NCBI GenBank assembly: GCA_030065575.1
Contig: JASJDZ010000004.1
Coordinates: 62,001-126,000 of the forward strand
Source of the DNA: Acidimicrobiia bacterium
GTDB lineage: Bacteria > Actinomycetota > Acidimicrobiia > Spongiisociales > UBA5794
Length of the DNA stretch: 64,000 nt
Reading direction: 5' to 3'
The notes beneath the pieces are model-generated. The model was given only the letters and a program-made list of their open reading frames with translations, did no database searches and had not been told where the DNA came from. A program made the translations under genes and the position numbers. How positions within the stretch are numbered: the stretch's first letter is position 1; each line of letters opens with the position of its first letter. This document shows, in pieces, positions 1-64,000 of this stretch.

Positions 1-1471
<1,471 letters not shown>

Positions 1472-1475
<4 letters not shown>

Positions 1476-2479
1476 CCGTGGATATCACGACAAAGTATCT
1501 CGGGCTGGACCTGGCTAACCCCCTCGTCGCCTCAGCTTCGCCGCTCACCGGGAAGCTGGACACGCTCATCCAACTCGAGGAAGCCGGGGCGGCTGCAGTA
1601 GTGCTGCCGTCTCTGTTCGAGGAGCAGATTGAGCACGACTCATGGGCGGTCCACGATCTGTATGAGTACACGTCGGCGATCTCCCCGGAGGCCTTCGGTG
1701 CGTACGTCCCAGAGATGGACAGCTACAACACCGGACCGGATCACTATCTAGAGACCCTGGCCAAGGCAAAAGACAACCTGACCATCCCGGTCATCGCCAG
1801 CTTGAATGGCATGTCGCCGGGCGGGTGGACCAAGTACGCCAAAACGATGCAGGAAGCAGGGGCAGACGCCCTCGAGCTCAACGTGTATCGGGTTGCCACC
1901 GACATCAACATGATCGGCAGCGAGATCGAACAAACGTACATCGATCTGGTTAGCGACGTGAAGGCGTCGATCGATATCCCGCTTGCGGTGAAGATATCGC
2001 CATACTTCTCTTCGCTGGCTTCGATGTGCCGGCGGCTGGTCGAGGCGGGTGCGGATGGCCTCGTGTTGTTCAATCGCTTCTATCAGCCGGACATCAACCT
2101 CGATGAGTTGAAGGTAAAGCCGGATGTGGTCCTGTCGAGCCCGGTCAACCTGCGGCTGCCGCTGCGGTGGACTGCGATCTTGCGAGGTCGCGTTGATGCT
2201 TCGATTGCAGCCAGCTCCGGTGTGCACACCGGTGAGGATGTGGTCAAGCTCTTGCTCGCCGGCGCAGATGTCACCCAGATGACCTCCGCTCTGCTCAAGT
2301 ACGGGCCGAGCCACCTGGCGACGGTGCTCTTTGAGATGGAGTCGTGGTTCTCCGAGCGGGAATACACCTCTATCGAGCAGGGCAAGGGCAGCTTGAGTCA
2401 AGCATCGGCCGGTGATCCCGAAGGCTTCGAGCGCACCAATTACATGCGTTCCCTGGTCACCTACTCGAGCAGGTACTAG
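1472..2479 (+). CDS. Dihydroorotate dehydrogenase-like flavoprotein
   Basis: A 335-residue TIM-barrel protein of the DHOD superfamily (PRK07565-type). The N-terminus reads YLGLDLANPLVASASPLTG and the barrel motif is ALELNVYRV. In true dihydroorotate dehydrogenases the segment after ELN carries the catalytic Cys or Ser (NLSCPN type); here it reads ELNVYRVATDINM, so classic DHOD chemistry is doubtful. FMN binding is plausible from the conserved LAVKISPYFSS and later ADGLVLFNRF segments. Its start overlaps the nifJ stop by ATGA. This family is often found next to pyruvate:ferredoxin oxidoreductase genes, so a link to that enzyme is more likely than a role in pyrimidine synthesis. The true substrate is unknown. 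Confidence 0.85.
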
Positions 2480-2493
2480 GCCTGGATACTGCG

Positions 2494-2525
2494 AGACGCC
2501 CCACCCACGAGGTGGGGCGTCTTTT
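2494..2525 (+). terminator. Intrinsic terminator of the nifJ operon
   Basis: A perfect 12-bp stem (2494-2505 with 2511-2522) encloses a CACGA loop and runs into a short T-rich tail. It lies 15 bases after the stop of the DHOD-like gene and faces the minus-strand gcvP, so it should end nifJ-operon transcripts. Confidence 0.85.
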
Positions 2526-2562
2526 GCGTTAGGCGGGGCGTCGCCGTGTGGTCGCCCACACT

Positions 2563-2652
2563 CCGTTTTGGCGGCGCTTCCCGGCTCTGGCGCCATTTCC
2601 CCGTTTTGGCGGATCCAGCGCCAGGATGTTGTCGCTCTGTACGCCAAAACAG
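2563..2652. repeat. Intergenic palindromic repeat, GTTTTGGCG type (copy 1)
   Basis: The gap between the nifJ-operon terminator and the gcvP stop contains the 12-mer CCGTTTTGGCGG twice in direct orientation (2563-2574 and 2601-2612). The second copy forms a 9-bp perfect inverted repeat with CGCCAAAAC at 2642-2650, enclosing about 30 bases. A related element with the same arm sequence lies at 14493-14542. The region has no good coding potential. It looks like a small non-coding repeat, possibly related to the TCTGGCGTA elements at 30525, 38971 and 57450. Confidence 0.6.
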
Positions 2653-2667
2653 ATGGGGAACGGATTA

Positions 2668-5526
2668 TCAGTCGGTGATGCCGTGCTCGTAAACGTCCAT
2701 CGGGGGACAGGCACAGACCACGTTGCGATCGCCGTAGGCCCCGTCGATACGACCGACCGGTGGCCAGTACTTGCCGGTTCGCAGGCCGGGGACCGGGAAG
2801 GCCGCTTGCTCTCTGGTGTACTCGTGGGCCCAGGAATCATCGACAACGTCCTCTGCCGTATGAGGGGCGTTGCGCAGCGGGCTGTCATCCAGGGACCGCT
2901 CGCCGGCGGCGATCTCGTCGACTTCGGCCTTGATGGCGATCATCGCATCAGCAAACCGGTCTAGCTCGGCGAGGCTCTCCGACTCGGTTGGCTCCACCAT
3001 CAACGTCCCGGCGACGGGGAACGACATGGTCGGCGCATGGAAGCCGTAATCGATCAGCCTTTTGGCGAAGTCGTCTGCGGTCACTCCGGTGTCGTGCCTG
3101 ATGTCGCGCAAGTCGAGAATGCACTCGTGCGCCACCAACCCGTTCGCCCCCTTGTACAGCACCGGGTAGTGATCGGCGAGTCGGGCGGCCACGTAGTTTG
3201 CCGAGAGTATCGCCACCTCCGTTGCCTTCTCCAGCCCGGCGGCGCCCATCAGTGCGATGTACGCCCAGGAGATGGGCAGGATTCCTGCTGAACCCCACGG
3301 AGCCGCCGATACCGCGCCGATACCGTCCCGGGATCCCGCCTGGTCATTGACCAGGGGATGCCCGGGCAGGAAGGGCTCGAGGTGATCCTTGACGCCGATC
3401 GGCCCAACCCCGGGGCCACCGCCACCGTGGGGGATGGCGAAGGTCTTGTGCAGATTCAGGTGGGAAACGTCGCCGCCGAACTCGCCGGGCTTGGCCAGAC
3501 CGAGCAGCGCATTGAGATTGGCCCCATCGATATAGACCTGACCGCCGTGTTCGTGCACCACATCGCAGACTCGACGGACGTCCTCCTCGAACACCCCGTG
3601 TGTGGAGGGATAGGTGATCATCAGCGCAGACAGATTCGCACTGTGCTCGGCCGCCTTCTTCTCGAGGTCGGCAAGATCGATGTTGCCCTCATCGTCGGTG
3701 GCGACAACTACAACTTGCAGACCGGCCATGACCGCGCTCGCCGGATTGGTGCCGTGGGCGGACGCCGGGATGAGGCAGATGTTGCGATGACCTTCACCGC
3801 GGCTCTCGTGATAACCCGAAATGGCCAGCAAACCTGCGTACTCGCCCTGCGAGCCGGCATTGGGTTGCAGAGACACGGCGTCGTATCCCGTTGCCTCGGC
3901 CAGCCACTGCTCCAGGTCGCCGATCAACTCCAGGTAGCCGGTCGCCTGATCGAGCGGTGCGTAGGGATGGATGTCGGCGAACTCCGGCCAACTGACCGCT
4001 GCCATCTCGGTAGCGGCATTGAGCTTCATCGTGCACGAGCCGAGCGGAATCATCGAACGATCGAGAGCGATGTCGCGGTCCTGGAGGCGGCGCAGGTAGC
4101 GCATCATCTCGGTCTCGCTGCGATAGCTGTGAAAGACCTCGTGCATCATGAACTCGCTAGTTCGATGTAGTCCATCCGGGATGCCGTCGCTGGGCTCAGT
4201 CGCCGACCCATGTACAAAGAACGCCTCGACGACGGCAGCCACTATCTCGTCGCTACTGGTCTCGTCGAGTGAGATACCCACGTGGTCGGCGTCGATGAAC
4301 CGCAGGTTGATCTTGCGATCCTCGGCAGCCGCAATGACCTCGTCAGCGGATTCCGGCACCCGCACCGTGACGGTGTCGAACCAGGTCTTGTTGACCACCT
4401 CGACCCCACCTGCGACCAGGCGTCCGACGAGATCAGAAGTGAGGCGATGGACTTCAGTAGCAATGGCCCGGAGGCCCTCCGGCCCGTGCCACACCCCGTA
4501 CATACCGGCCATCACGGCAAGGAGAGCCTGGGCCGTACAGATGTTGGATGTCGCCTTCTCGCGGCGAATGTGCTGCTCCCGGGTGGTGAGCGCCAAACGA
4601 AGTGCCATCCGCTTGTGCTGATCGCGCGAGACCCCAACCAGGCGGCCGGGCAGGGATCGCTTGTACTTGTCACGGGTGGCCATGAACGCTGCATGGGGAC
4701 CACCGAACATCAGGGGGACGCCGAAGCGTTGCGACGAGCCCACGGCGACATCGGCCCCAAGCTCTCCCGGCGGAGTGAGCAAAGTGAGAGCGAGCAGGTC
4801 GGTAGCTACCGCGACCAGGACACCGGCCTCCTTTAGCTCGGAAATCAACTCTCGATCATCTCGAATCACACCTGATGTTCCGGGGTAGGCCAGGACGACC
4901 CCAAAAACGGCATCGGCATCAATCGCTCCCGCGTCCCCGACTACAACCTCGATGTCGAGCGGGAGGGCACGGGTTCGAACCACCTGAATGACCTGGGGGT
5001 GACATTCACGATCAACAAAGAACGCAGTCGCTTTGCTCTTGGAGAGCCGGCGCAGCATGGTCATTGCCTCGGCAACCGCAGTCGCCTCGTCGAGCAGGGA
5101 TGCATTGGCGATGTCGAAACCGGTCAGATCCGCAACCATCGTCTGGAAATTGAGCATCGCTTCGAGACGGCCCTGCGAGATCTCGGGCTGGTAGGGGGTG
5201 TAGGAGGTGTACCAGCCTGGATTCTCGAGGACGTTGCGCAGAATCACGGACGGGACATGGGTGGAGTAGTAGCCCATGCCGATGAGGGACGTGTACACGC
5301 TATTGAGGGCACCAAGATGTTTCAGCCTGGCCAGCACGTCCGGTTCCGAATCGGCTGCAGGAAGGTCGAGGCTTTCCCGGATTCTGATCGACTCCGGCAC
5401 GGCACGAGCGGTCAGCTCCTCGAGGCTCCCTAGCCCCACCGTGTCGAGCATCAAATCGATATCGGCGTCGCTGGGGCCAACATGCCGGTCGACGAATTCA
5501 GCCCGTCCGGTTCTCGTTCTCCCCAT
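2668..5526 (-). CDS. gcvP: Glycine dehydrogenase (decarboxylating), GcvP
   Basis: P-protein of the glycine cleavage system: decarboxylates glycine with pyridoxal phosphate and loads the aminomethyl group on the lipoyl arm of GcvH. At 952 residues it is the fused, single-chain form. The PLP lysine lies in [18 protein letters not shown], and the N-terminal half has the usual [16 protein letters not shown] opening. The start at 5526 is chosen because a strong GGAGG lies seven bases upstream and the protein then begins like family members; a longer open frame would run into the riboswitch. No gcvT or gcvH lies beside it in this window. Expression is probably controlled by the tandem glycine riboswitch just upstream. 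Confidence 0.97.
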
Positions 5527-5580
5527 TTCGGTACCTCCTGGGTCGCTGCGCGGAGACCGCAGCAATTCGGCCTCCACCCC

Positions 5581-5762
5581 GCTCTGTCGTCGGTACCTGA
5601 GAGATTCACCGGTAGCCGGCTTTCCCCTTCGGTGGAGCTGATCGCAATTCGGTGATCGACTCACTTTCCAGAGGCGCCTGGTCTGTGCGGTTCACGTGCC
5701 TGAGAGTTTCCCGGGGCGGTTGCTCCTTCGGCGCCGGCTGGACCGGTCTCTCCCGCACAGCT
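5581..5762 (-). promoter_or_regulatory. Tandem glycine riboswitch upstream of gcvP
   Basis: Two glycine aptamers are visible on the minus strand. Aptamer 1 (about 5762-5681) has an 8-bp P1 stem, CTGTGCGG with CCGCACAG, and the conserved blocks GCCGAAGGAGCAA and AACTCTCAGGCA. Aptamer 2 (about 5675-5581) has CTCTG pairing with CAGAG and the blocks CACCGAAGGGG and AATCTCTCAGGTACC. Both carry the CTCTCAGG signature of the family. The last aptamer ends about 55 bases before the gcvP start, with the ribosome binding site in between. Glycine binding is expected to turn gcvP on. The rest of this 353-base gap (5763-5879) is the divergent promoter region; it holds a 7-bp inverted repeat, CACCCCA-ACTG-TGGGGTG, at 5845-5862 of unknown role. 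Confidence 0.93.
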
Positions 5763-5879
5763 TCAGCGGCTGCCCTCTGGACTGTACACGAAGGAAAGTC
5801 ATCACAGCCCGGCGTCGGCACCGAACACAGTGCATAGACCTCTACACCCCAACTGTGGGGTGCCGACATGGAGAAGTAG

Positions 5880-6167
5880 ATGACCATTCTCGATTCTGGT
5901 ACACGATCAAGATTCCTGGACGATTTCCCAGGATGGACGCTCGACGGCGAGATCATCCGAACCACGTACTCGTTTTCAGATTTCAACGAGGCTGTGGGTT
6001 TTGTCGTGCGTGTCGCCCTGATTGCTGAGATCGCCGACCATCACCCTGATATCGACATCCGGTGGAACAAAGTCTCGATTGCGCTGACAACTCATGACCA
6101 CAACGGGCTGACGAACAAAGACGTCGACCTGGCGGCGAGGATCGAAGAGATCAGCAACGGACGCTGA
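5880..6167 (+). CDS. phhB: Pterin-4a-carbinolamine dehydratase
   Basis: A 95-residue protein with the complete PCD/DCoH signature: FPGWTLDGEIIRTTYSF, then AEIADHHPDIDIRWNKV and LTTHDHNGLTNKDVDLA. The HHPD and THD histidines form the active site that dehydrates 4a-hydroxytetrahydrobiopterin in pterin recycling. No aromatic amino acid hydroxylase is visible in the window, so the pterin partner is unknown; bacterial PCD-like proteins also act with molybdopterin or folate-type pterins. It is divergent from gcvP and 43 bases ahead of the cytochrome lipoprotein. Confidence 0.9.
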   Translation: MTILDSGTRSRFLDDFPGWTLDGEIIRTTYSFSDFNEAVGFVVRVALIAEIADHHPDIDIRWNKVSIALTTHDHNGLTNKDVDLAARIEEISNGR

Positions 6168-6210
6168 GCCGAACGCTCCGGTAGCACCGATAACTGTCGA
6201 TAATTGGGCT

Positions 6211-6843
6211 ATGCCACGCATAGCCTTCGCAGTCGTCTTGTTGCTTGCTGCGTGCTCAGGAACAGCCGAGCCCGCCACGACCGCACCAGCGACCAGCCCA
6301 GCGACAACCGCTGCGGAGCCGCCCATCGAGGGTGCCCCGACGCCCACCACAACGACTACGACTGAACCGAGTTCGTCTACGACGAACTCGAACCTCGCCG
6401 AAGGCGAAGCCACAACCACGACAACTGCGGCCCCAACCACGACGACGACCACTTCGACAACGACAACGACCACCACAACGACAACCACGACGGCGGCTCC
6501 CACCACGACAACCACGACAACCACGACAGCGGCTCCTACCACGACCACCGTCGCCGTCGACTACGTGGCATGGGGCTCGGAGCTGGCGACCGACACCGGT
6601 TGTCGCAACTGCCATTCGACCAATGGGAGCGTGGGACTCGGCCCATCGTGGACCGGCCTGGCCGGTTCGACGGTCGCTCTCAGCGATGGGTCCACCGTTA
6701 CGGCGACAGCCTCCTACATCGCCGAGTCGATTCGGTCCCCCGACGCCAAGATCGTTGCGGGGTTCCCGGCGGGCTTGATGCAGGCCATCAGCTTCACTGA
6801 TGAGGAGATCAAGGCACTGGTGGCCTACATCTCCGCCCAGTGA
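6211..6843 (+). CDS. Cytochrome c lipoprotein with threonine-rich stalk
   Basis: A 210-residue exported electron-transfer protein. A short signal peptide ends in a lipobox (LLAAC, Cys15). A long Thr/Ala/Pro stalk (about residues 22-112) follows, then a small class I cytochrome c domain with the heme motif CRNCH at 131-135 and a likely axial Met in FPAGLM at 190. The end (YIAESIRSPDAKIVAGFP) resembles the cytochrome c domain fused to some cytochrome oxidase subunit II proteins, so it may donate electrons to a terminal oxidase. The stalk is encoded by an ACC/ACG/ACA run and shares a 14-base block with the lipoprotein gene at 13509. It ends directly against the convergent gene at 6844 with no gap. 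Confidence 0.9.
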   Translation: MPRIAFAVVLLLAACSGTAEPATTAPATSPATTAAEPPIEGAPTPTTTTTTEPSSSTTNSNLAEGEATTTTTAAPTTTTTTSTTTTTTTTTTTTAAPTTTTTTTTTAAPTTTTVAVDYVAWGSELATDTGCRNCHSTNGSVGLGPSWTGLAGSTVALSDGSTVTATASYIAESIRSPDAKIVAGFPAGLMQAISFTDEEIKALVAYISAQ

Positions 6844-7674
6844 TCAGGGTGACTCACCGTACTTAGCGAGATGCTCGGCGGCGGCGCTACCCATCCAGTC
6901 GTCCCGCTCGATCCGACCCTTGAAGGCGGCCAGGGCGGCAGTCACGTAGACGATGTCGTCTGTCTCGAAGTTCGCAATCTGACGGAAACTGCTGATCCCG
7001 AGTTCCTTGAGTGTCCGTTCCAGCTTCGGGCCTATCCCGTGCACCTTCTTCAAATCGTCGTCGGCGACCGGGCCATCGCCGGCGGTGCGAGCGGCGATCT
7101 CGGCAATGCGGTCGAGCCCCTCCTGCCGGGAAGGAATACCCTCGTCTGGCGACCCGTCGGGTTCCTCGAGCCCTTCATCAGTTTCCGCTGCGGGGTCAAT
7201 CGCCCCGTGCTCCAGTTCAGCGACTTGCGCCTCCAATTCGGCGCGACGCTGCTCGCAGTCCGCGTTGGCCGACTCGAGCTCCGTCAGACGCTGCTGCAAG
7301 ACGGCGGACTCCTGACGCTCCGCCTCGAGATCGGCCTTCAGTTGCCCCAACCCGGATTCGTCGGAACCTGCGGCCTCGAGCTCAGCCAGAGAGGCCTGCG
7401 TTGATTCGAGCTCAGCATGGAGATCGCTGACTCGCTGCTGTTCACCTTTGAGCTCCAGGTGAACCTTGTCGAGCGCCTCGTTGCTGTCGATGAGACGGTA
7501 TTCGGCCCTGCGGGTCAGCTCCTGTTGGGCCGCAAGGTCGGCCTCGAAGCTCTCGGCAAAGGACTCCTTCTGGAACCAGCGGATGAACACATAGGCAATC
7601 GCAAAACCGACCAAGGTCGCAAGCAGCATGTAGAAGACGATCTCGGCTGCCGCCCACTCAACTCCGTCCAACAT
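6844..7674 (-). CDS. Membrane-anchored coiled-coil protein with C-terminal helix-hairpin-helix domain
   Basis: A 276-residue protein. One transmembrane helix (about residues 11-33) is followed by a long Glu/Leu/Arg-rich coiled coil (about 45-165), an acidic linker, and a C-terminal helix-hairpin-helix-like domain (DDLKKVHGIGPKLERTLKELG, shown here in pieces: VHGIGPKLE and ELGISSFRQIA). This C-terminal type binds DNA or proteins in other families, including extensions of ribosomal or respiratory-complex proteins. It starts immediately after the stop of the BON-OmpA gene, so the two form an operon and probably act together at the envelope. The exact function is unknown. Confidence 0.8.
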   Translation of the reverse strand: MLDGVEWAAAEIVFYMLLATLVGFAIAYVFIRWFQKESFAESFEADLAAQQELTRRAEYRLIDSNEALDKVHLELKGEQQRVSDLHAELESTQASLAELEAAGSDESGLGQLKADLEAERQESAVLQQRLTELESANADCEQRRAELEAQVAELEHGAIDPAAETDEGLEEPDGSPDEGIPSRQEGLDRIAEIAARTAGDGPVADDDLKKVHGIGPKLERTLKELGISSFRQIANFETDDIVYVTAALAAFKGRIERDDWMGSAAAEHLAKYGESP

Positions 7675-9165
7675 CTATTGCTCTCCTTGTTCGATCAGGA
7701 ACTCGATCCTGCGGTTTTCCGCTCTGCCTTCTTCGGTTGAATTGTCGGCAATTGGCTGCTCGTCACCGTACCCGATTGCTCTCAACCTCTCCGCCTCTAT
7801 TCCCTGCGACACCAGATAGGCAACGACGGCCTCAGCGCGCTCCGCAGACAGGAGCAGGAGAGCGGTGGAATCACCTTGGTCGTCGGTATGCACGGCGACC
7901 GTCAAGCGGATGTCGGGATATGCCTGGATGATCGTCACGGCCTCATCAAGCGCGGCCGCTCCTTCCACTGTCACAGTCGCTTCCCCGGCCCCAAAGACTT
8001 CGACGCTCTGGATGAGCTCGGTGAGCTGGAGAGCAACCGCGACGGGATCCAGCTGAATCTCAGTAATCACGACCAGCTGTCCGGAAACGACCTCGGCGGC
8101 CAACACATCAATGGCATTGACGAGATCCAGGTCGGTGCTCGTTCCGGCGATTGTCACCCGGCCCTCGTTGATCTCAATCGTCCACGGGTCGAGGCGCGTC
8201 ACAACATCGAGTAATCCGTCGATCGAATCGAGCCAGTTCGCCCCGGCTACCTCGCTGACTCGGATCGAGTTGGTGATGGTCGTGCTCGGATGAAGGCGCC
8301 GGGCCGCGTCCGCAATGGCATCAACAGTCTCCTGGCTCGGGACCCGACCCCGCAGCGTGAGTGCATTCCCCGATCCCGATGCGCTGAATGCCGGTGCGGG
8401 CAGTACTGCATGCGAGAGATCGGATGAGAATGCCACTGTTTCGCCCAGTACGAGCTCTAGCTCGCGCTTCATCTCTTCCCCAACGGAGTCCGAGATGACT
8501 TCGCCCTCGAGAACGAATCCGGAATCGTCGACAGCGAAGCCACCGCTGCGCAGGTCGTCGAGGTGGACAAAGACATCCTTGATACGGCCCAGCCAGGGGG
8601 CGTCGGCGACGTTCTCGGCGATGACGATCGCATCGACGATGCGGTCAGAGCCGTATTGCTCACGAGCGGCCGCAACCAGGGCCTCGCCCTGCGCGGCGTC
8701 CGCCAGCGTCGCCTGCAGTGAAACCGCATTTCCGACAAGGCGGAAAGCTACCCGCGGACGAACAATCTCGGGAGCGGGCGGCTCGACAACGATCAACCGG
8801 CTGTTGACGAGGCGGACGCCGGGAATCGCATCAATGGCTGCGATGACCTGGGCCTCTTCTTCCTCGCTATCTACCGATCCGTAGAGCGTCGCATCACGGC
8901 CGGCGATGTCGACAGTTACGTCGAGGCCGGTGTCGTCCAGGTAGCTGCGGGTGGCTTCCCGGAGTTTGGACTCTGCGTTACCGATCCCCCAGGCCAGTGC
9001 GACCAGGATTACCACCAACCAGAGCCCTGCCAACCACAGGAGAACCCGTGGTACGCGTCGATATCCGGTCCAGCTAATGGTCAACGACCCACTCCTACCT
9101 GCTGCCAAATCGAAGTTAGCTGTGGTGCCATCGCTATGCCACCACAACGCGCTGCGAATGCCCAA
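7675..9165 (-). CDS. BON-OmpA envelope protein (ArfA/OmpATb-like)
   Basis: A 496-residue protein. One N-terminal transmembrane helix (about residues 38-60, VLLWLAGLWLVVILVALAWG) is followed by several BON-type modules, which bind phospholipid or membranes, and a C-terminal OmpA-like domain that binds peptidoglycan (SAERAEAVVAYLVSQGIEAE, then GYGDEQPIADNSTEEGRAEN). The order anchor-BON-OmpA matches mycobacterial ArfA (OmpATb), but it is longer and has more BON repeats. A role linking membrane and cell wall is likely. The start is uncertain: GTG or TTG codons closer to the helix are possible. It is the first gene of the operon with the coiled-coil/HhH protein and is divergent from dnaK. Confidence 0.82.
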   Translation of the reverse strand: MGIRSALWWHSDGTTANFDLAAGRSGSLTISWTGYRRVPRVLLWLAGLWLVVILVALAWGIGNAESKLREATRSYLDDTGLDVTVDIAGRDATLYGSVDSEEEEAQVIAAIDAIPGVRLVNSRLIVVEPPAPEIVRPRVAFRLVGNAVSLQATLADAAQGEALVAAAREQYGSDRIVDAIVIAENVADAPWLGRIKDVFVHLDDLRSGGFAVDDSGFVLEGEVISDSVGEEMKRELELVLGETVAFSSDLSHAVLPAPAFSASGSGNALTLRGRVPSQETVDAIADAARRLHPSTTITNSIRVSEVAGANWLDSIDGLLDVVTRLDPWTIEINEGRVTIAGTSTDLDLVNAIDVLAAEVVSGQLVVITEIQLDPVAVALQLTELIQSVEVFGAGEATVTVEGAAALDEAVTIIQAYPDIRLTVAVHTDDQGDSTALLLLSAERAEAVVAYLVSQGIEAERLRAIGYGDEQPIADNSTEEGRAENRRIEFLIEQGEQ

Positions 9166-9187
9166 TTACGGAATATGACAACGCTAG

Positions 9188-9218
9188 ACTCAAGTTATAC
9201 CTTATGTGTATACTCAAC
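9188..9218 (+). promoter_or_regulatory. Likely HspR-controlled promoter region of dnaK
   Basis: Two ACTCAA half-sites, ACTCAAG at 9188-9194 and ACTCAAC at 9212-9218, lie 33-63 bases before dnaK. The HspR operator (HAIR) is known as CTTGAGT-N7-ACTCAAG; here the half-sites are in direct orientation and the inverted partner is poor, so this is a degenerate or variant site. A TATACT hexamer at 9209-9214 could be a -10 element. hspR lies in the same operon, which supports autoregulation. Confidence 0.45.
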
Positions 9219-9250
9219 CCATCTAGAACTACAACTACGAGGAGCAAACA

Positions 9251-11098
9251 ATGGCACGAGCGGTAGGTATTGACCTCGGTACGACCAACTCGGTGGTGGC
9301 CACTCTCGACGGCAACGATCCCCAGGTGATCGCCAATGCGGAGGGACAGCGCACTACCCCATCAGTTGTTGCGTTCGCCAAGAATGGTGAGGTACTGGTC
9401 GGTGAGCAAGCCAAGCGACAGGCGATAACCAATCCGGACCGAACCGTTCGCTCGGTCAAGCGCCACATGGGCGCAGACTGGTCGATCGAGATCGATGGCA
9501 AGAAGTACACGTCTCAGGAGATCTCAGCTCGCATCCTCATGAAGCTCAAGCGCGACGCCGAGAAGTACCTAGGTGAGCCGATTACCGAAGCCGTTATCAC
9601 CGTGCCCGCCTACTTCGGGGACGCCCAGCGCCAGGCAACCAAGGAAGCCGGCCAGATCGCCGGCCTCGAGGTGCTCCGTATCGTCAACGAGCCGACCGCA
9701 GCCTCGCTTGCCTACGGGATGGACAAGAGCGACGACCACCTGATCCTCGTCTACGACCTCGGTGGCGGAACGTTCGATGTGTCTGTGCTGGAGATCGGTG
9801 AAGGGGTGTTTGAGGTCAAGTCCACCAGCGGCGACACCGGCCTCGGCGGTGACGACTGGGACGAGCGGGTCATGGATTGGCTCGTCAAGGAATTCAAGAA
9901 CGAGCACGGCGTGGATCTATCGCAGGATCCGATGGCGCTGACCCGACTGAAGGAAGCCGCCGAGAAAGCCAAGATCGAGCTCTCTTCCGTGTCCGAGACC
10001 GAGGTGAACCTTCCGTTCATCACCGCAACCGACGCCGGACCCATCCACCTGCTCAAGACGCTGACCAGGGCCGAGTTCCGGAAGCTGACCGACGACCTGG
10101 TGGAGCGCACCCGTTCACCGTTCCAGCAAGCCGTGAAGGACGCAGGGGTCACAGTCGACGAGATCGACCACATAATCCTCGTGGGCGGCTCCACCCGCAT
10201 GCCGGCGGTGCAGGAACTCGTCAAGGAATTGGCGGGCAAGGACCCCCATCAGGGAGTGAACCCGGACGAGGTTGTTGCTCTCGGTGCCGCCGTCCAGGCC
10301 GGCGTGCTGAAGGGCGATGTGTCCGGCATCCTTCTCCTCGATGTCACGCCGCTGACGCTCGGCGTCGAGACTGAGGGCGGCGTTTTCACCAAGATGATCG
10401 AGCGCAACACGACCATTCCGACCCGCCGCAGCGAGATCTTCACAACTGCTGCCGACGGTCAGCCCGAAGTGGAGATTCACGTGTTGCAGGGTGAGCGCGC
10501 AATGGCCGCCGACAACAAGTCACTAGGCCGCTTCAAGCTCCCCGGGATCGCACCCGCCCCGCGCGGCGTGCCCCAGATCGAGGTCACTTTCGACATCGAT
10601 GCCAACGGCATCGTTTCAGTGTCTGCCAAGGATCTCGGCACCGGGAAGACCCAGCAAGTCACCATTACCGGCGGCACCGCCCTCGACCAGAACGAAATCG
10701 ATCGTATGGTCAAGGATGCTGAAGATCACGCCAACGACGACACCCAGCGTCGCGAGTTGGCCGAGGCTCGGAACCAGGCCGATCACACGGCCTATCAGAC
10801 CGACAAGCTCCTCGAGGAGCACGGCGACAAGCTGACCGAGGACGAGAAGAAGCAGATAACCGACAAGGTCGAAGAACTGCGCAAACTGCTCGGCGAGGAG
10901 GCATCGGCGACCGACATCAATGCGGCTCGCGATGAGGTCACGAAGGCATCGCAGATCCTCGGCCAGAAGATCTACGAGGCTTCGGCAGCCGAGGCGGCTG
11001 CTTCCGGAGACAGCGGTGAAGCCGCAGCAAGCGACGACGTTGTCGATGCCGAAATCGTGGACGATGCAGAGATCGTAGATGAGGGCAAAGAGGCATAG
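9251..11098 (+). CDS. dnaK: Molecular chaperone DnaK (Hsp70)
   Basis: A 615-residue ATP-dependent chaperone. The N-terminal ATPase domain has [28 protein letters not shown] and [13 protein letters not shown]; the substrate-binding domain follows after [13 protein letters not shown], then the helical lid and an acidic tail with repeated AEIVD. A GAGGAG lies eight bases before the ATG. It is the first gene of dnaK-grpE-dnaJ-hspR; its stop overlaps the grpE GTG by one base (TAGTG). Expression is probably repressed by HspR. Confidence 0.99.
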
Positions 11099-11724
11099 TG
11101 GGCGATCAGACCCTTCCCGATGACGGCACCCAGCCCGACCTGAGCATTCCCGAACTGCTCGCCGATACCGGCGAGGAGGCCGAGGTGATCGAGGCTACGG
11201 ATGAAGCTGGTCCGGCAACGCCGGACCAGCCATCGGCCGAAATGCCGGACGACCCCGCCGAGGCGGTGCCCGTCCTGATCGCAGCTGTTGTTGAAAGCCG
11301 CCAGCAAGCGGCGGAGTATCTCGACACGATGCAGCGGGTCGCCGCGGAGTTCGACAACTTCCGCAAGCGCTCGGTGCGTGACCGAGAGGAAATTGTCGAG
11401 CGGGCGTCGCAGCGGCTCATCGAACGCCTGCTGCCCACCCTCGACAGCTTCGATGCGGCGCTCACCTACCAACCACAGACGGAGACGGAGACAAATCTCC
11501 TCGCCGGGATGGCCGACACTCACCGGTTACTGATGGAGACGCTCGCTCGCGACGGATTCGAGCCGATAGAGGCAACCGATGTCCCCTTCGATCCGGCAGT
11601 TCACGAGGCCGTCACCGGCCCGGGTGAGGGCGAGGGCGAGTTGCTGGTGTCAGAGATGCGCCGCGGCTACACATTGCGCGGCCGAGTTGTCAGAGCGGCG
11701 CTGGTCGCAGTGAGGCATGCGTGA
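11098..11724 (+). CDS. grpE: Nucleotide exchange factor GrpE
   Basis: A 208-residue partner that releases ADP from DnaK. A long acidic N-terminal region (about 60 residues) precedes the dimerising helix ([20 protein letters not shown]) and the C-terminal beta domain ([16 protein letters not shown]). It begins with GTG overlapping the dnaK stop and ends with a 4-base overlap with dnaJ, so translation is coupled along the operon. Confidence 0.96.
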
Positions 11725-12638
11725 GGACGATGCGCAAAGAGTGGCTCGATACGGATTACTACGCCATTCTCGGCGTGAAATCTGACGCGTCTGCAAAGGA
11801 CATCAAGCAGGCCTATCGCAAGCTCGCACAGCAGTACCACCCCGACAAGAACGCCGGCGACACGGTCGCTGAGGGACGGTTCAAAGAGGTCAACGAAGCC
11901 TACGAAGTGCTCGGCGACACCGAGACGCGCAAGGAATACGACCACGCCAGGGAGATGGGTTACTTCGTCGGCGGTCCCGGTGGTGGGCAGCAGTACGTGC
12001 GGGTCGAAGACCTGATGGGCGGAGGCGCCGGCAGCGGCTCCCCATTTGACCTGTTCGGCGGGCTGGGTGACCTCCTTGGCCGCCAGATGGGATCACGGCC
12101 CCGGCCCGGAGACGACCTCACCGCCGAGATGAACCTCTCTTTCCACGACGCGGTCTCCGGCACAACCCGGCAACTGAGTGTCAACGGTCAGATGGTCAAG
12201 GTGAAGATCCCCCGTGGGGTAAACGATGGCGCTCGGATCCGCGTGCGCGGACGCGGCGGCCCGGGGCGCAACGGGGGCCCTGCCGGCGACCTATACGTGA
12301 CGGTGCATGTGGCGGAACACCCCATCTTCGGGCGTAGCGGCAAGAACCTGACCATCGACGTGCCGATCTCCTTCATCGAAGCTTCCCTGGGCGCTGAAAT
12401 CGACGTGCCAACGCTCGATGGCAAGGTGAGGCTCCGCATTCCACCGGGAACCCAAACCGGCAAGACGTTCCGTGTCCGCGACCACGGAGTCGAAGACGGG
12501 AAGGGCAATCGAGGCGACCTACTGGTCGTTGTCGCAGTGACGGTTCCCGAGAACCTGACCGATGAAGGAAAGGAACTGCTCGAACAGTTCCGCAAGCAGA
12601 ACCCAAACGACAACCCACGATCGCACCTGGGGGTGTGA
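11721..12638 (+). CDS. dnaJ: DnaJ-family co-chaperone without zinc finger
   Basis: A 305-residue J-domain protein. The J domain has YYAILGV, the HPDK tripeptide motif region (YHPDKNAG) and [14 protein letters not shown] Gly-rich segment (about residues 87-115) follows, then the two beta-barrel substrate-binding domains ([38 protein letters not shown]). The four CxxCxGxG zinc repeats of type I DnaJ are absent, so it is a type II (DnaJ2/CbpA-like) protein in the position of dnaJ. Start is GTG at 11721, or possibly the ATG at 11730. It is three bases ahead of hspR. Confidence 0.93.
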
Positions 12639-12641
12639 CCA

Positions 12642-13040
12642 ATGAGTAAGAGCAACGCTGTCTACATAATCTCGGTGGCGGCCGAACTGGCCGGTGTTCA
12701 CCCCCAGACGCTCCGAATCTACGAGCGGAAGGGCTTGATTGAGCCATTCCGCACCCCCGGCGGGACCCGCCGCTACTCCGATGAGGATCTGGAGCGTCTG
12801 GGGCTCATCCAGGAACTCACTGCAGATGGAGTCAACCTGGAAGGGGTGCGCCGCATCCTGGAACTGCAGGCGGACAACAATCGGCTCCGCGGCCAGGTTG
12901 ATCGCCTCCGTCGCCTCCTCGGTGAGGCCCAATCGCGCACCGGGGCTGATATGCACCCGACCCAGACCTTCCGGGTCAACGTGACACAACGTCGCAATCT
13001 CCCCGATATCGTGCGCGATCGACCGTTCGACGAATCCTGA
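12642..13040 (+). CDS. hspR: Heat-shock repressor HspR (MerR family)
   Basis: A 132-residue MerR-type regulator that represses the dnaK operon, and often clpB, in actinobacteria. The winged-helix motif reads VAAELAGVHPQTLRIYERKG with GLIEPFRTPGGTRRYSDEDL, followed by a dimerising coiled coil (ILELQADNNRLRGQVDRLRR). In other actinobacteria HspR needs DnaK as co-repressor. As the last gene of the dnaK operon it would close a feedback loop. The C-terminal tail after residue 100 is not well conserved. Confidence 0.95.
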   Translation: MSKSNAVYIISVAAELAGVHPQTLRIYERKGLIEPFRTPGGTRRYSDEDLERLGLIQELTADGVNLEGVRRILELQADNNRLRGQVDRLRRLLGEAQSRTGADMHPTQTFRVNVTQRRNLPDIVRDRPFDES

Positions 13041-13074
13041 ACTCTTGAACGGCGGCAGGCCGTATCATCTCCTT

Positions 13075-13470
13075 ATGGCCTGGTTGTCGCGTCCGCTGAT
13101 CCGGCGACCGCTGCTGTTCGTGGCGGGAATGGGCAGCGCCGCTGCCGCTGGATTGCTCTTTCAACCGCATTGGGTCGAGCTATGTACCCGAATCAACAAT
13201 CGGGAGTTCGTTGCCTGGGGCGGCCAGATCGCGCGTGGCGGTGAATGCGCTCCGGTCAGTCCGATGACCATGAGTGGCAACTTCTTGATCGGTTTCGGGC
13301 TCTTCATGCTCATCATCGGCCCGATCATCTTCTCCTTGGCCCATGTACTCCGCCATGGCTACAACTGGGAGTCATCTCGCGTTGAGACCGCCGTCTCGAA
13401 TCTGCCGATGCTGTCGGGGGTCCTCTACATCGCCGCCGGGGCCGGGCTCGCCATCATGGGTACAACCTGA
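13075..13470 (+). CDS. Small three-helix membrane protein of unknown function
   Basis: About 131 residues with three likely membrane helices: near residues 12-33 (PLLFVAGMGSAAAAGLLF), 68-92 (FLIGFGLFMLIIGPIIFSLA) and 110-130 (MLSGVLYIAAGAGLAIMG). The segment between helices 1 and 2 holds two Cys residues and may lie outside. The ATG at 13075 is preferred over an upstream TTG at 13045; neither has a clear ribosome binding site. No family was recognised. It follows hspR by 34 bases but its link to heat shock is unknown. Its stop codon lies inside the terminator hairpin. Confidence 0.65.
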   Translation: MAWLSRPLIRRPLLFVAGMGSAAAAGLLFQPHWVELCTRINNREFVAWGGQIARGGECAPVSPMTMSGNFLIGFGLFMLIIGPIIFSLAHVLRHGYNWESSRVETAVSNLPMLSGVLYIAAGAGLAIMGTT

Positions 13471-13500
13471 TTCTGCTTGATGAGATCAAGCAGAATCAGG
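13466..13500. terminator. Bidirectional 16-bp hairpin between convergent genes
   Basis: A perfect 16-bp inverted repeat, 13466-13481 with 13485-13500, has a three-base GAG loop. It includes the stop codon of the + strand membrane protein and ends nine bases before the stop of the minus-strand lipoprotein, so it can end transcripts from both sides. No strong T tract is present. Confidence 0.75.
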
Positions 13501-13508
13501 CGCTCCCG

Positions 13509-14411
13509 CTAGGGAGCCCACCACTGCTCGACCCAGACGACTTCACCGGTTGCCGGGTCGATGAGGACACGCCATAGCTGGTCACCGGGCCCGCTACTGA
13601 CGAAGCCATTCAGATCGTCAATTCCCCAAAGGCGGTACCACCCCGGGTCAGGGCCAACCCAGAAGGTCCCGCAGTAGCCGGGCCACGTAGTGCCCGGCTC
13701 TGGTGAGCACGCACGTATCTCGATGTTGCTGCCAGTCGGCAGGTAGCGAAGCATGGGGTTGTTGTTGACGATCGACCATCCCTGCGACTCATCGCCGGGC
13801 ACATTCAGCGCCACCTGGGCGAGGTCGAAGATGATCTCGTTGGCATCAGCCGACCAGATGTAGCCCCATCCCCCGCACCAATCCGTCCCCCCGGTTGGGA
13901 ACGAGGAGGAGTGCTCGATCAGGATCTCAAAACCCTCACAGGGCATAGGGGCGGTGTAGGTCACATGGCTGGTGACGCTTGCCTCATTGCCGGCCTGGTC
14001 GAGTGTGAAGAACACGACTGCGTTCGCTCCGGACTCCAGCCCGATGGCCACCTCCCAGTTCCCATCGGGATCAATAGCCGCCTCGTAGTCGGGTGGAGAC
14101 CAGACTCCTTGAACCCCGGGCTCAACCGTGCCTTGGAAGACTATCTCCGCATCAGGAACCGTCTCCCACTCTGCCGGGTACGTGACCAGGATTTCGGGTG
14201 GTGTCGTATCCGGGGCGGTGGTCGTCGTAGTTGTTGTCGTTGACGAACTCGGTTCGGTGGTCGTCGGAGCGAGCGTCGTAGTCGTCGTGATGGTGGTTGT
14301 TGGCGGTGAAGTGGTCGTTGTCGGTGGGAGGGTGGTCGTTGGATCGGCATCCGAACCGCTGCATCCGGTCAGCGTCGCGGTAACGAGCGCTAGGGCCGCA
14401 AGCCTCTTCAT
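13509..14411 (-). CDS. Lipoprotein with threonine stalk and Ig-like domain
   Basis: About 300 residues. A signal peptide ends in a lipobox (TATLTGC). A Thr/Pro stalk (about residues 22-62) leads to an Ig-like beta domain (PPEILVTYPAEWETVPD to SVTSHVTYTAP) and a C-terminal region rich in Trp, Gly and Cys (DWCGGWGYIWSADANEIIFD, ending VVWVEQWWAP). The Ig-like module resembles those of secreted actinobacterial proteins. The start at 14411 is chosen because the signal peptide begins there; the longer frame adds a non-signal extension. It is probably a surface-exposed anchored protein with unknown ligand. The stalk DNA shares a 14-base block with the cytochrome lipoprotein gene at 6211. Confidence 0.8.
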   Translation of the reverse strand: MKRLAALALVTATLTGCSGSDADPTTTLPPTTTTSPPTTTITTTTTLAPTTTEPSSSTTTTTTTTAPDTTPPEILVTYPAEWETVPDAEIVFQGTVEPGVQGVWSPPDYEAAIDPDGNWEVAIGLESGANAVVFFTLDQAGNEASVTSHVTYTAPMPCEGFEILIEHSSSFPTGGTDWCGGWGYIWSADANEIIFDLAQVALNVPGDESQGWSIVNNNPMLRYLPTGSNIEIRACSPEPGTTWPGYCGTFWVGPDPGWYRLWGIDDLNGFVSSGPGDQLWRVLIDPATGEVVWVEQWWAP

Positions 14412-14492
14412 TGCATACCTCACAGAGCGGGCGTCCTCCCCAGTGTGTCGGCTGAAGCAACTGCCAACAAGAGGAAAACAGCTCTCCTCTCT

Positions 14493-14542
14493 CGTTTTGG
14501 CGGACTTCAGGCCCACATCCGGGCCTGGTGTACGCCGGAACG
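14493..14542. repeat. Intergenic palindromic repeat, GTTTTGGCG type (copy 2)
   Basis: Outer arms CGTTTTGGCG (14493-14502) and CGCCGGAACG (14533-14542) pair over 10 positions if two G-U pairs are allowed. Inside is a perfect 7-bp hairpin, CAGGCCC (14508-14514) with GGGCCTG (14521-14527). It lies in the 147-base gap between two minus-strand genes. The left arm and the TGTACGCC right end match the element at 2601-2652. Confidence 0.6.
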
Positions 14543-14558
14543 GAGGGAGGCGCCGGAG

Positions 14559-15209
14559 CTAGGCCACGAAGGACTCGCCGTCGGGCTGCTGAATCACCAA
14601 GGCGGCGACGAGCGACGACCGACTCGGCCAGGCTTCCAGGCCGGCTCGGACCTGGGCATTGGCCGCTGCAGCCCGCACCGAGAAGTCCATGCCGGCCGGA
14701 GCATCGACAAAGACACCGAGCTCGGGTCGTGGGATCAGCACCGAGCCCTCGAGGTCAAATGCATCGATCTCAACCACAGCAAGGCCAAGCTGCTCGCACC
14801 GGGCGACCATCTCCAGTGCTGTGGCTCCGTCGTAGAAGCCCTCGCCGTCCTCGGCGCGGAACACGACCTGCGAGTCGAACTCATCGGTGAAAGAGCGGGT
14901 CGCCGGCGACTCCTCATCCCACTCCCCCTCGGGCGCACCGGCGTTGTACTCCTGGAGGAATGACCCTTCGGTCTCGTCCTCGCTGAACTGATCGAGGGGC
15001 GTCACAATGCGGATCGCCATATCGAGCGCCCGCATCAGATCGCCGAGCTCCAGGTCGAACACATCCCCGTACCGATCCGGGTAGATCTGGACGATCGACT
15101 CCTCGCCGTCCCAGAAGACCATTCCAATGAACTCTTCGTCCCGCCACAGCTCAACGACTGGCTCATCGAACTCAGGGCGGTCTGTTTCGACAATACGTAG
15201 TGGAAGCAT
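14559..15209 (-). CDS. Acidic hypothetical protein
   Basis: About 216 residues, strongly acidic, with no signal peptide or membrane segment; likely cytoplasmic. The N-terminal part (MLPLRIVETDRPEFDEPVVE, then MVFWDGEESIVQIYPD) looks like a small beta domain. The ATG at 15209 is preferred; the open frame extends further up but into the stop region of the neighbouring transporter. It lies 10 bases after the EamA transporter gene and may share its transcript. No family was recognised. Confidence 0.65.
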   Translation of the reverse strand: MLPLRIVETDRPEFDEPVVELWRDEEFIGMVFWDGEESIVQIYPDRYGDVFDLELGDLMRALDMAIRIVTPLDQFSEDETEGSFLQEYNAGAPEGEWDEESPATRSFTDEFDSQVVFRAEDGEGFYDGATALEMVARCEQLGLAVVEIDAFDLEGSVLIPRPELGVFVDAPAGMDFSVRAAAANAQVRAGLEAWPSRSSLVAALVIQQPDGESFVA

Positions 15210-15219
15210 GCGTAGAACG

Positions 15220-16161
15220 TTACCCGACCCGCTCAGCCGGCTCACGCTGTGACCGCGCGGCAGCTGCCTTTGAGAAATGCACAACGAGGATCCCGGCGAG
15301 TACGACTATCGAACCGAACCCGCGCCCGGCCGTTAGGGATTCGCCGAGGATCACCCAGGCCAGAATCGGCACCTCAACGACCTGCCCCGACGCAATGATC
15401 CCGGCGTGAAGCGCATTGAGGGTTCTCATTGCGTGATGCCAGAGCGTGAACGCAAGGGCCGTGTTGACGACTCCAAGGACGAGGATCAGCACAATCTGCC
15501 GCACGCCGAGATCCGGGAAAGGCTCGACGCTCAGAGCCAACAACAGGAGTCCGAGACTGCCAATGGTCATGGGAATCACCGCAGCGTCGACTGCGGCGAC
15601 CTCACCAGACCGCATGACGATGCGTTGCAGCAGGTTGGATCCGCCGATGCCGATCGCCGCAACCACAGCAAAGATGATCCCTGTTGCCTCATTGCCTCGC
15701 GGGACCGCCGGGTAGAACATGAAGATCCCGATCACGACCACAGCTACGCCCGCCCACTCCCAACGGGACGTCGGTTCGCGCAGCACAGCACCAGCTAACA
15801 GCGCCGTCACCAGCGGGATCCCGGCCTGGAACACGAAGTTGAAGGTGACCGCATCGACGAGGTCGAGTGAGATGAACTGGGTGGCGGGCACCACTGCGTA
15901 GAGCAACACCGCCAGCGCAACGAGCCAGCGCCAGGTTGTGCCCGTGAATCGCGGCAGACCCCGACCTCTCGTCGCCGTGCGCCATATCAGGAGCGTCATC
16001 GCACCAACGACATAACGAAGTGAGGCAAACGTCAGCCGTGGGATGTCTTCCAAACCGAGCTTGATGAGGATGATGGCGGCCGCCCACAGCAGAGAGGCGG
16101 CCACCGCCAGGCCAACGGCTCGCGTCAGCGTCGGGGCAGGCCCAACGGCGGAAGCGCTCAC
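15220..16161 (-). CDS. EamA/DMT-family transporter
   Basis: A 313-residue integral membrane protein with ten predicted helices in two EamA repeats; the first opens with GLAVAASLLWAAAIILIKLG, the second has AAIGIGGSNLLQRIVMR and ends in LAGILVVHF. The family exports small metabolites, amino acids or nucleobases; the substrate cannot be read from sequence. The ATG overlaps the stop of the upstream kinase fusion by four bases, so the two are co-translated, and a link to nucleoside metabolism is possible but unproven. Confidence 0.88.
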   Translation of the reverse strand: MSASAVGPAPTLTRAVGLAVAASLLWAAAIILIKLGLEDIPRLTFASLRYVVGAMTLLIWRTATRGRGLPRFTGTTWRWLVALAVLLYAVVPATQFISLDLVDAVTFNFVFQAGIPLVTALLAGAVLREPTSRWEWAGVAVVVIGIFMFYPAVPRGNEATGIIFAVVAAIGIGGSNLLQRIVMRSGEVAAVDAAVIPMTIGSLGLLLLALSVEPFPDLGVRQIVLILVLGVVNTALAFTLWHHAMRTLNALHAGIIASGQVVEVPILAWVILGESLTAGRGFGSIVVLAGILVVHFSKAAAARSQREPAERVG

Positions 16162-17264
16162 GCCAGAACCAGAGCGTCGGTGAGTAGTGACTCCACATGC
16201 CGCACCATCGCGGCTGCGTCTTCCGGTCGGTTCACGTAGTCAGTCTCAGCCGTGTCTATGCGCAGTAGCGGGACACGCGAGTGATTGGCAGCCCATTCTT
16301 CGTATCGGTCGTAGATCCTCCGCAGGAAGTCAACATCAAGTTGATCCTCGCCGACCCTATCTCGCCGGCTGATTCTCTCGAGGGTGACCTCGAAGGGAGA
16401 AGACAGGTAGAGAAGAACATCGGGTCGCGGCACCTGAGCAGCCAACTCTCGATAGAGAGTGGTCAGTGTGGCGAGGTCATTGTCGTCGTAGGCGCCATGG
16501 TGCCGCAGCGCCGGTGTGAAGACCTCGCCGTCCTCACTGATGCAACGTTCCTGCAACAGTGGCCCACTCGTCTGTCGGGCCAGGTTGTGGAGGCGGGCCC
16601 GCTGTCCGAGATAGAAGGCCTGGTTGCGGAAAGCAAGGTCGGAGAGATTGGCGTACACCTCCGAGAGGTATGGGTTGTCCATCACGGGTTCGTGCAGCAC
16701 GGTCCAGCGCCCCGACCTGGCGAGAAGCTCGATGAGCGACGACTTGCCTACGCCAAGAGGGCCCGAGACGGCCACATACGACTGCTCGAGGGCACGGAGA
16801 TCAATCGTGATGTCATCGTGATCGCGGATGTCGACGACAGTCCGCGTCCCATTCAGCAGTGCGCGCAACTCGCTCAGGTCGCCGGCCACCTCGTAACGCA
16901 GCGCACCTTCGATCATGAGGTCGCGATCGATCGGGCTGTGGTCCGGGTCGGCAAGTAGCCCGATGCAGCGCTTGCCTCGCCCAAAGGCGATCCCGGCCTC
17001 CACACAGGACGCCGCGTTGGGGGCTTCGCCGTTGAGGATGAAGATGAACGTGTCGCAATCCGCTACCGCGTCCAATCGCGCCTGGAATGCTCGCTGCCGA
17101 GAAGCCGGATCGGTACCTGCGTCGCCATTGGTCGGCTCGGGAGGAAGAGTGACGTCGTAACCGAGTTCATCGAGAAGGGCGCTGACGGCCCCCGCGAACA
17201 CAGGGCCACCGGCTTGCTGGGAGCCCGCGACGAAACAGGCCCGGGAACGGCGCTCACCTCTCAT
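16158..17264 (-). CDS. Fusion of 2-deoxyribosyltransferase-like domain and deoxynucleoside kinase
   Basis: A 368-residue two-domain protein. Residues 1 to about 140 resemble nucleoside 2-deoxyribosyltransferases (FVAGSQQAGGPVFAGAV, DCDTFIFILNGEAPNAASCV, EAGIAFGRGKRCIGL; the Glu of SCVEAG at about 89 fits the catalytic position). Residues 160-368 are a dNK/TMPK-type deoxynucleoside kinase with P-loop SGPLGVGKSS (167-176), HEPV, QERCISEDG, and LID RISRRDR. The two activities are successive steps in deoxynucleoside salvage. A good ribosome binding site (GGAGGTGA) precedes the ATG. It is divergent from another P-loop protein at 17322. Substrate specificity is unknown and the transferase may be inactive. 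Confidence 0.85.
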   Translation of the reverse strand: MRGERRSRACFVAGSQQAGGPVFAGAVSALLDELGYDVTLPPEPTNGDAGTDPASRQRAFQARLDAVADCDTFIFILNGEAPNAASCVEAGIAFGRGKRCIGLLADPDHSPIDRDLMIEGALRYEVAGDLSELRALLNGTRTVVDIRDHDDITIDLRALEQSYVAVSGPLGVGKSSLIELLARSGRWTVLHEPVMDNPYLSEVYANLSDLAFRNQAFYLGQRARLHNLARQTSGPLLQERCISEDGEVFTPALRHHGAYDDNDLATLTTLYRELAAQVPRPDVLLYLSSPFEVTLERISRRDRVGEDQLDVDFLRRIYDRYEEWAANHSRVPLLRIDTAETDYVNRPEDAAAMVRHVESLLTDALVLA

Positions 17265-17321
17265 CCGTATTCACCTCCGTCGGCCCGCACTGCCATGGAG
17301 AAATGGAGAGGGTAGCCAACT

Positions 17322-18377
17322 ATGAGTCAGAATCCGATTCCGGCTCGACCTCGCCAGCTTGGGTCCCGGGCCGACTTGGCGCGGCGGGTTAGTGTTCACG
17401 GAATGTCGATAGAGACTCTTCTACTGCTCGCCCTGCCCGCCTCGGGGAAGTCGGAGTTGCGCCGGTACCTGGAGTCATTGGATCCCCAGGTGGCCCGGGA
17501 CGATCTCGGCATCGGCCCCACCGTGCAGATCGATGACTACCCCTACGTGCACATGATGCGACGCATCGGAGAGGAGGTTCGGGCTGCCGGGGACGAACCG
17601 GTCTTCTTCGCAAGTAACAACGACCCCTTCCTGGATGCCCGAGATTGGGGCACCCTCATCCATCTGGTCAACTTCGACTACGACGACCTGAGTGATCCCC
17701 CAGACGCGCCGATTTCCGGCGCGGCAGCCCGCTGGCTGTTTGCCCGGATTGACCGGGCGCGTCAAATGGCCGGCATACCGCCGGCGATCGATCCTCTTGG
17801 GTCGCTGACCAGAAAGCGCCTCGAATCGACTCTCGAGGAGGAGGCTCGCCGGCTCTTCAACGACAAGGTTGCCGCAATTCCGGAGGACCTCGAAGGGCGC
17901 ACCGTTGTCATTGAGTTCGCCCGCGGCGGCCCGGAGGGATCATCCCTACCTCTTGCTCCTCCTTACGGCTACGGATACGCCCTCTCGCAGCTCAGTGAGG
18001 ACATTCTTGCCCGAGCCTCGATTCTCTACGTATGGGTGGAACCGGAGGAGAGCAGACGGAAGAACGTGGAACGGGCCGTCCCGGGACTGGCCGGCGACGC
18101 ATCGATACTCCACCACGGCGTCCCCGAATCGGTGATGCGCGGCGACTACGGGATCGACGACCTGATGTGGCTTCTCGCTGAAGGAGGTGGGAGCTTCGTC
18201 ATTACCGAAAGGCAGGACCAGCGCTACGCACTGCCTACCGGGGTCTTCGACAACAGGGGTGACTTGACCTCGTTCCTCCGCAACGAACCCGAGGAATGGT
18301 CACGATTCGAGCTGCAGCAGCTGCACCAGGAGCTGGTGAACGCCACCGCCGGGATCCGGGCTACGCAGAAACCTTGA
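17322..18377 (+). CDS. P-loop NTPase of unknown function
   Basis: A 351-residue cytoplasmic protein with a Walker-A-like motif near its start (LLLLALPASGKSELRRYL) and several acidic motifs (VQIDDYPYVHMMRRIGEE, TVVIEFARGGPEG, ILYVWVEPEESRRKN) that resemble the cores of small nucleotide or metabolite kinases. The ATG at 17403, just before the P-loop domain, is an alternative start. It is transcribed away from the deoxynucleoside kinase fusion with 57 bases between them. No exact family was recognised; a kinase role is an inference. Its 3' end overlaps the convergent DUF427 gene by 17 bases. Confidence 0.72.
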   Translation: MSQNPIPARPRQLGSRADLARRVSVHGMSIETLLLLALPASGKSELRRYLESLDPQVARDDLGIGPTVQIDDYPYVHMMRRIGEEVRAAGDEPVFFASNNDPFLDARDWGTLIHLVNFDYDDLSDPPDAPISGAAARWLFARIDRARQMAGIPPAIDPLGSLTRKRLESTLEEEARRLFNDKVAAIPEDLEGRTVVIEFARGGPEGSSLPLAPPYGYGYALSQLSEDILARASILYVWVEPEESRRKNVERAVPGLAGDASILHHGVPESVMRGDYGIDDLMWLLAEGGGSFVITERQDQRYALPTGVFDNRGDLTSFLRNEPEEWSRFELQQLHQELVNATAGIRATQKP

Positions 18378-18645
18378 CTCCGCGCCAGAAGGCGACTCTT
18401 CCCTTCAGGTCCGACGCGGCAGGCTTTGGATTTGGGTAGTACCAGGCAGCACCGGTATTGACATTCCCGTCCACTACGACGTCGTAGTAGCTCGCCGTTC
18501 CCTTCCAGGGGCACACGGTGTTTGCCGGGTTGTCAACCAGGTATTGGGGATCAACGCTGTCCGGCGGGAAGTAGTGGTTGCCTTCGACGACGATGGTCTC
18601 GTCACTCTCGGCGATAACGGTGTCATTCCAGATTGCTTTAGCCAT
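18361..18645 (-). CDS. DUF427 domain protein
   Basis: A 94-residue protein with the DUF427 pattern: MAKAIWNDTVIAESDETIVV, EGNHYFPPDSV, NTVCPWKGTASYYDVVVDG, GAAWYYPNPKPAASDLKGRV and FWRGVKV. The family forms a small beta-barrel of unknown chemistry. A clear GGAGA precedes the ATG at 18645. It is transcribed after mscL with a terminator between them, so it probably has its own promoter. Confidence 0.92.
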   Translation of the reverse strand: MAKAIWNDTVIAESDETIVVEGNHYFPPDSVDPQYLVDNPANTVCPWKGTASYYDVVVDGNVNTGAAWYYPNPKPAASDLKGRVAFWRGVKVSA

Positions 18646-18695
18646 GGTTCTCCTTGTCCAGTTGTTGAACAACGAGGGTGGCTGGTTAATTCCAA

Positions 18696-18722
18696 CGCAA
18701 AGGGGCCCCGCGGTGGGGCCCC
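18696..18722 (-). terminator. Terminator after mscL
   Basis: A perfect 8-bp stem GGGGCCCC (18702-18709 with 18715-18722) with a five-base loop, followed on the minus strand by TTTGCG. It lies 21 bases past the mscL stop. Confidence 0.75.
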
Positions 18723-18743
18723 GAGGCGAACGATCCCGTTGTC

Positions 18744-19136
18744 CTACTTGCTCAGTGCGTCCCGGATCTCCATCAAGAGCTTGATGTCTTCGGACGGCTC
18801 GGCGGGAGCTTCTTCCTCTTCCTCTTCCCCCGGCCTTGCAGCCTGAAAGGCTTTGTACGGCTTGACGATGAACAGGAAGACACCCAGAGCCGTGGCGAGG
18901 AACACCACAGCTGCGGTGAGGAACGACCCGTATGCGATGACCGAATCGTTGATCGTCAACGTCAGGTTGTCGAAGGTCGGCTCACCAAAGATGATCCCGA
19001 CTATCGGCATCACCACGAATTCAACGAGTGCCTTGATCACGGCGCCAAACGCAGCTGCCATGACGAACGCAACTGCGAGACTCACCAGGTCACCCTTGAA
19101 GGCGAACTCCTTGAACTCCTGATACATCTTCTTCAT
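18744..19136 (-). CDS. mscL: Large-conductance mechanosensitive channel MscL
   Basis: A 130-residue channel that opens under high membrane tension to release solutes during osmotic down-shock. It has the N-terminal amphipathic helix (YQEFKEFAFKGDLVSLAVAF), the first membrane helix ending in FGAVIKALV, the second helix (FLTAAVVFLATALGVFLFIV) and a C-terminal helix after an acidic linker (EEEEEEAPAEPSEDIKLL). A GGAG ribosome binding site precedes the ATG at 19136. Length is slightly below the E. coli protein and typical for actinobacteria. Confidence 0.97.
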   Translation of the reverse strand: MKKMYQEFKEFAFKGDLVSLAVAFVMAAAFGAVIKALVEFVVMPIVGIIFGEPTFDNLTLTINDSVIAYGSFLTAAVVFLATALGVFLFIVKPYKAFQAARPGEEEEEEAPAEPSEDIKLLMEIRDALSK

Positions 19137-19160
19137 ACCCACTCCTTCTGTTTCCCTCAA

Positions 19161-19210
19161 AGCGGAATCTACTCTCGGCTTTGACCCGCGAGAGGGCCGG
19201 AGGTTCCGCT
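19161..19210. other. Nested inverted repeats between two minus-strand genes
   Basis: An outer 7-bp pair, AGCGGAA (19161-19167) with TTCCGCT (19204-19210), encloses an inner 6-bp pair, CTCTCG (19172-19177) with CGAGAG (19189-19194). It sits between the methyltransferase stop and the mscL start. It could be a terminator or leader structure; no T tract is present. Confidence 0.35.
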
Positions 19211-19228
19211 CGAATCCCGCCCTCCGGG

Positions 19229-19699
19229 CTACAGAAGCCACGGCAGAAGCCGGTACGGGACGGCGCGTTGGTATTCGGCGTACTCGGCAAAGCGCTCTCC
19301 AAGCAGACGCTCCTCGTAGCCCGCCTTGGCATAGAAGAAAGGAATCAGGGCCGCTGCGAGCAGTCCGGCGACCGGGTTCGCCCCTTTGATGGCCAGACCG
19401 ACAAAAACCAGGATCACCCCGGTGTAGATGGGGTGCCTGACCAGAGCAAACGGGCCTTGCCGATGGAGAATGACATCATCGACCGGCGCCGGCATGGCGG
19501 TGAGCTTGTCGCGAAGAACGTATAGACCGCTGCCCGCAGAGACGATGCCGCCAACGATCAGCAACCAGCCGGTTGCCACAAGCACTGCCGGAGCATCACG
19601 ATTCGCCGTCAGCGCAACCATGATCGCGGCGAACCAGAGAACCTGGGCGACTACCCACCAACCGCCCCTCTTGACAAACCCCTCAGACTTGATAAACAT
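19229..19699 (-). CDS. Isoprenylcysteine carboxyl methyltransferase-family membrane protein
   Basis: A 156-residue integral membrane methyltransferase of the ICMT/PEMT type. After about three membrane helices it has the SAM-binding signature GPFALVRHPIYTGVILVF and the C-terminal motif YEERLLGERFAEYAEYQRAV. Bacterial members methylate small lipids, isoprenoids or phospholipid head groups; the substrate here is unknown. It is divergent from clpB. Confidence 0.88.
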   Translation of the reverse strand: MFIKSEGFVKRGGWWVVAQVLWFAAIMVALTANRDAPAVLVATGWLLIVGGIVSAGSGLYVLRDKLTAMPAPVDDVILHRQGPFALVRHPIYTGVILVFVGLAIKGANPVAGLLAAALIPFFYAKAGYEERLLGERFAEYAEYQRAVPYRLLPWLL

Positions 19700-19770
19700 A
19701 CACTTAGATTTCTTAACTTGCTAACATCCAGCTCGTACTCATAGAACGATCCCGGGGGATCCATTCTTCC

Positions 19771-22347
19771 ATGGACATAAACGCATTCACGCAGAAGTCA
19801 CAACAGGCGATCCTGAACGCAAGGCAGAGCGCCGAACGACGCAACCATCAAGCGGTTCACCCCATGCACCTCCTCGACGGGATGCTGGGCCAAACCGATA
19901 CCATCCTCTATCCCCTCCTCGGTCATCTCGGCATCAATCCGGCCGCAGTGCGCAATGCCACCGATAGCGGGTTGGAGACGATTCCATCGGTCTACGGCGA
20001 CACCGGCGAGATCGCATTCACCCCGGCGGCACTTTCGGTCCTCAACACGGCCGACTCCATCAAGGCCGGCATGGGTGACCAGTACGTATCGATCGAGCAC
20101 CTGGCACTGGCGCTGGCGACCGCCGATGACCCGGTTGGCAAGGCGTTGCGGGACGTCGGCCTCACTCGCGACGCCATCATGGCCGCTCTCGAAACGGTTC
20201 GAGGCGCCCAGCAAGTAACCAGCCAGAATCCTGAAGACACCATGGACCCGCTGGAGAAGTTCGGGCGCGACCTCGTCCGCCTTGCCGCCGACGGCAAACT
20301 CGACCCGGTTATCGGTCGTGACGACGAGATCCGGCGAGTCATCCAGGTTCTGTCACGGCGCACGAAGAACAATCCGGTTCTCATCGGGGAGCCTGGAGTC
20401 GGCAAAACAGCTATCGCCGAGGGTCTTGCGTCGCGCATTGTCGACGGCGATGTACCCGAAGGCCTCAAGGACAAGCGCATCGTCGCCCTCGACCTCGGGG
20501 CCATGGTGGCCGGAGCGAAGTACCGCGGCGAGTTCGAGGAGCGACTCAAGGCCACGCTTGATGAGATCAAGGCGGCAGAAGGCGGCATCATCACGTTCAT
20601 TGATGAGATGCACACGATCGTCGGTGCCGGTGCCGCCGAGGGCGCGATGGATGCATCAAACATGCTCAAGCCGATGCTGGCGCGCGGTGAACTGCACATG
20701 ATCGGGGCCACCACCCTCGACGAGTACCGCAAGCACGTCGAAAAGGACCCTGCTCTCGAGCGCCGGTTTGCGCCCGTGATGGTCGAGCCGCCGAGCGCCG
20801 ACGACACCATTGGCATCCTGCGCGGGCTCAAGGAGCGGTACGAGGTTCACCATGGTGTTCGCATCACCGACTCGGCCATCGTGGCCGCCGCCGTGCTCTC
20901 CGACCGGTACATCACAGCCCGGTTCCTCCCCGATAAGGCCATCGACCTAATCGACGAGTCGGCGTCACGGCTGCGAATCGAGATCGATTCCATGCCCGAG
21001 GGGATCGACGAACTGGAGCGACGCCGCCGTCAAATAGAGATCGAGCGCAACGCCCTCACCAAGGAGGAGGACGACGCGTCGCGACAACGTTTGACCGCAA
21101 TCGAGGAGGAGCTTGCCTCCCTGGGTGAGGAACTGGATCGGCTGGTCGCCCACTGGCAGCTCGAGAAGGAGAACATCGAAGCCATCCAGGCGACCAAGCA
21201 AGAGATAGAAGAGGTTCGAGCCCGGGCAGAACGTTCTGAGCGCAGCGGGGATCTTCAGGCCGCTGCGGAACTCCGCTACGGCAAGCTGCCCGAGCTGGAG
21301 CGGCAGCTCGAGACCCGTCAGGATGGTTTGGCCGAACTGCAATCCGACCTTCGCATGCTGAAGGAGGAGGTCGACGAAGAGGATGTTGCCGAGGTTGTGA
21401 GCCGGTGGACCGGCATCCCGGTCAGCCGCCTGATGGAGGGCGAGGTCGAGAAGCTGATCCGCCTCGAGGAGCACCTCCACGAGCGTGTGGTGGGTCAGGA
21501 CGAGGCCGTCACCGCAGTGGCCAACGCAATCCGTCGCGGTCGAGCCGGGTTGTCCGACCCACATCGCCCCATCGGCTCGTTCATATTCCTGGGGCCAACC
21601 GGCGTGGGCAAGACGGAGCTGGCTCGAGCGCTCGCAGACTTCCTCTTTGATGACGAGCGGGCAATGGTGCGCATTGACATGTCGGAGTACATGGAGAAGC
21701 ACTCGGTCAGCCGTCTCATCGGTGCGCCCCCGGGTTACGTCGGCTACGACGAGGGTGGGCAACTGACGGAGGCGGTGCGCAGACGTCCCTATGCCGTCAT
21801 TCTGCTGGACGAAGTCGAGAAGGCCCATCCGGACGTGTTCAACACACTGTTGCAGCTCATGGACGACGGTCGGCTCACCGACGGGCAGGGCCGCACGATC
21901 GACTTCACCAACGCGGTCCTCATCATGACATCGAACCTGGGCTCCGAGTTCATCGATCCCGACCTGCCCGAGGAGACCGTCGCCGATCGGGTGATGAAGA
22001 CGGTGCGAGGTCACTTCCGTCCCGAGTTCCTCAACCGGGTTGACGACATCGTGGTCTTCTCGCATCTGTCCAAGGACGACCTTCGCCAGATCGTCGACAT
22101 CCAGTTCGCGACTCTTGGCGATCGGCTTGCCTCGCGGCGGATCGAGCTTCACCTGACCGCAGAGGCCGCAGCCTGGCTCGCTGAGCATGGGTACGACCCG
22201 AGTTTCGGGGCACGGCCGCTGAAGCGATTGATGCAGAAGGAGATCGCCGACCAGTTGGCCCTCCAACTCCTCGAAGGCCGATTCGCCGACGGCGATACCA
22301 TCGAGGTGATCGTCGAGGAAACCGGCCTCGGGTTCACAACGAAGTAG
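19771..22347 (+). CDS. clpB: ATP-dependent chaperone ClpB
   Basis: An 858-residue disaggregase that works with DnaK to recover protein from aggregates. Order: N domain with two repeats (1-145), first AAA+ domain with Walker [14 protein letters not shown] and Walker [10 protein letters not shown], the long coiled-coil middle domain (about 400-530), and second AAA+ domain with [14 protein letters not shown] and [13 protein letters not shown]. The middle domain separates it from ClpA and ClpC. The ATG is preceded by GGGGGAT. A possible promoter (TTGCTA, then TAGAAC 18 bases on) lies upstream, but no clear HspR site was seen. Confidence 0.98.
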
Positions 22348-22392
22348 GGATACTCGCGCAGAATCAACACAGGGAGGCGCAGAGCCCGGTGG

Positions 22393-23487
22393 TCAGCCGG
22401 CGATACGGCGCATGAGCCACTCGAGAGGGCCGCGCTGATGGCGGCGCCGCCACCAGGTCGACCAGGCAACTGCCGCAGCGCTGAACACCAGGCTGGCAGT
22501 CACTATGTACACGAGACTCTGATCCTCGAGCCTCCCCATAGTCTCGAGCACGCCCATGCCAACGATCACGTGAGCGACGTAGAGGGTCAGGGCGAGCTGG
22601 CCCGTGTGCACGATCGGCGTCGCTATCCGAGTGGGCAAGTGGTCGCCCAACCAGATCGATCCGACGATGATCAGGCAGGCTGTCGCCGTCCCGGCTACAA
22701 GATACAGCGGCATTGGCGGCAACATCTCGACGGAGAACAGCCACTGCCATGCCTCATCGGGCAGGCTCTCCGCGCGCGAGCCCTTGGGCCCGAGCAGGAT
22801 CCAGGCGAGAGCCTCGACAACAACTACGGCTGCGAGCGATCGAACCACGATCCTCTGTCGCCACTCCGGATCGCGCAGATTCGTTCGCCCCAGCCACATG
22901 CCGAACAGATAGAAGGTGATCCAGGGAAGAACCGGATGGAGCCCATCTAGAAAGAGGTTGCGGAGGAAGCCGGAAACGGTAGTGATGCCTTCGTAGGAGA
23001 GGTCGTCGACGTTCCAGTTGGCGAAGTAGTCGGCGCTGAGTATGAACCCGAATGAGATGAGCGTGGCGAGCCCGCCCCATGCCAGCAGCGCCCGCGGGGA
23101 TGAGAACAGCAGGAGCGCACCTATGGCGAGGTAGACGCCGTAGTAGTGGAGGATGTCGGCAGGCCAGATCGGGAAGAACAACCAACCGAGAACAAAGAGG
23201 AACAGCGCACGCCGCGTCAAAGTAACTTGCGATTGCCGCCGATCCTCCCGGGATCCGGACTCACGAGCCCGCCGCGAACCGAGACTGGCGCCAATCCCAG
23301 CCAGCACGACAAAGGTTGCTGCGGCCCTTCCCTCTAGCGAAACGACAAGGAATCGCAGCCATCCAGGCTCGGCAACACCGCTCGACATCACAACGTTGAA
23401 GTTGACGATGACCATCCCGACTATGGCAAAGGCCCGGGCAATGTCCAGGCCGATGATCCTCTTCGTTCTCGCGGCGGGTGTTGTCAT
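22393..23487 (-). CDS. DUF418/YeiB-type membrane protein (acyltransferase-like)
   Basis: A 364-residue protein with about ten membrane helices. It opens with the family motif RIIGLDIARAFAIVGMVIVN and ends in the DUF418-type region (PTRIATPIVHTGQLALTLYV, HVIVGMGVL). The family is distantly related to acyltransferase-3 and HGSNAT-type proteins and is thought to modify surface molecules, but no substrate is known. It stands alone, convergent with clpB and 63 bases downstream of the DUF4230 gene, which is on the same strand. Confidence 0.85.
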   Translation of the reverse strand: MTTPAARTKRIIGLDIARAFAIVGMVIVNFNVVMSSGVAEPGWLRFLVVSLEGRAAATFVVLAGIGASLGSRRARESGSREDRRQSQVTLTRRALFLFVLGWLFFPIWPADILHYYGVYLAIGALLLFSSPRALLAWGGLATLISFGFILSADYFANWNVDDLSYEGITTVSGFLRNLFLDGLHPVLPWITFYLFGMWLGRTNLRDPEWRQRIVVRSLAAVVVVEALAWILLGPKGSRAESLPDEAWQWLFSVEMLPPMPLYLVAGTATACLIIVGSIWLGDHLPTRIATPIVHTGQLALTLYVAHVIVGMGVLETMGRLEDQSLVYIVTASLVFSAAAVAWSTWWRRRHQRGPLEWLMRRIAG

Positions 23488-23550
23488 GCCGACAACCTAT
23501 GCCATCTGCGCAGGCTCAATCAAGCACCGCCAACACCGATCTGGGTCTGG

Positions 23551-24162
23551 TCAGCTATCGGCGTCGAGGAAGATCACCTCGGTATAGCCGACACCCATCA
23601 GGAAACTGGAGATGGTCGCTTTAGCGTTGGTGAGCGCCCTGTCCAGGATCCCGTGTTCGATAGCTGCGTTGAGTAGCACCTCTTCCGCAACAGCTCTGGC
23701 ATCGCTCTCCAGTTGGGAATCCCCCTTGGTGAACAGACCAGTGTCACGGTCGTACACCTGGGTTGCCTCGCTGTCTACCTCGACGAACATGATCTCAGCC
23801 GGTGGCAGTTGCACGGTGACCCGGCCGGACTCCTCGTCGACTTCGAAGTTCAGCGTGGTGACCTGCTCCATATCCACGCCGGCACCGATCCGGGCCACGG
23901 CGAAGAGGAAGATCCGATCGCCCCGAGCCCAGTTCAACCAGCCGAAGTCGTTGCCCTTCTCGACGGTGGTGTACTCCACCATCTCCACTGTGGTCAGCTT
24001 CGCAACGTCGCGGACACTGTCAACGACGGTGGGGCCAACCTGGGTGTATGAATCTCCGCCAAAAGGTGACCAACCGGCCAGGTTGGATCCGACGAACAGC
24101 AAGCCGGCAATGAGAATCGCTGCAATGACAATCGAGCCGGCTCTCTTCGATGACTCGGCCAT
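23551..24162 (-). CDS. DUF4230 domain protein, membrane-anchored
   Basis: A 203-residue protein with one N-terminal membrane helix (about residues 9-30, SIVIAAILIAGLLFVGSNLA) and an external DUF4230 domain (VVDSVRDVAKLTTVEMVEYT, GDRIFLFAVARIGAGVDM, VQLPPAEIMFVEVDSEATQV, and a C-terminal helical part). The domain's function is unknown. It is divergent from padR. Confidence 0.85.
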   Translation of the reverse strand: MAESSKRAGSIVIAAILIAGLLFVGSNLAGWSPFGGDSYTQVGPTVVDSVRDVAKLTTVEMVEYTTVEKGNDFGWLNWARGDRIFLFAVARIGAGVDMEQVTTLNFEVDEESGRVTVQLPPAEIMFVEVDSEATQVYDRDTGLFTKGDSQLESDARAVAEEVLLNAAIEHGILDRALTNAKATISSFLMGVGYTEVIFLDADS

Positions 24163-24225
24163 GTTCTCCCATTTCGTTGTCCATCAACTTGGACCCGAAA
24201 GGTGCCGAAAAGGTTCCACAACCTC

Positions 24226-24254
24226 TTGAATTATCGTGCTTTCCATAGTAGTAT
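24226..24254 (+). promoter_or_regulatory. Promoter of the padR-nfeD-SPFH operon
   Basis: A -35 box TTGAAT (24226-24231) and a -10 box TAGTAT (24249-24254) are separated by exactly 17 bases. Transcription would start near 24261, about 55 bases before the padR start codon. Each box matches the housekeeping consensus in four of six positions. Confidence 0.6.
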
Positions 24255-24265
24255 GCAAGACAAGG

Positions 24266-24284
24266 TACCCTGGTAGGCAGGGTA
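24266..24284. promoter_or_regulatory. Candidate PadR operator
   Basis: A perfect 7-bp inverted repeat, TACCCTG (24266-24272) with CAGGGTA (24278-24284), separated by GTAGG. It lies just downstream of the predicted transcription start of padR, where a bound repressor would block transcription. PadR proteins usually control their own operons, so it is the natural candidate for the site. Confidence 0.6.
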
Positions 24285-24315
24285 ATAGGTACGGCAAGAT
24301 AGTTGGAGGACGCGA

Positions 24316-24648
24316 GTGGGACACAGCTCCCAACTACTCAAAGGTGTTCTCGATATGTGCCTGCTGGCATTGATAGACCAGGAGCCCAGCTACGGGTATG
24401 AGATGGTCGACAAGCTGCAACAGAACGGGCTCGAGCTCGTCAGCGAGGGGACGATCTACCCCTTGCTGAGCCGCCTGCAGAAGCAGGGGTATATCGAGGG
24501 CTACTTCGTAGAGTCAACCGGCGGTCCCCCTCGAAAGTATTACCGGATCGCCGAGGAAGGCCGAGAGCAGCTCACCGACTGGCAGGCCGAATGGAGAAAA
24601 CTGTCGATCGGTGTCGAAGAGGTGTTGAATGGAGACTCAAGTGAGTGA
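24316..24648 (+). CDS. PadR-family transcriptional regulator
   Basis: A 110-residue winged-helix regulator (short, subfamily-1-like type). The core reads LLKGVLDMCLLALIDQEPSY, GYEMVDKLQQNGL, SEGTIYPLLSRLQKQGYIEG, and GGPPRKYYRIAEEGREQL. It starts with GTG after GGAGGACGCGA. It overlaps the next gene by 20 bases. It probably represses its own operon through the inverted repeat at 24266-24284; the inducer is unknown, but membrane stress or a lipophilic compound would fit the downstream genes. Confidence 0.93.
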   Translation: MGHSSQLLKGVLDMCLLALIDQEPSYGYEMVDKLQQNGLELVSEGTIYPLLSRLQKQGYIEGYFVESTGGPPRKYYRIAEEGREQLTDWQAEWRKLSIGVEEVLNGDSSE

Positions 24649-25429
24649 ACGCCTGAGCATCAAGCAGATCATCGCCGATTGCGAGCGGTACTGGCTGGAC
24701 ACCAAAGTGCCCCGGTCCCGGGTTCGCGAGATGGCGACTGAGCTGGAATCACATCTCCTCGAGGCTGCCGCCGAAGACAAGGCCCCCGAAGCAGTGGTGG
24801 GCCCAGACCTTGCGCAGTTCGCCGAGGCGTGGGCATCCGAATACCGGGGACCGACATCTCTCGAGGCTTGGAACAACACCGGTGATCGGACGAACTGGCG
24901 TCGGGATCTGTGGTCGGCGTATAGCTGGCTGCTGGTTCCGGTACTCGCCGTGGTTCTCTTGATCATCTTCGGACCAAAGGAGAGCAACGTGGACGATGTT
25001 GAGATTTGGAGATGGATATGGGTGGTTGGTGCAGCCGCGCTCGGCGTCGGAGAGATGCTGACCGCAGGGTTCTTCCTGCTCCCCTTTGGCATCGGGGCCG
25101 TGGCCGCTGCAATCCTCGCCTTCGCCAACGTCAGTGTCCCGATCCAACTCGGAGTCTTCGTTGGTGCATCGATCCTCTCGCTGTGGGGCATGAAGCGCTT
25201 CGCCTGGAGAGAACGTGAGATCGTCCACTACGTAGGCGCCAAGCGCTACGTGGATGCACGCGCCACCGTCACCGAGCCCGTCAACCGGGTCAAGGGCGTC
25301 GGTCGGGTCCGAATGGATACGGAGATCTGGAGAGCGACAACCACTCTCGATGAGACCCTCGAGCCCGGCACCGAGGTGCGGGTTGTCGACGTGACGGGAG
25401 CACGCCTGGTGGTGGAGCCTCTCGAGTAA
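24629..25429 (+). CDS. NfeD-like membrane protein with N-terminal PadR-associated helical domain
   Basis: A 266-residue protein with two parts. Residues 1 to about 90 form a helical, cytoplasmic domain (IIADCERYWLDTKVPRSRVR, EMATELESHLLEAAAEDKAP, DLAQFAEAWASEYR) of the kind found in proteins encoded next to PadR genes (HAAS/DUF1700-like). One membrane helix (about 100-116) follows, then a typical NfeD unit: membrane helices (GVGEMLTAGFFLLPFGIGAV, IQLGVFVGASILSLWGM) and a C-terminal OB-fold (ARATVTEPVNRVKGVGRVRM, TEVRVVDVTGARLVVEPLE). NfeD proteins partner with SPFH proteins, as encoded next. The ATG at 24629 and the GTG at 24641 both have ribosome binding sites. The domain combination is unusual. 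Confidence 0.85.
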   Translation: METQVSERLSIKQIIADCERYWLDTKVPRSRVREMATELESHLLEAAAEDKAPEAVVGPDLAQFAEAWASEYRGPTSLEAWNNTGDRTNWRRDLWSAYSWLLVPVLAVVLLIIFGPKESNVDDVEIWRWIWVVGAAALGVGEMLTAGFFLLPFGIGAVAAAILAFANVSVPIQLGVFVGASILSLWGMKRFAWREREIVHYVGAKRYVDARATVTEPVNRVKGVGRVRMDTEIWRATTTLDETLEPGTEVRVVDVTGARLVVEPLE

Positions 25430-25475
25430 CCAAGATTCTGAAGTCACAAGAACAACAAGAAAGGACAGGTGAAAG

Positions 25476-26429
25476 ATGCCGATAGCTGCAGTAGGGGTAA
25501 TTGCTCTCCTCGCACTAGTCATCGTTTACGTCGCACTGGCGGTCAGGATCGTCAAGCAGCATGAGCAAGGCCTCGTGGAGCGGTTCGGCCGGTACAAGGA
25601 CACCCGGGATCCGGGACTCCAATTCATCGTGCCGTTCATCGACAGGCTGCGTCGCGTCGATATGCGTGAGATTGTCGTAGACGTTCCCCCGCAAGAGGTC
25701 ATCACCAAGGACAACGTGGTTGTCACGGTGGACGCCGTTGTCTACTACCAGGCGACCGATCCGCAGAAGTTGGTCTACAACGTCCAGAACTTCGTGCTCG
25801 CCGCAACGAAGCTAGCCCAGACCAACCTACGTAACGTCGTCGGTGATCTCGATCTCGACGATGCTCTCACCTCGCGTGAGCGGATTAACGCCCAACTGCG
25901 TGAGATCCTCGACGAGGCAACCGACGTTTGGGGCACCAAGGTCGTGCGTGTCGAAATCCAGCGGATCGATCCGCCGGCCGATGTCACCCAGGCCATGCAC
26001 CGGCAGATGAAGGCCGAGCGTGACCGCCGCGCCCTCGTCACTGAGGCCGAAGGTGAGAAGCGCTCGAAGATCCTCCAGGCGGAGGGTGTCAAGCAAGCCC
26101 GCATCCTCGAAGCCGAGGGGCAGGCAGAGGCCATCAAGCAGGTTGCTGAGGCAGAGAAGTTCCAGAAGCTGACCGTCGCTGAGGGTGAAGGTCAGGCCAT
26201 CGAGCGTGTCTTCGGGGCAATCCATACCGGTGACCCGACAGACGATCTCATCGCAATCCGCTACCTGGATGCGCTTCAGGGCATCGCTGACGGCAATGCA
26301 ACGAAGCTATTCCTGCCCATGGAAATGAGCGGGATCCTTGGATCCATCGGCGCCATTGGAGAACTCTTCAACAGCGAGGATGGTGCTCCGCGGCGGAGCG
26401 CCGACCGGGATACCGGACCCAGCTTCTAG
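25476..26429 (+). CDS. SPFH/stomatin-family protein (slipin)
   Basis: A 317-residue protein. An N-terminal membrane helix (residues 3-23) is followed by the SPFH domain ([60 protein letters not shown]) and an Ala/Glu-rich coiled coil (about 190-235, [20 protein letters not shown]). Slipins form oligomers at the inner face of membrane microdomains and work with NfeD proteins; they are linked to membrane quality control. A strong AGGACAGG precedes the ATG. It is the third gene of the PadR operon, 46 bases after the NfeD gene. Confidence 0.95.
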
Positions 26430-26446
26430 CCAAACAACAACCAACG

Positions 26447-26475
26447 AGAAAGCCGGCGCCATGCGCCGGCTTTCT
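26447..26475. terminator. Bidirectional terminator between SPFH gene and lgt
   Basis: A perfect 13-bp stem, 26447-26459 with 26463-26475, closes a CAT loop; the arms end in AGAAA and TTTCT, giving T-rich tails in both directions. It separates the convergent SPFH and lgt genes. Confidence 0.88.
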
Positions 26476-26481
26476 GCATGG

Positions 26482-27336
26482 CTAGTTGGCTTCAGGACTG
26501 AGATCCTCGGACTCGAGCGAGGAGAAGGGTTGCCCGCGCGCAACCCCGCGTCGCTGTGCCATCACCAGGATGATGACACCGGCAATGATCGCCCCAATCG
26601 AGACCCAGCCGTTGCGAGATATCCCGAGAATCCGGAAGGTTGTATCCGTGCGCAACAGCTCGGTGAGAAATCGGCCCACCCCGTAGACAATCATGTAGAC
26701 GGGGAAACTGGCCCCCTTTGCCAGCCGTCCCTTCCTCTCCAGGTACAGGATCAGCGGCACGGTGATCAGGAGGTTCCACAGCGCCTCGTAGAGGAACGTC
26801 GGATGGAACGTCTCAAACGATGCGTACTCAGGGGGACGACGGGCTTCGTCGATCTCGAGGCCCCAGGGAAGGGTCGTTGGTGTCCCAAACAGCTCCTGAT
26901 TGAAGTAGTTGCCGAAGCGACCCATAGCTTGCGCCAGCGGCAGACCGACCGCGACGGCATCGGTGAACGCCGCAAAGTCACCGTTGTGCTTCCGCAACGT
27001 ATAGACCGCAGCTAGGGCTCCAGCGATCAGCCCTCCATACAGCGCCAGGCCGCCTTCCCAGATGAACAGGACTGCGTGCCACCGTCCTGAGTACCTGTCC
27101 GTGTGGGTAGAGATGTAGGCAATGCGTGCACCCAGGAATCCAATCGCAACCGTCCACAAAATGACGCTGTCGAGGATTGCCGGGTTTCCGCCGAACTTCT
27201 CGTAGCGCCGCGTCGTGACAATGGCGGCGATGATCACTCCCAATCCGATGAGGATTCCGTAGAAGTGGATCGTCAGCGGACCGAGGTCAATCGTGTTGTT
27301 CGGCGGTGATGGGATCGAGGCCCAGATTGTCATCAC
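26482..27336 (-). CDS. lgt: Prolipoprotein diacylglyceryl transferase Lgt
   Basis: A 284-residue membrane enzyme that moves diacylglycerol from phosphatidylglycerol to the lipobox Cys of prelipoproteins. It has the signature region QAMGRFGNYFNQELFG, the N-terminal motif HFYGILIGLGVIIAA, GARIAYISTH and the conserved end VYGVGRFLTELLRTD. Several lipoprotein genes in this window (6211, 13509, 35019, 35540, 43559, 44863) are likely substrates. It is divergent from the DUF2079 gene; either of the two ATG codons at 27336 and 27333 could be the start. Confidence 0.96.
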   Translation of the reverse strand: MMTIWASIPSPPNNTIDLGPLTIHFYGILIGLGVIIAAIVTTRRYEKFGGNPAILDSVILWTVAIGFLGARIAYISTHTDRYSGRWHAVLFIWEGGLALYGGLIAGALAAVYTLRKHNGDFAAFTDAVAVGLPLAQAMGRFGNYFNQELFGTPTTLPWGLEIDEARRPPEYASFETFHPTFLYEALWNLLITVPLILYLERKGRLAKGASFPVYMIVYGVGRFLTELLRTDTTFRILGISRNGWVSIGAIIAGVIILVMAQRRGVARGQPFSSLESEDLSPEAN

Positions 27337-27484
27337 TTCTTGTTGCCCTCCACGCTCGATCTCCGCACTTCAGCGCTGCGGGACCGTCTTCTATTCCACA
27401 GCGAAGCCGCACGCACGCTATCAGCAGGAGGAATCGTACCGTCGGTTGGCAGGTGCGGGAGACCTAGTCGGTAGGCTGCCCGCT

Positions 27485-28957
27485 GTGTCCGTGCAGACAT
27501 CTGACCGAGGAGATCGCAATCTCGCCGTAGCCGTTGGCGTCGGCCTGTTTGTCCTCGCTTCGACCCTTGCTCTGCTGCGCCTGGCAACTTTCGACCTGAC
27601 TGCCTTTGACGCCGGCATCTTTGACAACGTGCTCTGGCGGCTCGCCCACGGCTACGACGACGTGACGGCAATCACAGGAGCCCACCACTTCTCCGACCAT
27701 ATGTCGCTGCTGATCCTGTTCTTTGTCCCGATCTATGCGCTCACACCCCAGCTCGGTCTCCCGGCCTTGATGGTCGCTCAGGCAGCATCCGTCTCCTTAG
27801 TCCCGTTTGCAGCCTGGCTGCTCGCACAACACCTGGGTCTGGATCGGAGGACAAGGCTGAGCATTCTGCTCGTCACTGCCGCCGGCGCGGGCACCTGGAA
27901 TGCAGCCCTGATCGACGTTCACGAGGTCGGCCTTGCGGTCGGCCCGCTGGCGATGACGGGCGTGATGGCCATTCGCGAGGATCCACTGCGCCGATACTGG
28001 ATATGGCCGGCGCTGGCTGCATCGTCCCGCCTTGATATCGCGGTCAGCGTCGTACTGATAGGTTTACTGCTCCGCAGGGAAAGGCCGCAGCACGCCCGAA
28101 TCGCACTCATTCTCGGCGGCGTGATGGCCACGCTCATGTCGGCATGGCTACTGCTCAACCCGTGGGAAGGTACGAGCTTCGGGTTCCACTTCGCTCATCT
28201 GGGGATTGACACTGCGACAGACCTACCGGGGGCGCTTCTCACCAGTCCTTCCGCGGCTATCGAGCCCCTGTTCGATCTAACCATGTTGGGTACGCTCGCC
28301 ATCTGGCTCATCGGCTTCACGGTCGCGGCCCCGCTCGCGGGGTGGCGGTGGATCCTCCCCGCGCTTCCAACCCTGGCGATTCCCGTGCTCGGCAGTTGGC
28401 CCCAGGCTGACGAGCCCCACCTGCACTACTGGCACGTGCTGCTACCGATGCTTGCGATTGCTATGGTCACCGGGCTCGCCAGGAAGCCCAACCTGGGCAA
28501 GTACTTCTTCTACTCGGCAGTGGCTGGTGTGGCGGTGACCTGGGTCTTCATGGGCGTCTTCAAGCCGTCATTCAACAACGACACCGCCGATGAACGGGCG
28601 GTTGTCTCCTTCCTCGAGGCACGCCCAAGCGAGTCGGTGGCATCAATTGGATACCTAGTTCCTCATGTGAGCCAGCGCGAGGTTGTCATGCAGCTGCCGA
28701 CACCTTTTGCTTGCCCGATGCCACCCGTCGCTCACTTCACCGGGCCTCCGTCCCCGCCAGACTTGGTCGCGCTTCGCACGGTTGATCTGGAGTCACCCGC
28801 CAATCCAGCCACAGCGCAAGTGTCGCGCACGCTCCGTGACCACTACAGGTTGCTCGAGACCATTGGCGACTATCAGGTCTGGCGGTCTCTCGGCACCATT
28901 CCTGTCGACGGTTACGACATAGTCTGCGGGCCTGAGTCTGCCGAGAACTCCTCGTAG
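27485..28957 (+). CDS. DUF2079 multi-spanning membrane protein
   Basis: About 490 residues with around ten membrane helices and a C-terminal globular part. The family motif FDLTAFDAGIFDNVLWRLAH lies after the first helix, and HHFSDHMSLLILFFVPIYAL follows; both resemble GT-C glycosyltransferase lumenal loops, so transfer of a lipid-linked sugar is possible but unproven. The GTG at 27485 is chosen because the hydrophobic region starts soon after; upstream codons in frame overlap lgt. Its last 46 bases overlap the convergent AhpD-like gene. Confidence 0.82.
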   Translation: MSVQTSDRGDRNLAVAVGVGLFVLASTLALLRLATFDLTAFDAGIFDNVLWRLAHGYDDVTAITGAHHFSDHMSLLILFFVPIYALTPQLGLPALMVAQAASVSLVPFAAWLLAQHLGLDRRTRLSILLVTAAGAGTWNAALIDVHEVGLAVGPLAMTGVMAIREDPLRRYWIWPALAASSRLDIAVSVVLIGLLLRRERPQHARIALILGGVMATLMSAWLLLNPWEGTSFGFHFAHLGIDTATDLPGALLTSPSAAIEPLFDLTMLGTLAIWLIGFTVAAPLAGWRWILPALPTLAIPVLGSWPQADEPHLHYWHVLLPMLAIAMVTGLARKPNLGKYFFYSAVAGVAVTWVFMGVFKPSFNNDTADERAVVSFLEARPSESVASIGYLVPHVSQREVVMQLPTPFACPMPPVAHFTGPPSPPDLVALRTVDLESPANPATAQVSRTLRDHYRLLETIGDYQVWRSLGTIPVDGYDIVCGPESAENSS

Positions 28958-29274
28958 GCATCCCAGGCGTGGGACGCATAGATCGATGCGGGCCCCCCGC
29001 CCATTTGAATGGCAACGCCAATGGTCTCCGCCATCTCCTCGGCGGAAGCTCCCTTGCGCACGGCGCTCCGAACATGCGAAGCGATGCAGCCGTCGCAGCC
29101 TTCGCGAACGGCGATGCCCACGGCGATCAGTTCCTTGTGCTTTGCGGACAGCGCACCATCCGCGTATGCGACTCGATAGACCGAGCCGAAGCCCTCGTAG
29201 ACACCGGGGATCTTGGCTCGCACCCCCGCGGTACCGGCGTTGAGCGACTTGAGGATGTCCTTGTACTTACCCAC
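28912..29274 (-). CDS. Carboxymuconolactone decarboxylase/AhpD-family protein
   Basis: A 120-residue all-helical protein of the CMD/AhpD family. The redox centre EGCDGCIASHVRSAVRKG has the CxxC pair plus the downstream His typical of AhpD-like peroxidase partners. Start is GTG at 29274 after AGGAG. The C-terminus is encoded within the end of the convergent DUF2079 gene. It probably reduces peroxides or acts as a thiol relay; the reductant is unknown. Confidence 0.9.
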   Translation of the reverse strand: MGKYKDILKSLNAGTAGVRAKIPGVYEGFGSVYRVAYADGALSAKHKELIAVGIAVREGCDGCIASHVRSAVRKGASAEEMAETIGVAIQMGGGPASIYASHAWDAYEEFSADSGPQTMS

Positions 29275-29366
29275 AGCTTGCTCCTGCTACCTAGCCAACA
29301 GACGACAGACCCGGCGATGTTACGGGTGATTAGCCTGAGTCCTAATTCGAGCACCCGGAGGTTGAA

Positions 29367-30521
29367 GTGGAACTGAAGCTGTCGGCTACCGCACGGTTTG
29401 ACGCGGTGGAAGCAGAACTGGTCGACATCTGCCACTGGATGTACCACAACCCCGAGATCGCCTTCGAAGAGTTCAATACATCGCAGCGTCTCGTTGACTT
29501 CCTCCGCGAACAGGGCTTCGAGGTTGAGTACCCCTCGTACGGGCTCGACACTGCATTTTCCGCCCGGGCCGGTACCGAGGGACCGGAAGTGATCATCTGT
29601 GCTGAGTACGACGCCTTGCCTGAGGTCGGCCACGCGTGCGGGCACAACATCATCGCTACGGCTGCTCTTGGTGCGGGGGTAGCGCTCAAGGACGCGGCCG
29701 AGCAACTCGGGTTCCGCCTCCGGGTCCAAGGGACTCCAGCTGAAGAGGCATACGGCGGCAAGGTCGATCTCATCAACAACGGCGCCTTTGCGGGAGCGGC
29801 GCTGTCGATGATGGTGCACCCTTCCCCCGCCGATGTAGTCGACCCGGCGTTCCTGGGAGTAGCCCACATCGATGTCGAGTTCTACGGCAAGGAGTCTCAT
29901 GCGGCATTTGCGCCGCAGGTGGGCGTGAACGCTCTCGATGCTGCAGTACAGGCCTATGTCAACATCTCCACGCTGCGCCAGGCGATCTACGCCACCGACA
30001 AGATCCACGGTGTCATTGAATACGGCGGTGGAGCACCCAACGTCATCCCCGCCTACACCAAGATGTCCTGGTACGTGCGGGCGGCAACCAAGGAACGGCT
30101 CGAGGAGCTGTATGCCAAAGTGGAGGCGTGTTTCGCCGGAGCCGCCCAGGCAACGGGATGCACCTATGAGCTCAAGTCACGCGGACACACCTACACCGAT
30201 CTGATCTCGGACCCCCTGCTGGTCGATCTCTATCTGGCCAACTCGACGCAGCTCGGGCGCCCCATGGGCCGAGGGGCCGACAGCGACCCGAGCGCCTCCG
30301 GATCCACGGACATGGGCAACGTCAGCCACGAGGTGCCTTCGATCCACCCGATGATCGGAATCGACTGCGATCCCTGGGTCAACCATCAGAAGGAGTTTGC
30401 GGCGGCAACCATTCTCCCGCCCGGCGACGCTGCAATCAGGGACGGAGCGTTGGCGATGGCTCACACCGTGATCGATGTCGCCGCCGGCAACCGCTGGGAC
30501 GAGCTCCGGGTGATCGACTGA
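29367..30521 (+). CDS. M20-family metallopeptidase/amidohydrolase
   Basis: A 384-residue zinc hydrolase of the aminoacylase/AbgB group. Metal-binding and active-site motifs are visible: VIICAEYDALPEVGHACGHN, GTPAEEAYGGK, and FYGKESHAAFAPQVGVNALD of the dimerisation domain. Family members remove acyl or aminobenzoyl groups from amino acids or dipeptides. Start is GTG at 29367 with GGAGG upstream. It ends just before an intergenic palindromic repeat. Confidence 0.9.
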   Translation: MELKLSATARFDAVEAELVDICHWMYHNPEIAFEEFNTSQRLVDFLREQGFEVEYPSYGLDTAFSARAGTEGPEVIICAEYDALPEVGHACGHNIIATAALGAGVALKDAAEQLGFRLRVQGTPAEEAYGGKVDLINNGAFAGAALSMMVHPSPADVVDPAFLGVAHIDVEFYGKESHAAFAPQVGVNALDAAVQAYVNISTLRQAIYATDKIHGVIEYGGGAPNVIPAYTKMSWYVRAATKERLEELYAKVEACFAGAAQATGCTYELKSRGHTYTDLISDPLLVDLYLANSTQLGRPMGRGADSDPSASGSTDMGNVSHEVPSIHPMIGIDCDPWVNHQKEFAAATILPPGDAAIRDGALAMAHTVIDVAAGNRWDELRVID

Positions 30522-30524
30522 CGC

Positions 30525-30570
30525 GTCTGGCGTAGCGTGCGGCCGGATAACGCCGCGATCTACGCCAGAC
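30525..30570. repeat. Intergenic palindromic element, TCTGGCGTA type (copy A)
   Basis: Perfect 11-bp arms GTCTGGCGTAG (30525-30535) and CTACGCCAGAC (30560-30570) enclose a 24-base core with an inner 5-bp stem GCGGC (30539-30543)/GCCGC (30552-30556). It lies in the short gap between the M20 gene and ybaK. Related copies are at 38971-39016 and 57450-57495. Confidence 0.75.
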
Positions 30571-30586
30571 ACGCTTTGAGGTTCCG

Positions 30587-31057
30587 ATGACCAAGACCAA
30601 CGCATTGCGGCTGATCGAGCAGGCAGGCATCGACCACGAGGTTCGTGAATACGAGCTGGCCATTGAGGAGTTCACCGCCGAGCGCGTCGCTGAGCTTGTT
30701 GCCATGGAGCCTGAGCAGGTCTACAAGACCCTGGTGGCGGTCGGGGATCACAACGGCCCTTGCTTTGCCGTCATCCCCGCCAACACTGAGCTGGACTTGA
30801 AGGCGCTCGCGGCCGCACACGGCGAACGCAAGATCCGCCTCGCTTCCCTGAAGGAGGTCATGCCCCTGACCGGCTACGAGCGGGGATCGGTGACAGCAAT
30901 CGGAGCCAAGAAGCCGTTCCCCGTGTACTTGGATGAGATCGCAGAACTGTTTGACATGATCGCTATCTCTGCCGGCGCCAAGGGCATCCAGGTAGTTCTC
31001 AAGCCGGAGGACTACATCTCATTCACCGGCGCAAGCGTTGTCGCAATAGGTCGCTAG
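30587..31057 (+). CDS. ybaK: Cys-tRNA(Pro)/Cys-tRNA(Cys) deacylase YbaK
   Basis: A 156-residue trans-editing protein that removes Cys mis-charged on tRNA(Pro). The YbaK/EbsC pattern is clear: MTKTNALRLIEQAGIDHEVR, EPEQVYKTLVAVGDHNGPCF, the catalytic lysine in QVYKTL, AVIPANTELDLKALAAA, and EVMPLTGYERGSVTAIGAKK. Single-domain, full length. Confidence 0.95.
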   Translation: MTKTNALRLIEQAGIDHEVREYELAIEEFTAERVAELVAMEPEQVYKTLVAVGDHNGPCFAVIPANTELDLKALAAAHGERKIRLASLKEVMPLTGYERGSVTAIGAKKPFPVYLDEIAELFDMIAISAGAKGIQVVLKPEDYISFTGASVVAIGR

Positions 31058-31060
31058 TAA

Positions 31061-33713
<2,653 letters not shown>

Positions 33714-33717
<4 letters not shown>

Positions 33718-35006
33718 TCCCCCGCTACACACTTCCTGAGATGTCTCGCATCTGGAGCGAAGAGCACAAGCTCGAGGTGTGGAAGGAGTTGGAGGCTCTC
33801 GTTGTCGAAGCCTGGGTCGAGCAGGGCGTCGCTCCCGCAGCGGCCGCTGAAGCGGTCCGAGCTGCTCCCGAAGTCGACCCGGTCGAATGGAAGGTACGCG
33901 AGGAGACGACCAACCACGACGTCGCCGCCTTCGTTGATGTCCTGGCGGAGTCGGTAGGCGAGGGTGGAGAGTGGGTTCACTACGGACTGACCTCTTCCGA
34001 CATGCTCGACACCGCACAGGGGTTCATCCTCAAGGAGGCCGCAACTCTGCTCGAGAAGCGGGTCGACGAGATGCTTGCGGTGGTCAAGGCAAAGGCGGCG
34101 GAACACCGGGACACCGTGATGATCGGTCGCACCCATGGGATCTGGGCGGAGCCAACGACATTCGGCCTCAAACTGGCGACGTGGGCATTCGAGCTGGACC
34201 GCGACCGCAGACGCCTGGCTGCCGCCGCCGAGTCTGTTGCCGTCGGCAAGATCTCAGGAGCGGTGGGAACCTACGCCCACACTCCGCCCGCCATCGAGGA
34301 GTACGTCTGTGGGCAAATGGGGCTGGCGATCGAGCCGGCTTCCTCGCAGATCACTCACCGGGACCGTCATGCGGAGTTCCTCTCGGTATTGGCTCTGATC
34401 GGCGCCTCGCTAGAGCGGTTCGCCACCGAGATCAGGCACCTGCAGCGCTCCGAGGTGGGAGAGGCTCGCGAGTCCTTTGGTGCGGGCCAAAAGGGCTCCT
34501 CGGCAATGCCCCACAAGCGCAATCCGATCGCATCAGAGAACGTGACCGGTCTCGCCAGGTTGCTCCGTTCCTACGCATCGACGGGATTCGAGAACGTGGC
34601 GTTATGGCATGAACGAGATATCTCCCACTCGTCGGCGGAACGAGTGGCTCTCCCGGACTCTTGCCTCGTCCTGGATTTTGCCCTCGTCCGGATGACCAAG
34701 CTGATCGACAACCTCGTTGTGGATTCCGAGCGCATGCTGGCGAACCTCGAAGCCACCCGCGGTCTCGTGTTCTCGCAGGCCGTGCTTCTGGCGCTGATCG
34801 AGGAGCAAGGGCTCACCAGGGACCAGGCCTACCGAATCGTGCAGCGAAATGCGATGCGCGCCTGGGACGAAGATCTCCCTTTGCGCGGGCTCCTAGCTGA
34901 AGACATCGACGTGGCGCTACATCCCGATGTGCTGGACCGGTGCTTCAGCGCTGAGCACTTCCTGCGCCATAGCGGAGTGGTATTCGACCGGCTGGCTGCG
35001 ATCTGA
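33714..35006 (+). CDS. purB: Adenylosuccinate lyase
   Basis: A 430-residue homotetrameric lyase acting twice in purine synthesis (SAICAR to AICAR, adenylosuccinate to AMP). The signature GSSAMPHKRNPIASENVTGL and the motifs HYGLTSSDMLDTA and IGRTHGIWAEPTTFGLK are present. It is the last gene of purA-purD-purB. The operon joins non-consecutive steps, the first and last genes acting in AMP formation. Confidence 0.97.
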
Positions 35007-35018
35007 CGCTTTCGACGC

Positions 35019-35543
35019 CTAGCGAGTCATGTCCTCGAGAACTGCGAGCACAGCACCGCGTCGGTCGGAGATCGCCGTTGCCGCTGCCGCCGCCTCGAGG
35101 CCATCGACCGCCGGCTGGAGACTGCCGGGCAGCGGCTGCCAGTTGGAGTCCATCACGAGCTGGGCCACATGCTCCACGCTATCTGACTCCCTGAGATCGT
35201 TGACGAGGGCAATCACCGTTGCCCCGCTCGGTACAGCGACCGATTCGGCAACTGTGAGAGCAACACGGTCGCCGGGTGACGGTGGCGAAACCGCGACCGA
35301 TCTTCCGGCCTCGGTGGTTGTCGGCCGCTGCCATTCGACAGTCGTTGCCGTCCCCGACCATGCGGCGAAGTCGCGGGAGTCTGCGGGCTGCGAATCCCCG
35401 TCAATCTCAACGGCCACCGCGTACTCGATGCCGGCAATCCAGTCCGTGAAGGCGAACTGTTCTCCATCGGGGGGACCGTCATCAGCTTCTGCGCAGCCAA
35501 CGACTACCAAGGCGAGAGCGCAGAGGCCGATGATGAGCCTCAA
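35019..35543 (-). CDS. Lipoprotein of unknown function
   Basis: A 174-residue protein with a signal peptide and lipobox (LALVVVGCAEADD, Cys about 17). The mature part is Ala/Val-rich with one Trp-rich patch (FTDWIAGIEYAVAVEIDG) and no recognised domain. Its ATG overlaps the end of the amidase gene by four bases, so the two are co-translated and may act together at the cell wall. Confidence 0.75.
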   Translation of the reverse strand: MRLIIGLCALALVVVGCAEADDGPPDGEQFAFTDWIAGIEYAVAVEIDGDSQPADSRDFAAWSGTATTVEWQRPTTTEAGRSVAVSPPSPGDRVALTVAESVAVPSGATVIALVNDLRESDSVEHVAQLVMDSNWQPLPGSLQPAVDGLEAAAAATAISDRRGAVLAVLEDMTR

Positions 35544-36337
35544 GCTCCGGACCCTTCGATCTCCGCGACCCGGTCGAATGCAGCCTCACCACAGATGACC
35601 GTCGGCTCGCGATCCTCCCCCAGCACAGCCGCCACATCGCCAGCAAGGGTGCCGTCTGCAATCGGGCCGTAAAGACGGTCACCCGGGCAGTTCGTCGCTG
35701 CAACATCACGGTGCCCCTGCACCGATGCCGGGGCAACGCCGTACTGAGCTGCGCCCCACGCCACCATCTGGATCAGTGTCTCGTATTGGGGTGGAGGCAG
35801 TTCCTGCTCGTCGAAGTTGCCCTCGCAGCAGATGAGCAGATGACCGGTTGGGTCGTAGTCGGTCCCGGTATCTCCAACGGCGTCGACCGGACGGCCCTCG
35901 TATACATTGCCTGCGGCATCGATCATGAAGTGATACGCCAGGTCGGGCCAACCCCGGCTTTGGTGGAATGCCTGATGCTGGCGCAAGCGTGCCGGTGCCA
36001 GCGCATTCTCCTCGAGCAACACGGCGGTGTGATGGATCGTGATTCGATCGATGGCGTGAGGGGTGAAGTCGCCGGCGACGGGTAGAGCACCCCACGCTTC
36101 CTTGCAGATGACATCGATTTGCTCCGGAGGAGGCATAGCGCTGGTGGTGGTCGTCGAGCTCGTTGTCGAAGTCACCGGCGCCGTAGTGCTCGTGGTTGGC
36201 GCAGTGGTAGGTGGCGGGATGGAGGAAGCCGTGGGCGCCACTGTGGTTGCCGTGCCATCCGACTGCGTTCCGCAGGCTGCCGCTCCGAGCCCCGCCACCA
36301 TCAGGGTCAGGAATCGGCGACGTGACATGCTGGACAT
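35540..36337 (-). CDS. N-acetylmuramoyl-L-alanine amidase (PGRP/amidase_2) lipoprotein
   Basis: A 265-residue exported cell-wall hydrolase. A twin-arginine-like N-terminus (SMSRRRFLTLMVAGLGAAAC) ends in a lipobox, then a Thr/Ser stalk (about 27-68), then the amidase/PGRP domain. Zinc ligands and active-site residues lie in RITIHHTAVLL, AYHFMIDAAGNVYEGRP and QGHRDVAATNCPGDRLY. It would cleave the stem peptide from muramic acid. The combination of Tat-type signal and lipobox suggests export in a folded state, but ordinary Sec export cannot be excluded. Confidence 0.9.
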   Translation of the reverse strand: MSSMSRRRFLTLMVAGLGAAACGTQSDGTATTVAPTASSIPPPTTAPTTSTTAPVTSTTSSTTTTSAMPPPEQIDVICKEAWGALPVAGDFTPHAIDRITIHHTAVLLEENALAPARLRQHQAFHQSRGWPDLAYHFMIDAAGNVYEGRPVDAVGDTGTDYDPTGHLLICCEGNFDEQELPPPQYETLIQMVAWGAAQYGVAPASVQGHRDVAATNCPGDRLYGPIADGTLAGDVAAVLGEDREPTVICGEAAFDRVAEIEGSGA

Positions 36338-36346
36338 CAGGTCATC

Positions 36347-36796
36347 CTACGGGGCCGACGGATCCGAGCTTCCGGTCTCGGTATTGCGTACGTGTTTGGC
36401 CATTTGCTCGATTTGGCGATCCAGATACCCCAGGAGAGGTTCCGCGACGCCGGTATCGGCAAGGGCGCCGCGCATGCATCGCATCCATTCGTCAGCTTCG
36501 GCAGATCCGATCGAGAAGGGGACGTGGCGCATCCGCAGTCGCGGGTGACCCTTCCGCTCTGTGTACAGGTCGGGACCGCCCATCCAGCCGCTGAGGAACT
36601 CGAACAGGTTGCGGCGGGAGTTGCGGTCGTCTTCGGGGTGCATCGCTCGCAGCAAGGGAGAATCGCTACGAATTCGGTCGTAGAAGAAGTCGACCAGTTG
36701 GCGAAGCGGGGGTGCTCCCCCGAGTTCGTCGTATGGCGTGGCGGCCTCTCCCCAGGGGTGCGATCCAGTGGGTTTCGGTTGCGGGTTGATCGTCAC
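36347..36796 (-). CDS. glbO: Truncated hemoglobin, group II (GlbO-like)
   Basis: A 149-residue globin with the 2-on-2 fold pattern: PYDELGGAPPLRQLVDFFYD, FEFLSGWMGGPDLYTERKG, HPRLRMRHVPFSIGSAEADE and WMRCMRGAL. The proximal His is in LRMRHVPF, and the YTERKGHPRLR block is typical of group II. It binds oxygen or handles peroxide and NO. It overlaps the 3' end of the upstream helical protein by four bases. Confidence 0.93.
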   Translation of the reverse strand: MTINPQPKPTGSHPWGEAATPYDELGGAPPLRQLVDFFYDRIRSDSPLLRAMHPEDDRNSRRNLFEFLSGWMGGPDLYTERKGHPRLRMRHVPFSIGSAEADEWMRCMRGALADTGVAEPLLGYLDRQIEQMAKHVRNTETGSSDPSAP

Positions 36797-37269
36797 CCGC
36801 GCAGCTCCGCCAGATCGGGGGCGAGCAGATCACGCTCTCCCGACTCCTCAATCTGGTCGAGCAACTCATAGGCGATGTCGAGGTGTTTCCTCCAAAGATC
36901 ACGGTTGCCGGCCAGCCGAGCGGCCCGAGCCAACGCCTCATGGGCATACCCTTCGTAGAAGGCACCGAGGCGGTAGCGCGAGGCTGCTTCCAGGGACCGT
37001 TGACCGTACTCCTCAGCCAGATCGGGGTATCCCAGCACTGCGGCCACTCGAGAGACTTGCCAATCGCTGACGGCAAAGTTGCGCGGCTCACCGATCTCCC
37101 GCCAGTGGTATCGAGAGCCGAACGCAGCCGTGAGCATCTCGGCTCGCTCTTCGTGAGATCTGACATCCTGGTCGAGCAACTCCCAGGTGCGGTTGAACAG
37201 CGAGACGGCAAGCATGCGATGGTCGAGCGGTTCGTCGGTGGCCACAGAGTCCTCCCCGTGCGTCGTCAC
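36793..37269 (-). CDS. Helical repeat (TPR-like) protein
   Basis: A 158-residue cytoplasmic all-helical protein. Segments such as MLAVSLFNRTWELLDQDVRS, LGYPDLAEEYGQRSLEAASR and FYEGYAHEALARAARLAGNR have TPR-like spacing. No family was recognised with certainty. It is co-translated with the truncated hemoglobin by a 4-base overlap. Confidence 0.75.
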   Translation of the reverse strand: MTTHGEDSVATDEPLDHRMLAVSLFNRTWELLDQDVRSHEERAEMLTAAFGSRYHWREIGEPRNFAVSDWQVSRVAAVLGYPDLAEEYGQRSLEAASRYRLGAFYEGYAHEALARAARLAGNRDLWRKHLDIAYELLDQIEESGERDLLAPDLAELRG

Positions 37270-37370
37270 CTCAATCTACCCGACACCCCACGTCGCGTTC
37301 TGCGGGATCACTGGGTAGCCGGCCGAAGAATGCGGGATTAAGAAAGGGCATAGTTAAGGTTGTACGCCGA

Positions 37371-38234
37371 ATGAGCAATGCACAAACCACCCCGGTTTGC
37401 TATCGGCATCCAGACCGTGAGACCTATCTGTCCTGCAGCGAGTGCGGACGGTCGATTTGCCCTGATTGCTCTTACGACGCACCTGTAGGGCAGAAATGCC
37501 CGGAGTGTGTTCGCACCGCAGGTTCCCAGCGCGTGGTCAACGCCCGGAACATCAACCGCGGGCCTTCATTCCAGTCCACACCGGTTGTCTTCTCGCTGAT
37601 TGCCATCAACGTGGTGATCTTCCTCGCCGGAATGGCGTCGGCGCAACTGGAGAACGACCTGATCCTCAACTTTGGAGCGGTACGGGAGAGGTTCATCAAC
37701 GGAGATCTCATCGGCATCGCCACCGGAGAGTGGTGGCGGGCGTTGACAGCCGCGTTCCTCCACGGCGGGACGATGCACCTCCTGTTCAACATGTACTTCC
37801 TGTATATCTTCGGGCCCCGGCTGGAGCAGCAGGTTGGATCGCTCACCTTCTCCGGCCTGTATCTCGCCAGTGCCGCCGGGGGTAGCCTGGCTTCGTACCT
37901 CTTCGGGCCACCCGCCGTGTTCGGTGTTGGGGCCTCGGGAGCTCTATTTGGCCTCTTCGGTGCCTGGCTATACGCCGCATATCGTCAGCGTGGATCGGCG
38001 GCAGGTAGTGCGATGTTCAATCAACTCGGCGTCATTCTGCTGATCAACCTCGCTCTTCCTCTCTTCCTACCCAACATCGACTGGCGGGCGCACGTGGGAG
38101 GCCTGGTGACCGGAATTCTCATCGCGTTCCTCTGGGAGCAGGTGGCATTGCAGCACAAGAGCCCCCGCTGGATGCGAGCTGCATCGGCATACGCCGTTCT
38201 CGCGGTCCTGATGGCGATACTGATCCTGTTCTGA
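37371..38234 (+). CDS. Rhomboid intramembrane serine protease with N-terminal zinc finger
   Basis: A 287-residue membrane protease. Residues about 9-45 form a B-box-like zinc finger (CYRHPDRETYLSCSECGRSI, CPDCSYDAPVGQKCPEC). Six membrane helices follow, with the rhomboid features EWWRALTAAFLHGGTMHLLF, the catalytic Ser in GVGASGALFGLFGAW and the catalytic His in WRAHVGGLVTGI. It cuts transmembrane proteins within the bilayer. A 7-bp hairpin (GTTCGGC-CTC-GCCGAAC, 38252-38268) follows the gene and may slow or end transcription. Confidence 0.94.
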   Translation: MSNAQTTPVCYRHPDRETYLSCSECGRSICPDCSYDAPVGQKCPECVRTAGSQRVVNARNINRGPSFQSTPVVFSLIAINVVIFLAGMASAQLENDLILNFGAVRERFINGDLIGIATGEWWRALTAAFLHGGTMHLLFNMYFLYIFGPRLEQQVGSLTFSGLYLASAAGGSLASYLFGPPAVFGVGASGALFGLFGAWLYAAYRQRGSAAGSAMFNQLGVILLINLALPLFLPNIDWRAHVGGLVTGILIAFLWEQVALQHKSPRWMRAASAYAVLAVLMAILILF

Positions 38235-38292
38235 GGATCGCTGACTAGTCCGTTCGGCCTCGCCGAACCTGACCTTTAAGCGCGGGCACCTC

Positions 38293-38952
38293 ATGCCGAT
38301 AGGCAAAGTGATGAGTGCGCTCGATTCCATCAAACCAGAGACGACAGTCGAGGAAATTCGCGGGGAAGCGATTGCCCAGCTCAAGTCGGCGCGGGAGCTC
38401 GCCAAGAAGGTGCGAGCAGAGGCCGTCAGCGAGCTGGAGGATGCGCGTTCCCGGGTACGTCGCATCGCTCTGCGTGAGGAGGAGATGGCTGAGCGATGGG
38501 CAAAGCTGCTCGAGGCCGAGAATCAGATGAAGGTCTCGTCCTCACCTCTCCCCGGGTCCGCCGCCCCAGATGACATCGTCCGAGAAGCGCAGCGCGAGGC
38601 TGCCGCAATCATCGAGCGGGCTCATACAGAAGCGCGCGGCATCCGGGAGGACGCAATGCGTCTGCTTGCGGTCGCCGAAGGCGAGAAGGCTGAGTCGCGC
38701 GAAATCGCCCAGAGCGAAACCGAGCGGGCAATGATCGAGGCACAGGAGCTGCGCTCGCAGGCTGAGGAGGAGGCAGAGCGCCTCCGCCGCGATGCGGAAC
38801 GTCTCTCGGGGAGCGGCGACACGAGCATCTACTCCAAGCGGCGAGGCAGGAAGCTGCCGCGCATCGGTGAGAGCGCCAACCATCTGCTCTCTGAGATGTC
38901 CGATCTCCGGGCCAAGTCAAACGAAGACGACGAGAACCGTCAGGTCGTCTGA
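38293..38952 (+). CDS. Coiled-coil protein, DivIVA-like
   Basis: A 219-residue, highly charged protein with two long coiled-coil stretches (about 20-80 and 95-175), e.g. KSARELAKKVRAEAVSELED and IIERAHTEARGIREDAMRLL, resembling the DivIVA/SepIVA or ATP-synthase-b type helices of actinobacteria. The basic end (YSKRRGRKLPRIGESANH) may bind nucleic acid or membrane. ATG at 38293 or 38311. No exact family was assigned. Confidence 0.75.
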   Translation: MPIGKVMSALDSIKPETTVEEIRGEAIAQLKSARELAKKVRAEAVSELEDARSRVRRIALREEEMAERWAKLLEAENQMKVSSSPLPGSAAPDDIVREAQREAAAIIERAHTEARGIREDAMRLLAVAEGEKAESREIAQSETERAMIEAQELRSQAEEEAERLRRDAERLSGSGDTSIYSKRRGRKLPRIGESANHLLSEMSDLRAKSNEDDENRQVV

Positions 38953-38970
38953 GTAGTCCCCAGTATCGAA

Positions 38971-39016
38971 GTCCTGCGTAGATTCCGGCGCCATTACGCC
39001 GCGTGCTACGCCAGAC
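38971..39016. repeat. Intergenic palindromic element, TCTGGCGTA type (copy B)
   Basis: Left arm GTCCTGCGTAG (38971-38981) is a two-mismatch version of the family arm; right arm CTACGCCAGAC (39006-39016) is exact. The core has CGGCG (38986-38990)/CGCCG (38997-39001) and shares ATTACGCCGCG with copy A's ATAACGCCGCG. It lies between convergent genes. Confidence 0.7.
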
Positions 39017-39022
39017 GCATAG

Positions 39023-40390
39023 TTACCCCTCGCTCGCGGGCGGGGACGCGACCAGTTCGAAGAGCATGGCAGCGGGAGAATCGGCGATGCGCACCACCTT
39101 CATCTCGATTCCGTACCACTGGACACCGCTCTTGGTCTGGTTGTTGAGCCAGGCAAGGGCCTGCAGCTGCTCATCGAGGAACTTGGCCGATACCAGGGCA
39201 ACAGTGGCTGCCCCTGATGATGCGGCCATACCAAGGGCCCGTCCCAGATCCGAGTCCTCGGCAGTTGCGCTCTGCGACGACACCACGACAACGTCATCCC
39301 CCGTGTCATCACGACCGACAACGCCGGTTGCGCTCTTGGTGGTGAACTGGCGAGCTTCGGACAAGCCGGCATCCAAGCCGAGCACATCCCCAAGTTGACG
39401 AGAGTGTGCGAGGAACCAGGGAGCGAAGTCCTCGGCACCTTCCGCCCACACGCTCTCTGGATCCACCAGTTCCAGTGTTCCGAAGTCCATCATCACCCTT
39501 CCTTGCTGGCTGTCTCGCTGCGGCTGCGCGGCCGCGGCAACGGGTTCCTGCTCAATCGGTTCGGCTTCTACGTCGGCCGGGCTCCAGGTCGTCTCTGCCG
39601 CGTCGGCCGCGGGCTCGTCGGCGGGAGCCATTGCATCAACCTCAGGGGCACCTTCCTCGGGCGGCACCGAGTCGGGCACGATTGCCTCCGGCTCGGACGC
39701 GGCGACAACAGCGCCATCGGCCGGCGGCACGGAGTCCACGATCGGAGGCAAGGCAGCGTCCGCCGGCGCAGGCACATCTCCGCCGGACTGCGCAGCTGCT
39801 TCGAGAGCCATAGCTTCGATGTTTGCCTCCGCCTCGCCCCACGATTGCTCAGCCCCCGGCAGGGCACTCTCGGCAAGGCCTTCGGAGACACCGTTGTATG
39901 CGTCCCACGGCGACGGGGCGACACTGACTGGATCTCCACCAACTTTGGTTCCCGAGGTCGTCCCCGCGTCGGTGATCTCAGGTCGTTCCTCGTCCGCTTC
40001 GTCGGAAGCGACCTCCGCCGGGTCGGAAACGAGCTCGGGATTGGCGTCTGGCTCGGGGGTACCCGCAGATACTTGGGCTTCAGAATCCCCGGGGAACGAC
40101 TGGCCAACCTCAGTGACCGGCTCATCATCGGCGGCAATAGCGCCGGTCGTTTCGATTCGGGCCACAGACTGCTCGACTTCCACGACTCGAGCTGCATGCA
40201 AGATGTCACCGCTGGTGATTCGACCACCCTCACCTGAGCCCTCGATCATGTTCACATCAATCAGCCCGCTCTCAACGAGCCGTCGGGCGCGGGGAGACAG
40301 ATCCTCGAGAACGAGGTGCGGCGGCAGGCCGGAGGACTCTCCCTCGTTTCTGTATGAGCTCTTGCGTCGACGCGAGCGTCTCCGAGCCAC
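39023..40390 (-). CDS. E3-binding-domain protein with degenerate PD-(D/E)XK-like C-terminal domain
   Basis: A 455-residue protein. A basic start (MARRRSRRRKSS) leads to an E3-binding/PSBD fold (about 30-66: LSPRARRLVESGLIDVNMIE, GSGEGGRITSGDIL). A long acidic, Ala/Pro-rich low-complexity linker (about 75-298) follows. The end (299-455) resembles the nuclease-like core found in DUF4268-type proteins: EDFAPWFLAHSRQLGDVLG, DSDLGRALGMAASSGAATVA, LAWLNNQTKSGVQWYGIEM, and VVRIADSPAAMLFELV. In that core the ENQ-type metal residues are replaced by VVSSQSATAED, so nuclease activity is doubtful. No lipoyl or acyltransferase domain is present, so the PSBD is not in a dehydrogenase complex; DNA binding is an alternative, since Lsr2 has a related C-terminal fold. 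Start is GTG at 40390 after GGAGG. Confidence 0.75.
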   Translation of the reverse strand: MARRRSRRRKSSYRNEGESSGLPPHLVLEDLSPRARRLVESGLIDVNMIEGSGEGGRITSGDILHAARVVEVEQSVARIETTGAIAADDEPVTEVGQSFPGDSEAQVSAGTPEPDANPELVSDPAEVASDEADEERPEITDAGTTSGTKVGGDPVSVAPSPWDAYNGVSEGLAESALPGAEQSWGEAEANIEAMALEAAAQSGGDVPAPADAALPPIVDSVPPADGAVVAASEPEAIVPDSVPPEEGAPEVDAMAPADEPAADAAETTWSPADVEAEPIEQEPVAAAAQPQRDSQQGRVMMDFGTLELVDPESVWAEGAEDFAPWFLAHSRQLGDVLGLDAGLSEARQFTTKSATGVVGRDDTGDDVVVVSSQSATAEDSDLGRALGMAASSGAATVALVSAKFLDEQLQALAWLNNQTKSGVQWYGIEMKVVRIADSPAAMLFELVASPPASEG

Positions 40391-40565
40391 GACAACGCCT
40401 CCTCGGGTCGGGGGGACTAGTGCCTGTACTCACTCTCGAATCGGACGATGAGACGGCCGCCTTGAGCAGTCTGTTGGCGTCCCTCCCCCTTCGTTCTACG
40501 TTGCAGTTGACCGCGGCGCCGCAGCATCGGAGCCAACCTCTGGATATCCCTGCCGGAGTGGCCGA

Positions 40566-40691
40566 TCAAGCGGCCCTTGCGACCTCGTTGCCCCGGCACA
40601 CGGCACAGGCGGAATCGGGGCAGCGCTCCACTACGGTGAAGCTGAACCCGGCTGCAGCAAGCAACTCTTCAATGCTCATCTTGTCTTCCAT
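40566..40691 (-). CDS. Possible 41-residue Cys-containing small protein
   Basis: A short frame reading MEDKMSIEELLAAAGFSF and ending VERCPDSACAVCRGNEVARA plus Ala; the C-x5-C-x2-C cluster suggests metal binding or a redox site. A second ATG (40679) has GGAAG upstream. The segment lies in a 397-base gap between the E3BD gene (start 40390) and the dehydratase (40788), which otherwise holds nothing recognised. Support is weak: there is no homology evidence, and it could be chance. Confidence 0.35.
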   Translation of the reverse strand: MEDKMSIEELLAAAGFSFTVVERCPDSACAVCRGNEVARAA

Positions 40692-40787
40692 ATCGACAAC
40701 GTATCAACCGAGTGTGACAAAAAAGCCCGGGGCCTCGAGATCCGCAGGAGGAGGAAGCTGGCAAGTGGTTTCTGCTTAGATCCGCAC

Positions 40788-41747
40788 ATGGCCCCACTAG
40801 ACATTGCCGCCATCCGACAGGCCCGCATCCGGATCGCCCGCTACGTGCGACGCACCCCGCTCGAGAGGAGCACGACCCTCAGCCGCCTGCTCGGCACCAA
40901 CATCTATCTGAAGTATGAGCTCTTCCAGACCTCCGGTTCCTTCAAGCCCCGCGGCGCCTTCAACACGATGCTGGCGTTGAGCGATGCGGAGAGAGCAGCC
41001 GGCGTTGTTGGAGTCAGCGGGGGCAATTTCGCCCAGGGAATGGCATATGCGGGACAGGTCCTAGGTGTGGACACACTCGTATTGATGCCCGAGACCACCC
41101 CCGGCAACTACATCGCCGCAACTCGCGGGTACGGCGCGGCCATCGAGTTCGAGCCAAGCATCGACACTCTCTTCGCTGCGGCCGAAAGGAAGGCTGCACA
41201 GGGACGGACCTTGATGCACCCGTTCGACCACCTCGACATGATGGCCGGCAACGGAACCGTCGGGCTCGAGATAATCGAAGATGTACCCAACATCACCGAC
41301 GTCTTCGTAAGCGTCGGTGGGGGCGGCCTGCTCTCGGGAGTTCTCACCGCCGTCAAGGGGCTGCGTCCCGACGCGAGGGTATGGGCTGTAGAAACCGCGG
41401 GGGCAGATGTGCTGGCCAGGTCTATCGCAGCCGGAGAGCAGATTCGGATGACACCAATCTCGCGGGCCAAGACGCTCGGATCACCCTATGCAGCCGCGAC
41501 CGCCATCGAGTTGGCCAACCAGTTGGCGGCCCCTCCCATCGTCGTCTCGGACCGTGAGGCTTACTTCGCTATGCGCACCATCATCGAGCGAGCCAAGGTG
41601 GTGCCGGAACTGGCGGCGTCATGCACGCTCGCTGCCGCCGAGACTGTGGCCGACCGATTCGGGCCCGACGATCACGTTGTACTGCTCCTCTGTGGCGGCA
41701 ATGTATCGCCGGCAGACATCGCCGCCATGGAGAACGAGTTCGGGTAG
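40788..41747 (+). CDS. Threonine/serine dehydratase-like PLP enzyme
   Basis: A 319-residue fold-type II PLP enzyme, catabolic threonine dehydratase type without the ACT regulatory domain. Motifs: the PLP lysine in SGSFKPRGAFNTML, the phosphate/cofactor loop VGVSGGNFAQGMAYAG, and the glycine loop VFVSVGGGGLLSGVL. It would deaminate Thr or Ser to the 2-oxoacid, but ammonia-lyases and racemases share these motifs, so the substrate is not certain. It converges on the ABC transporter operon across the hairpin array. Confidence 0.88.
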   Translation: MAPLDIAAIRQARIRIARYVRRTPLERSTTLSRLLGTNIYLKYELFQTSGSFKPRGAFNTMLALSDAERAAGVVGVSGGNFAQGMAYAGQVLGVDTLVLMPETTPGNYIAATRGYGAAIEFEPSIDTLFAAAERKAAQGRTLMHPFDHLDMMAGNGTVGLEIIEDVPNITDVFVSVGGGGLLSGVLTAVKGLRPDARVWAVETAGADVLARSIAAGEQIRMTPISRAKTLGSPYAAATAIELANQLAAPPIVVSDREAYFAMRTIIERAKVVPELAASCTLAAAETVADRFGPDDHVVLLLCGGNVSPADIAAMENEFG

Positions 41748-41774
41748 GACCTCAGTACCCCCGGCACTTCGGCC

Positions 41775-41926
41775 CGAGTTCGATCGCATCGAACTCGAAC
41801 CTGCCTTAGCAGGCCGAGTTCCCGTCGCCCTGCAGTTGCGAAGCAACTGCCAAGGAACTCACGCAGTGAGTTCCCCCCTACCCCCGCACTTCGTGCGGCG
41901 GTACTTTCCCCCCGCTGCGCGGGGGG
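41775..41926. repeat. Array of six consecutive perfect hairpins between convergent genes
   Basis: Six back-to-back inverted repeats occupy most of the gap: 41775-41797 (10 bp, loop CGC), 41800-41813 (5 bp, CTTA), 41832-41850 (8 bp, GAA), 41854-41874 (9 bp, GCA), 41884-41898 (6 bp, TTC) and 41908-41926 (8 bp, TGC). Arms are perfect in all six. Four have three-base GNA loops, or TNC on the other strand, closed by a C-G pair. A partial copy of the fifth unit (CCCCCGGCACTTCGG) lies upstream at about 41757-41772. The array lies where the dehydratase and ABC-transporter transcripts converge. It may act as a terminator, or as a substrate for DNA- or RNA-binding proteins. Confidence 0.85.
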
Positions 41927-41942
41927 ACTGACATTCCGGTAC

Positions 41943-42698
41943 CTATTCGACTTCGATTGCCCTGAGGAACTTCTTTGTCCGGTCGTGCTCGGGGTTGCGC
42001 AGCACTTGCTCTGGTGGACCCTGCTCGACAATCACACCGCCGTCCATGAAGACAACGCGATCGGCGACCTGAAGTGCAAAAGTCATCTCGTGGGTGACGA
42101 CCAGCATCGTCATGCCGTCATCGGCGAGCTCGCGCATCACGTCCAAAACCTCACCGATCAGCTCGGGATCGAGCGCCGACGTCGGCTCGTCGAAGAGCAT
42201 CATGTCCGGGTTCATGCAGAGGGCCCGGGCGATGGCAACACGTTGCTGCTGTCCACCCGACAGCCGGGAAGGATGCTCGTTGATCTTCTCGCTGAGCCCG
42301 ACTCGAGCCAGCATCTCCTCAGCGATCCGAGTGGCCTCATCGGTGGCTCGCCCGAGCACCCTTCGCTGGGCGATGCGCAGATTGCGTAGCACTGTTAGGT
42401 GCGGGAACAGGTTGAACTGCTGGAACACCATCCCGATCCTGGTGCGTACCGAATCAACGTCGGTCTCCGGATCGGTGATGTCGATGCCCTCGATGAGAAC
42501 CGTGCCCGCCGTCGGTTCCTCGAGTTTGTTCACGCAGCGCAGCAGCGTTGACTTGCCGGATCCAGATGGTCCGATGAGGCAAACGACCTCACCGGCCTGC
42601 ACGTCGAAGTCGATTCCCCGCAGCACCTCCAACTCGCCGAAGTACTTGTGCAGGTCACGAATCTGGATAGGGGGTGCAGTGGTGTTGCGCTCAGTCAT
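41943..42698 (-). CDS. Polar amino acid ABC transporter, ATP-binding protein
   Basis: A 251-residue ATPase of the GlnQ/HisP type. Walker [20 protein letters not shown]-loop [16 protein letters not shown], signature [15 protein letters not shown], Walker [16 protein letters not shown] and switch His [10 protein letters not shown] are intact. The ATG overlaps the permease stop by four bases. It powers uptake of an amino acid by the transporter of this operon. Confidence 0.95.
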
Positions 42699-43483
42699 CG
42701 TGCTGCCGCCGTCCTCTTCTCGAGCCGCGCCACGAGATAGGTGAGCGGCAAGGTGATAGCCAGGTAGACCATGGCGATCACGATCAAGGGGGTACCGTTA
42801 AATTTGCTGTTCATCAGATCTCGTCCGAACTTCGTCAGCTCCTTGGTCGCCGGTGTCGTGCCTAGAACGAAGAAGAGCGAAGTGTCCTTGATCAACAGCA
42901 CCAGCTCGTTCGTGAGCGGCGGAACGATGATCCTGAATGCCTGGGGCAGGACGATGTACGTCATCGCCTTCCCCCAGCTCATGCCGAGCGACCGGGCCGC
43001 CTCCATCTGACCGCGAGGCACCGCCTCGATCCCGGCCCGGATGGTTTCGGCCATATACGCCGCCGCAACAATCCCGAGCCCGATCGTGCCCTGACCCAAC
43101 GCACCGCCGGGAATACTCACGCCGGGGAACGCAATGGGAATCGCAAAGGCAACGAAGATGATGGTGACCAACGCCGGGAGACCGCGAAAGAGCTCGATGT
43201 AGGTGATGGCGAGCCAGCGGTACGGCTTTATCGTCGATAGCTTCATCAACGCCAAGGCGAGCGCCAGCACCAGCCCGAAGGCGAAAGCCAGCGCGGTGTA
43301 CATGATCGTGTTGCGCGCTGCAATCGTGATCACCTCGGGGAACATGTCGCGCGCAATCTCGAGATTGAAGAACGAGCGCCCGATGCTCTCCCAGTTGGCA
43401 AATAGGGCGAACCCAAGGACCACGAGGATCAGAATCCCGTACAGCGAGTACCTGATCACCTTTTGTCGTGTTGATCTCTTCAT
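42695..43483 (-). CDS. Polar amino acid ABC transporter, permease
   Basis: A 262-residue membrane protein of the HisM/GlnP type. The EAA-loop is [20 protein letters not shown], with the upstream [15 protein letters not shown] and [15 protein letters not shown]. Only one permease is encoded, so it probably forms a homodimer. The ATG at 43483 has a GGAGGGCGGG ribosome binding site; a TTG at 43504 is less likely. Confidence 0.93.
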
Positions 43484-43504
43484 TACCACCCGCCCTCCAT
43501 GCAA

Positions 43505-43532
43505 TGAGGGAGACCCTAGCGGGTCTCCCTCA
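43505..43532 (-). other. Intercistronic hairpin in the amino acid transporter operon
   Basis: A perfect 12-bp stem, TGAGGGAGACCC (43505-43516) with GGGTCTCCCTCA (43521-43532) and a TAGC loop, lies between the binding-protein gene and the permease gene. It has no T tract, so it is likely to slow exonuclease decay or attenuate transcription, giving more binding protein than permease. Confidence 0.75.
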
Positions 43533-43558
43533 GCGAATGTCTAGCTAGCGGATGGCCT

Positions 43559-44326
43559 TTAGCCAAACCACCTGGCGAAGATGTCGTCGTAGGTGCCGTT
43601 GTCCTTGATGGTGGCGATAGCGTCGTTGACCGCCTCCCACAAAGCTTCCTTGCCCTCTTCCCTCACCGCAAAGCCGTACTGCTCACCGGTGGTGAAGGTT
43701 TCAACAACGGTGACCGTTGCATCCTGGGTGCTCCGGTAGCCGTTGACCGGAAGATCCTGCAGGATTCCTTCGATACTCCCTGCCTCGAGAGCGATGAACA
43801 GCTCACCACCGTTCTCGAAGGAGACAATCTCGGCACCCGGGTTGTTGTCCTGCGCATACGCCTCACCTGTCGTGCCGGACTGCACGCCGAGGTTCCTACC
43901 GGCGAAGTCACTCAGGCTGGTCAACCCGGAATCGCCCTTGACCAGAAGCGACTGGTCGGCGTCGAAATAGGGCGACGTGAAGTCGATCGCTTCCTCACGC
44001 TCGGGGGTGATTGTGATCGCAGAGGCCGCAATGTCGCACTGATTGGCCGCCATTGCACTACCGCTGGTGATGGCCGTGAAACCGGTGCTCACAAACTCCA
44101 TCTCGAGGTCGAGCTCATCGGCAATGGCCTGCATCACGTCGTAGTCGAAGCCCGTGTATTGGCCGTCGACTTCGAACTCAAAGGGTTCGTACGGAATCTC
44201 CGAGCAGACGGTCAGCTTGTCGGCCGCGACGAGGTCGAACTCACCCGTGTCTCCGTCGCCACCGCATGCTGCGGCAATCAGAGCAAGAGCGAGAGCAAGC
44301 GCGGACAGATAAGTAAGTCTCTTCAT
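43559..44326 (-). CDS. Polar amino acid ABC transporter, substrate-binding lipoprotein
   Basis: A 255-residue extracytoplasmic solute-binding protein (SBP family 3). The signal peptide ends in a lipobox (LALIAAACGGDGD). The mature chain has KLTVCSEIPYEPFEFEVDGQ, YTGFDYDVMQAIADELDLEM, SAITITPEREEAIDFTSPYF and the typical RNLGVQSGTTGEAYAQ. It catches the ligand outside the membrane and passes it to the permease. The ATG at 44326 follows GGAGG. It is the first gene of the operon. Confidence 0.95.
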   Translation of the reverse strand: MKRLTYLSALALALALIAAACGGDGDTGEFDLVAADKLTVCSEIPYEPFEFEVDGQYTGFDYDVMQAIADELDLEMEFVSTGFTAITSGSAMAANQCDIAASAITITPEREEAIDFTSPYFDADQSLLVKGDSGLTSLSDFAGRNLGVQSGTTGEAYAQDNNPGAEIVSFENGGELFIALEAGSIEGILQDLPVNGYRSTQDATVTVVETFTTGEQYGFAVREEGKEALWEAVNDAIATIKDNGTYDDIFARWFG

Positions 44327-44484
44327 TCCTAATCCTCCTGTATCCCGGCCGGCCCGGCCAGCCGTGCGATTCACCTTAGGCCGCATACGCCTTCGGGGGC
44401 GACTCGACAGCAGCTCCAGGTCCGTTGCCACCGACATCTACTGCGGAATTTGCACTGGCGCTTCCGGCGCCGCAATATGGGGCC

Positions 44485-44796
44485 ATGAGTTCCGTGGAAC
44501 GCGAGATGACTCGCCTGCATGCCCATGTCTGCAAGGGATTGGCCGACCCCAAACGGCTGATGATCATCGACGCCCTGCGGGACGGCGAAGTCACCGTCAC
44601 CGAACTCGTTGACTCTCTCGAAATCCCTCAGGCCAACGTCTCCCAGCATCTAGCGGTGCTCCGCGACAAAGGTTTGGTCAAGTTCCGGCGCGACGGACAG
44701 TGGGCCTACTACTCGCTCACGTCATCGAAGATCATCCAGGCCGTCGATCTGCTTCGTGCCGTCATGCATGAACAGCTCGGGGCAGCCGCCGAGTAG
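44485..44796 (+). CDS. ArsR/SmtB-family transcriptional regulator
   Basis: A 103-residue winged-helix repressor. Motifs: ADPKRLMIIDALRDGEVTVT, ELVDSLEIPQANVSQHLAVL and RRDGQWAYYSLTSSKIIQAV. One Cys (HAHVCKGLADP) lies in the N-terminal helix, so metal or redox sensing is possible but cannot be assigned. The ATG at 44485 is preferred; upstream codons in frame lie in a region unlike the family. It is divergent from the amino acid transporter operon. Confidence 0.9.
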   Translation: MSSVEREMTRLHAHVCKGLADPKRLMIIDALRDGEVTVTELVDSLEIPQANVSQHLAVLRDKGLVKFRRDGQWAYYSLTSSKIIQAVDLLRAVMHEQLGAAAE

Positions 44797-44812
44797 CCGC
44801 ATCTGATGTAAC

Positions 44813-44842
44813 GACAACGGCCGCCTTTCGGCGGCCGTTGTC
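44813..44842. terminator. Bidirectional terminator
   Basis: A perfect 13-bp GC-rich stem, 44813-44825 with 44830-44842, has a TTTC loop. It lies between the convergent ArsR and LppM-like genes. Confidence 0.85.
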
Positions 44843-44862
44843 ACGTAAGGGCGAAGACCTCC

Positions 44863-45642
44863 CTAGCTGATCGGGTCGATCGGAGCGGCTTCCACGGCTG
44901 CAGCCGCGGCGTTGGCCTTGCGACGCCTCATCGCAACGACCCCAATGCCGGCAACCGCTGCCGCAGCAACTGCGGCTCCACCGAGCAGCATCGCCGAACT
45001 GCCACCGCCAACCGTGGAAACGGCTTCGAACGATCCGCCCTCATCGGTCAGATCAACCTCCCAGGTCAGGGTGTTCCCGTTGACCGAAGTGGCGTTGTTC
45101 GCTCCGATAGTTCCCGGCAGCGTCAGGTTGAACCTGATCTCAAACAGATCGCCAAGGATGCTCGACATATCCATGCCGGAGAGCATTTCGTCTCCGCCCG
45201 ACTCACTCAGGGCATCGCCGAGCCCGTCGCTGACGCCCGAAGCATCGGCTTCAAACCGGAACTCGTCGCCGTCACGGGTGAGCCCAAAATCGGACAGGAA
45301 ATCTCCGCCGACACCCACGTCGGCGCCCTCGCCCAGCCCACCAAGCTTGGCTTCCAGGTCTTCAAATGAGGAGTAGTCGGTTGAGATCCGCATCCCCTCG
45401 AACCCGTCCTCGGTGACCTCTTCGACAGTCCAACCCTCGGGAGCACTCCCGAGTGCCTCGGTGAAGTCCATCTCCTCGGCGCCGCCCTGCGCCATCAGTT
45501 CCTGGAATTCCTCATCAAATCCCATGAACAGGGCAAACGACCCGGATTCGTCCTCGTTGACGACGAGATCGACGTCCAACCTGATGGTGCACGCAGACAA
45601 GACAAGCGTGAGTAGCAAGAAGAAGGGGACATAGCGTTTCAC
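44863..45642 (-). CDS. LppM-like lipoprotein with C-terminal membrane helix
   Basis: A 259-residue protein. A signal peptide with lipobox (LLLTLVLSACTIRLDVDLVV) leads to an LppM-type domain (NEDESGSFALFMGFDEEFQE), with acidic, Gly-rich regions and a C-terminal membrane helix (about 215-240) plus a basic cytoplasmic tail (MRRRKANAAA). The GTG at 45642 is chosen because GGGAG lies seven bases upstream and the signal peptide begins there; an ATG at 45672 is possible. LppM was described in mycobacteria as a lipoprotein affecting host-cell interaction; a free-living role is unknown. Confidence 0.85.
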   Translation of the reverse strand: MKRYVPFFLLLTLVLSACTIRLDVDLVVNEDESGSFALFMGFDEEFQELMAQGGAEEMDFTEALGSAPEGWTVEEVTEDGFEGMRISTDYSSFEDLEAKLGGLGEGADVGVGGDFLSDFGLTRDGDEFRFEADASGVSDGLGDALSESGGDEMLSGMDMSSILGDLFEIRFNLTLPGTIGANNATSVNGNTLTWEVDLTDEGGSFEAVSTVGGGSSAMLLGGAAVAAAAVAGIGVVAMRRRKANAAAAAVEAAPIDPIS

Positions 45643-45748
45643 TTCGTGACTCCCAATTTGGTGTACCGCCATTATCGACCTTCTCGGAGGTTTCTTGACA
45701 CATCCCACACCGTTTCCGGGGAAATGGGATGGTCGATACCCTACGGAC

Positions 45749-46312
45749 ATGGAGAACACGATCGGTGCCGTACTTGCCGGCGGCAAGGGGACCCGTATGG
45801 GGGCAGACAAGGCGTTTGTCTCGTTTCGAGGCGCTCCGATGATCTCCCACGTGGCGGAATCGATTCGCCTGGCCGGTCTTCAGGTTCTTGTCGTCGGCAG
45901 GGAAATCGCAGAGTACGAGTCGGTGCGCGATGCCGACAACCCCGGTGGCGGGCCGTTGGTCGGGCTGCTCACCGCCCTGCGTAGCACCGGGAGCGATGTC
46001 TTCCTGACGGCGGTAGACCAACCTCTCCTCCGGCCGGAGACCGTTCTCCGGCTGCTCGAGCAACCGGGAGATGCCGTGGTCCCGTTTCAGGCAGGACACC
46101 CCCAGGTCACTTGCTCGGTGTTCCGCGCTGCTTGCCTCGACAGAGCGGAAACGCTCGTTGCGTCCGGCGAAGGCAAGCTGCGCCTGCTCATCCATGAGGT
46201 GACTACAAACCAGATCAACGAGAGCACCTGGACGTCCTGGGGTGAGGACGGGCGGTCCTGGCTCAGCCTCGATACACCTGATGCGGTGCAGCGCGCCGAG
46301 GCTCTACGCTGA
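45749..46312 (+). CDS. mobA: Molybdenum cofactor guanylyltransferase MobA
   Basis: A 187-residue enzyme that attaches GMP to molybdopterin. Motifs: the N-terminal GTP-binding signature IGAVLAGGKGTRMGADKAFV, the magnesium-binding VFLTAVDQPLLRPETV, and a Pro-Gly-Gly-Gly loop (NPGGGPLVGLLTAL). The ATG at 45749 matches the usual family start. It is four bases ahead of the crotonase, so they may be co-transcribed, but the functions look unrelated. Confidence 0.93.
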   Translation: MENTIGAVLAGGKGTRMGADKAFVSFRGAPMISHVAESIRLAGLQVLVVGREIAEYESVRDADNPGGGPLVGLLTALRSTGSDVFLTAVDQPLLRPETVLRLLEQPGDAVVPFQAGHPQVTCSVFRAACLDRAETLVASGEGKLRLLIHEVTTNQINESTWTSWGEDGRSWLSLDTPDAVQRAEALR

Positions 46313-46316
46313 GCGA

Positions 46317-47174
46317 ATGAGCGATCAGCCCCACCCTCAGTCAGATGCAATCACGGTCGAGCTACTTGATCATGTCGCGGTTGTCTGGCTGGATCGGCCC
46401 GACCAGCGCAATGCCATGGCCCCGAACTTCTGGATCGAGTTCCCGGAGGTAATGGAGTCATTGGGTGAGGATCCCGAGGTGCGAGCGATCGTCATCGCAG
46501 CGAAGGGCACCTCGTTCACCGTCGGCCTCGACCTGATTGCATTTGGCCCTGCGATCGTGACCGGCGACATCGCTGCCATGGGCGGTAATGAATCGCCATC
46601 AGATGTGGCGAAACGGCGGAGCACCTACAAGCAGATCAAGCTGATGCAACGGACTTTCAGCTCGATTGCCGACAATCCCAAGCCGGTGATTGCCGCCATC
46701 CACGGCCACTGCATCGGCGCCGGCGTCGACCTGGCAACCGCCTGCGACATCAGGCTCGCCGCAAACGATGCCATCTTCTCCGTACGAGAGACCCGGCTTG
46801 CGATGGTGGCCGACGTGGGAACCCTGCAGCGTCTGCCTTTCATCATTGACCCGGGCAAGGTGGCCGAGCTGGTCTACACCGGTCGCGATTGGTTTGCGGC
46901 CGAGGCAATGGAGATCGGATTTGTCTCCGCGCTATTCGACGATGCGGCTTGTGTACTGCAGGCTGCTGTCGAGATGGCCGCCGCCATTGCGGCCAACTCT
47001 CCGCTGGCCGTGCAAGGCAGCAAGGCCGTTCTCAACTCTGCCAAACGGCACCAGGTTGCCCGAGATTTGGACACCGTGGCCCTATGGAACGCCGCCTTCC
47101 TCTACTCGGACGACCTGGGCGAGGCGATCCAGGCGTTCGTTGAGAAACGGGCCCCGCGGTACAAAGGTCGGTAG
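46317..47174 (+). CDS. Crotonase-family protein, dienoyl-CoA isomerase type
   Basis: A 285-residue enoyl-CoA hydratase/isomerase-fold protein. It has the oxyanion-hole motifs FTVGLDLIAFGP and AIHGHCIGAGVDLATACDIR. The block VRETRLAMVADVGTLQRLPF closely matches eukaryotic ECH1-type delta3,5-delta2,4-dienoyl-CoA isomerases: the Asp of GVDL, the Glu of VRET and the Asp of ADVG sit at the catalytic positions. It would rearrange double bonds of odd-numbered unsaturated fatty acyl-CoAs during beta-oxidation. A plain hydratase role is the alternative. Confidence 0.88.
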   Translation: MSDQPHPQSDAITVELLDHVAVVWLDRPDQRNAMAPNFWIEFPEVMESLGEDPEVRAIVIAAKGTSFTVGLDLIAFGPAIVTGDIAAMGGNESPSDVAKRRSTYKQIKLMQRTFSSIADNPKPVIAAIHGHCIGAGVDLATACDIRLAANDAIFSVRETRLAMVADVGTLQRLPFIIDPGKVAELVYTGRDWFAAEAMEIGFVSALFDDAACVLQAAVEMAAAIAANSPLAVQGSKAVLNSAKRHQVARDLDTVALWNAAFLYSDDLGEAIQAFVEKRAPRYKGR

Positions 47175-47351
47175 GCAACCCGCCCCGGTTCCGTCAGACC
47201 TCAACTCACCGTGGACTAGTCCTACCATCGAAACTACTCAAGGAGGCAAGGCAACCACTCCCAGCGCGTTAGCTTGGGTAGCAGATCTCGCGGAACCGGG
47301 GACAACCCGCGGGCAGAAGCGACACGGGCAAGTCGCGATCGGGGGCGGGCA

Positions 47352-48890
47352 GTGACAGGGCGGAAGAGGTTTGACACCACAGCGGGTTTGTGGCTGGCAG
47401 TCGCGCTCGGGGCAGCGCTCAGGTTCTTCGACCTCGGCGCTCAGAGCTACTCGATGGACGAGCTCTGGGAGTTGACCGTGATTGGTCTCCCGCTAGGAGA
47501 GGTAATCACGGTCGGTGACGGGTTCCCTCCCCTTTTCCATCTCGTATTCAAAGCGTTGGTGGTTGGTGGTTTCGGCGACTTCTCCGGTCGCGTCTTCTCC
47601 GCAGTCCTCGGAGTCGCCGCAGTCTGGCTCACCGGTCTCCTCGGGCGGAGAATCAGCCCGCAAGTCGGTGTTGGGGCAGCTTTTGGCGTCGCCGTTGCAC
47701 CACTGCTGGTGCTGCTCTCCAAGGAAGCCCGCGCCTACGGGTTGTTCATTCTGCTGGCTACCTTGCTTCTTCTGGCAACCACAGTGGCCCTGGACTCGGG
47801 AACCACTAGATCGTGGATCGGCTTCGGTGCGGTACTGGTGCTCGGGATGTACACCCACTACATGTTTGCGCTCGCCGTCGCCAGTGCCGAATTGGTTGTG
47901 CTCTGGACGATTCGTCGCGACCACCAGCAGTTGCGGAGGTGGCTCTACACCCACTGCGCGGCCGCAGTGGCCCTCATTCCACTGATACTCGTGGCCATCC
48001 CCGACTTCGCGATAGACGCGTCCAACTCCTATTCGCCCACCGTCGATATTGGGGCAATCGGCTACACCGGCCTGAGCCTCTTCACGGGTTTCACACTCGG
48101 ACCCTCCACTCGCGCACTGCATACCATGGGCATCGTCGATGCAATCAGCGCAGCACTACCTTGGTTGCTGATTATCGGAAGCTCTGCGATCTACCTGTTC
48201 GTCCACGGGTGGAAAGCACTGAGCCCTTCATGGCGACTCAGGCTGGGGGTACCACTCCTGATGCCACTGGTGCTGCTTTCCCTCTTCTCGGCCTGGATTG
48301 GTGTGGCATTCCGCGTGCGCTACCTCTCCTGGCTGGTTGTACCGCTCGCCATATGGCTCGTAGCCGGATTCCTAGCAGCATCCGGGAAAGCAAGGTTCCT
48401 CGCAGGGACTGCGCTGATAGCTGTCATGGTTCTGGCAATAGGCACCAGACTGACCATCGACGAGTACAAAGTGGAGGACGCTCGCGCCGCCGCCGAGTAC
48501 GTCGCCGCCAACCCGGACCTACCCGCAGTAGCGCTTGCGTGGTACATGACCAAGCCCATCGAGTACTACTTGGGGGAAGAAAGCGCAACGGTGCTACCCG
48601 AGGACAAGGGGTTTGGACGGTTTGAGTATCACGAACAGCTCGAAAACCGAGTGGTTCAGATCCCGCCTGTTCGAGACGATGATCCCAACATGACCAGACA
48701 AGCAGATGTTCTCGAGCGGGTTGTCGATCCTGGTGAGGAGTACCTCTTCATCTACAGCCGGCCGTTCCATGGGGACCCGGAAGGTCGTTTCCTCGACGCC
48801 CGTCGGGAGGCCGATGGCTTGCGTCCTGTTGCGGACTACGCCGGTATCACCATCTACCGAGGTGTGCGAGGGGAGTTGGGCAGTGGCTGA
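47352..48890 (+). CDS. GT-C (family 39-like) membrane glycosyltransferase
   Basis: About 512 residues with around ten membrane helices and a C-terminal globular domain. The first external loop carries LGAQSYSMDELWELTVIGLP, with the acidic residues typical of ArnT/PMT-type enzymes that take sugar from a polyprenyl phosphate. The 177-base gap before it holds an 11-bp inverted repeat (47184-47194 with 47291-47301) of unknown role. The GTG at 47352 has a GGGGGCGGG upstream. It begins the surface-glycan cluster and is followed by a WbpD-like gene. The acceptor is unknown. Confidence 0.83.
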   Translation: MTGRKRFDTTAGLWLAVALGAALRFFDLGAQSYSMDELWELTVIGLPLGEVITVGDGFPPLFHLVFKALVVGGFGDFSGRVFSAVLGVAAVWLTGLLGRRISPQVGVGAAFGVAVAPLLVLLSKEARAYGLFILLATLLLLATTVALDSGTTRSWIGFGAVLVLGMYTHYMFALAVASAELVVLWTIRRDHQQLRRWLYTHCAAAVALIPLILVAIPDFAIDASNSYSPTVDIGAIGYTGLSLFTGFTLGPSTRALHTMGIVDAISAALPWLLIIGSSAIYLFVHGWKALSPSWRLRLGVPLLMPLVLLSLFSAWIGVAFRVRYLSWLVVPLAIWLVAGFLAASGKARFLAGTALIAVMVLAIGTRLTIDEYKVEDARAAAEYVAANPDLPAVALAWYMTKPIEYYLGEESATVLPEDKGFGRFEYHEQLENRVVQIPPVRDDDPNMTRQADVLERVVDPGEEYLFIYSRPFHGDPEGRFLDARREADGLRPVADYAGITIYRGVRGELGSG

Positions 48891-48903
48891 GGGACAGTCA
48901 GAT

Positions 48904-49485
48904 ATGACCGCTGCGGATGCTCTGGTTGAAGCCGGGGCCGCGATCGGAGAAGGCACATACGTCTGGCACCGGGCCCACATCCGGAGCGGAGCTTCGATCG
49001 GGGCCAATTGTGTGATTGGTGGCGGTGCCTTCATCGGGCCGGGCGTTGTTGTCGGGGACAACTGCAAGATCCAGAACTCCGCCCAGGTCTTCGCTCCAGC
49101 GCGGCTGGCCAACGGCGTCTTTGTTGGTCCCGGCGCGATCCTCACCAATGATCGTTCGCCGCGAGCTCTCAACGAAGACGGCGAGCCCAAGAAAGCCGGT
49201 GAGTGGAACGCCGAACCCGTCGTGGTGCACGAGGGAGCAAGCATCGGCGCGGGTGCGGTGGTTGTTGCAGGCGTGACAATCGGCCGCTGGGCGATGGTTG
49301 CCGCCGGTGCCGTGGTTGCGCGGGATGTTCTCGACCACGAGCTGGTAGCCGGAGTGCCGGCAACGAACCTCGGGTGGGTCGCCCGCAACGGAGATCGGGT
49401 CAAGCGCCACGGTGAGAAGTGGCGGTCCCCAGATGGGCGTCGCTATGTGATGAGGGTGACCGGCCTGGCGGAGGTAACGGAATGA
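48904..49485 (+). CDS. WbpD-like N-acetyltransferase (left-handed beta-helix)
   Basis: About 193 residues of hexapeptide repeats (ALVEAGAAIGEGTYVWHRAH, GASIGANCVIGGGAFIGPG, KIQNSAQVFAPARLANGVFV, GPGAILTNDRSPRA) forming a left-handed beta helix, in the pattern of UDP-2-acetamido-3-amino-glucuronate N-acetyltransferases. It would acetylate the 3-amino group made by the WbpE-like aminotransferase next door. A GTG at 48883 is an alternative start that overlaps the previous gene. It overlaps the next gene by ATGA. Confidence 0.88.
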   Translation: MTAADALVEAGAAIGEGTYVWHRAHIRSGASIGANCVIGGGAFIGPGVVVGDNCKIQNSAQVFAPARLANGVFVGPGAILTNDRSPRALNEDGEPKKAGEWNAEPVVVHEGASIGAGAVVVAGVTIGRWAMVAAGAVVARDVLDHELVAGVPATNLGWVARNGDRVKRHGEKWRSPDGRRYVMRVTGLAEVTE

Positions 49486-50558
49486 TCCCGCTTGCCATGC
49501 CCCTCATCGGCGATGACGAGATCGCGGCGGTGAACAGAGTCATGCGCTCAGGGATGCTCGCCCAGGGAAGCGAGGTAGCGGCGTTCGAGGAGGAATTCGC
49601 CGCCGCAGAGGGAGCAAACGCGGCAGCGGCCGTCAGCAATGGGACAACCGCTCTGATCGTTGCTCTTCAGGCGCTCGGGATCGAGCCCGGCGACGAGGTC
49701 ATCGTCCCCTCGTTCACCTTTGCAGCAACAGCCAATGCCGTCGCCACGATTGGCGCCATACCGGTGTTCGCCGACTGTGACCCGGACACGTTCTGCATCG
49801 ATCCGGATCACGCGGCTTCTCTTGTGACCACGCACACCAGAGCCTTGATTGCCGTCCACCTATACGGCCACATGGCCGCAATGGGTCGGCTTCATGAGCT
49901 CGCCAGGGACAACGAGCTCTACCTGGTCGAGGATGCGGCACAGGCTCACGGAGCCGAGCGCGACGGCCATCGGGTGGGATCGCTATCCGACCTCGCCACC
50001 TACAGCTTCTATCCCACCAAGAACATGACAACCGGCGAGGGCGGAATGGTCACCGGCCGCGACCTCGAACTCGTCGAGCGAATCCGACGGCTCCGCAACC
50101 ATGGCATGACCGAGCGCTATCACCATGCCACCGTCGGGACCAATGCCCGCATGACGGACATAGCCGCGGCAATAGGACGAGTCCAGTTGCGCCGGCTGGA
50201 GATTTGGAACCGCCAACGCCGCGCCATCGCCGCCACTTACGACCTCCACCTCGCCGGAAACGTCGCCGTGCCGTTCGTTGCGGCCGACACCTACCACGTC
50301 TATCACCAATACACGGTGCGCAGCTCCCGTCGCCGGGATCTTGTCGAGAGCTGTGAGGAGACCGGAGTGGGCTACGGCATCTACTACCCGATCCCCTGCC
50401 ATCAACAGGCCGCCTTCGATCGCTACTCGTCGGGACGGGCGCTGCCGCATACCGAGAGCGCATCAGAAGAAGTCCTTTCTCTGCCCGTCCGGCCGAATCT
50501 CACCGAAGCCGAGATCGAGCAGGTAATCGATGCCGTCAACAAGGGGGCCAAGGAATGA
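49482..50558 (+). CDS. WbpE-like DegT/DnrJ/EryC1 aminotransferase
   Basis: A 358-residue PLP-dependent sugar aminotransferase. PLP lysine in SFYPTKNMTTGEGGMVTG; cofactor-binding SNGTTALIVALQALGIEPGD and EDAAQAHGAERDG. It would transfer an amino group to the 3-keto sugar formed by the Gfo/Idh-type dehydrogenase encoded next. ATGA overlaps at both ends show tight coupling in the operon. Confidence 0.93.
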   Translation: MIPLAMPLIGDDEIAAVNRVMRSGMLAQGSEVAAFEEEFAAAEGANAAAAVSNGTTALIVALQALGIEPGDEVIVPSFTFAATANAVATIGAIPVFADCDPDTFCIDPDHAASLVTTHTRALIAVHLYGHMAAMGRLHELARDNELYLVEDAAQAHGAERDGHRVGSLSDLATYSFYPTKNMTTGEGGMVTGRDLELVERIRRLRNHGMTERYHHATVGTNARMTDIAAAIGRVQLRRLEIWNRQRRAIAATYDLHLAGNVAVPFVAADTYHVYHQYTVRSSRRRDLVESCEETGVGYGIYYPIPCHQQAAFDRYSSGRALPHTESASEEVLSLPVRPNLTEAEIEQVIDAVNKGAKE

Positions 50559-51544
50559 CACTTCGAGTTGGGGTCATTGGATTGGGCGCCATGGGACGTC
50601 ACCACGCTCGCATTTGGCGATCAATGGACGGCGTGGAACTGGTCGGTGCTGCCGATCCAGCGGGCGATCGGCGCAAGGCAGCCGTCGGGATCCCGATTGT
50701 GGCCACGGTTGGTGAACTTCTCGAGATCGGCATCGACGCAGCCTCCGTGGCAGTGCCGTCGAACCAGCATGAGTCCGTGGGACTCGAGCTCGCCGCGGCC
50801 GGAGTCCACGCCCTGATTGAAAAACCGGTAGCGAACAGCGTTGCTGCCGCCCGTGCCCTGGCCAAGGCCTTCGACTCGGCCGGGCTGGTCGCGGCGGTAG
50901 GCCACGTCGAGCGGTTCAACCCTGCGCTCATCGAGATGCGCCGGCGACTGCAGGCCGGCGAGCTTGGCAAGGTGTATGCAATGTCGACACGCCGCGTCGG
51001 CCCCTTCCCCGAGCGGATCAGCGACGTCGGCGTCGTTTACGACCTGGCGACCCACGACATCGACCTGATCAGGTGGCTGTGCGGGCCGTTCCGGAACATG
51101 CATTCGATCACCCAATCGGTTATCGACGGCCCACATGAGGACGTGATCGAGGTGATCGGCCTTCTCGAATCAGGTGTCGTGGCAACCATGAGCGTCAACT
51201 GGGTCAGCCCGGTCAAGGAGCGGCGGGTAACAGTGACGGGGACCCGAGGGGCCTTCGTCGCAGACCTGCTGGCCGCTGAGCTGACCTTTCACGAGAACGG
51301 CAAAGTGGTGACCGAATGGGACGACATCAGCCGGCTCCGCGGGGTGACCGAAGGACACCGCACCACCTTTGCCTTCCCGAAACGGGAGCCGCTTCAGGTT
51401 GAGCTAGAGAGCTTCCGGGACGCTGTGCTCGGCGACATCGATGCACCGGTAGTCACCCTCAGCGAAGGCGTCGGCGTGCTCGAGATGGCCGAGGACCTGC
51501 TCGACTCCGGACGGGGAAGGCCACCCACCTCCATATGTCACTGA
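50555..51544 (+). CDS. WbpB-like Gfo/Idh/MocA sugar dehydrogenase
   Basis: A 329-residue NAD(P)-dependent oxidoreductase. Rossmann motif VGVIGLGAMGRHHARIW; the conserved LIEKPVANS; and VVYDLATHDIDLIRWLCG with the catalytic His. Members act as 3-dehydrogenases of UDP-GlcNAc (GnnA type) or UDP-GlcNAcA (WbpB type), supplying the keto group for transamination. No UDP-GlcNAc 6-dehydrogenase (WbpA) is present in the window, so the non-acidic GnnA-type reaction is possible. Confidence 0.9.
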   Translation: MTLRVGVIGLGAMGRHHARIWRSMDGVELVGAADPAGDRRKAAVGIPIVATVGELLEIGIDAASVAVPSNQHESVGLELAAAGVHALIEKPVANSVAAARALAKAFDSAGLVAAVGHVERFNPALIEMRRRLQAGELGKVYAMSTRRVGPFPERISDVGVVYDLATHDIDLIRWLCGPFRNMHSITQSVIDGPHEDVIEVIGLLESGVVATMSVNWVSPVKERRVTVTGTRGAFVADLLAAELTFHENGKVVTEWDDISRLRGVTEGHRTTFAFPKREPLQVELESFRDAVLGDIDAPVVTLSEGVGVLEMAEDLLDSGRGRPPTSICH

Positions 51545-52623
51545 GGACCCTCACCGTCGTTGGGGCCCGACCGGAGTTTGTCCAGACGGCTCCCCTGGCG
51601 CGGGAGATCGCCCGTCGCGAGGGCATATCCGGTGGGCTGGTGCACACGGGCCAGCACTACGACTACGAGATGTCTGAGCTCTTCTTCTCTCAGCTGGAAC
51701 TGCCCGAGCCGCTCTATCACCTCGGTATCGGGTCGGCATCCCACGGAGTCCAGACCGGAGCAATGCTGACCGAACTGGACCGGGTGTACTTGACCGAGCG
51801 GCCCGAGATCGTCATCACTCACGGGGACACAAATTCAACCTTGGCCGCAGCCCTGTCGGCAGCAAAGCTCGGAATCACCGTCGCCCATGTCGAAGCCGGG
51901 TTGCGGTCCTGGAATAGATTGATGCCCGAGGAGCTGAATCGAGTTGTCACCGATCACCTGGCCGACCTGCTTTTCTGCCCCAGCGAGACCTCAGTGGCCA
52001 ACCTGCAACGGGAGGGCATCACATCCGGCGTGTTCATGGTCGGGGACCTGATGCGCGACTCACTGGAATGGACCATGCGCACAGTCTCGGCTGCCGAAAC
52101 TATGCGCGATCACGGGCTACTCCCTGGCAAGTACTTCTTCGCCACTATCCACCGCGCCGAGAACACCGACGATAGGGAACGGCTTACTGCGATCCTCGCC
52201 GGGTTGGGACGGGTAGCCAGGACTCATCCGGTAATCCTGCCGGCCCATCCAAGGACTCGCCCGTTGATCAGGGCTGCCGGGGTTCCGGGGGGAATACGGG
52301 TCATCGACCCTGTGGGACACTCGGAAGCGATGGCGCTCGCCCAGCAAGCTGCGGCCGTGCTCACAGACTCAGGTGGGCTCCAGAAAGAGGTCTACTGGCT
52401 CGAGACTCCGTGCGTGACCATCCGGGACGAAACGGAGTGGGTCGAGACGGTTGACGCGGGTTGGAACCGGCTCGCCCACGCCGATCCACATTCCATCGAG
52501 ATGGCCGCCAGGGAAGCCCTGGGACCGCGGCCCGCCCATCCTGACCTGTACGGCGACGGCAACGCCGCCGGCCGCATCGTCGACTCCCTACTCAACTACG
52601 CCACCGGGGGCTCCGATGGCTGA
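51535..52623 (+). CDS. UDP-N-acetylglucosamine 2-epimerase, WecB/WbpI family
   Basis: A 362-residue non-hydrolysing epimerase. Motifs: LTVVGARPEFVQTAPLAREI, VHTGQHYDYEMSELFF, HGDTNSTLAAALSAAKLGIT, HVEAGLRSWNRLMPEELNRV, and LTDSGGLQKEVYWLETPCVT. It would convert UDP-GlcNAc to UDP-ManNAc, or, given its neighbours, a 2,3-diacetamido sugar to the manno form (WbpI-like). It overlaps both neighbours. Confidence 0.93.
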   Translation: MSLRTLTVVGARPEFVQTAPLAREIARREGISGGLVHTGQHYDYEMSELFFSQLELPEPLYHLGIGSASHGVQTGAMLTELDRVYLTERPEIVITHGDTNSTLAAALSAAKLGITVAHVEAGLRSWNRLMPEELNRVVTDHLADLLFCPSETSVANLQREGITSGVFMVGDLMRDSLEWTMRTVSAAETMRDHGLLPGKYFFATIHRAENTDDRERLTAILAGLGRVARTHPVILPAHPRTRPLIRAAGVPGGIRVIDPVGHSEAMALAQQAAAVLTDSGGLQKEVYWLETPCVTIRDETEWVETVDAGWNRLAHADPHSIEMAAREALGPRPAHPDLYGDGNAAGRIVDSLLNYATGGSDG

Positions 52624-53938
52624 GACTCGCTGGGCTGTGGTCGGCGGTGGGATCCTCGGGATGGAGCTGAGTCGCCGCCTCGCCGCCGCCGGAGGCCAGG
52701 TCACCGTCTACGAAGCGGCTCCGGAGCCGGGCGGCCTCGCCATGACCTGGCCGATCGCCGGGACACGCTGGGATAGGCACTATCACGTGATCCTTCCTAC
52801 CGACGAACGACTGGTGGGGTTGATCGAGGATCTCGGCATCCATGACGACCTTGCCTGGGAACGGTCATCCACCGGTCTGTTTGCGGGCGGCACCCTCTAC
52901 TCCGTCTCCACTACGGCTGAGTTCCTCCGTCTCCCTTCACTGCGCCTTCTCGACAAGATCCGGCTCGGTGTGACCATGTTGTATGCCTCGCGGATCAGCA
53001 ACTGGAGGCGATTGGAGCGGATCTCAGCGGAGCAGTGGCTGTCGCGTTGGTCGGGGCGGCGCACATACCGCGAGTTCTGGCGGCCGCTGCTGCGCTCCAA
53101 GCTCGGCGACAATGCCGACCTTGCCTCCGCCGCCTTCATCTGGGCGATCATGAAACGCCTCTACCGGGCGCGCACAACCGGTGCCAAGGTCGAGAAGCTC
53201 GGCTTTGTGCGGGGAGGCTACGGCCAGATACTGGATGCGCTCGCCGCTAGCATCGGTGATGCCGGAGTCGACCTTCGCACTGCAACCCGCGTGGAGTCGG
53301 TCAAGGCAAACGCAGAGGGCCTCGTCACCGTCACCACGCAGGACGGCGACCGCGAGCACTTCGACAGGGTGGTCATGACCACCGCCGCCCCGGCTATCAC
53401 CTCGATCGTCGACGACCTTTCTGAGGACGAGCGAGAGAAGCTCAACGGGATCGTCTACCAGGGAATCATCTGCGCGTCCCTCGTGCTGGATCGCCCGCTC
53501 GGCGGCTTCTACGTCACGAACATCACAGACGACGGATTCCCATTCACCGGGGTCATCGAGATGACGGCTCTTGTCGATCCGCAGACCTTCGGCGGTAGCC
53601 ACCTCGTGTTTCTCCCCCGGTACACAACCGCAGACGATGAGGCGTGGTCGTGGGACGACGAGGAAGTGGTCCGACGCTTCACAGCGGCGTTGCGCAAGAT
53701 GCATCCCGATCTGGAGGAGAGCAGCATCACCGAGGCAAGGATCTCACGGGTGCGTCACGTGCTCGCTGTATCCGCTATCGACCACTCGGCGTCCATTCCC
53801 CCGGTCTGGACCAGTGTGCCCAACGTGGCGATCGTGAGCTCAGCGCAGATCCTTCACGGGACCCTCAATGTGGATGAGACCCTCGGGGTGATTGAGGATG
53901 CCCTGCCGCAATTGCTCGAAGACCGAGGAGGCTCGTGA
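52616..53938 (+). CDS. FAD-dependent amine-oxidase-like oxidoreductase of a sugar cluster
   Basis: A 440-residue flavoprotein with the N-terminal dinucleotide fold AVVGGGILGMELSRRLAAAG, EAAPEPGGLAMTW and a long protoporphyrinogen-oxidase/amine-oxidase-like body. The HYHVILPTDERLVG segment and RKGG-like FVRGGYGQILDALAA are typical. The family shares a fold with UDP-galactopyranose mutase and lycopene-type desaturases. Its position between an epimerase and a deacetylase suggests action on a sugar or lipid-sugar, but no reaction is established. ATG overlaps the epimerase stop by eight bases. Confidence 0.82.
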   Translation: MAETRWAVVGGGILGMELSRRLAAAGGQVTVYEAAPEPGGLAMTWPIAGTRWDRHYHVILPTDERLVGLIEDLGIHDDLAWERSSTGLFAGGTLYSVSTTAEFLRLPSLRLLDKIRLGVTMLYASRISNWRRLERISAEQWLSRWSGRRTYREFWRPLLRSKLGDNADLASAAFIWAIMKRLYRARTTGAKVEKLGFVRGGYGQILDALAASIGDAGVDLRTATRVESVKANAEGLVTVTTQDGDREHFDRVVMTTAAPAITSIVDDLSEDEREKLNGIVYQGIICASLVLDRPLGGFYVTNITDDGFPFTGVIEMTALVDPQTFGGSHLVFLPRYTTADDEAWSWDDEEVVRRFTAALRKMHPDLEESSITEARISRVRHVLAVSAIDHSASIPPVWTSVPNVAIVSSAQILHGTLNVDETLGVIEDALPQLLEDRGGS

Positions 53939-54909
53939 TGGCAAGGAAGCAGGCACCGCTCTCGCTGGACCTCGACAACAAGTGGTCCTACCTGAAGACG
54001 CACGGCGACGACTCGTGGACATCCTTCCCCAGCTACCTCGACATGGTCGTCCCCCGGGCTCTCCGTGTCATGGCCGAGCGCAATTGGCAAATAACCTGGT
54101 TCATCGTGGGCAAGGATGCGGAATCCAGCGCCGACCGGGACGCTCTCCGGTCGATTGCCGACGCAGGGCATGAGATCGGCAACCACAGCTACCTCCACGA
54201 GCCATGGCTCCACCAGTACACCCGGGAAGAACTCATTGCCGACCTCGGCAGAGCTCACGAGGCGATCGGGGAGGCGACCGGGTACACGCCCGTCGGTTTC
54301 CGCGGACCTGGATTCAGCCTCTCCGAGACCACACTCGAGGTACTGCACTCGCTGGATTACAGCTACGACGCAACCACCTTTCCCAACATCCTCAACCCGG
54401 TCGGCCGGCTGTACTACCTCCGCACCAGCAACCTCTCCGCTGAGGAGAAGGAGCGCCGCAAGGCCCTGTTCGGCACAATGAAGGATGCCTTCCGGTCGAA
54501 CCGTCCCTACCGCTGGGAGCTGGCAACCGGCGAGACCATGACTGAAGTTCCGGTCACCACGATGCCTCTGTTCCGGGTACCCATCCACTTCTCGTATGTC
54601 ATCTGGCTGGGCGGCAAGTCGCGCACCCTGGCCAAGCTGTACTGGCGGACGGCATTGACGATGTGTCGCATAGCCGGCACGGTTCCCTCTTTGCTACTGC
54701 ATCCTCTGGACTTCCTGGGAAGTGACGACGACCCCGACCTCGGGTTCTTCCCTGGCATGGACATCACATCTGCGGCCAAAGCCGATTTGATGGCTGAGTT
54801 GCTGGACATGTGGGATCACGAGTACCAAACGCTGCCGATCGGCGAGTACTGCAACGGCCTCACCCGGCTCGCGACCCGCCCACCGAACCTAATGGGGTCT
54901 AGCGGTTGA
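53938..54909 (+). CDS. Polysaccharide deacetylase family protein
   Basis: A 323-residue NodB-type deacetylase. Motifs: LSLDLDNKWSYLKTHG, the metal motif AGHEIGNHSYLHEPW, and VGFRGPGFSLSETTLEVL, with the conserved second-half Asp/His region SLLLHPLDFLG. It removes N-acetyl groups from a glycan or lipid-linked sugar. It starts at the ATG overlapping the previous stop by one base, with GAGGAGG upstream. Its last 11 bases overlap the convergent GT2 gene. Confidence 0.9.
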   Translation: MARKQAPLSLDLDNKWSYLKTHGDDSWTSFPSYLDMVVPRALRVMAERNWQITWFIVGKDAESSADRDALRSIADAGHEIGNHSYLHEPWLHQYTREELIADLGRAHEAIGEATGYTPVGFRGPGFSLSETTLEVLHSLDYSYDATTFPNILNPVGRLYYLRTSNLSAEEKERRKALFGTMKDAFRSNRPYRWELATGETMTEVPVTTMPLFRVPIHFSYVIWLGGKSRTLAKLYWRTALTMCRIAGTVPSLLLHPLDFLGSDDDPDLGFFPGMDITSAAKADLMAELLDMWDHEYQTLPIGEYCNGLTRLATRPPNLMGSSG

Positions 54910-55954
54910 GCGGCGGAGTTCGGCTCAGCACCGAACTCCCCAGGTGGAACAACTCTTCGAAGTACCTCTTCTGCTGGGCCGACATGATGCCCAGGCTGAC
55001 CAGTTGGATGGCAACTAGAAGGGCAATGCCGCCGACGAGGAAGCTGTGCGGCGAGAAGGCATAGGCGCGCGCCACAGCGGCTGAGAAGGACGCCTCGGCA
55101 CCCGGAGGGACGTTGAGCAGCTCGTGGAAGGTGTGGTAGGCGGACCAGCCGAGCGAGTAGAAGGCGGCAATGGCGACCAGCAACCCGGGAACGATGAAGT
55201 AGAAGAACGGCCGAAACAGGAAGCTGGAGAATCCCTGGCCGAGGATTCCGCGCAGGACTCGGATGCTGGAGCCGCGCTCCGGCACCTCGAGTTGGTCGCT
55301 CCAGTCGAGATGGGCGGGGATCTCAACGATCAATGCCCGCAGTACCTGGGCCTTGTAGATGATCTCAGTGTTGATCTCGAAGTCCCATGCTTTCAGATTC
55401 AGCTTGTGAAGAAAGACCGTGTCGTACGCCCGCACCATTCCGGTGAGGGTCGAGATGTGGCCTTTGGCGCTCATCGACAGAAGCCTGTTCGCCCACCGGC
55501 TCAGCTTCTCCCGCACCCACGGAACCGCCGTCACCTTCCCACCCTTGATGTACGGGGAGGCGATCACGACCTTGGCCCGGGTCTCGACTATTGCGTCGGC
55601 AAGCTGGCCGATGTGGTCGGGCCCGTAGCTCAGATCGGAGTCCAACACGATGGTGTAGTCGCCGTTGGCGTTGGCAAAGGCGTAGCGCAGGGCCTGCCCG
55701 AGATTGAAGTTCGTATGGTGGTGCAGCGCCCGGATTCGATCGTTCTGCGCGGCGTACCTATCGAGGATCTCCCCGGTCTTGTCCCGGCTGCCATCGTTGA
55801 TCGCGAGAATCTCCCAGGTGTAGCGGTCCTCGATCCCTGCGAGGTAGTCCAGAACCCGGTCGAGAGTCTTTGCTATCAGGGCTTCCTCGTTGTACGCCGG
55901 CAACACGATCGTGAGCGAAGGAAGCCTGTCCGATGATTGCTCTGCCATGACCAT
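54899..55954 (-). CDS. Polyprenyl-phosphate glycosyltransferase (GT2, DPM/GtrB-like)
   Basis: About 351 residues. GT2 domain with SLTIVLPAYNEEALIAKTLD, AINDGSRDKTGEIL, YTIVLDSDLSYGPDHIGQL, followed by two C-terminal membrane helices (FFYFIVPGLLVAIAAFYSLG and FLVGGIALLVAIQLVSLGIM). Such enzymes load a sugar on polyprenyl phosphate, the donor that GT-C enzymes such as the one at 47352 use. The start is the ATG at 55954 or 55948. It faces the glycan operon and overlaps its end by 11 bases. Confidence 0.9.
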   Translation of the reverse strand: MVMAEQSSDRLPSLTIVLPAYNEEALIAKTLDRVLDYLAGIEDRYTWEILAINDGSRDKTGEILDRYAAQNDRIRALHHHTNFNLGQALRYAFANANGDYTIVLDSDLSYGPDHIGQLADAIVETRAKVVIASPYIKGGKVTAVPWVREKLSRWANRLLSMSAKGHISTLTGMVRAYDTVFLHKLNLKAWDFEINTEIIYKAQVLRALIVEIPAHLDWSDQLEVPERGSSIRVLRGILGQGFSSFLFRPFFYFIVPGLLVAIAAFYSLGWSAYHTFHELLNVPPGAEASFSAAVARAYAFSPHSFLVGGIALLVAIQLVSLGIMSAQQKRYFEELFHLGSSVLSRTPPLNR

Positions 55955-56050
55955 TCCATCGGTTACTTGGCCGGAACACTTCACATTTCTAGTCCACAAC
56001 CACTTGGAAACGAGTGCCGGGGAATCCTCGCAGGTACTGAGAGCAGATCT

Positions 56051-56080
56051 GTGTGTCAGAATGGGTGTATGAGGACACAC
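56051..56080. promoter_or_regulatory. Inverted repeat in the GT2/aminotransferase divergent region
   Basis: GTGTGTC (56051-56057) and GACACAC (56074-56080) form a perfect 7-bp inverted repeat with a 16-base spacer, about 90 bases before the aminotransferase. It could be an operator. Nothing else clear was seen in the 216-base gap. Confidence 0.3.
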
Positions 56081-56170
56081 CGACCACTCGATCGACGTCG
56101 CGATCTGTTTGCGGCTCCGTGACGTCGAGCGCTGTTGTGTCCCTCACCCCTACAAGCCCAAGGAGCCCCA

Positions 56171-57445
56171 ATGTCTGACCTCATAGCACGCCAGAACCAA
56201 GTCATCGCCCCCCTCTTCGCCTTCGAAGCCGATGATGAGGTTGTTGCTTCGGAGGGCTCGTGGGTAATGACGCGCGCCGGTCGTCGTCTCCTTGACTTCA
56301 CCTGCGGTATTGCGGTCAGCAACCTCGGCCATCAGCATCCCCACGTGAAGCGCGCCGTGATCGAACAAGTGAATCAGGTGTGGCACTCCGGTTCGACCTT
56401 CCGCTATCGCTCGCTGGTCGATTGGGCTGAGAACCTGCGGGACGTGACGCCAGAGGGAATCGAGTCGTTCATGCCGATGAACTCGGGTGCCGAGGCTGTC
56501 GAGGGAGCTGTGAAGCTGGCGAGGAAGACCAGCGGCCGCCAGGGAGTTATCGCCTTCCGTGGAGGGTTCCATGGGCGGACTATGGGATCGGTCTCCTACA
56601 CGACCTCGAAGGCGAAGTACCGACAGGGCTATCACCCGTTGGTCGGCTCGGTATTCATCTCTCCGTACCCGTGGCCATTCCGATGGCAGATGGACCAGGA
56701 GTCGGCGTCGGCTCGTGCCCTCGATGAACTCGACTACCTGCTCAAGCACGAGGTAACTCCGGGCGAGGTAGCGGCGTTCCTGGTTGAGCCCATGCAGGGC
56801 GAGGGTGGCTACTACCCCGGGGGCAAGACGTTCCTGCAGGGGCTGCGAGATCGAGCAGATGAGCACGGGATCCTTCTCATCATGGACGAGGTACAGACGG
56901 GTTTCGGGCGCACGGGTGACTGGTTCACCTCGCAGGTCTACGGCATTCGGCCGGACATCCTTGCCATGGGCAAGGGAATCGCCAATGGGCTCCCGCTTTC
57001 CGCGTTCGGCGCCTCCAAGGAACTGATGGACTCGTGGCCAATGGGATCGCATGGAACCACCTACGGTGGGAATCCGATCTCATGCGCAGCCTCGGCCGCC
57101 ACCATCGAAGCACTCCGGGATGTCGTGCCCAACGTCGACAAGCTCTCGGACCATGCCTTCGATAGGTGGCACGAGCTGAAGGATCGCCACCGCACCATCG
57201 GCGACGTCCGCGGCCTCGGCCTGATGATCGGCATCGAGTTGGTGAAGGATGACGGGCACACACCCAGCGAGGAGGCCTATCTCGCTGTCGGGAAGCATGC
57301 CCTGGACAACGATCTGCTCATCTTGCCCTGCGGCCCCGATGTCAACGTCATCCGCTTCATCCCGCCGCTCAACGTGTCAACCGAGGAACTGGACACCGGC
57401 ATCGACATCCTCGCCGACGCCCTAGCGGCGTACGAGAGGCAGTAG
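56171..57445 (+). CDS. Class III aminotransferase (GabT-like)
   Basis: A 424-residue PLP-dependent aminotransferase. Motifs: RRLLDFTCGIAVSNLGHQHP, SGAEAVEGAVKLARKTSGRQ, FRGGFHGRTMGSVSYTTSKA, the cofactor-binding LLIMDEVQTGFGRTG, and the PLP lysine in ILAMGKGIANGLPLSAFG. It likely transfers the amino group of 4-aminobutyrate or a related omega-amino acid; ornithine and acetylornithine enzymes are close relatives. The ATG at 56171 follows AAGGAG. Confidence 0.9.
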   Translation: MSDLIARQNQVIAPLFAFEADDEVVASEGSWVMTRAGRRLLDFTCGIAVSNLGHQHPHVKRAVIEQVNQVWHSGSTFRYRSLVDWAENLRDVTPEGIESFMPMNSGAEAVEGAVKLARKTSGRQGVIAFRGGFHGRTMGSVSYTTSKAKYRQGYHPLVGSVFISPYPWPFRWQMDQESASARALDELDYLLKHEVTPGEVAAFLVEPMQGEGGYYPGGKTFLQGLRDRADEHGILLIMDEVQTGFGRTGDWFTSQVYGIRPDILAMGKGIANGLPLSAFGASKELMDSWPMGSHGTTYGGNPISCAASAATIEALRDVVPNVDKLSDHAFDRWHELKDRHRTIGDVRGLGLMIGIELVKDDGHTPSEEAYLAVGKHALDNDLLILPCGPDVNVIRFIPPLNVSTEELDTGIDILADALAAYERQ

Positions 57446-57449
57446 ACAC

Positions 57450-57495
57450 GTCTGGCGTACACAGCGGCGGTATTAGGCCGTCACGTACGCCAGAC
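57450..57495. repeat. Intergenic palindromic element, TCTGGCGTA type (copy C)
   Basis: Perfect 11-bp arms GTCTGGCGTAC (57450-57460) and GTACGCCAGAC (57485-57495) enclose a GC-rich core with GCGGCGGTATTAGGCCGT. It fills the gap between the convergent aminotransferase and lnt genes, ending five bases before the lnt stop, and may also end transcription. Copies A and B are at 30525 and 38971. Confidence 0.75.
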
Positions 57496-57499
57496 TGGT

Positions 57500-58990
57500 T
57501 CAGATGCGGCGGCGGCGTAGACCGCCTTCGGGGCGACCCGGTCCCGGGGTGAAGATGGCGGCGGCGGCGCCGGCAAGCGCGACCACAGCCACCCACTCCC
57601 CCAGGCGGGTATAGAGGGTCGGGCCGGCAGCCCGGTACTGAACCTCGCCGATGAGATAGCGCTCTTCGAGCAAGTCCGTCTTCTCGCCGACACTGCCCTC
57701 GGCGGTGATGAAGGTCGACTTCCCCGTGATGGCGGCGACGATCAGATCCTGCCCGACGGCGGCCGTATTGACGCGAGCCAGTTCGATGAACTGGTCGGAA
57801 GCGGGAGCGTCGGGCCCGTAGCTGCTCTCGTTCGTTGCGACCACCAGCAGCTGCGAGCCGGCCCGAGCTGCGTCCCGGATGTGTCGGCTGAAGGCACCTT
57901 CGAAGGAAATGACAGAGCCAAGCACGCCTCGGTCCCGAATCGGAAAGACGACCGGTCCCTCTCCGGGAATCATGTCGCGCGGAACCTGATCCAACTGAGG
58001 AATGAAGCTGAAGAGACCTCGCAATGGCACGTACTCACCAAATGGGACCGGGTGCTGCTTGTCGTAGCGGCCAACTTCGGTACCGATATGCGAGTAGACG
58101 ATGTTGACGTTGACGAAGGACTCTGCGTCCACACCGTGAGTCCCGCTAACCAGTAAGTAGGCATCCAGCCGCTGGGCCTCGACCTTGAGCTCGAGCTCGA
58201 TGTCCTCATTACTGATCGGGTCGTAGGGAGATCCAAAGGAGTTCTCCGGCCACACCACGAGATCAACGATGCCTTTGGGAATGGACTTGGTCAACTCGAG
58301 ATGGCGCTCGTAGATCCGTTGATTCTCGTTCTGGCAACGGACTTGGGGGCAAGGCGATCCACCCTGAACGATGGCGGCGGTGACAGTCTCCCCATCGGCT
58401 CGGGCCGGGAAGAGAAGTCCTGCCAGGACCAGCAGAAGCACAACCACCGTCGGGTCAACGAGCAATCGCCAGTGGCTCGAGTCCTCAACAACAAGCACGA
58501 TGCCGGCCGCAACTCCCACTGCCAGCACCGTCCATCCCATCGGCCCGATCCATTGCACAGATCCGATCAGACCGGGGTTGCCTGCAGCGGCGTAGCCGAG
58601 CGAGCCCCACGGGAACCCGCCCCAGGGGAAATAGGCCTTGATCAACTCCCAAAGGGTCCACCCGCCGACGACTATCAGCCACCACCGTGTGGCAGGCCAT
58701 CCCCGGAAGGACCAGGCCAACAGGCCGAATAGGGCCGAGAGCGTTGAAAGCCAGAGGGTGAGCGGGATCCAGGCCACCATGCCCAGGACCGCAATCCATG
58801 ACAGGAGCAATCCGAAGAACACTGCGCCGTAGATGAAACCGACGGCAAGAGCTTGCGAGCCACGCTCGACGCGCCGCAGACCCCACAGCAGCGGAGCCGG
58901 GGCAACGAACGCAAGCAGCCCGACATCGAACGGTGGGAACGCCAACCACATCAGGAGTGCCGCAAGGATTGCTGAGGTATACGGGGCCAT
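57500..58990 (-). CDS. lnt: Apolipoprotein N-acyltransferase Lnt, catalytic Cys replaced by Ser
   Basis: A 496-residue membrane protein of the lipoprotein pathway. N-terminal membrane helices (LAFPPFDVGLLAFVAPAPLL, PWGGFPWGSLGYAAAGNP) lead to a periplasmic nitrilase-like domain. The catalytic Glu is in VVWPENSFG (Glu249) and the Lys in RYDKQHPVPFGEYVP (Lys311). The expected Cys, in a CYE or CFE context, is Ser362 (GSVISFEGAF; codon TCC at 57905-57907). This would prevent formation of the thioester acyl-enzyme known in E. coli, unless Ser works instead. It stands with the lgt gene at 26482 as the lipoprotein acylation set. Confidence 0.88.
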   Translation of the reverse strand: MAPYTSAILAALLMWLAFPPFDVGLLAFVAPAPLLWGLRRVERGSQALAVGFIYGAVFFGLLLSWIAVLGMVAWIPLTLWLSTLSALFGLLAWSFRGWPATRWWLIVVGGWTLWELIKAYFPWGGFPWGSLGYAAAGNPGLIGSVQWIGPMGWTVLAVGVAAGIVLVVEDSSHWRLLVDPTVVVLLLVLAGLLFPARADGETVTAAIVQGGSPCPQVRCQNENQRIYERHLELTKSIPKGIVDLVVWPENSFGSPYDPISNEDIELELKVEAQRLDAYLLVSGTHGVDAESFVNVNIVYSHIGTEVGRYDKQHPVPFGEYVPLRGLFSFIPQLDQVPRDMIPGEGPVVFPIRDRGVLGSVISFEGAFSRHIRDAARAGSQLLVVATNESSYGPDAPASDQFIELARVNTAAVGQDLIVAAITGKSTFITAEGSVGEKTDLLEERYLIGEVQYRAAGPTLYTRLGEWVAVVALAGAAAAIFTPGPGRPEGGLRRRRI

Positions 58991-59075
58991 CGAACCAGAG
59001 AGGGTAGCGACGCTGCAGAACTGCGTTTGCAGAGCAGGCTACGCGAGCGCCCCAACCGCGCTTAGGCTGCCGGTG

Positions 59076-59867
59076 ATGAACGACCTCGAACTTGCCTTGC
59101 AGGCGGCTACGACGGGTGCTGATGTCGTCCGCGCCGGTTTTGGCTCGCATCGCGTCACCGAACAGAAAGGCCGACTCGACCCGGTCACCGAGATCGACCA
59201 CGCCTCGGAAATGGCCATTGTCGACATGATCAACCGGCACCGCCCTGAAGACGGTCTACTCGGCGAGGAGGGCAGCAGCCGGGACTCCACAGGACGACGC
59301 TGGATCATCGATCCGCTGGACGGGACGGTGAATTTCATCCACGGGATCCCACACGTCGGCATCTCGGTGGCTCTCTATGACGGCTTGCGGCCCCTGGTGG
59401 GAGTGGTTGTTGATGCGCTGGGCGGAGAGGTGTTCTCAGCGACGGCAGGTGGCGGCGCCTACCTGAACGGCGACTCGATCACGGTCTCGGGGTTCGACGA
59501 CCTGCATCGGGCCGTGGTTGTCACCGGGTTTCCCTACGACCACGACGAGTACGCCTCCTCCTACGCAGCAACGCTCGGGGAAGTTCTAGCTCACGTCAAT
59601 GGAATCCGCCGGCTGGGCAGTGCGGCGCTGGACTTCTGCTGGGTTGCGGCTGGTCGCTTTGACGGTTACTGGGAGTACTCGCTCGGTCCCTGGGACTGCG
59701 CAGCCGGCGTGCTGATCGCCGCTGAGGCAGGTGCTGTGGTCACAGACGCCCTGGGGCACCCCTACTCGATCGAATCTCGCCACTTCGTCGCCGCCAATCC
59801 CCGTCTGCACTCCCGGTTGCAGCGAATCGTTGCCTCGGCGCTCCCACCACACCTCCTGGATCGATGA
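59076..59867 (+). CDS. Inositol monophosphatase-family protein
   Basis: A 263-residue magnesium-dependent phosphatase. Metal-binding signatures: DPVTEIDHASEMAIVDMINR, DGLLGEEGS, WIIDPLDGTVNFIHGIPHVG, and the C-terminal WEYSLGPWDCAAGVLIAAEA. Substrate may be inositol-1-phosphate, fructose-1,6-bisphosphate or histidinol phosphate; motifs do not separate these. Divergent from lnt and overlapping the amidohydrolase by four bases. Confidence 0.92.
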   Translation: MNDLELALQAATTGADVVRAGFGSHRVTEQKGRLDPVTEIDHASEMAIVDMINRHRPEDGLLGEEGSSRDSTGRRWIIDPLDGTVNFIHGIPHVGISVALYDGLRPLVGVVVDALGGEVFSATAGGGAYLNGDSITVSGFDDLHRAVVVTGFPYDHDEYASSYAATLGEVLAHVNGIRRLGSAALDFCWVAAGRFDGYWEYSLGPWDCAAGVLIAAEAGAVVTDALGHPYSIESRHFVAANPRLHSRLQRIVASALPPHLLDR

Positions 59868-61429
59868 TGGCGGCGCATCTCTACATCGCAGATGGGATCA
59901 GAACTGAATCTGATCGAGGCGGCAACGCAGTGCTGGTCGCAGACGGTCGCATCGCCGCGGTCGGTCGATGGGATGATTTGCGTGGTTCCGCTCCAGAAAC
60001 GGTGTACCAGGGATGCTGGCTGCTCCCCGGTCTGCGTGATGCTCACATCCATCCCGTGGCATACGCCGCAACGCTACGAGGGGCGACTCTGGCGGCGGCT
60101 GTCGACTTCGAAGATCTGATCAGGAGAGTTCGCGGAACCGCCAGGAAGGTCGAAGGCGCCGTCATCGGTATGCGCCTGAACGAGGAGACCCTCGCCGAGC
60201 GACACCTCCCGGACCGACACGTCCTCGACCGGGCGGTCACCGACCGGGCCGTGCTGGTGCATCGCTACTGCGGTCATGTCGCTATCGCTAATACCGAAGC
60301 TCTTCGCCGGGCCGGCATCGATGCCGGCTCGCCGAACCCGCCCGGCGGCCTCATCGACCGGAACGAGCGAGGAGAACCGACCGGGGTCCTGCGGGAGACG
60401 GCAATCGAGCTGGTAGCGGATCGACTGGGGTACACGAACCACGTCTCTGCAGACGAACTGCTGGACGCGCTACATCGACTGGCTGCGGTGGGGATCACAT
60501 CGATCGGAGCCATCCTTCGCACCGGTCCGGGCGCCTGGGCGTCCCTCGGCAACGAGGTGGCTATCGCCTGCCGTGCATCTGCGCTCATGCCAATAAACGT
60601 TGGCGCATACGTGATCGAGGAAACACCAGACACCGTCGCAGCTACCAAGACCTCGATCGACAATGCCGGGGAGCGGCTGAGATGGCTGGGCATCAAGCGA
60701 TTCGCCGACGGGAGCTTCGGCGGGCACACCGCAGCAATGCACGAGGAGTTCATCGACGTGGCCACTACCGGCACCCTGCGCTTGACGGATCTCGATAGGG
60801 CAATAGCGCAGCAGGGACTGACCCTCGGCGGCGGGGCAGCTATCCACGCGATTGGCGACGCGGCGTGCGGCGCAGTGATCGCCATGTTCGAGGAGTTTGT
60901 GGCAGAGGGTGCCGATCCGGCACGGCTTCGCATTGAGCATGCCTCTGTGCTCGAGGAAGGCGATGTGGCTCGGCTCGCCGCTTCTGGCGCCATTGCGGTG
61001 GTGCAGCCCCCATTTCTCGGCTCCGAGGCCGATTGGCTGGGGCACCGGTTGGGGGAGGAGCGCCTGCTTCGTACCTACGCCTTTGCCACGCTGGAAAGAG
61101 CCGGGATCACCCTCGCCGGAAGCTCCGACAGCCCGGTCGAGCCGCCCGATCCATGGGCCGGGATGGCGCTGGCTCGGGACCGAGCCGGGATGGTCACGGA
61201 AGAGCAGCTCAGTGCCGAACGGGCGCTGGCTATGTACACAACAGGAGCGGCAAAGGCGTTGTGCGAGCCGGAGCCGCTTGCGGTCGACAGCCCGGCCGAC
61301 TTCATCTTGGTAGACCGGGATCCATTCGCAGCAACACCGGATGAGCTCAGAGAGACCACAGTCGAGGCGACCTATGTGGATGGACGGCAAGTCGCCGTAG
61401 ATCGTGACCAGCCGCTGTGGCTCGGCTGA
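59864..61429 (+). CDS. YtcJ-like amidohydrolase
   Basis: A 521-residue metal-dependent hydrolase (amidohydrolase 3). The metal motif is LPGLRDAHIHPVAYAATLRG; other core motifs are GIKRFADGSFGGHTAAM, GGGAAIHAIGDAACGAVIAM, RIEHASVLEEGDVARL and GSSDSPVEPPDPWAGMALAR. Members hydrolyse N-substituted formamides or similar; the substrate is unknown. Overlaps the phosphatase by ATGA, suggesting a paired pathway. Confidence 0.9.
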   Translation: MMAAHLYIADGIRTESDRGGNAVLVADGRIAAVGRWDDLRGSAPETVYQGCWLLPGLRDAHIHPVAYAATLRGATLAAAVDFEDLIRRVRGTARKVEGAVIGMRLNEETLAERHLPDRHVLDRAVTDRAVLVHRYCGHVAIANTEALRRAGIDAGSPNPPGGLIDRNERGEPTGVLRETAIELVADRLGYTNHVSADELLDALHRLAAVGITSIGAILRTGPGAWASLGNEVAIACRASALMPINVGAYVIEETPDTVAATKTSIDNAGERLRWLGIKRFADGSFGGHTAAMHEEFIDVATTGTLRLTDLDRAIAQQGLTLGGGAAIHAIGDAACGAVIAMFEEFVAEGADPARLRIEHASVLEEGDVARLAASGAIAVVQPPFLGSEADWLGHRLGEERLLRTYAFATLERAGITLAGSSDSPVEPPDPWAGMALARDRAGMVTEEQLSAERALAMYTTGAAKALCEPEPLAVDSPADFILVDRDPFAATPDELRETTVEATYVDGRQVAVDRDQPLWLG

Positions 61430-61432
61430 GGG

Positions 61433-61630
61433 CTACTTCACGCTTACAGCCAACGCTGAGGCACAACCCGAGCACCAGAACCCATCAGCAGTGAAGCGAG
61501 CGTCGCGATCAGCGGGGTGGCCACAGAAGCCACACCGCAGTGCCACGAAGTCGTCGGCGACGTCAATGAAGGGGCCGTCGGCGCGGAAGAGATCGCGAAG
61601 GAGCACTGCTCTGCTGGTTCCGTTGTTCAT
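61433..61630 (-). CDS. Small zinc-ribbon protein
   Basis: A 65-residue protein with two CxxC pairs, CGFCG (about residues 33-37) and CSGCA (53-57), which should bind one zinc. It ends just three bases after the amidohydrolase stop, in convergent orientation. Function is unknown. Confidence 0.6.
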   Translation of the reverse strand: MNNGTSRAVLLRDLFRADGPFIDVADDFVALRCGFCGHPADRDARFTADGFWCSGCASALAVSVK

Positions 61631-61690
61631 GAGGCAAGAGAGGTTAACGGCGAAGCCGCCGCAACAGGTAGTTATCGCACCGCCGCTCGA

Positions 61691-61960
61691 TTACTCGGCT
61701 TCGGCCTCATCTGAGCCCGGGTCGTCCTCCCGGGTGACTGTGATCGTGCACTCGGTCACGAGCGCAGCAACGGCCCCAATGGCGGCTGCAACCGGAGCAA
61801 TCAGCGCACCGACCACACCGATAGTGAGCGGGATCTCCAGCATCGTCCGCCCTTCGGCGCTCTTGATCGTGATCCTGCGGACATTGCCTTCTGCGATCAA
61901 CTCTCGAATACGGGACAGGAGGTCGTCACCTTTGACCTCGAACTCTTCGACCTCATCCAC
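61691..61960 (-). CDS. DUF4342 domain protein
   Basis: About 89 residues. It has the DUF4342 pattern: EFEVKGDDLLSRIRELIAEG, NVRRITIKSAEGRTMLEIPL, followed by a hydrophobic helix (TIGVVGALIAPVAAAIGAVA) and a short tail with ITVTRE. The domain is thought to join the membrane. GTG at 61960, with AGGAG upstream, fits the family start better than the longer frame to 62029. Confidence 0.82.
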   Translation of the reverse strand: MDEVEEFEVKGDDLLSRIRELIAEGNVRRITIKSAEGRTMLEIPLTIGVVGALIAPVAAAIGAVAALVTECTITVTREDDPGSDEAEAE

Positions 61961-62061
61961 TGCTTCTCTCCTGCTCGTCGCCCGCTCAGGATCGCGCATC
62001 GCCCGGTCGAGGTCCACCCCTCGGCGCACTACCGTTCCGGCTGAGTCACCGAAGGAGCCCC

Positions 62062-62451
62062 ATGCCGGCAGAAATCCCAGACGATATCCGCGCCTTGATC
62101 ACCGAACCGATCTTCTTCCACGCGGTGACACTCAACCCCGACGGTTCTCCACAGGTCTCGGTTGTTTGGGGAGGGCTCGACGGGAACCGGTTCATCTTCA
62201 GCACGGCCGAGGGCCGGGCCAAGCCACGCAACCTCAGGAATGATCCACGCATCGCCATATCGTTCTCGCCTCCCGACAACCCCTACCGGAATATCGTCCT
62301 CAACGGTCGCGCCGTGGTAGTCGAGAACCGCGGCATGGGTCTCATTGACGCCATGGCGCGCAAGTACACCGAGCACGACAGCTACCCGTGGTCACAACCA
62401 GGCGAAATCCGGGTCGACGTGGAAGTCGAGATCGACCGAATCAGCGGCTAG
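62062..62451 (+). CDS. PPOX-class F420/flavin-dependent oxidoreductase-like protein
   Basis: A 129-residue split-barrel protein: ITEPIFFHAVTLNPDGSPQV, SVVWGGLDGNRFIFSTAEGR, AKPRNLRNDPRIAISFSPPD and the tail VEIDRISG. Actinobacterial members of this short class use F420 or FMN to reduce unsaturated compounds; substrate and cofactor are not shown by the sequence. Confidence 0.9.
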   Translation: MPAEIPDDIRALITEPIFFHAVTLNPDGSPQVSVVWGGLDGNRFIFSTAEGRAKPRNLRNDPRIAISFSPPDNPYRNIVLNGRAVVVENRGMGLIDAMARKYTEHDSYPWSQPGEIRVDVEVEIDRISG

Positions 62452-62543
62452 CGGAGCCCGGACCGGCAACACCACCCGGTCCATCGGGTGGAAATGCGGC
62501 CAACAATCATCGAGAATCGTAGTGGCGGACTCGAGGAGCACTG

Positions 62544-63824
62544 ATGGCCCATCAGACCGTACGAAAGGGATACGAGCAGCTAGCCGACCGGCTGAACCGA
62601 TACCCTCAGGGCGCCCCTCCTTCCGACGTTCTCTATGCGATCTTGGAGATGCTCTTCAGCGAGCGCGAAGCCGGACTAGTAGCCCGGCTCCCAATCCGCC
62701 CGTTCACAGCCAGGCGCGCCGCCCGCAGCTGGAAGATGCCCCTGGCCGAGACCACACGCATTCTCGAGGAATTGGCCGGGCGGGCGATCCTGGTGGACAT
62801 GCAGAACAGCAAGGGGGAAACGCTCTATGTGCTTCCTCCTCCTATGGCAGGGTTCTTCGAGTTCTCAATGATGCGGCTCCGTGACGATGTCGATCAGAAG
62901 GTTCTCGGAGAGTTGTTCTACGAGTACATGAACGTCGAAGAGGACTTCATCAAGGCGCTGTTCGCCGACGGGGAAACGCAGCTCGGCAGGGTGTTTGTTC
63001 AGGAGGCGGTCCTCCCCCTGAACAACGGAATCCAGGTACTCGACTACGAGAGAGCAAGCGAAGTCATCCGCAGCGCATCGAGCATGGGGGTCGGCGTGTG
63101 CTACTGCCGGCACAAGATGGAGCACGTCGGCAAGGCGTGCGAGGCGCCGCAGAACATCTGCATGACGTTCAACACCACTGCATCTTCTCTGATCAGACAC
63201 GGCTTCGCCCGTGAAGTCGATGTCGCCGAGGGCCTCGACCTCCTCGCCGAAGCACAGGACAACAACCTGATCCAGTTCGGCGAGAACATCCAACGGAGCG
63301 TCAACTTCATCTGCAACTGCTGCGGTTGTTGCTGCGAGGCAATGATTGCCGCACGCAAGTTCGGCGTCATGAACCCGGTTCACACTTCCAACTATCTCCC
63401 CGTCGTCAATATCGAGAAGTGCAACGGTTGCTCGAAGTGCGTCAACGTCTGCCCGGTCGAGGCCATGAGCCTGACCTCGGCCAATGACCCGCACCGACCC
63501 CGCCGCCGCCAGGCCAAAGTCGATGAGGCCTTATGCCTGGGATGTGGCGTGTGCGTAGGCAGCTGCGATCGGGACGGCATCAAGCTGACGGCCCGTGCCG
63601 AGCGGGTCATCACGCCGGTGGACTCAGCTCAACGCGCCGTCTTGATGGCCATCGAGCGCGGCAAGCTGCAGAACCTCATCTTCGACAACAACGCTCTCGA
63701 TAGCCACCGAGTGATGGCCGCGATCCTCGGGGTCATCCTGAAGGCCCCGCCCGCCAAGAAGGCTCTGGCCAGCAAGCAACTGCAATCGCGGTACGTAAAC
63801 CACGTGCTTGCCCGAAGCAATTGA
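62544..63824 (+). CDS. Multi-cluster iron-sulfur protein with N-terminal winged helix
   Basis: A 426-residue protein. The N-terminal 100 residues look like a winged helix (MPLAETTRILEELAGRAILV). A Cys-rich block follows (GVCYCRHKMEHVGKACEAPQ to Cys206), then CNCCGCCC (257-264), and two ferredoxin motifs: CNGCSKCVNVCPVEA (from 293) and CLGCGVCVGSC (331-341). The second lacks the usual Pro after the fourth Cys. At least two 4Fe-4S clusters are expected, with more metal sites likely at the CCGCCC block. It probably moves electrons in an anaerobic or redox-sensing path; the partner is unknown. Confidence 0.85.
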   Translation: MAHQTVRKGYEQLADRLNRYPQGAPPSDVLYAILEMLFSEREAGLVARLPIRPFTARRAARSWKMPLAETTRILEELAGRAILVDMQNSKGETLYVLPPPMAGFFEFSMMRLRDDVDQKVLGELFYEYMNVEEDFIKALFADGETQLGRVFVQEAVLPLNNGIQVLDYERASEVIRSASSMGVGVCYCRHKMEHVGKACEAPQNICMTFNTTASSLIRHGFAREVDVAEGLDLLAEAQDNNLIQFGENIQRSVNFICNCCGCCCEAMIAARKFGVMNPVHTSNYLPVVNIEKCNGCSKCVNVCPVEAMSLTSANDPHRPRRRQAKVDEALCLGCGVCVGSCDRDGIKLTARAERVITPVDSAQRAVLMAIERGKLQNLIFDNNALDSHRVMAAILGVILKAPPAKKALASKQLQSRYVNHVLARSN

Positions 63825-63840
63825 GCCCTACGTAGCCTCG

Positions 63841-64000
63841 CTACTCATCAGTCACACAGCCCTCTGCGGCGCTCTTCACCGTCTTGATGTAGCGGTGAAG
63901 TGTGCCCCGGGTCGCCTTGAGTGGTGGCGGAGTCCAGGCGAGTCGGCGCCGGGCCATCTCCGCATCGTCGATCTCCAGGGACAGTGACCTGGTGGTCGCG
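63841..64000 (-). CDS. ilvD: Dihydroxy-acid dehydratase, C-terminal part
   Basis: The reverse strand from the window end encodes the C-terminal 52 residues of Ilv[39 protein letters not shown] and [10 protein letters not shown], then a TAG stop at 63841. This matches the usual end of the iron-sulfur enzyme of branched-chain amino acid synthesis. The gene begins outside the window. Confidence 0.85.

Follow-up and report, generated by a model that had tools for sequence, protein, structure and literature searches.

A genus-wide Acidimicrobiia protein joining an E2-type PSBD to a nuclease-like domain without its metal site, a probable adaptor

The closest described relatives of the two ends of the 455-aa protein studied here are the PDC-S11/DUF4268 candidate defence nucleases and the peripheral-subunit-binding domain (PSBD, PF02817) of the E2 subunit of 2-oxoacid dehydrogenases. 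Residues 301-451 of the protein align with the N-terminal half of the former, but the D, E-N and HxH residues have been lost, the DUF4268 half is absent, a PSBD and linkers have been gained, and the protein is fixed across a genus, whereas PDC-S11 is patchy. The PSBD matches that of E2 over the full domain, with the same helix-loop-helix pattern; in contrast to E2, the lipoyl and acyltransferase domains are absent, the GGR arginine is not kept, the TRxD of E2 has become TSGD, and there is an additional conserved helix (HAARxxExEQSVxRIE). Among solved structures, the mismatch endonuclease EndoMS/NucS has the closest fold to that predicted for the C-terminal domain, but the identity is 13%, the active-site residues are absent and the nuclease domain alone is held in common. 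PD-(D/E)XK-like folds that lack metal ligands and are kept for another role have been described: the N-terminal domain of RPB5 is, as cited in PMC1185551, a dead nuclease fold used in protein-protein contact, and the dead PD-(D/E)XK domain of RecC can still contact DNA (PMC1185551). The C-terminal domain of the 455-aa protein differs from both in lineage and context.

The gene lies in a window of 64,000 nucleotides, by which the whole stretch of DNA analysed is meant, at the coordinates originally given for it; it has a good ribosome-binding site, and its features are listed in Table 1. It was kept full-length in 7/7 genomes of its genus. The domain pair was conserved, as a homologue search recovered the fusion from all of these genomes, and the 43 other genomes of the family yielded no fusion and no dead domain. 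A scan of genome contigs returned five loci, each of which matched a contig of a genus genome. The gene order around the 455-aa gene was common to the genus. The adjoining rhomboid gene was family-wide; in other genera, other genes were present 3' of it, among them ORFs identified as PurF/PurM-like by eye alone, and no intermediate representing an ancestral version was found at the syntenic locus in those genera. A literature search did not find the combination of a PSBD and a dead PDC-S11 domain described. The architecture is new, although its parts are known, and the kind of case, an exapted dead enzyme, is ordinary but unusually clear.

Table 1. Positions of the features of the 455-aa gene and of its convergent neighbour in the window.
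Feature	Position	Strand	Evidence
Whole gene with its stop codon, 455 aa from a GTG start	39023..40390	-	ORF call; 7/7 genus genomes
Shine-Dalgarno GAGGAGG, 7 nt 5' of GTG	40398..40404	-	Sequence read
N-terminal tail, residues 1-30; first 13 = MARRRSRRRKSSY, basic, invariant but one S/gap	40301..40390	-	Alignment, charge
PSBD (E3_binding) and C-terminal helix extension, residues 31-81	40148..40300	-	PF02817 E = 1.9e-7; dN/dS 0.08; AF2 helices
Acidic disordered linker 1, residues 82-159, species-variable length	39914..40147	-	dN/dS 0.53; net charge; low pLDDT
Conserved mid-linker motif, residues 160-200 (WxxYNGxxxGxxxxAxxGAxQSWGEAEA)	39791..39913	-	Invariant positions; dN/dS 0.12; low-confidence helix 177-201
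Acidic disordered linker 2, residues 201-299	39494..39790	-	dN/dS 0.59; AF2 full-length model
Predicted PD-(D/E)XK domain, dead, PDC-S11/DUF4268 lineage, residues 300-450	39041..39493	-	PADLOC E = 3.8e-31; alignments; AF2; structural alignment; tree
Convergent gene for 219-aa coiled-coil protein, candidate partner	38293..38952	+	Basic KRRGRKLPRIG C-terminus; same phyletic range

E3_binding (PF02817) was the sole Pfam match of the protein, at residues 32-64 (31.6 bits, cut-off 23.7), and it scored above the cut-off in 7/7 genus members. No Pfam match was obtained for lipoyl or 2-oxoacid_dh acyltransferase domains; all members of the family that were compared lacked the motifs of these domains, the compared E2s of the genus had them, and no homologue of the protein carried an acyltransferase. 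The original prediction had described a PSBD pattern without these domains and had concluded that the protein is not a dehydrogenase-complex subunit. Both statements held, as the E2-type PSBD sits outside any dehydrogenase subunit and the first segment does not belong to an acyltransferase. The SPxxRR helix and the G[ST]G..G loop were those of the E2 type, and the domain resembles E2 rather than Lsr2. When 396 genomes of the phylum were searched with the PSBD profile, one other match below 1e-7 was obtained, to a protein of 414 aa that carries the acyltransferase motif HxxxDG; the matches in the 43 other family genomes were weak, and E2-like where inspected. The AF2 model of the full-length protein (6 rows; pLDDT 53.7) presented helices at residues 33-40, 46-49 and 60-86, consistent with a folded PSBD extended by a long helix that reaches residue 86, followed by disordered linkers, the low-confidence helix at 177-201 and a folded C-terminal domain.

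The C-terminus of the protein had no match of its own in Pfam and was given no direct name by NCBIfam; PHROGs gave no match for the protein, and the C-terminal profile had no significant match among PDB sequences. The PADLOC profile PDC-S11 (PDLC04911) matched residues 301-451 with positions 3-155 of its 318. In full-length relatives the nuclease-like domain comes first and DUF4268 (PF14088), which was present in five full-length relatives, comes second. As this second domain is absent from the 455-aa protein, its C-terminus represents the half of DUF4268 proteins that is nuclease-like, not DUF4268 itself; the DUF4268-type core that had been proposed was correct as to the PDC-S11 lineage, but covers this half only. 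The closest relative of the domain was L011, with 37% identity.

For the active site, the copies of the window and the genus were aligned with 24 relatives, of which 19 came from viral contigs and 5 from Acidimicrobiia genomes. The D and E-N residues were kept in 24/24 relatives outside the genus, and the HxH pair in nearly all of them. In the 455-aa protein, the D is replaced by G356, the E by S371, the N by S372 and the HxH pair by D379/D381, and the same G, S, S and D, D were found in all seven genus members. The following residue was Q, K or R in the genus, and Q in the relatives apart from an L in one. The reading of VVSSQSATAED in place of an ENQ-type metal site was thus exactly right, and no metal site would be expected to form at the usual place in this domain. 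In each genus genome the dead copy was the sole PDC-S11 domain found, although several of the MAGs are incomplete and could be missing an intact copy. A function as regulator of an intact PDC-S11 paralogue is disfavoured, since no other PDC-S11 was found in the genus genomes.

AF2 prediction of the C-terminus from a 25-row alignment (pLDDT 80.8) gave the order alpha-beta-beta-beta-alpha-beta. When the Foldseek candidates were structurally re-aligned with VIA-align, EndoMS/NucS ranked first (Z = 12.3; 2.1 Å over 102 residues), followed by several restriction enzymes (AspBHI, MspJI, FokI) and RPB5 chains. By E-value, no Foldseek match was significant (best 4.8e-3, for acetyl-CoA carboxylase; 2.8e-2 for EndoMS), so the assignment of the fold rests on the structural Z-score and on sequence homology. 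By this model the C-terminus is predicted to fold as a PD-(D/E)XK core, in agreement with the restriction-endonuclease-like fold expected originally.

The dN/dS ratio was calculated by the Nei-Gojobori method over all pairs, with synonymous sites near saturation and absolute values that are rough: 0.041 for the C-terminal domain, 0.079 for the PSBD, 0.116 for the mid-linker motif, 0.33 for the tail, and 0.53 and 0.59 for linkers 1 and 2. The contrast between segments was large despite this near-saturation, and pN/pS agreed (0.105, 0.174 and 0.251 for the C-terminal domain, PSBD and motif, and 0.54-0.76 for the tail and linkers). The domain that had been called decayed has lost its active site, but is under stronger constraint than any other part of the protein. 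In the tree, the dead clade was monophyletic (100/100), and its sister was an intact relative from a different family of the same order; the stem of the dead clade measured 2.72 changes/site and its tip branches at most 0.11. A long stem followed by short, constrained tips is the picture of a change of function and then fixation, not of decay. The case is a clean one: a domain of a candidate defence nuclease has lost its active site and come under strong constraint within a protein found throughout a genus, and intact relatives, dead clade and long stem branch are all visible.

The N-terminus, MARRR(S)RRRKSSY, carried a charge of about +8 in its first 13 residues, and the tail as a whole +1 to +5 over about 30 residues. 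The basic tail that had been noted from the outset is this N-terminus. The long acidic linker was confirmed, with a net charge of -12 to -58 per segment; the conserved motif within it, at residues ~160-200, had been missed. In the L035 copy (5959-7839) the linker was expanded (627 aa in total) with near-identical AEPEPEPV-type repeats, and the end domains were unchanged.

As catalytic residues are lacking, while the two folded ends and one linker motif are constrained and the acidic spacers are flexible, the protein is read most simply as an adaptor. The protein is probably a non-enzymatic adaptor or scaffold that was exapted in the ancestor of one Acidimicrobiia genus, a function suggested by constraint in a protein without a catalytic site. 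It would have arisen when a defence protein of the PDC-S11 (DUF4268-type) lineage contributed its nuclease-like half, which was joined through long flexible acidic linkers to an E2-type PSBD with a basic N-terminal tail. Both end domains would be binding modules, the PSBD a small docking knob and the PD-(D/E)XK core a protein-interaction or dimerisation surface, by analogy with the dead nuclease domain of RPB5; the linkers between them would act as a tether, and the mid-linker motif may be a third short binding site. The protein is also an instance of a PSBD employed outside the dehydrogenase complexes. In automated annotation it risks being labelled wrongly, as a fragment of E2 or as a defence system of the PDC-S11 kind, although neither active site is present.

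The first candidate partner would be the 219-aa coiled-coil protein encoded by the convergent gene, which was present in 7/7 genus genomes and in 0/43 elsewhere in the family, and which has a conserved basic C-terminus (KRRGRKLPRIG...LLSEMSDLRAKS). Shared ancestry alone could explain this co-occurrence, which is only a lead. No partner, operon or phenotype of the 455-aa protein was found, and the coiled-coil neighbour is convergent and not co-transcribed. The window has about 70 bp between the two genes (38952-39023), L035 several hundred bp and L036 ~1 kb, so that the length of this gap varies widely. A more extensive proposal, tentative and rather unlikely, is that the dead anti-phage nuclease and the metabolic docking domain form, with the coiled-coil partner, a genus-specific core scaffold that organises an undescribed structure, for example one in which metabolic complexes would be linked to the nucleoid or envelope.

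A protein-protein adaptor is more economical than the nucleoid or DNA-associated role of the original prediction, in which the tail and the PSBD would bind DNA as Lsr2 does and the dead nuclease domain would keep a DNA contact or bridge complexes. The C-terminal DNA-binding domain of Lsr2 shares a PSBD-like fold, the basic N-terminus is invariant, and the predicted C-terminal fold is that of DNA-acting enzymes, including EndoMS/NucS, AspBHI, MspJI and FokI. The dead domain of RecC also offers a precedent for DNA contact (PMC1185551). The PSBD, however, scores E2-like and is neutral to acidic (-1 to -2 with its helix), and neither an Lsr2-type RGR nor an AT-hook is conserved, the GGR position being R, K or S. 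The C-terminal domain has a net charge of -9 to -13, which argues weakly, as the active relatives are equally acidic. The Lsr2 dimerisation domain (PF11774) had no match in the 455-aa protein or in any of the 50 family genomes, and the absence of Lsr2 from the whole family leaves the analogy without genetic support. Replacement of Lsr2 specifically in this genus was rejected on the same result. For the basic tail, binding to nucleic acid or to membrane is equally conceivable. A DNA-associated role, being argued from analogy, therefore appears weakly disfavoured and is unlikely.

It is doubtful, and indeed improbable, that the PSBD serves to dock dihydrolipoamide dehydrogenase (or E1) and so ties a dehydrogenase complex to another structure. 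The E2-type helix and loop would suit such docking, and the genus genomes hold E2 genes with lipoyl and HxxxDG motifs, so that E3 is expected. The GGR loop arginine, however, is R in 21/21 E2 PSBDs and R, K or S in the 455-aa family, which makes canonical E3 docking doubtful. The PSBD charge is 0 to -2 in this family against +1 to +2 in the genus E2s, the protein has no lipoyl or catalytic domain, and no pdh or odh gene was found among the neighbours examined.

A retained function in phage defence, in which the dead domain would sense, or serve as a decoy for, inhibitors that phages direct against PDC-S11, is very improbable: the PDC-S11 ancestry is clear and such relatives were found on viral contigs and plasmids, but the protein is fixed in the genus with conserved synteny and is not patchy, its very low dN/dS bears no arms-race signature, and the function of PDC-S11 itself is only a candidate. 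An active enzyme with a relocated active site is hardly credible, as other residues stand in place of every metal-binding acid and of both histidines and none of the known alternative sites was recognised, even though new invariant polar residues (FTTKSATG, VVVVSS, EDSDLG/DDSDLG) cluster, under constraint, at the former active-site positions.

Upstream of the 455-aa gene and on the same strand, positions 40566-40691 (-) encode a 41-aa microprotein, MEDKMSIEELLAAAGFSFTVVERCPDSACAVCRGNEVARAA, with a CPx3CxxC motif, and its profile matched 39/138 genomes of the order. A DsbA-like CSWCWG protein, recognised by eye, is encoded at L036:4347-5048, with matching stretches in L034 and L035. In these three loci the DsbA-like gene lies between the microprotein and PSBD genes; it is absent in the window and in L037.
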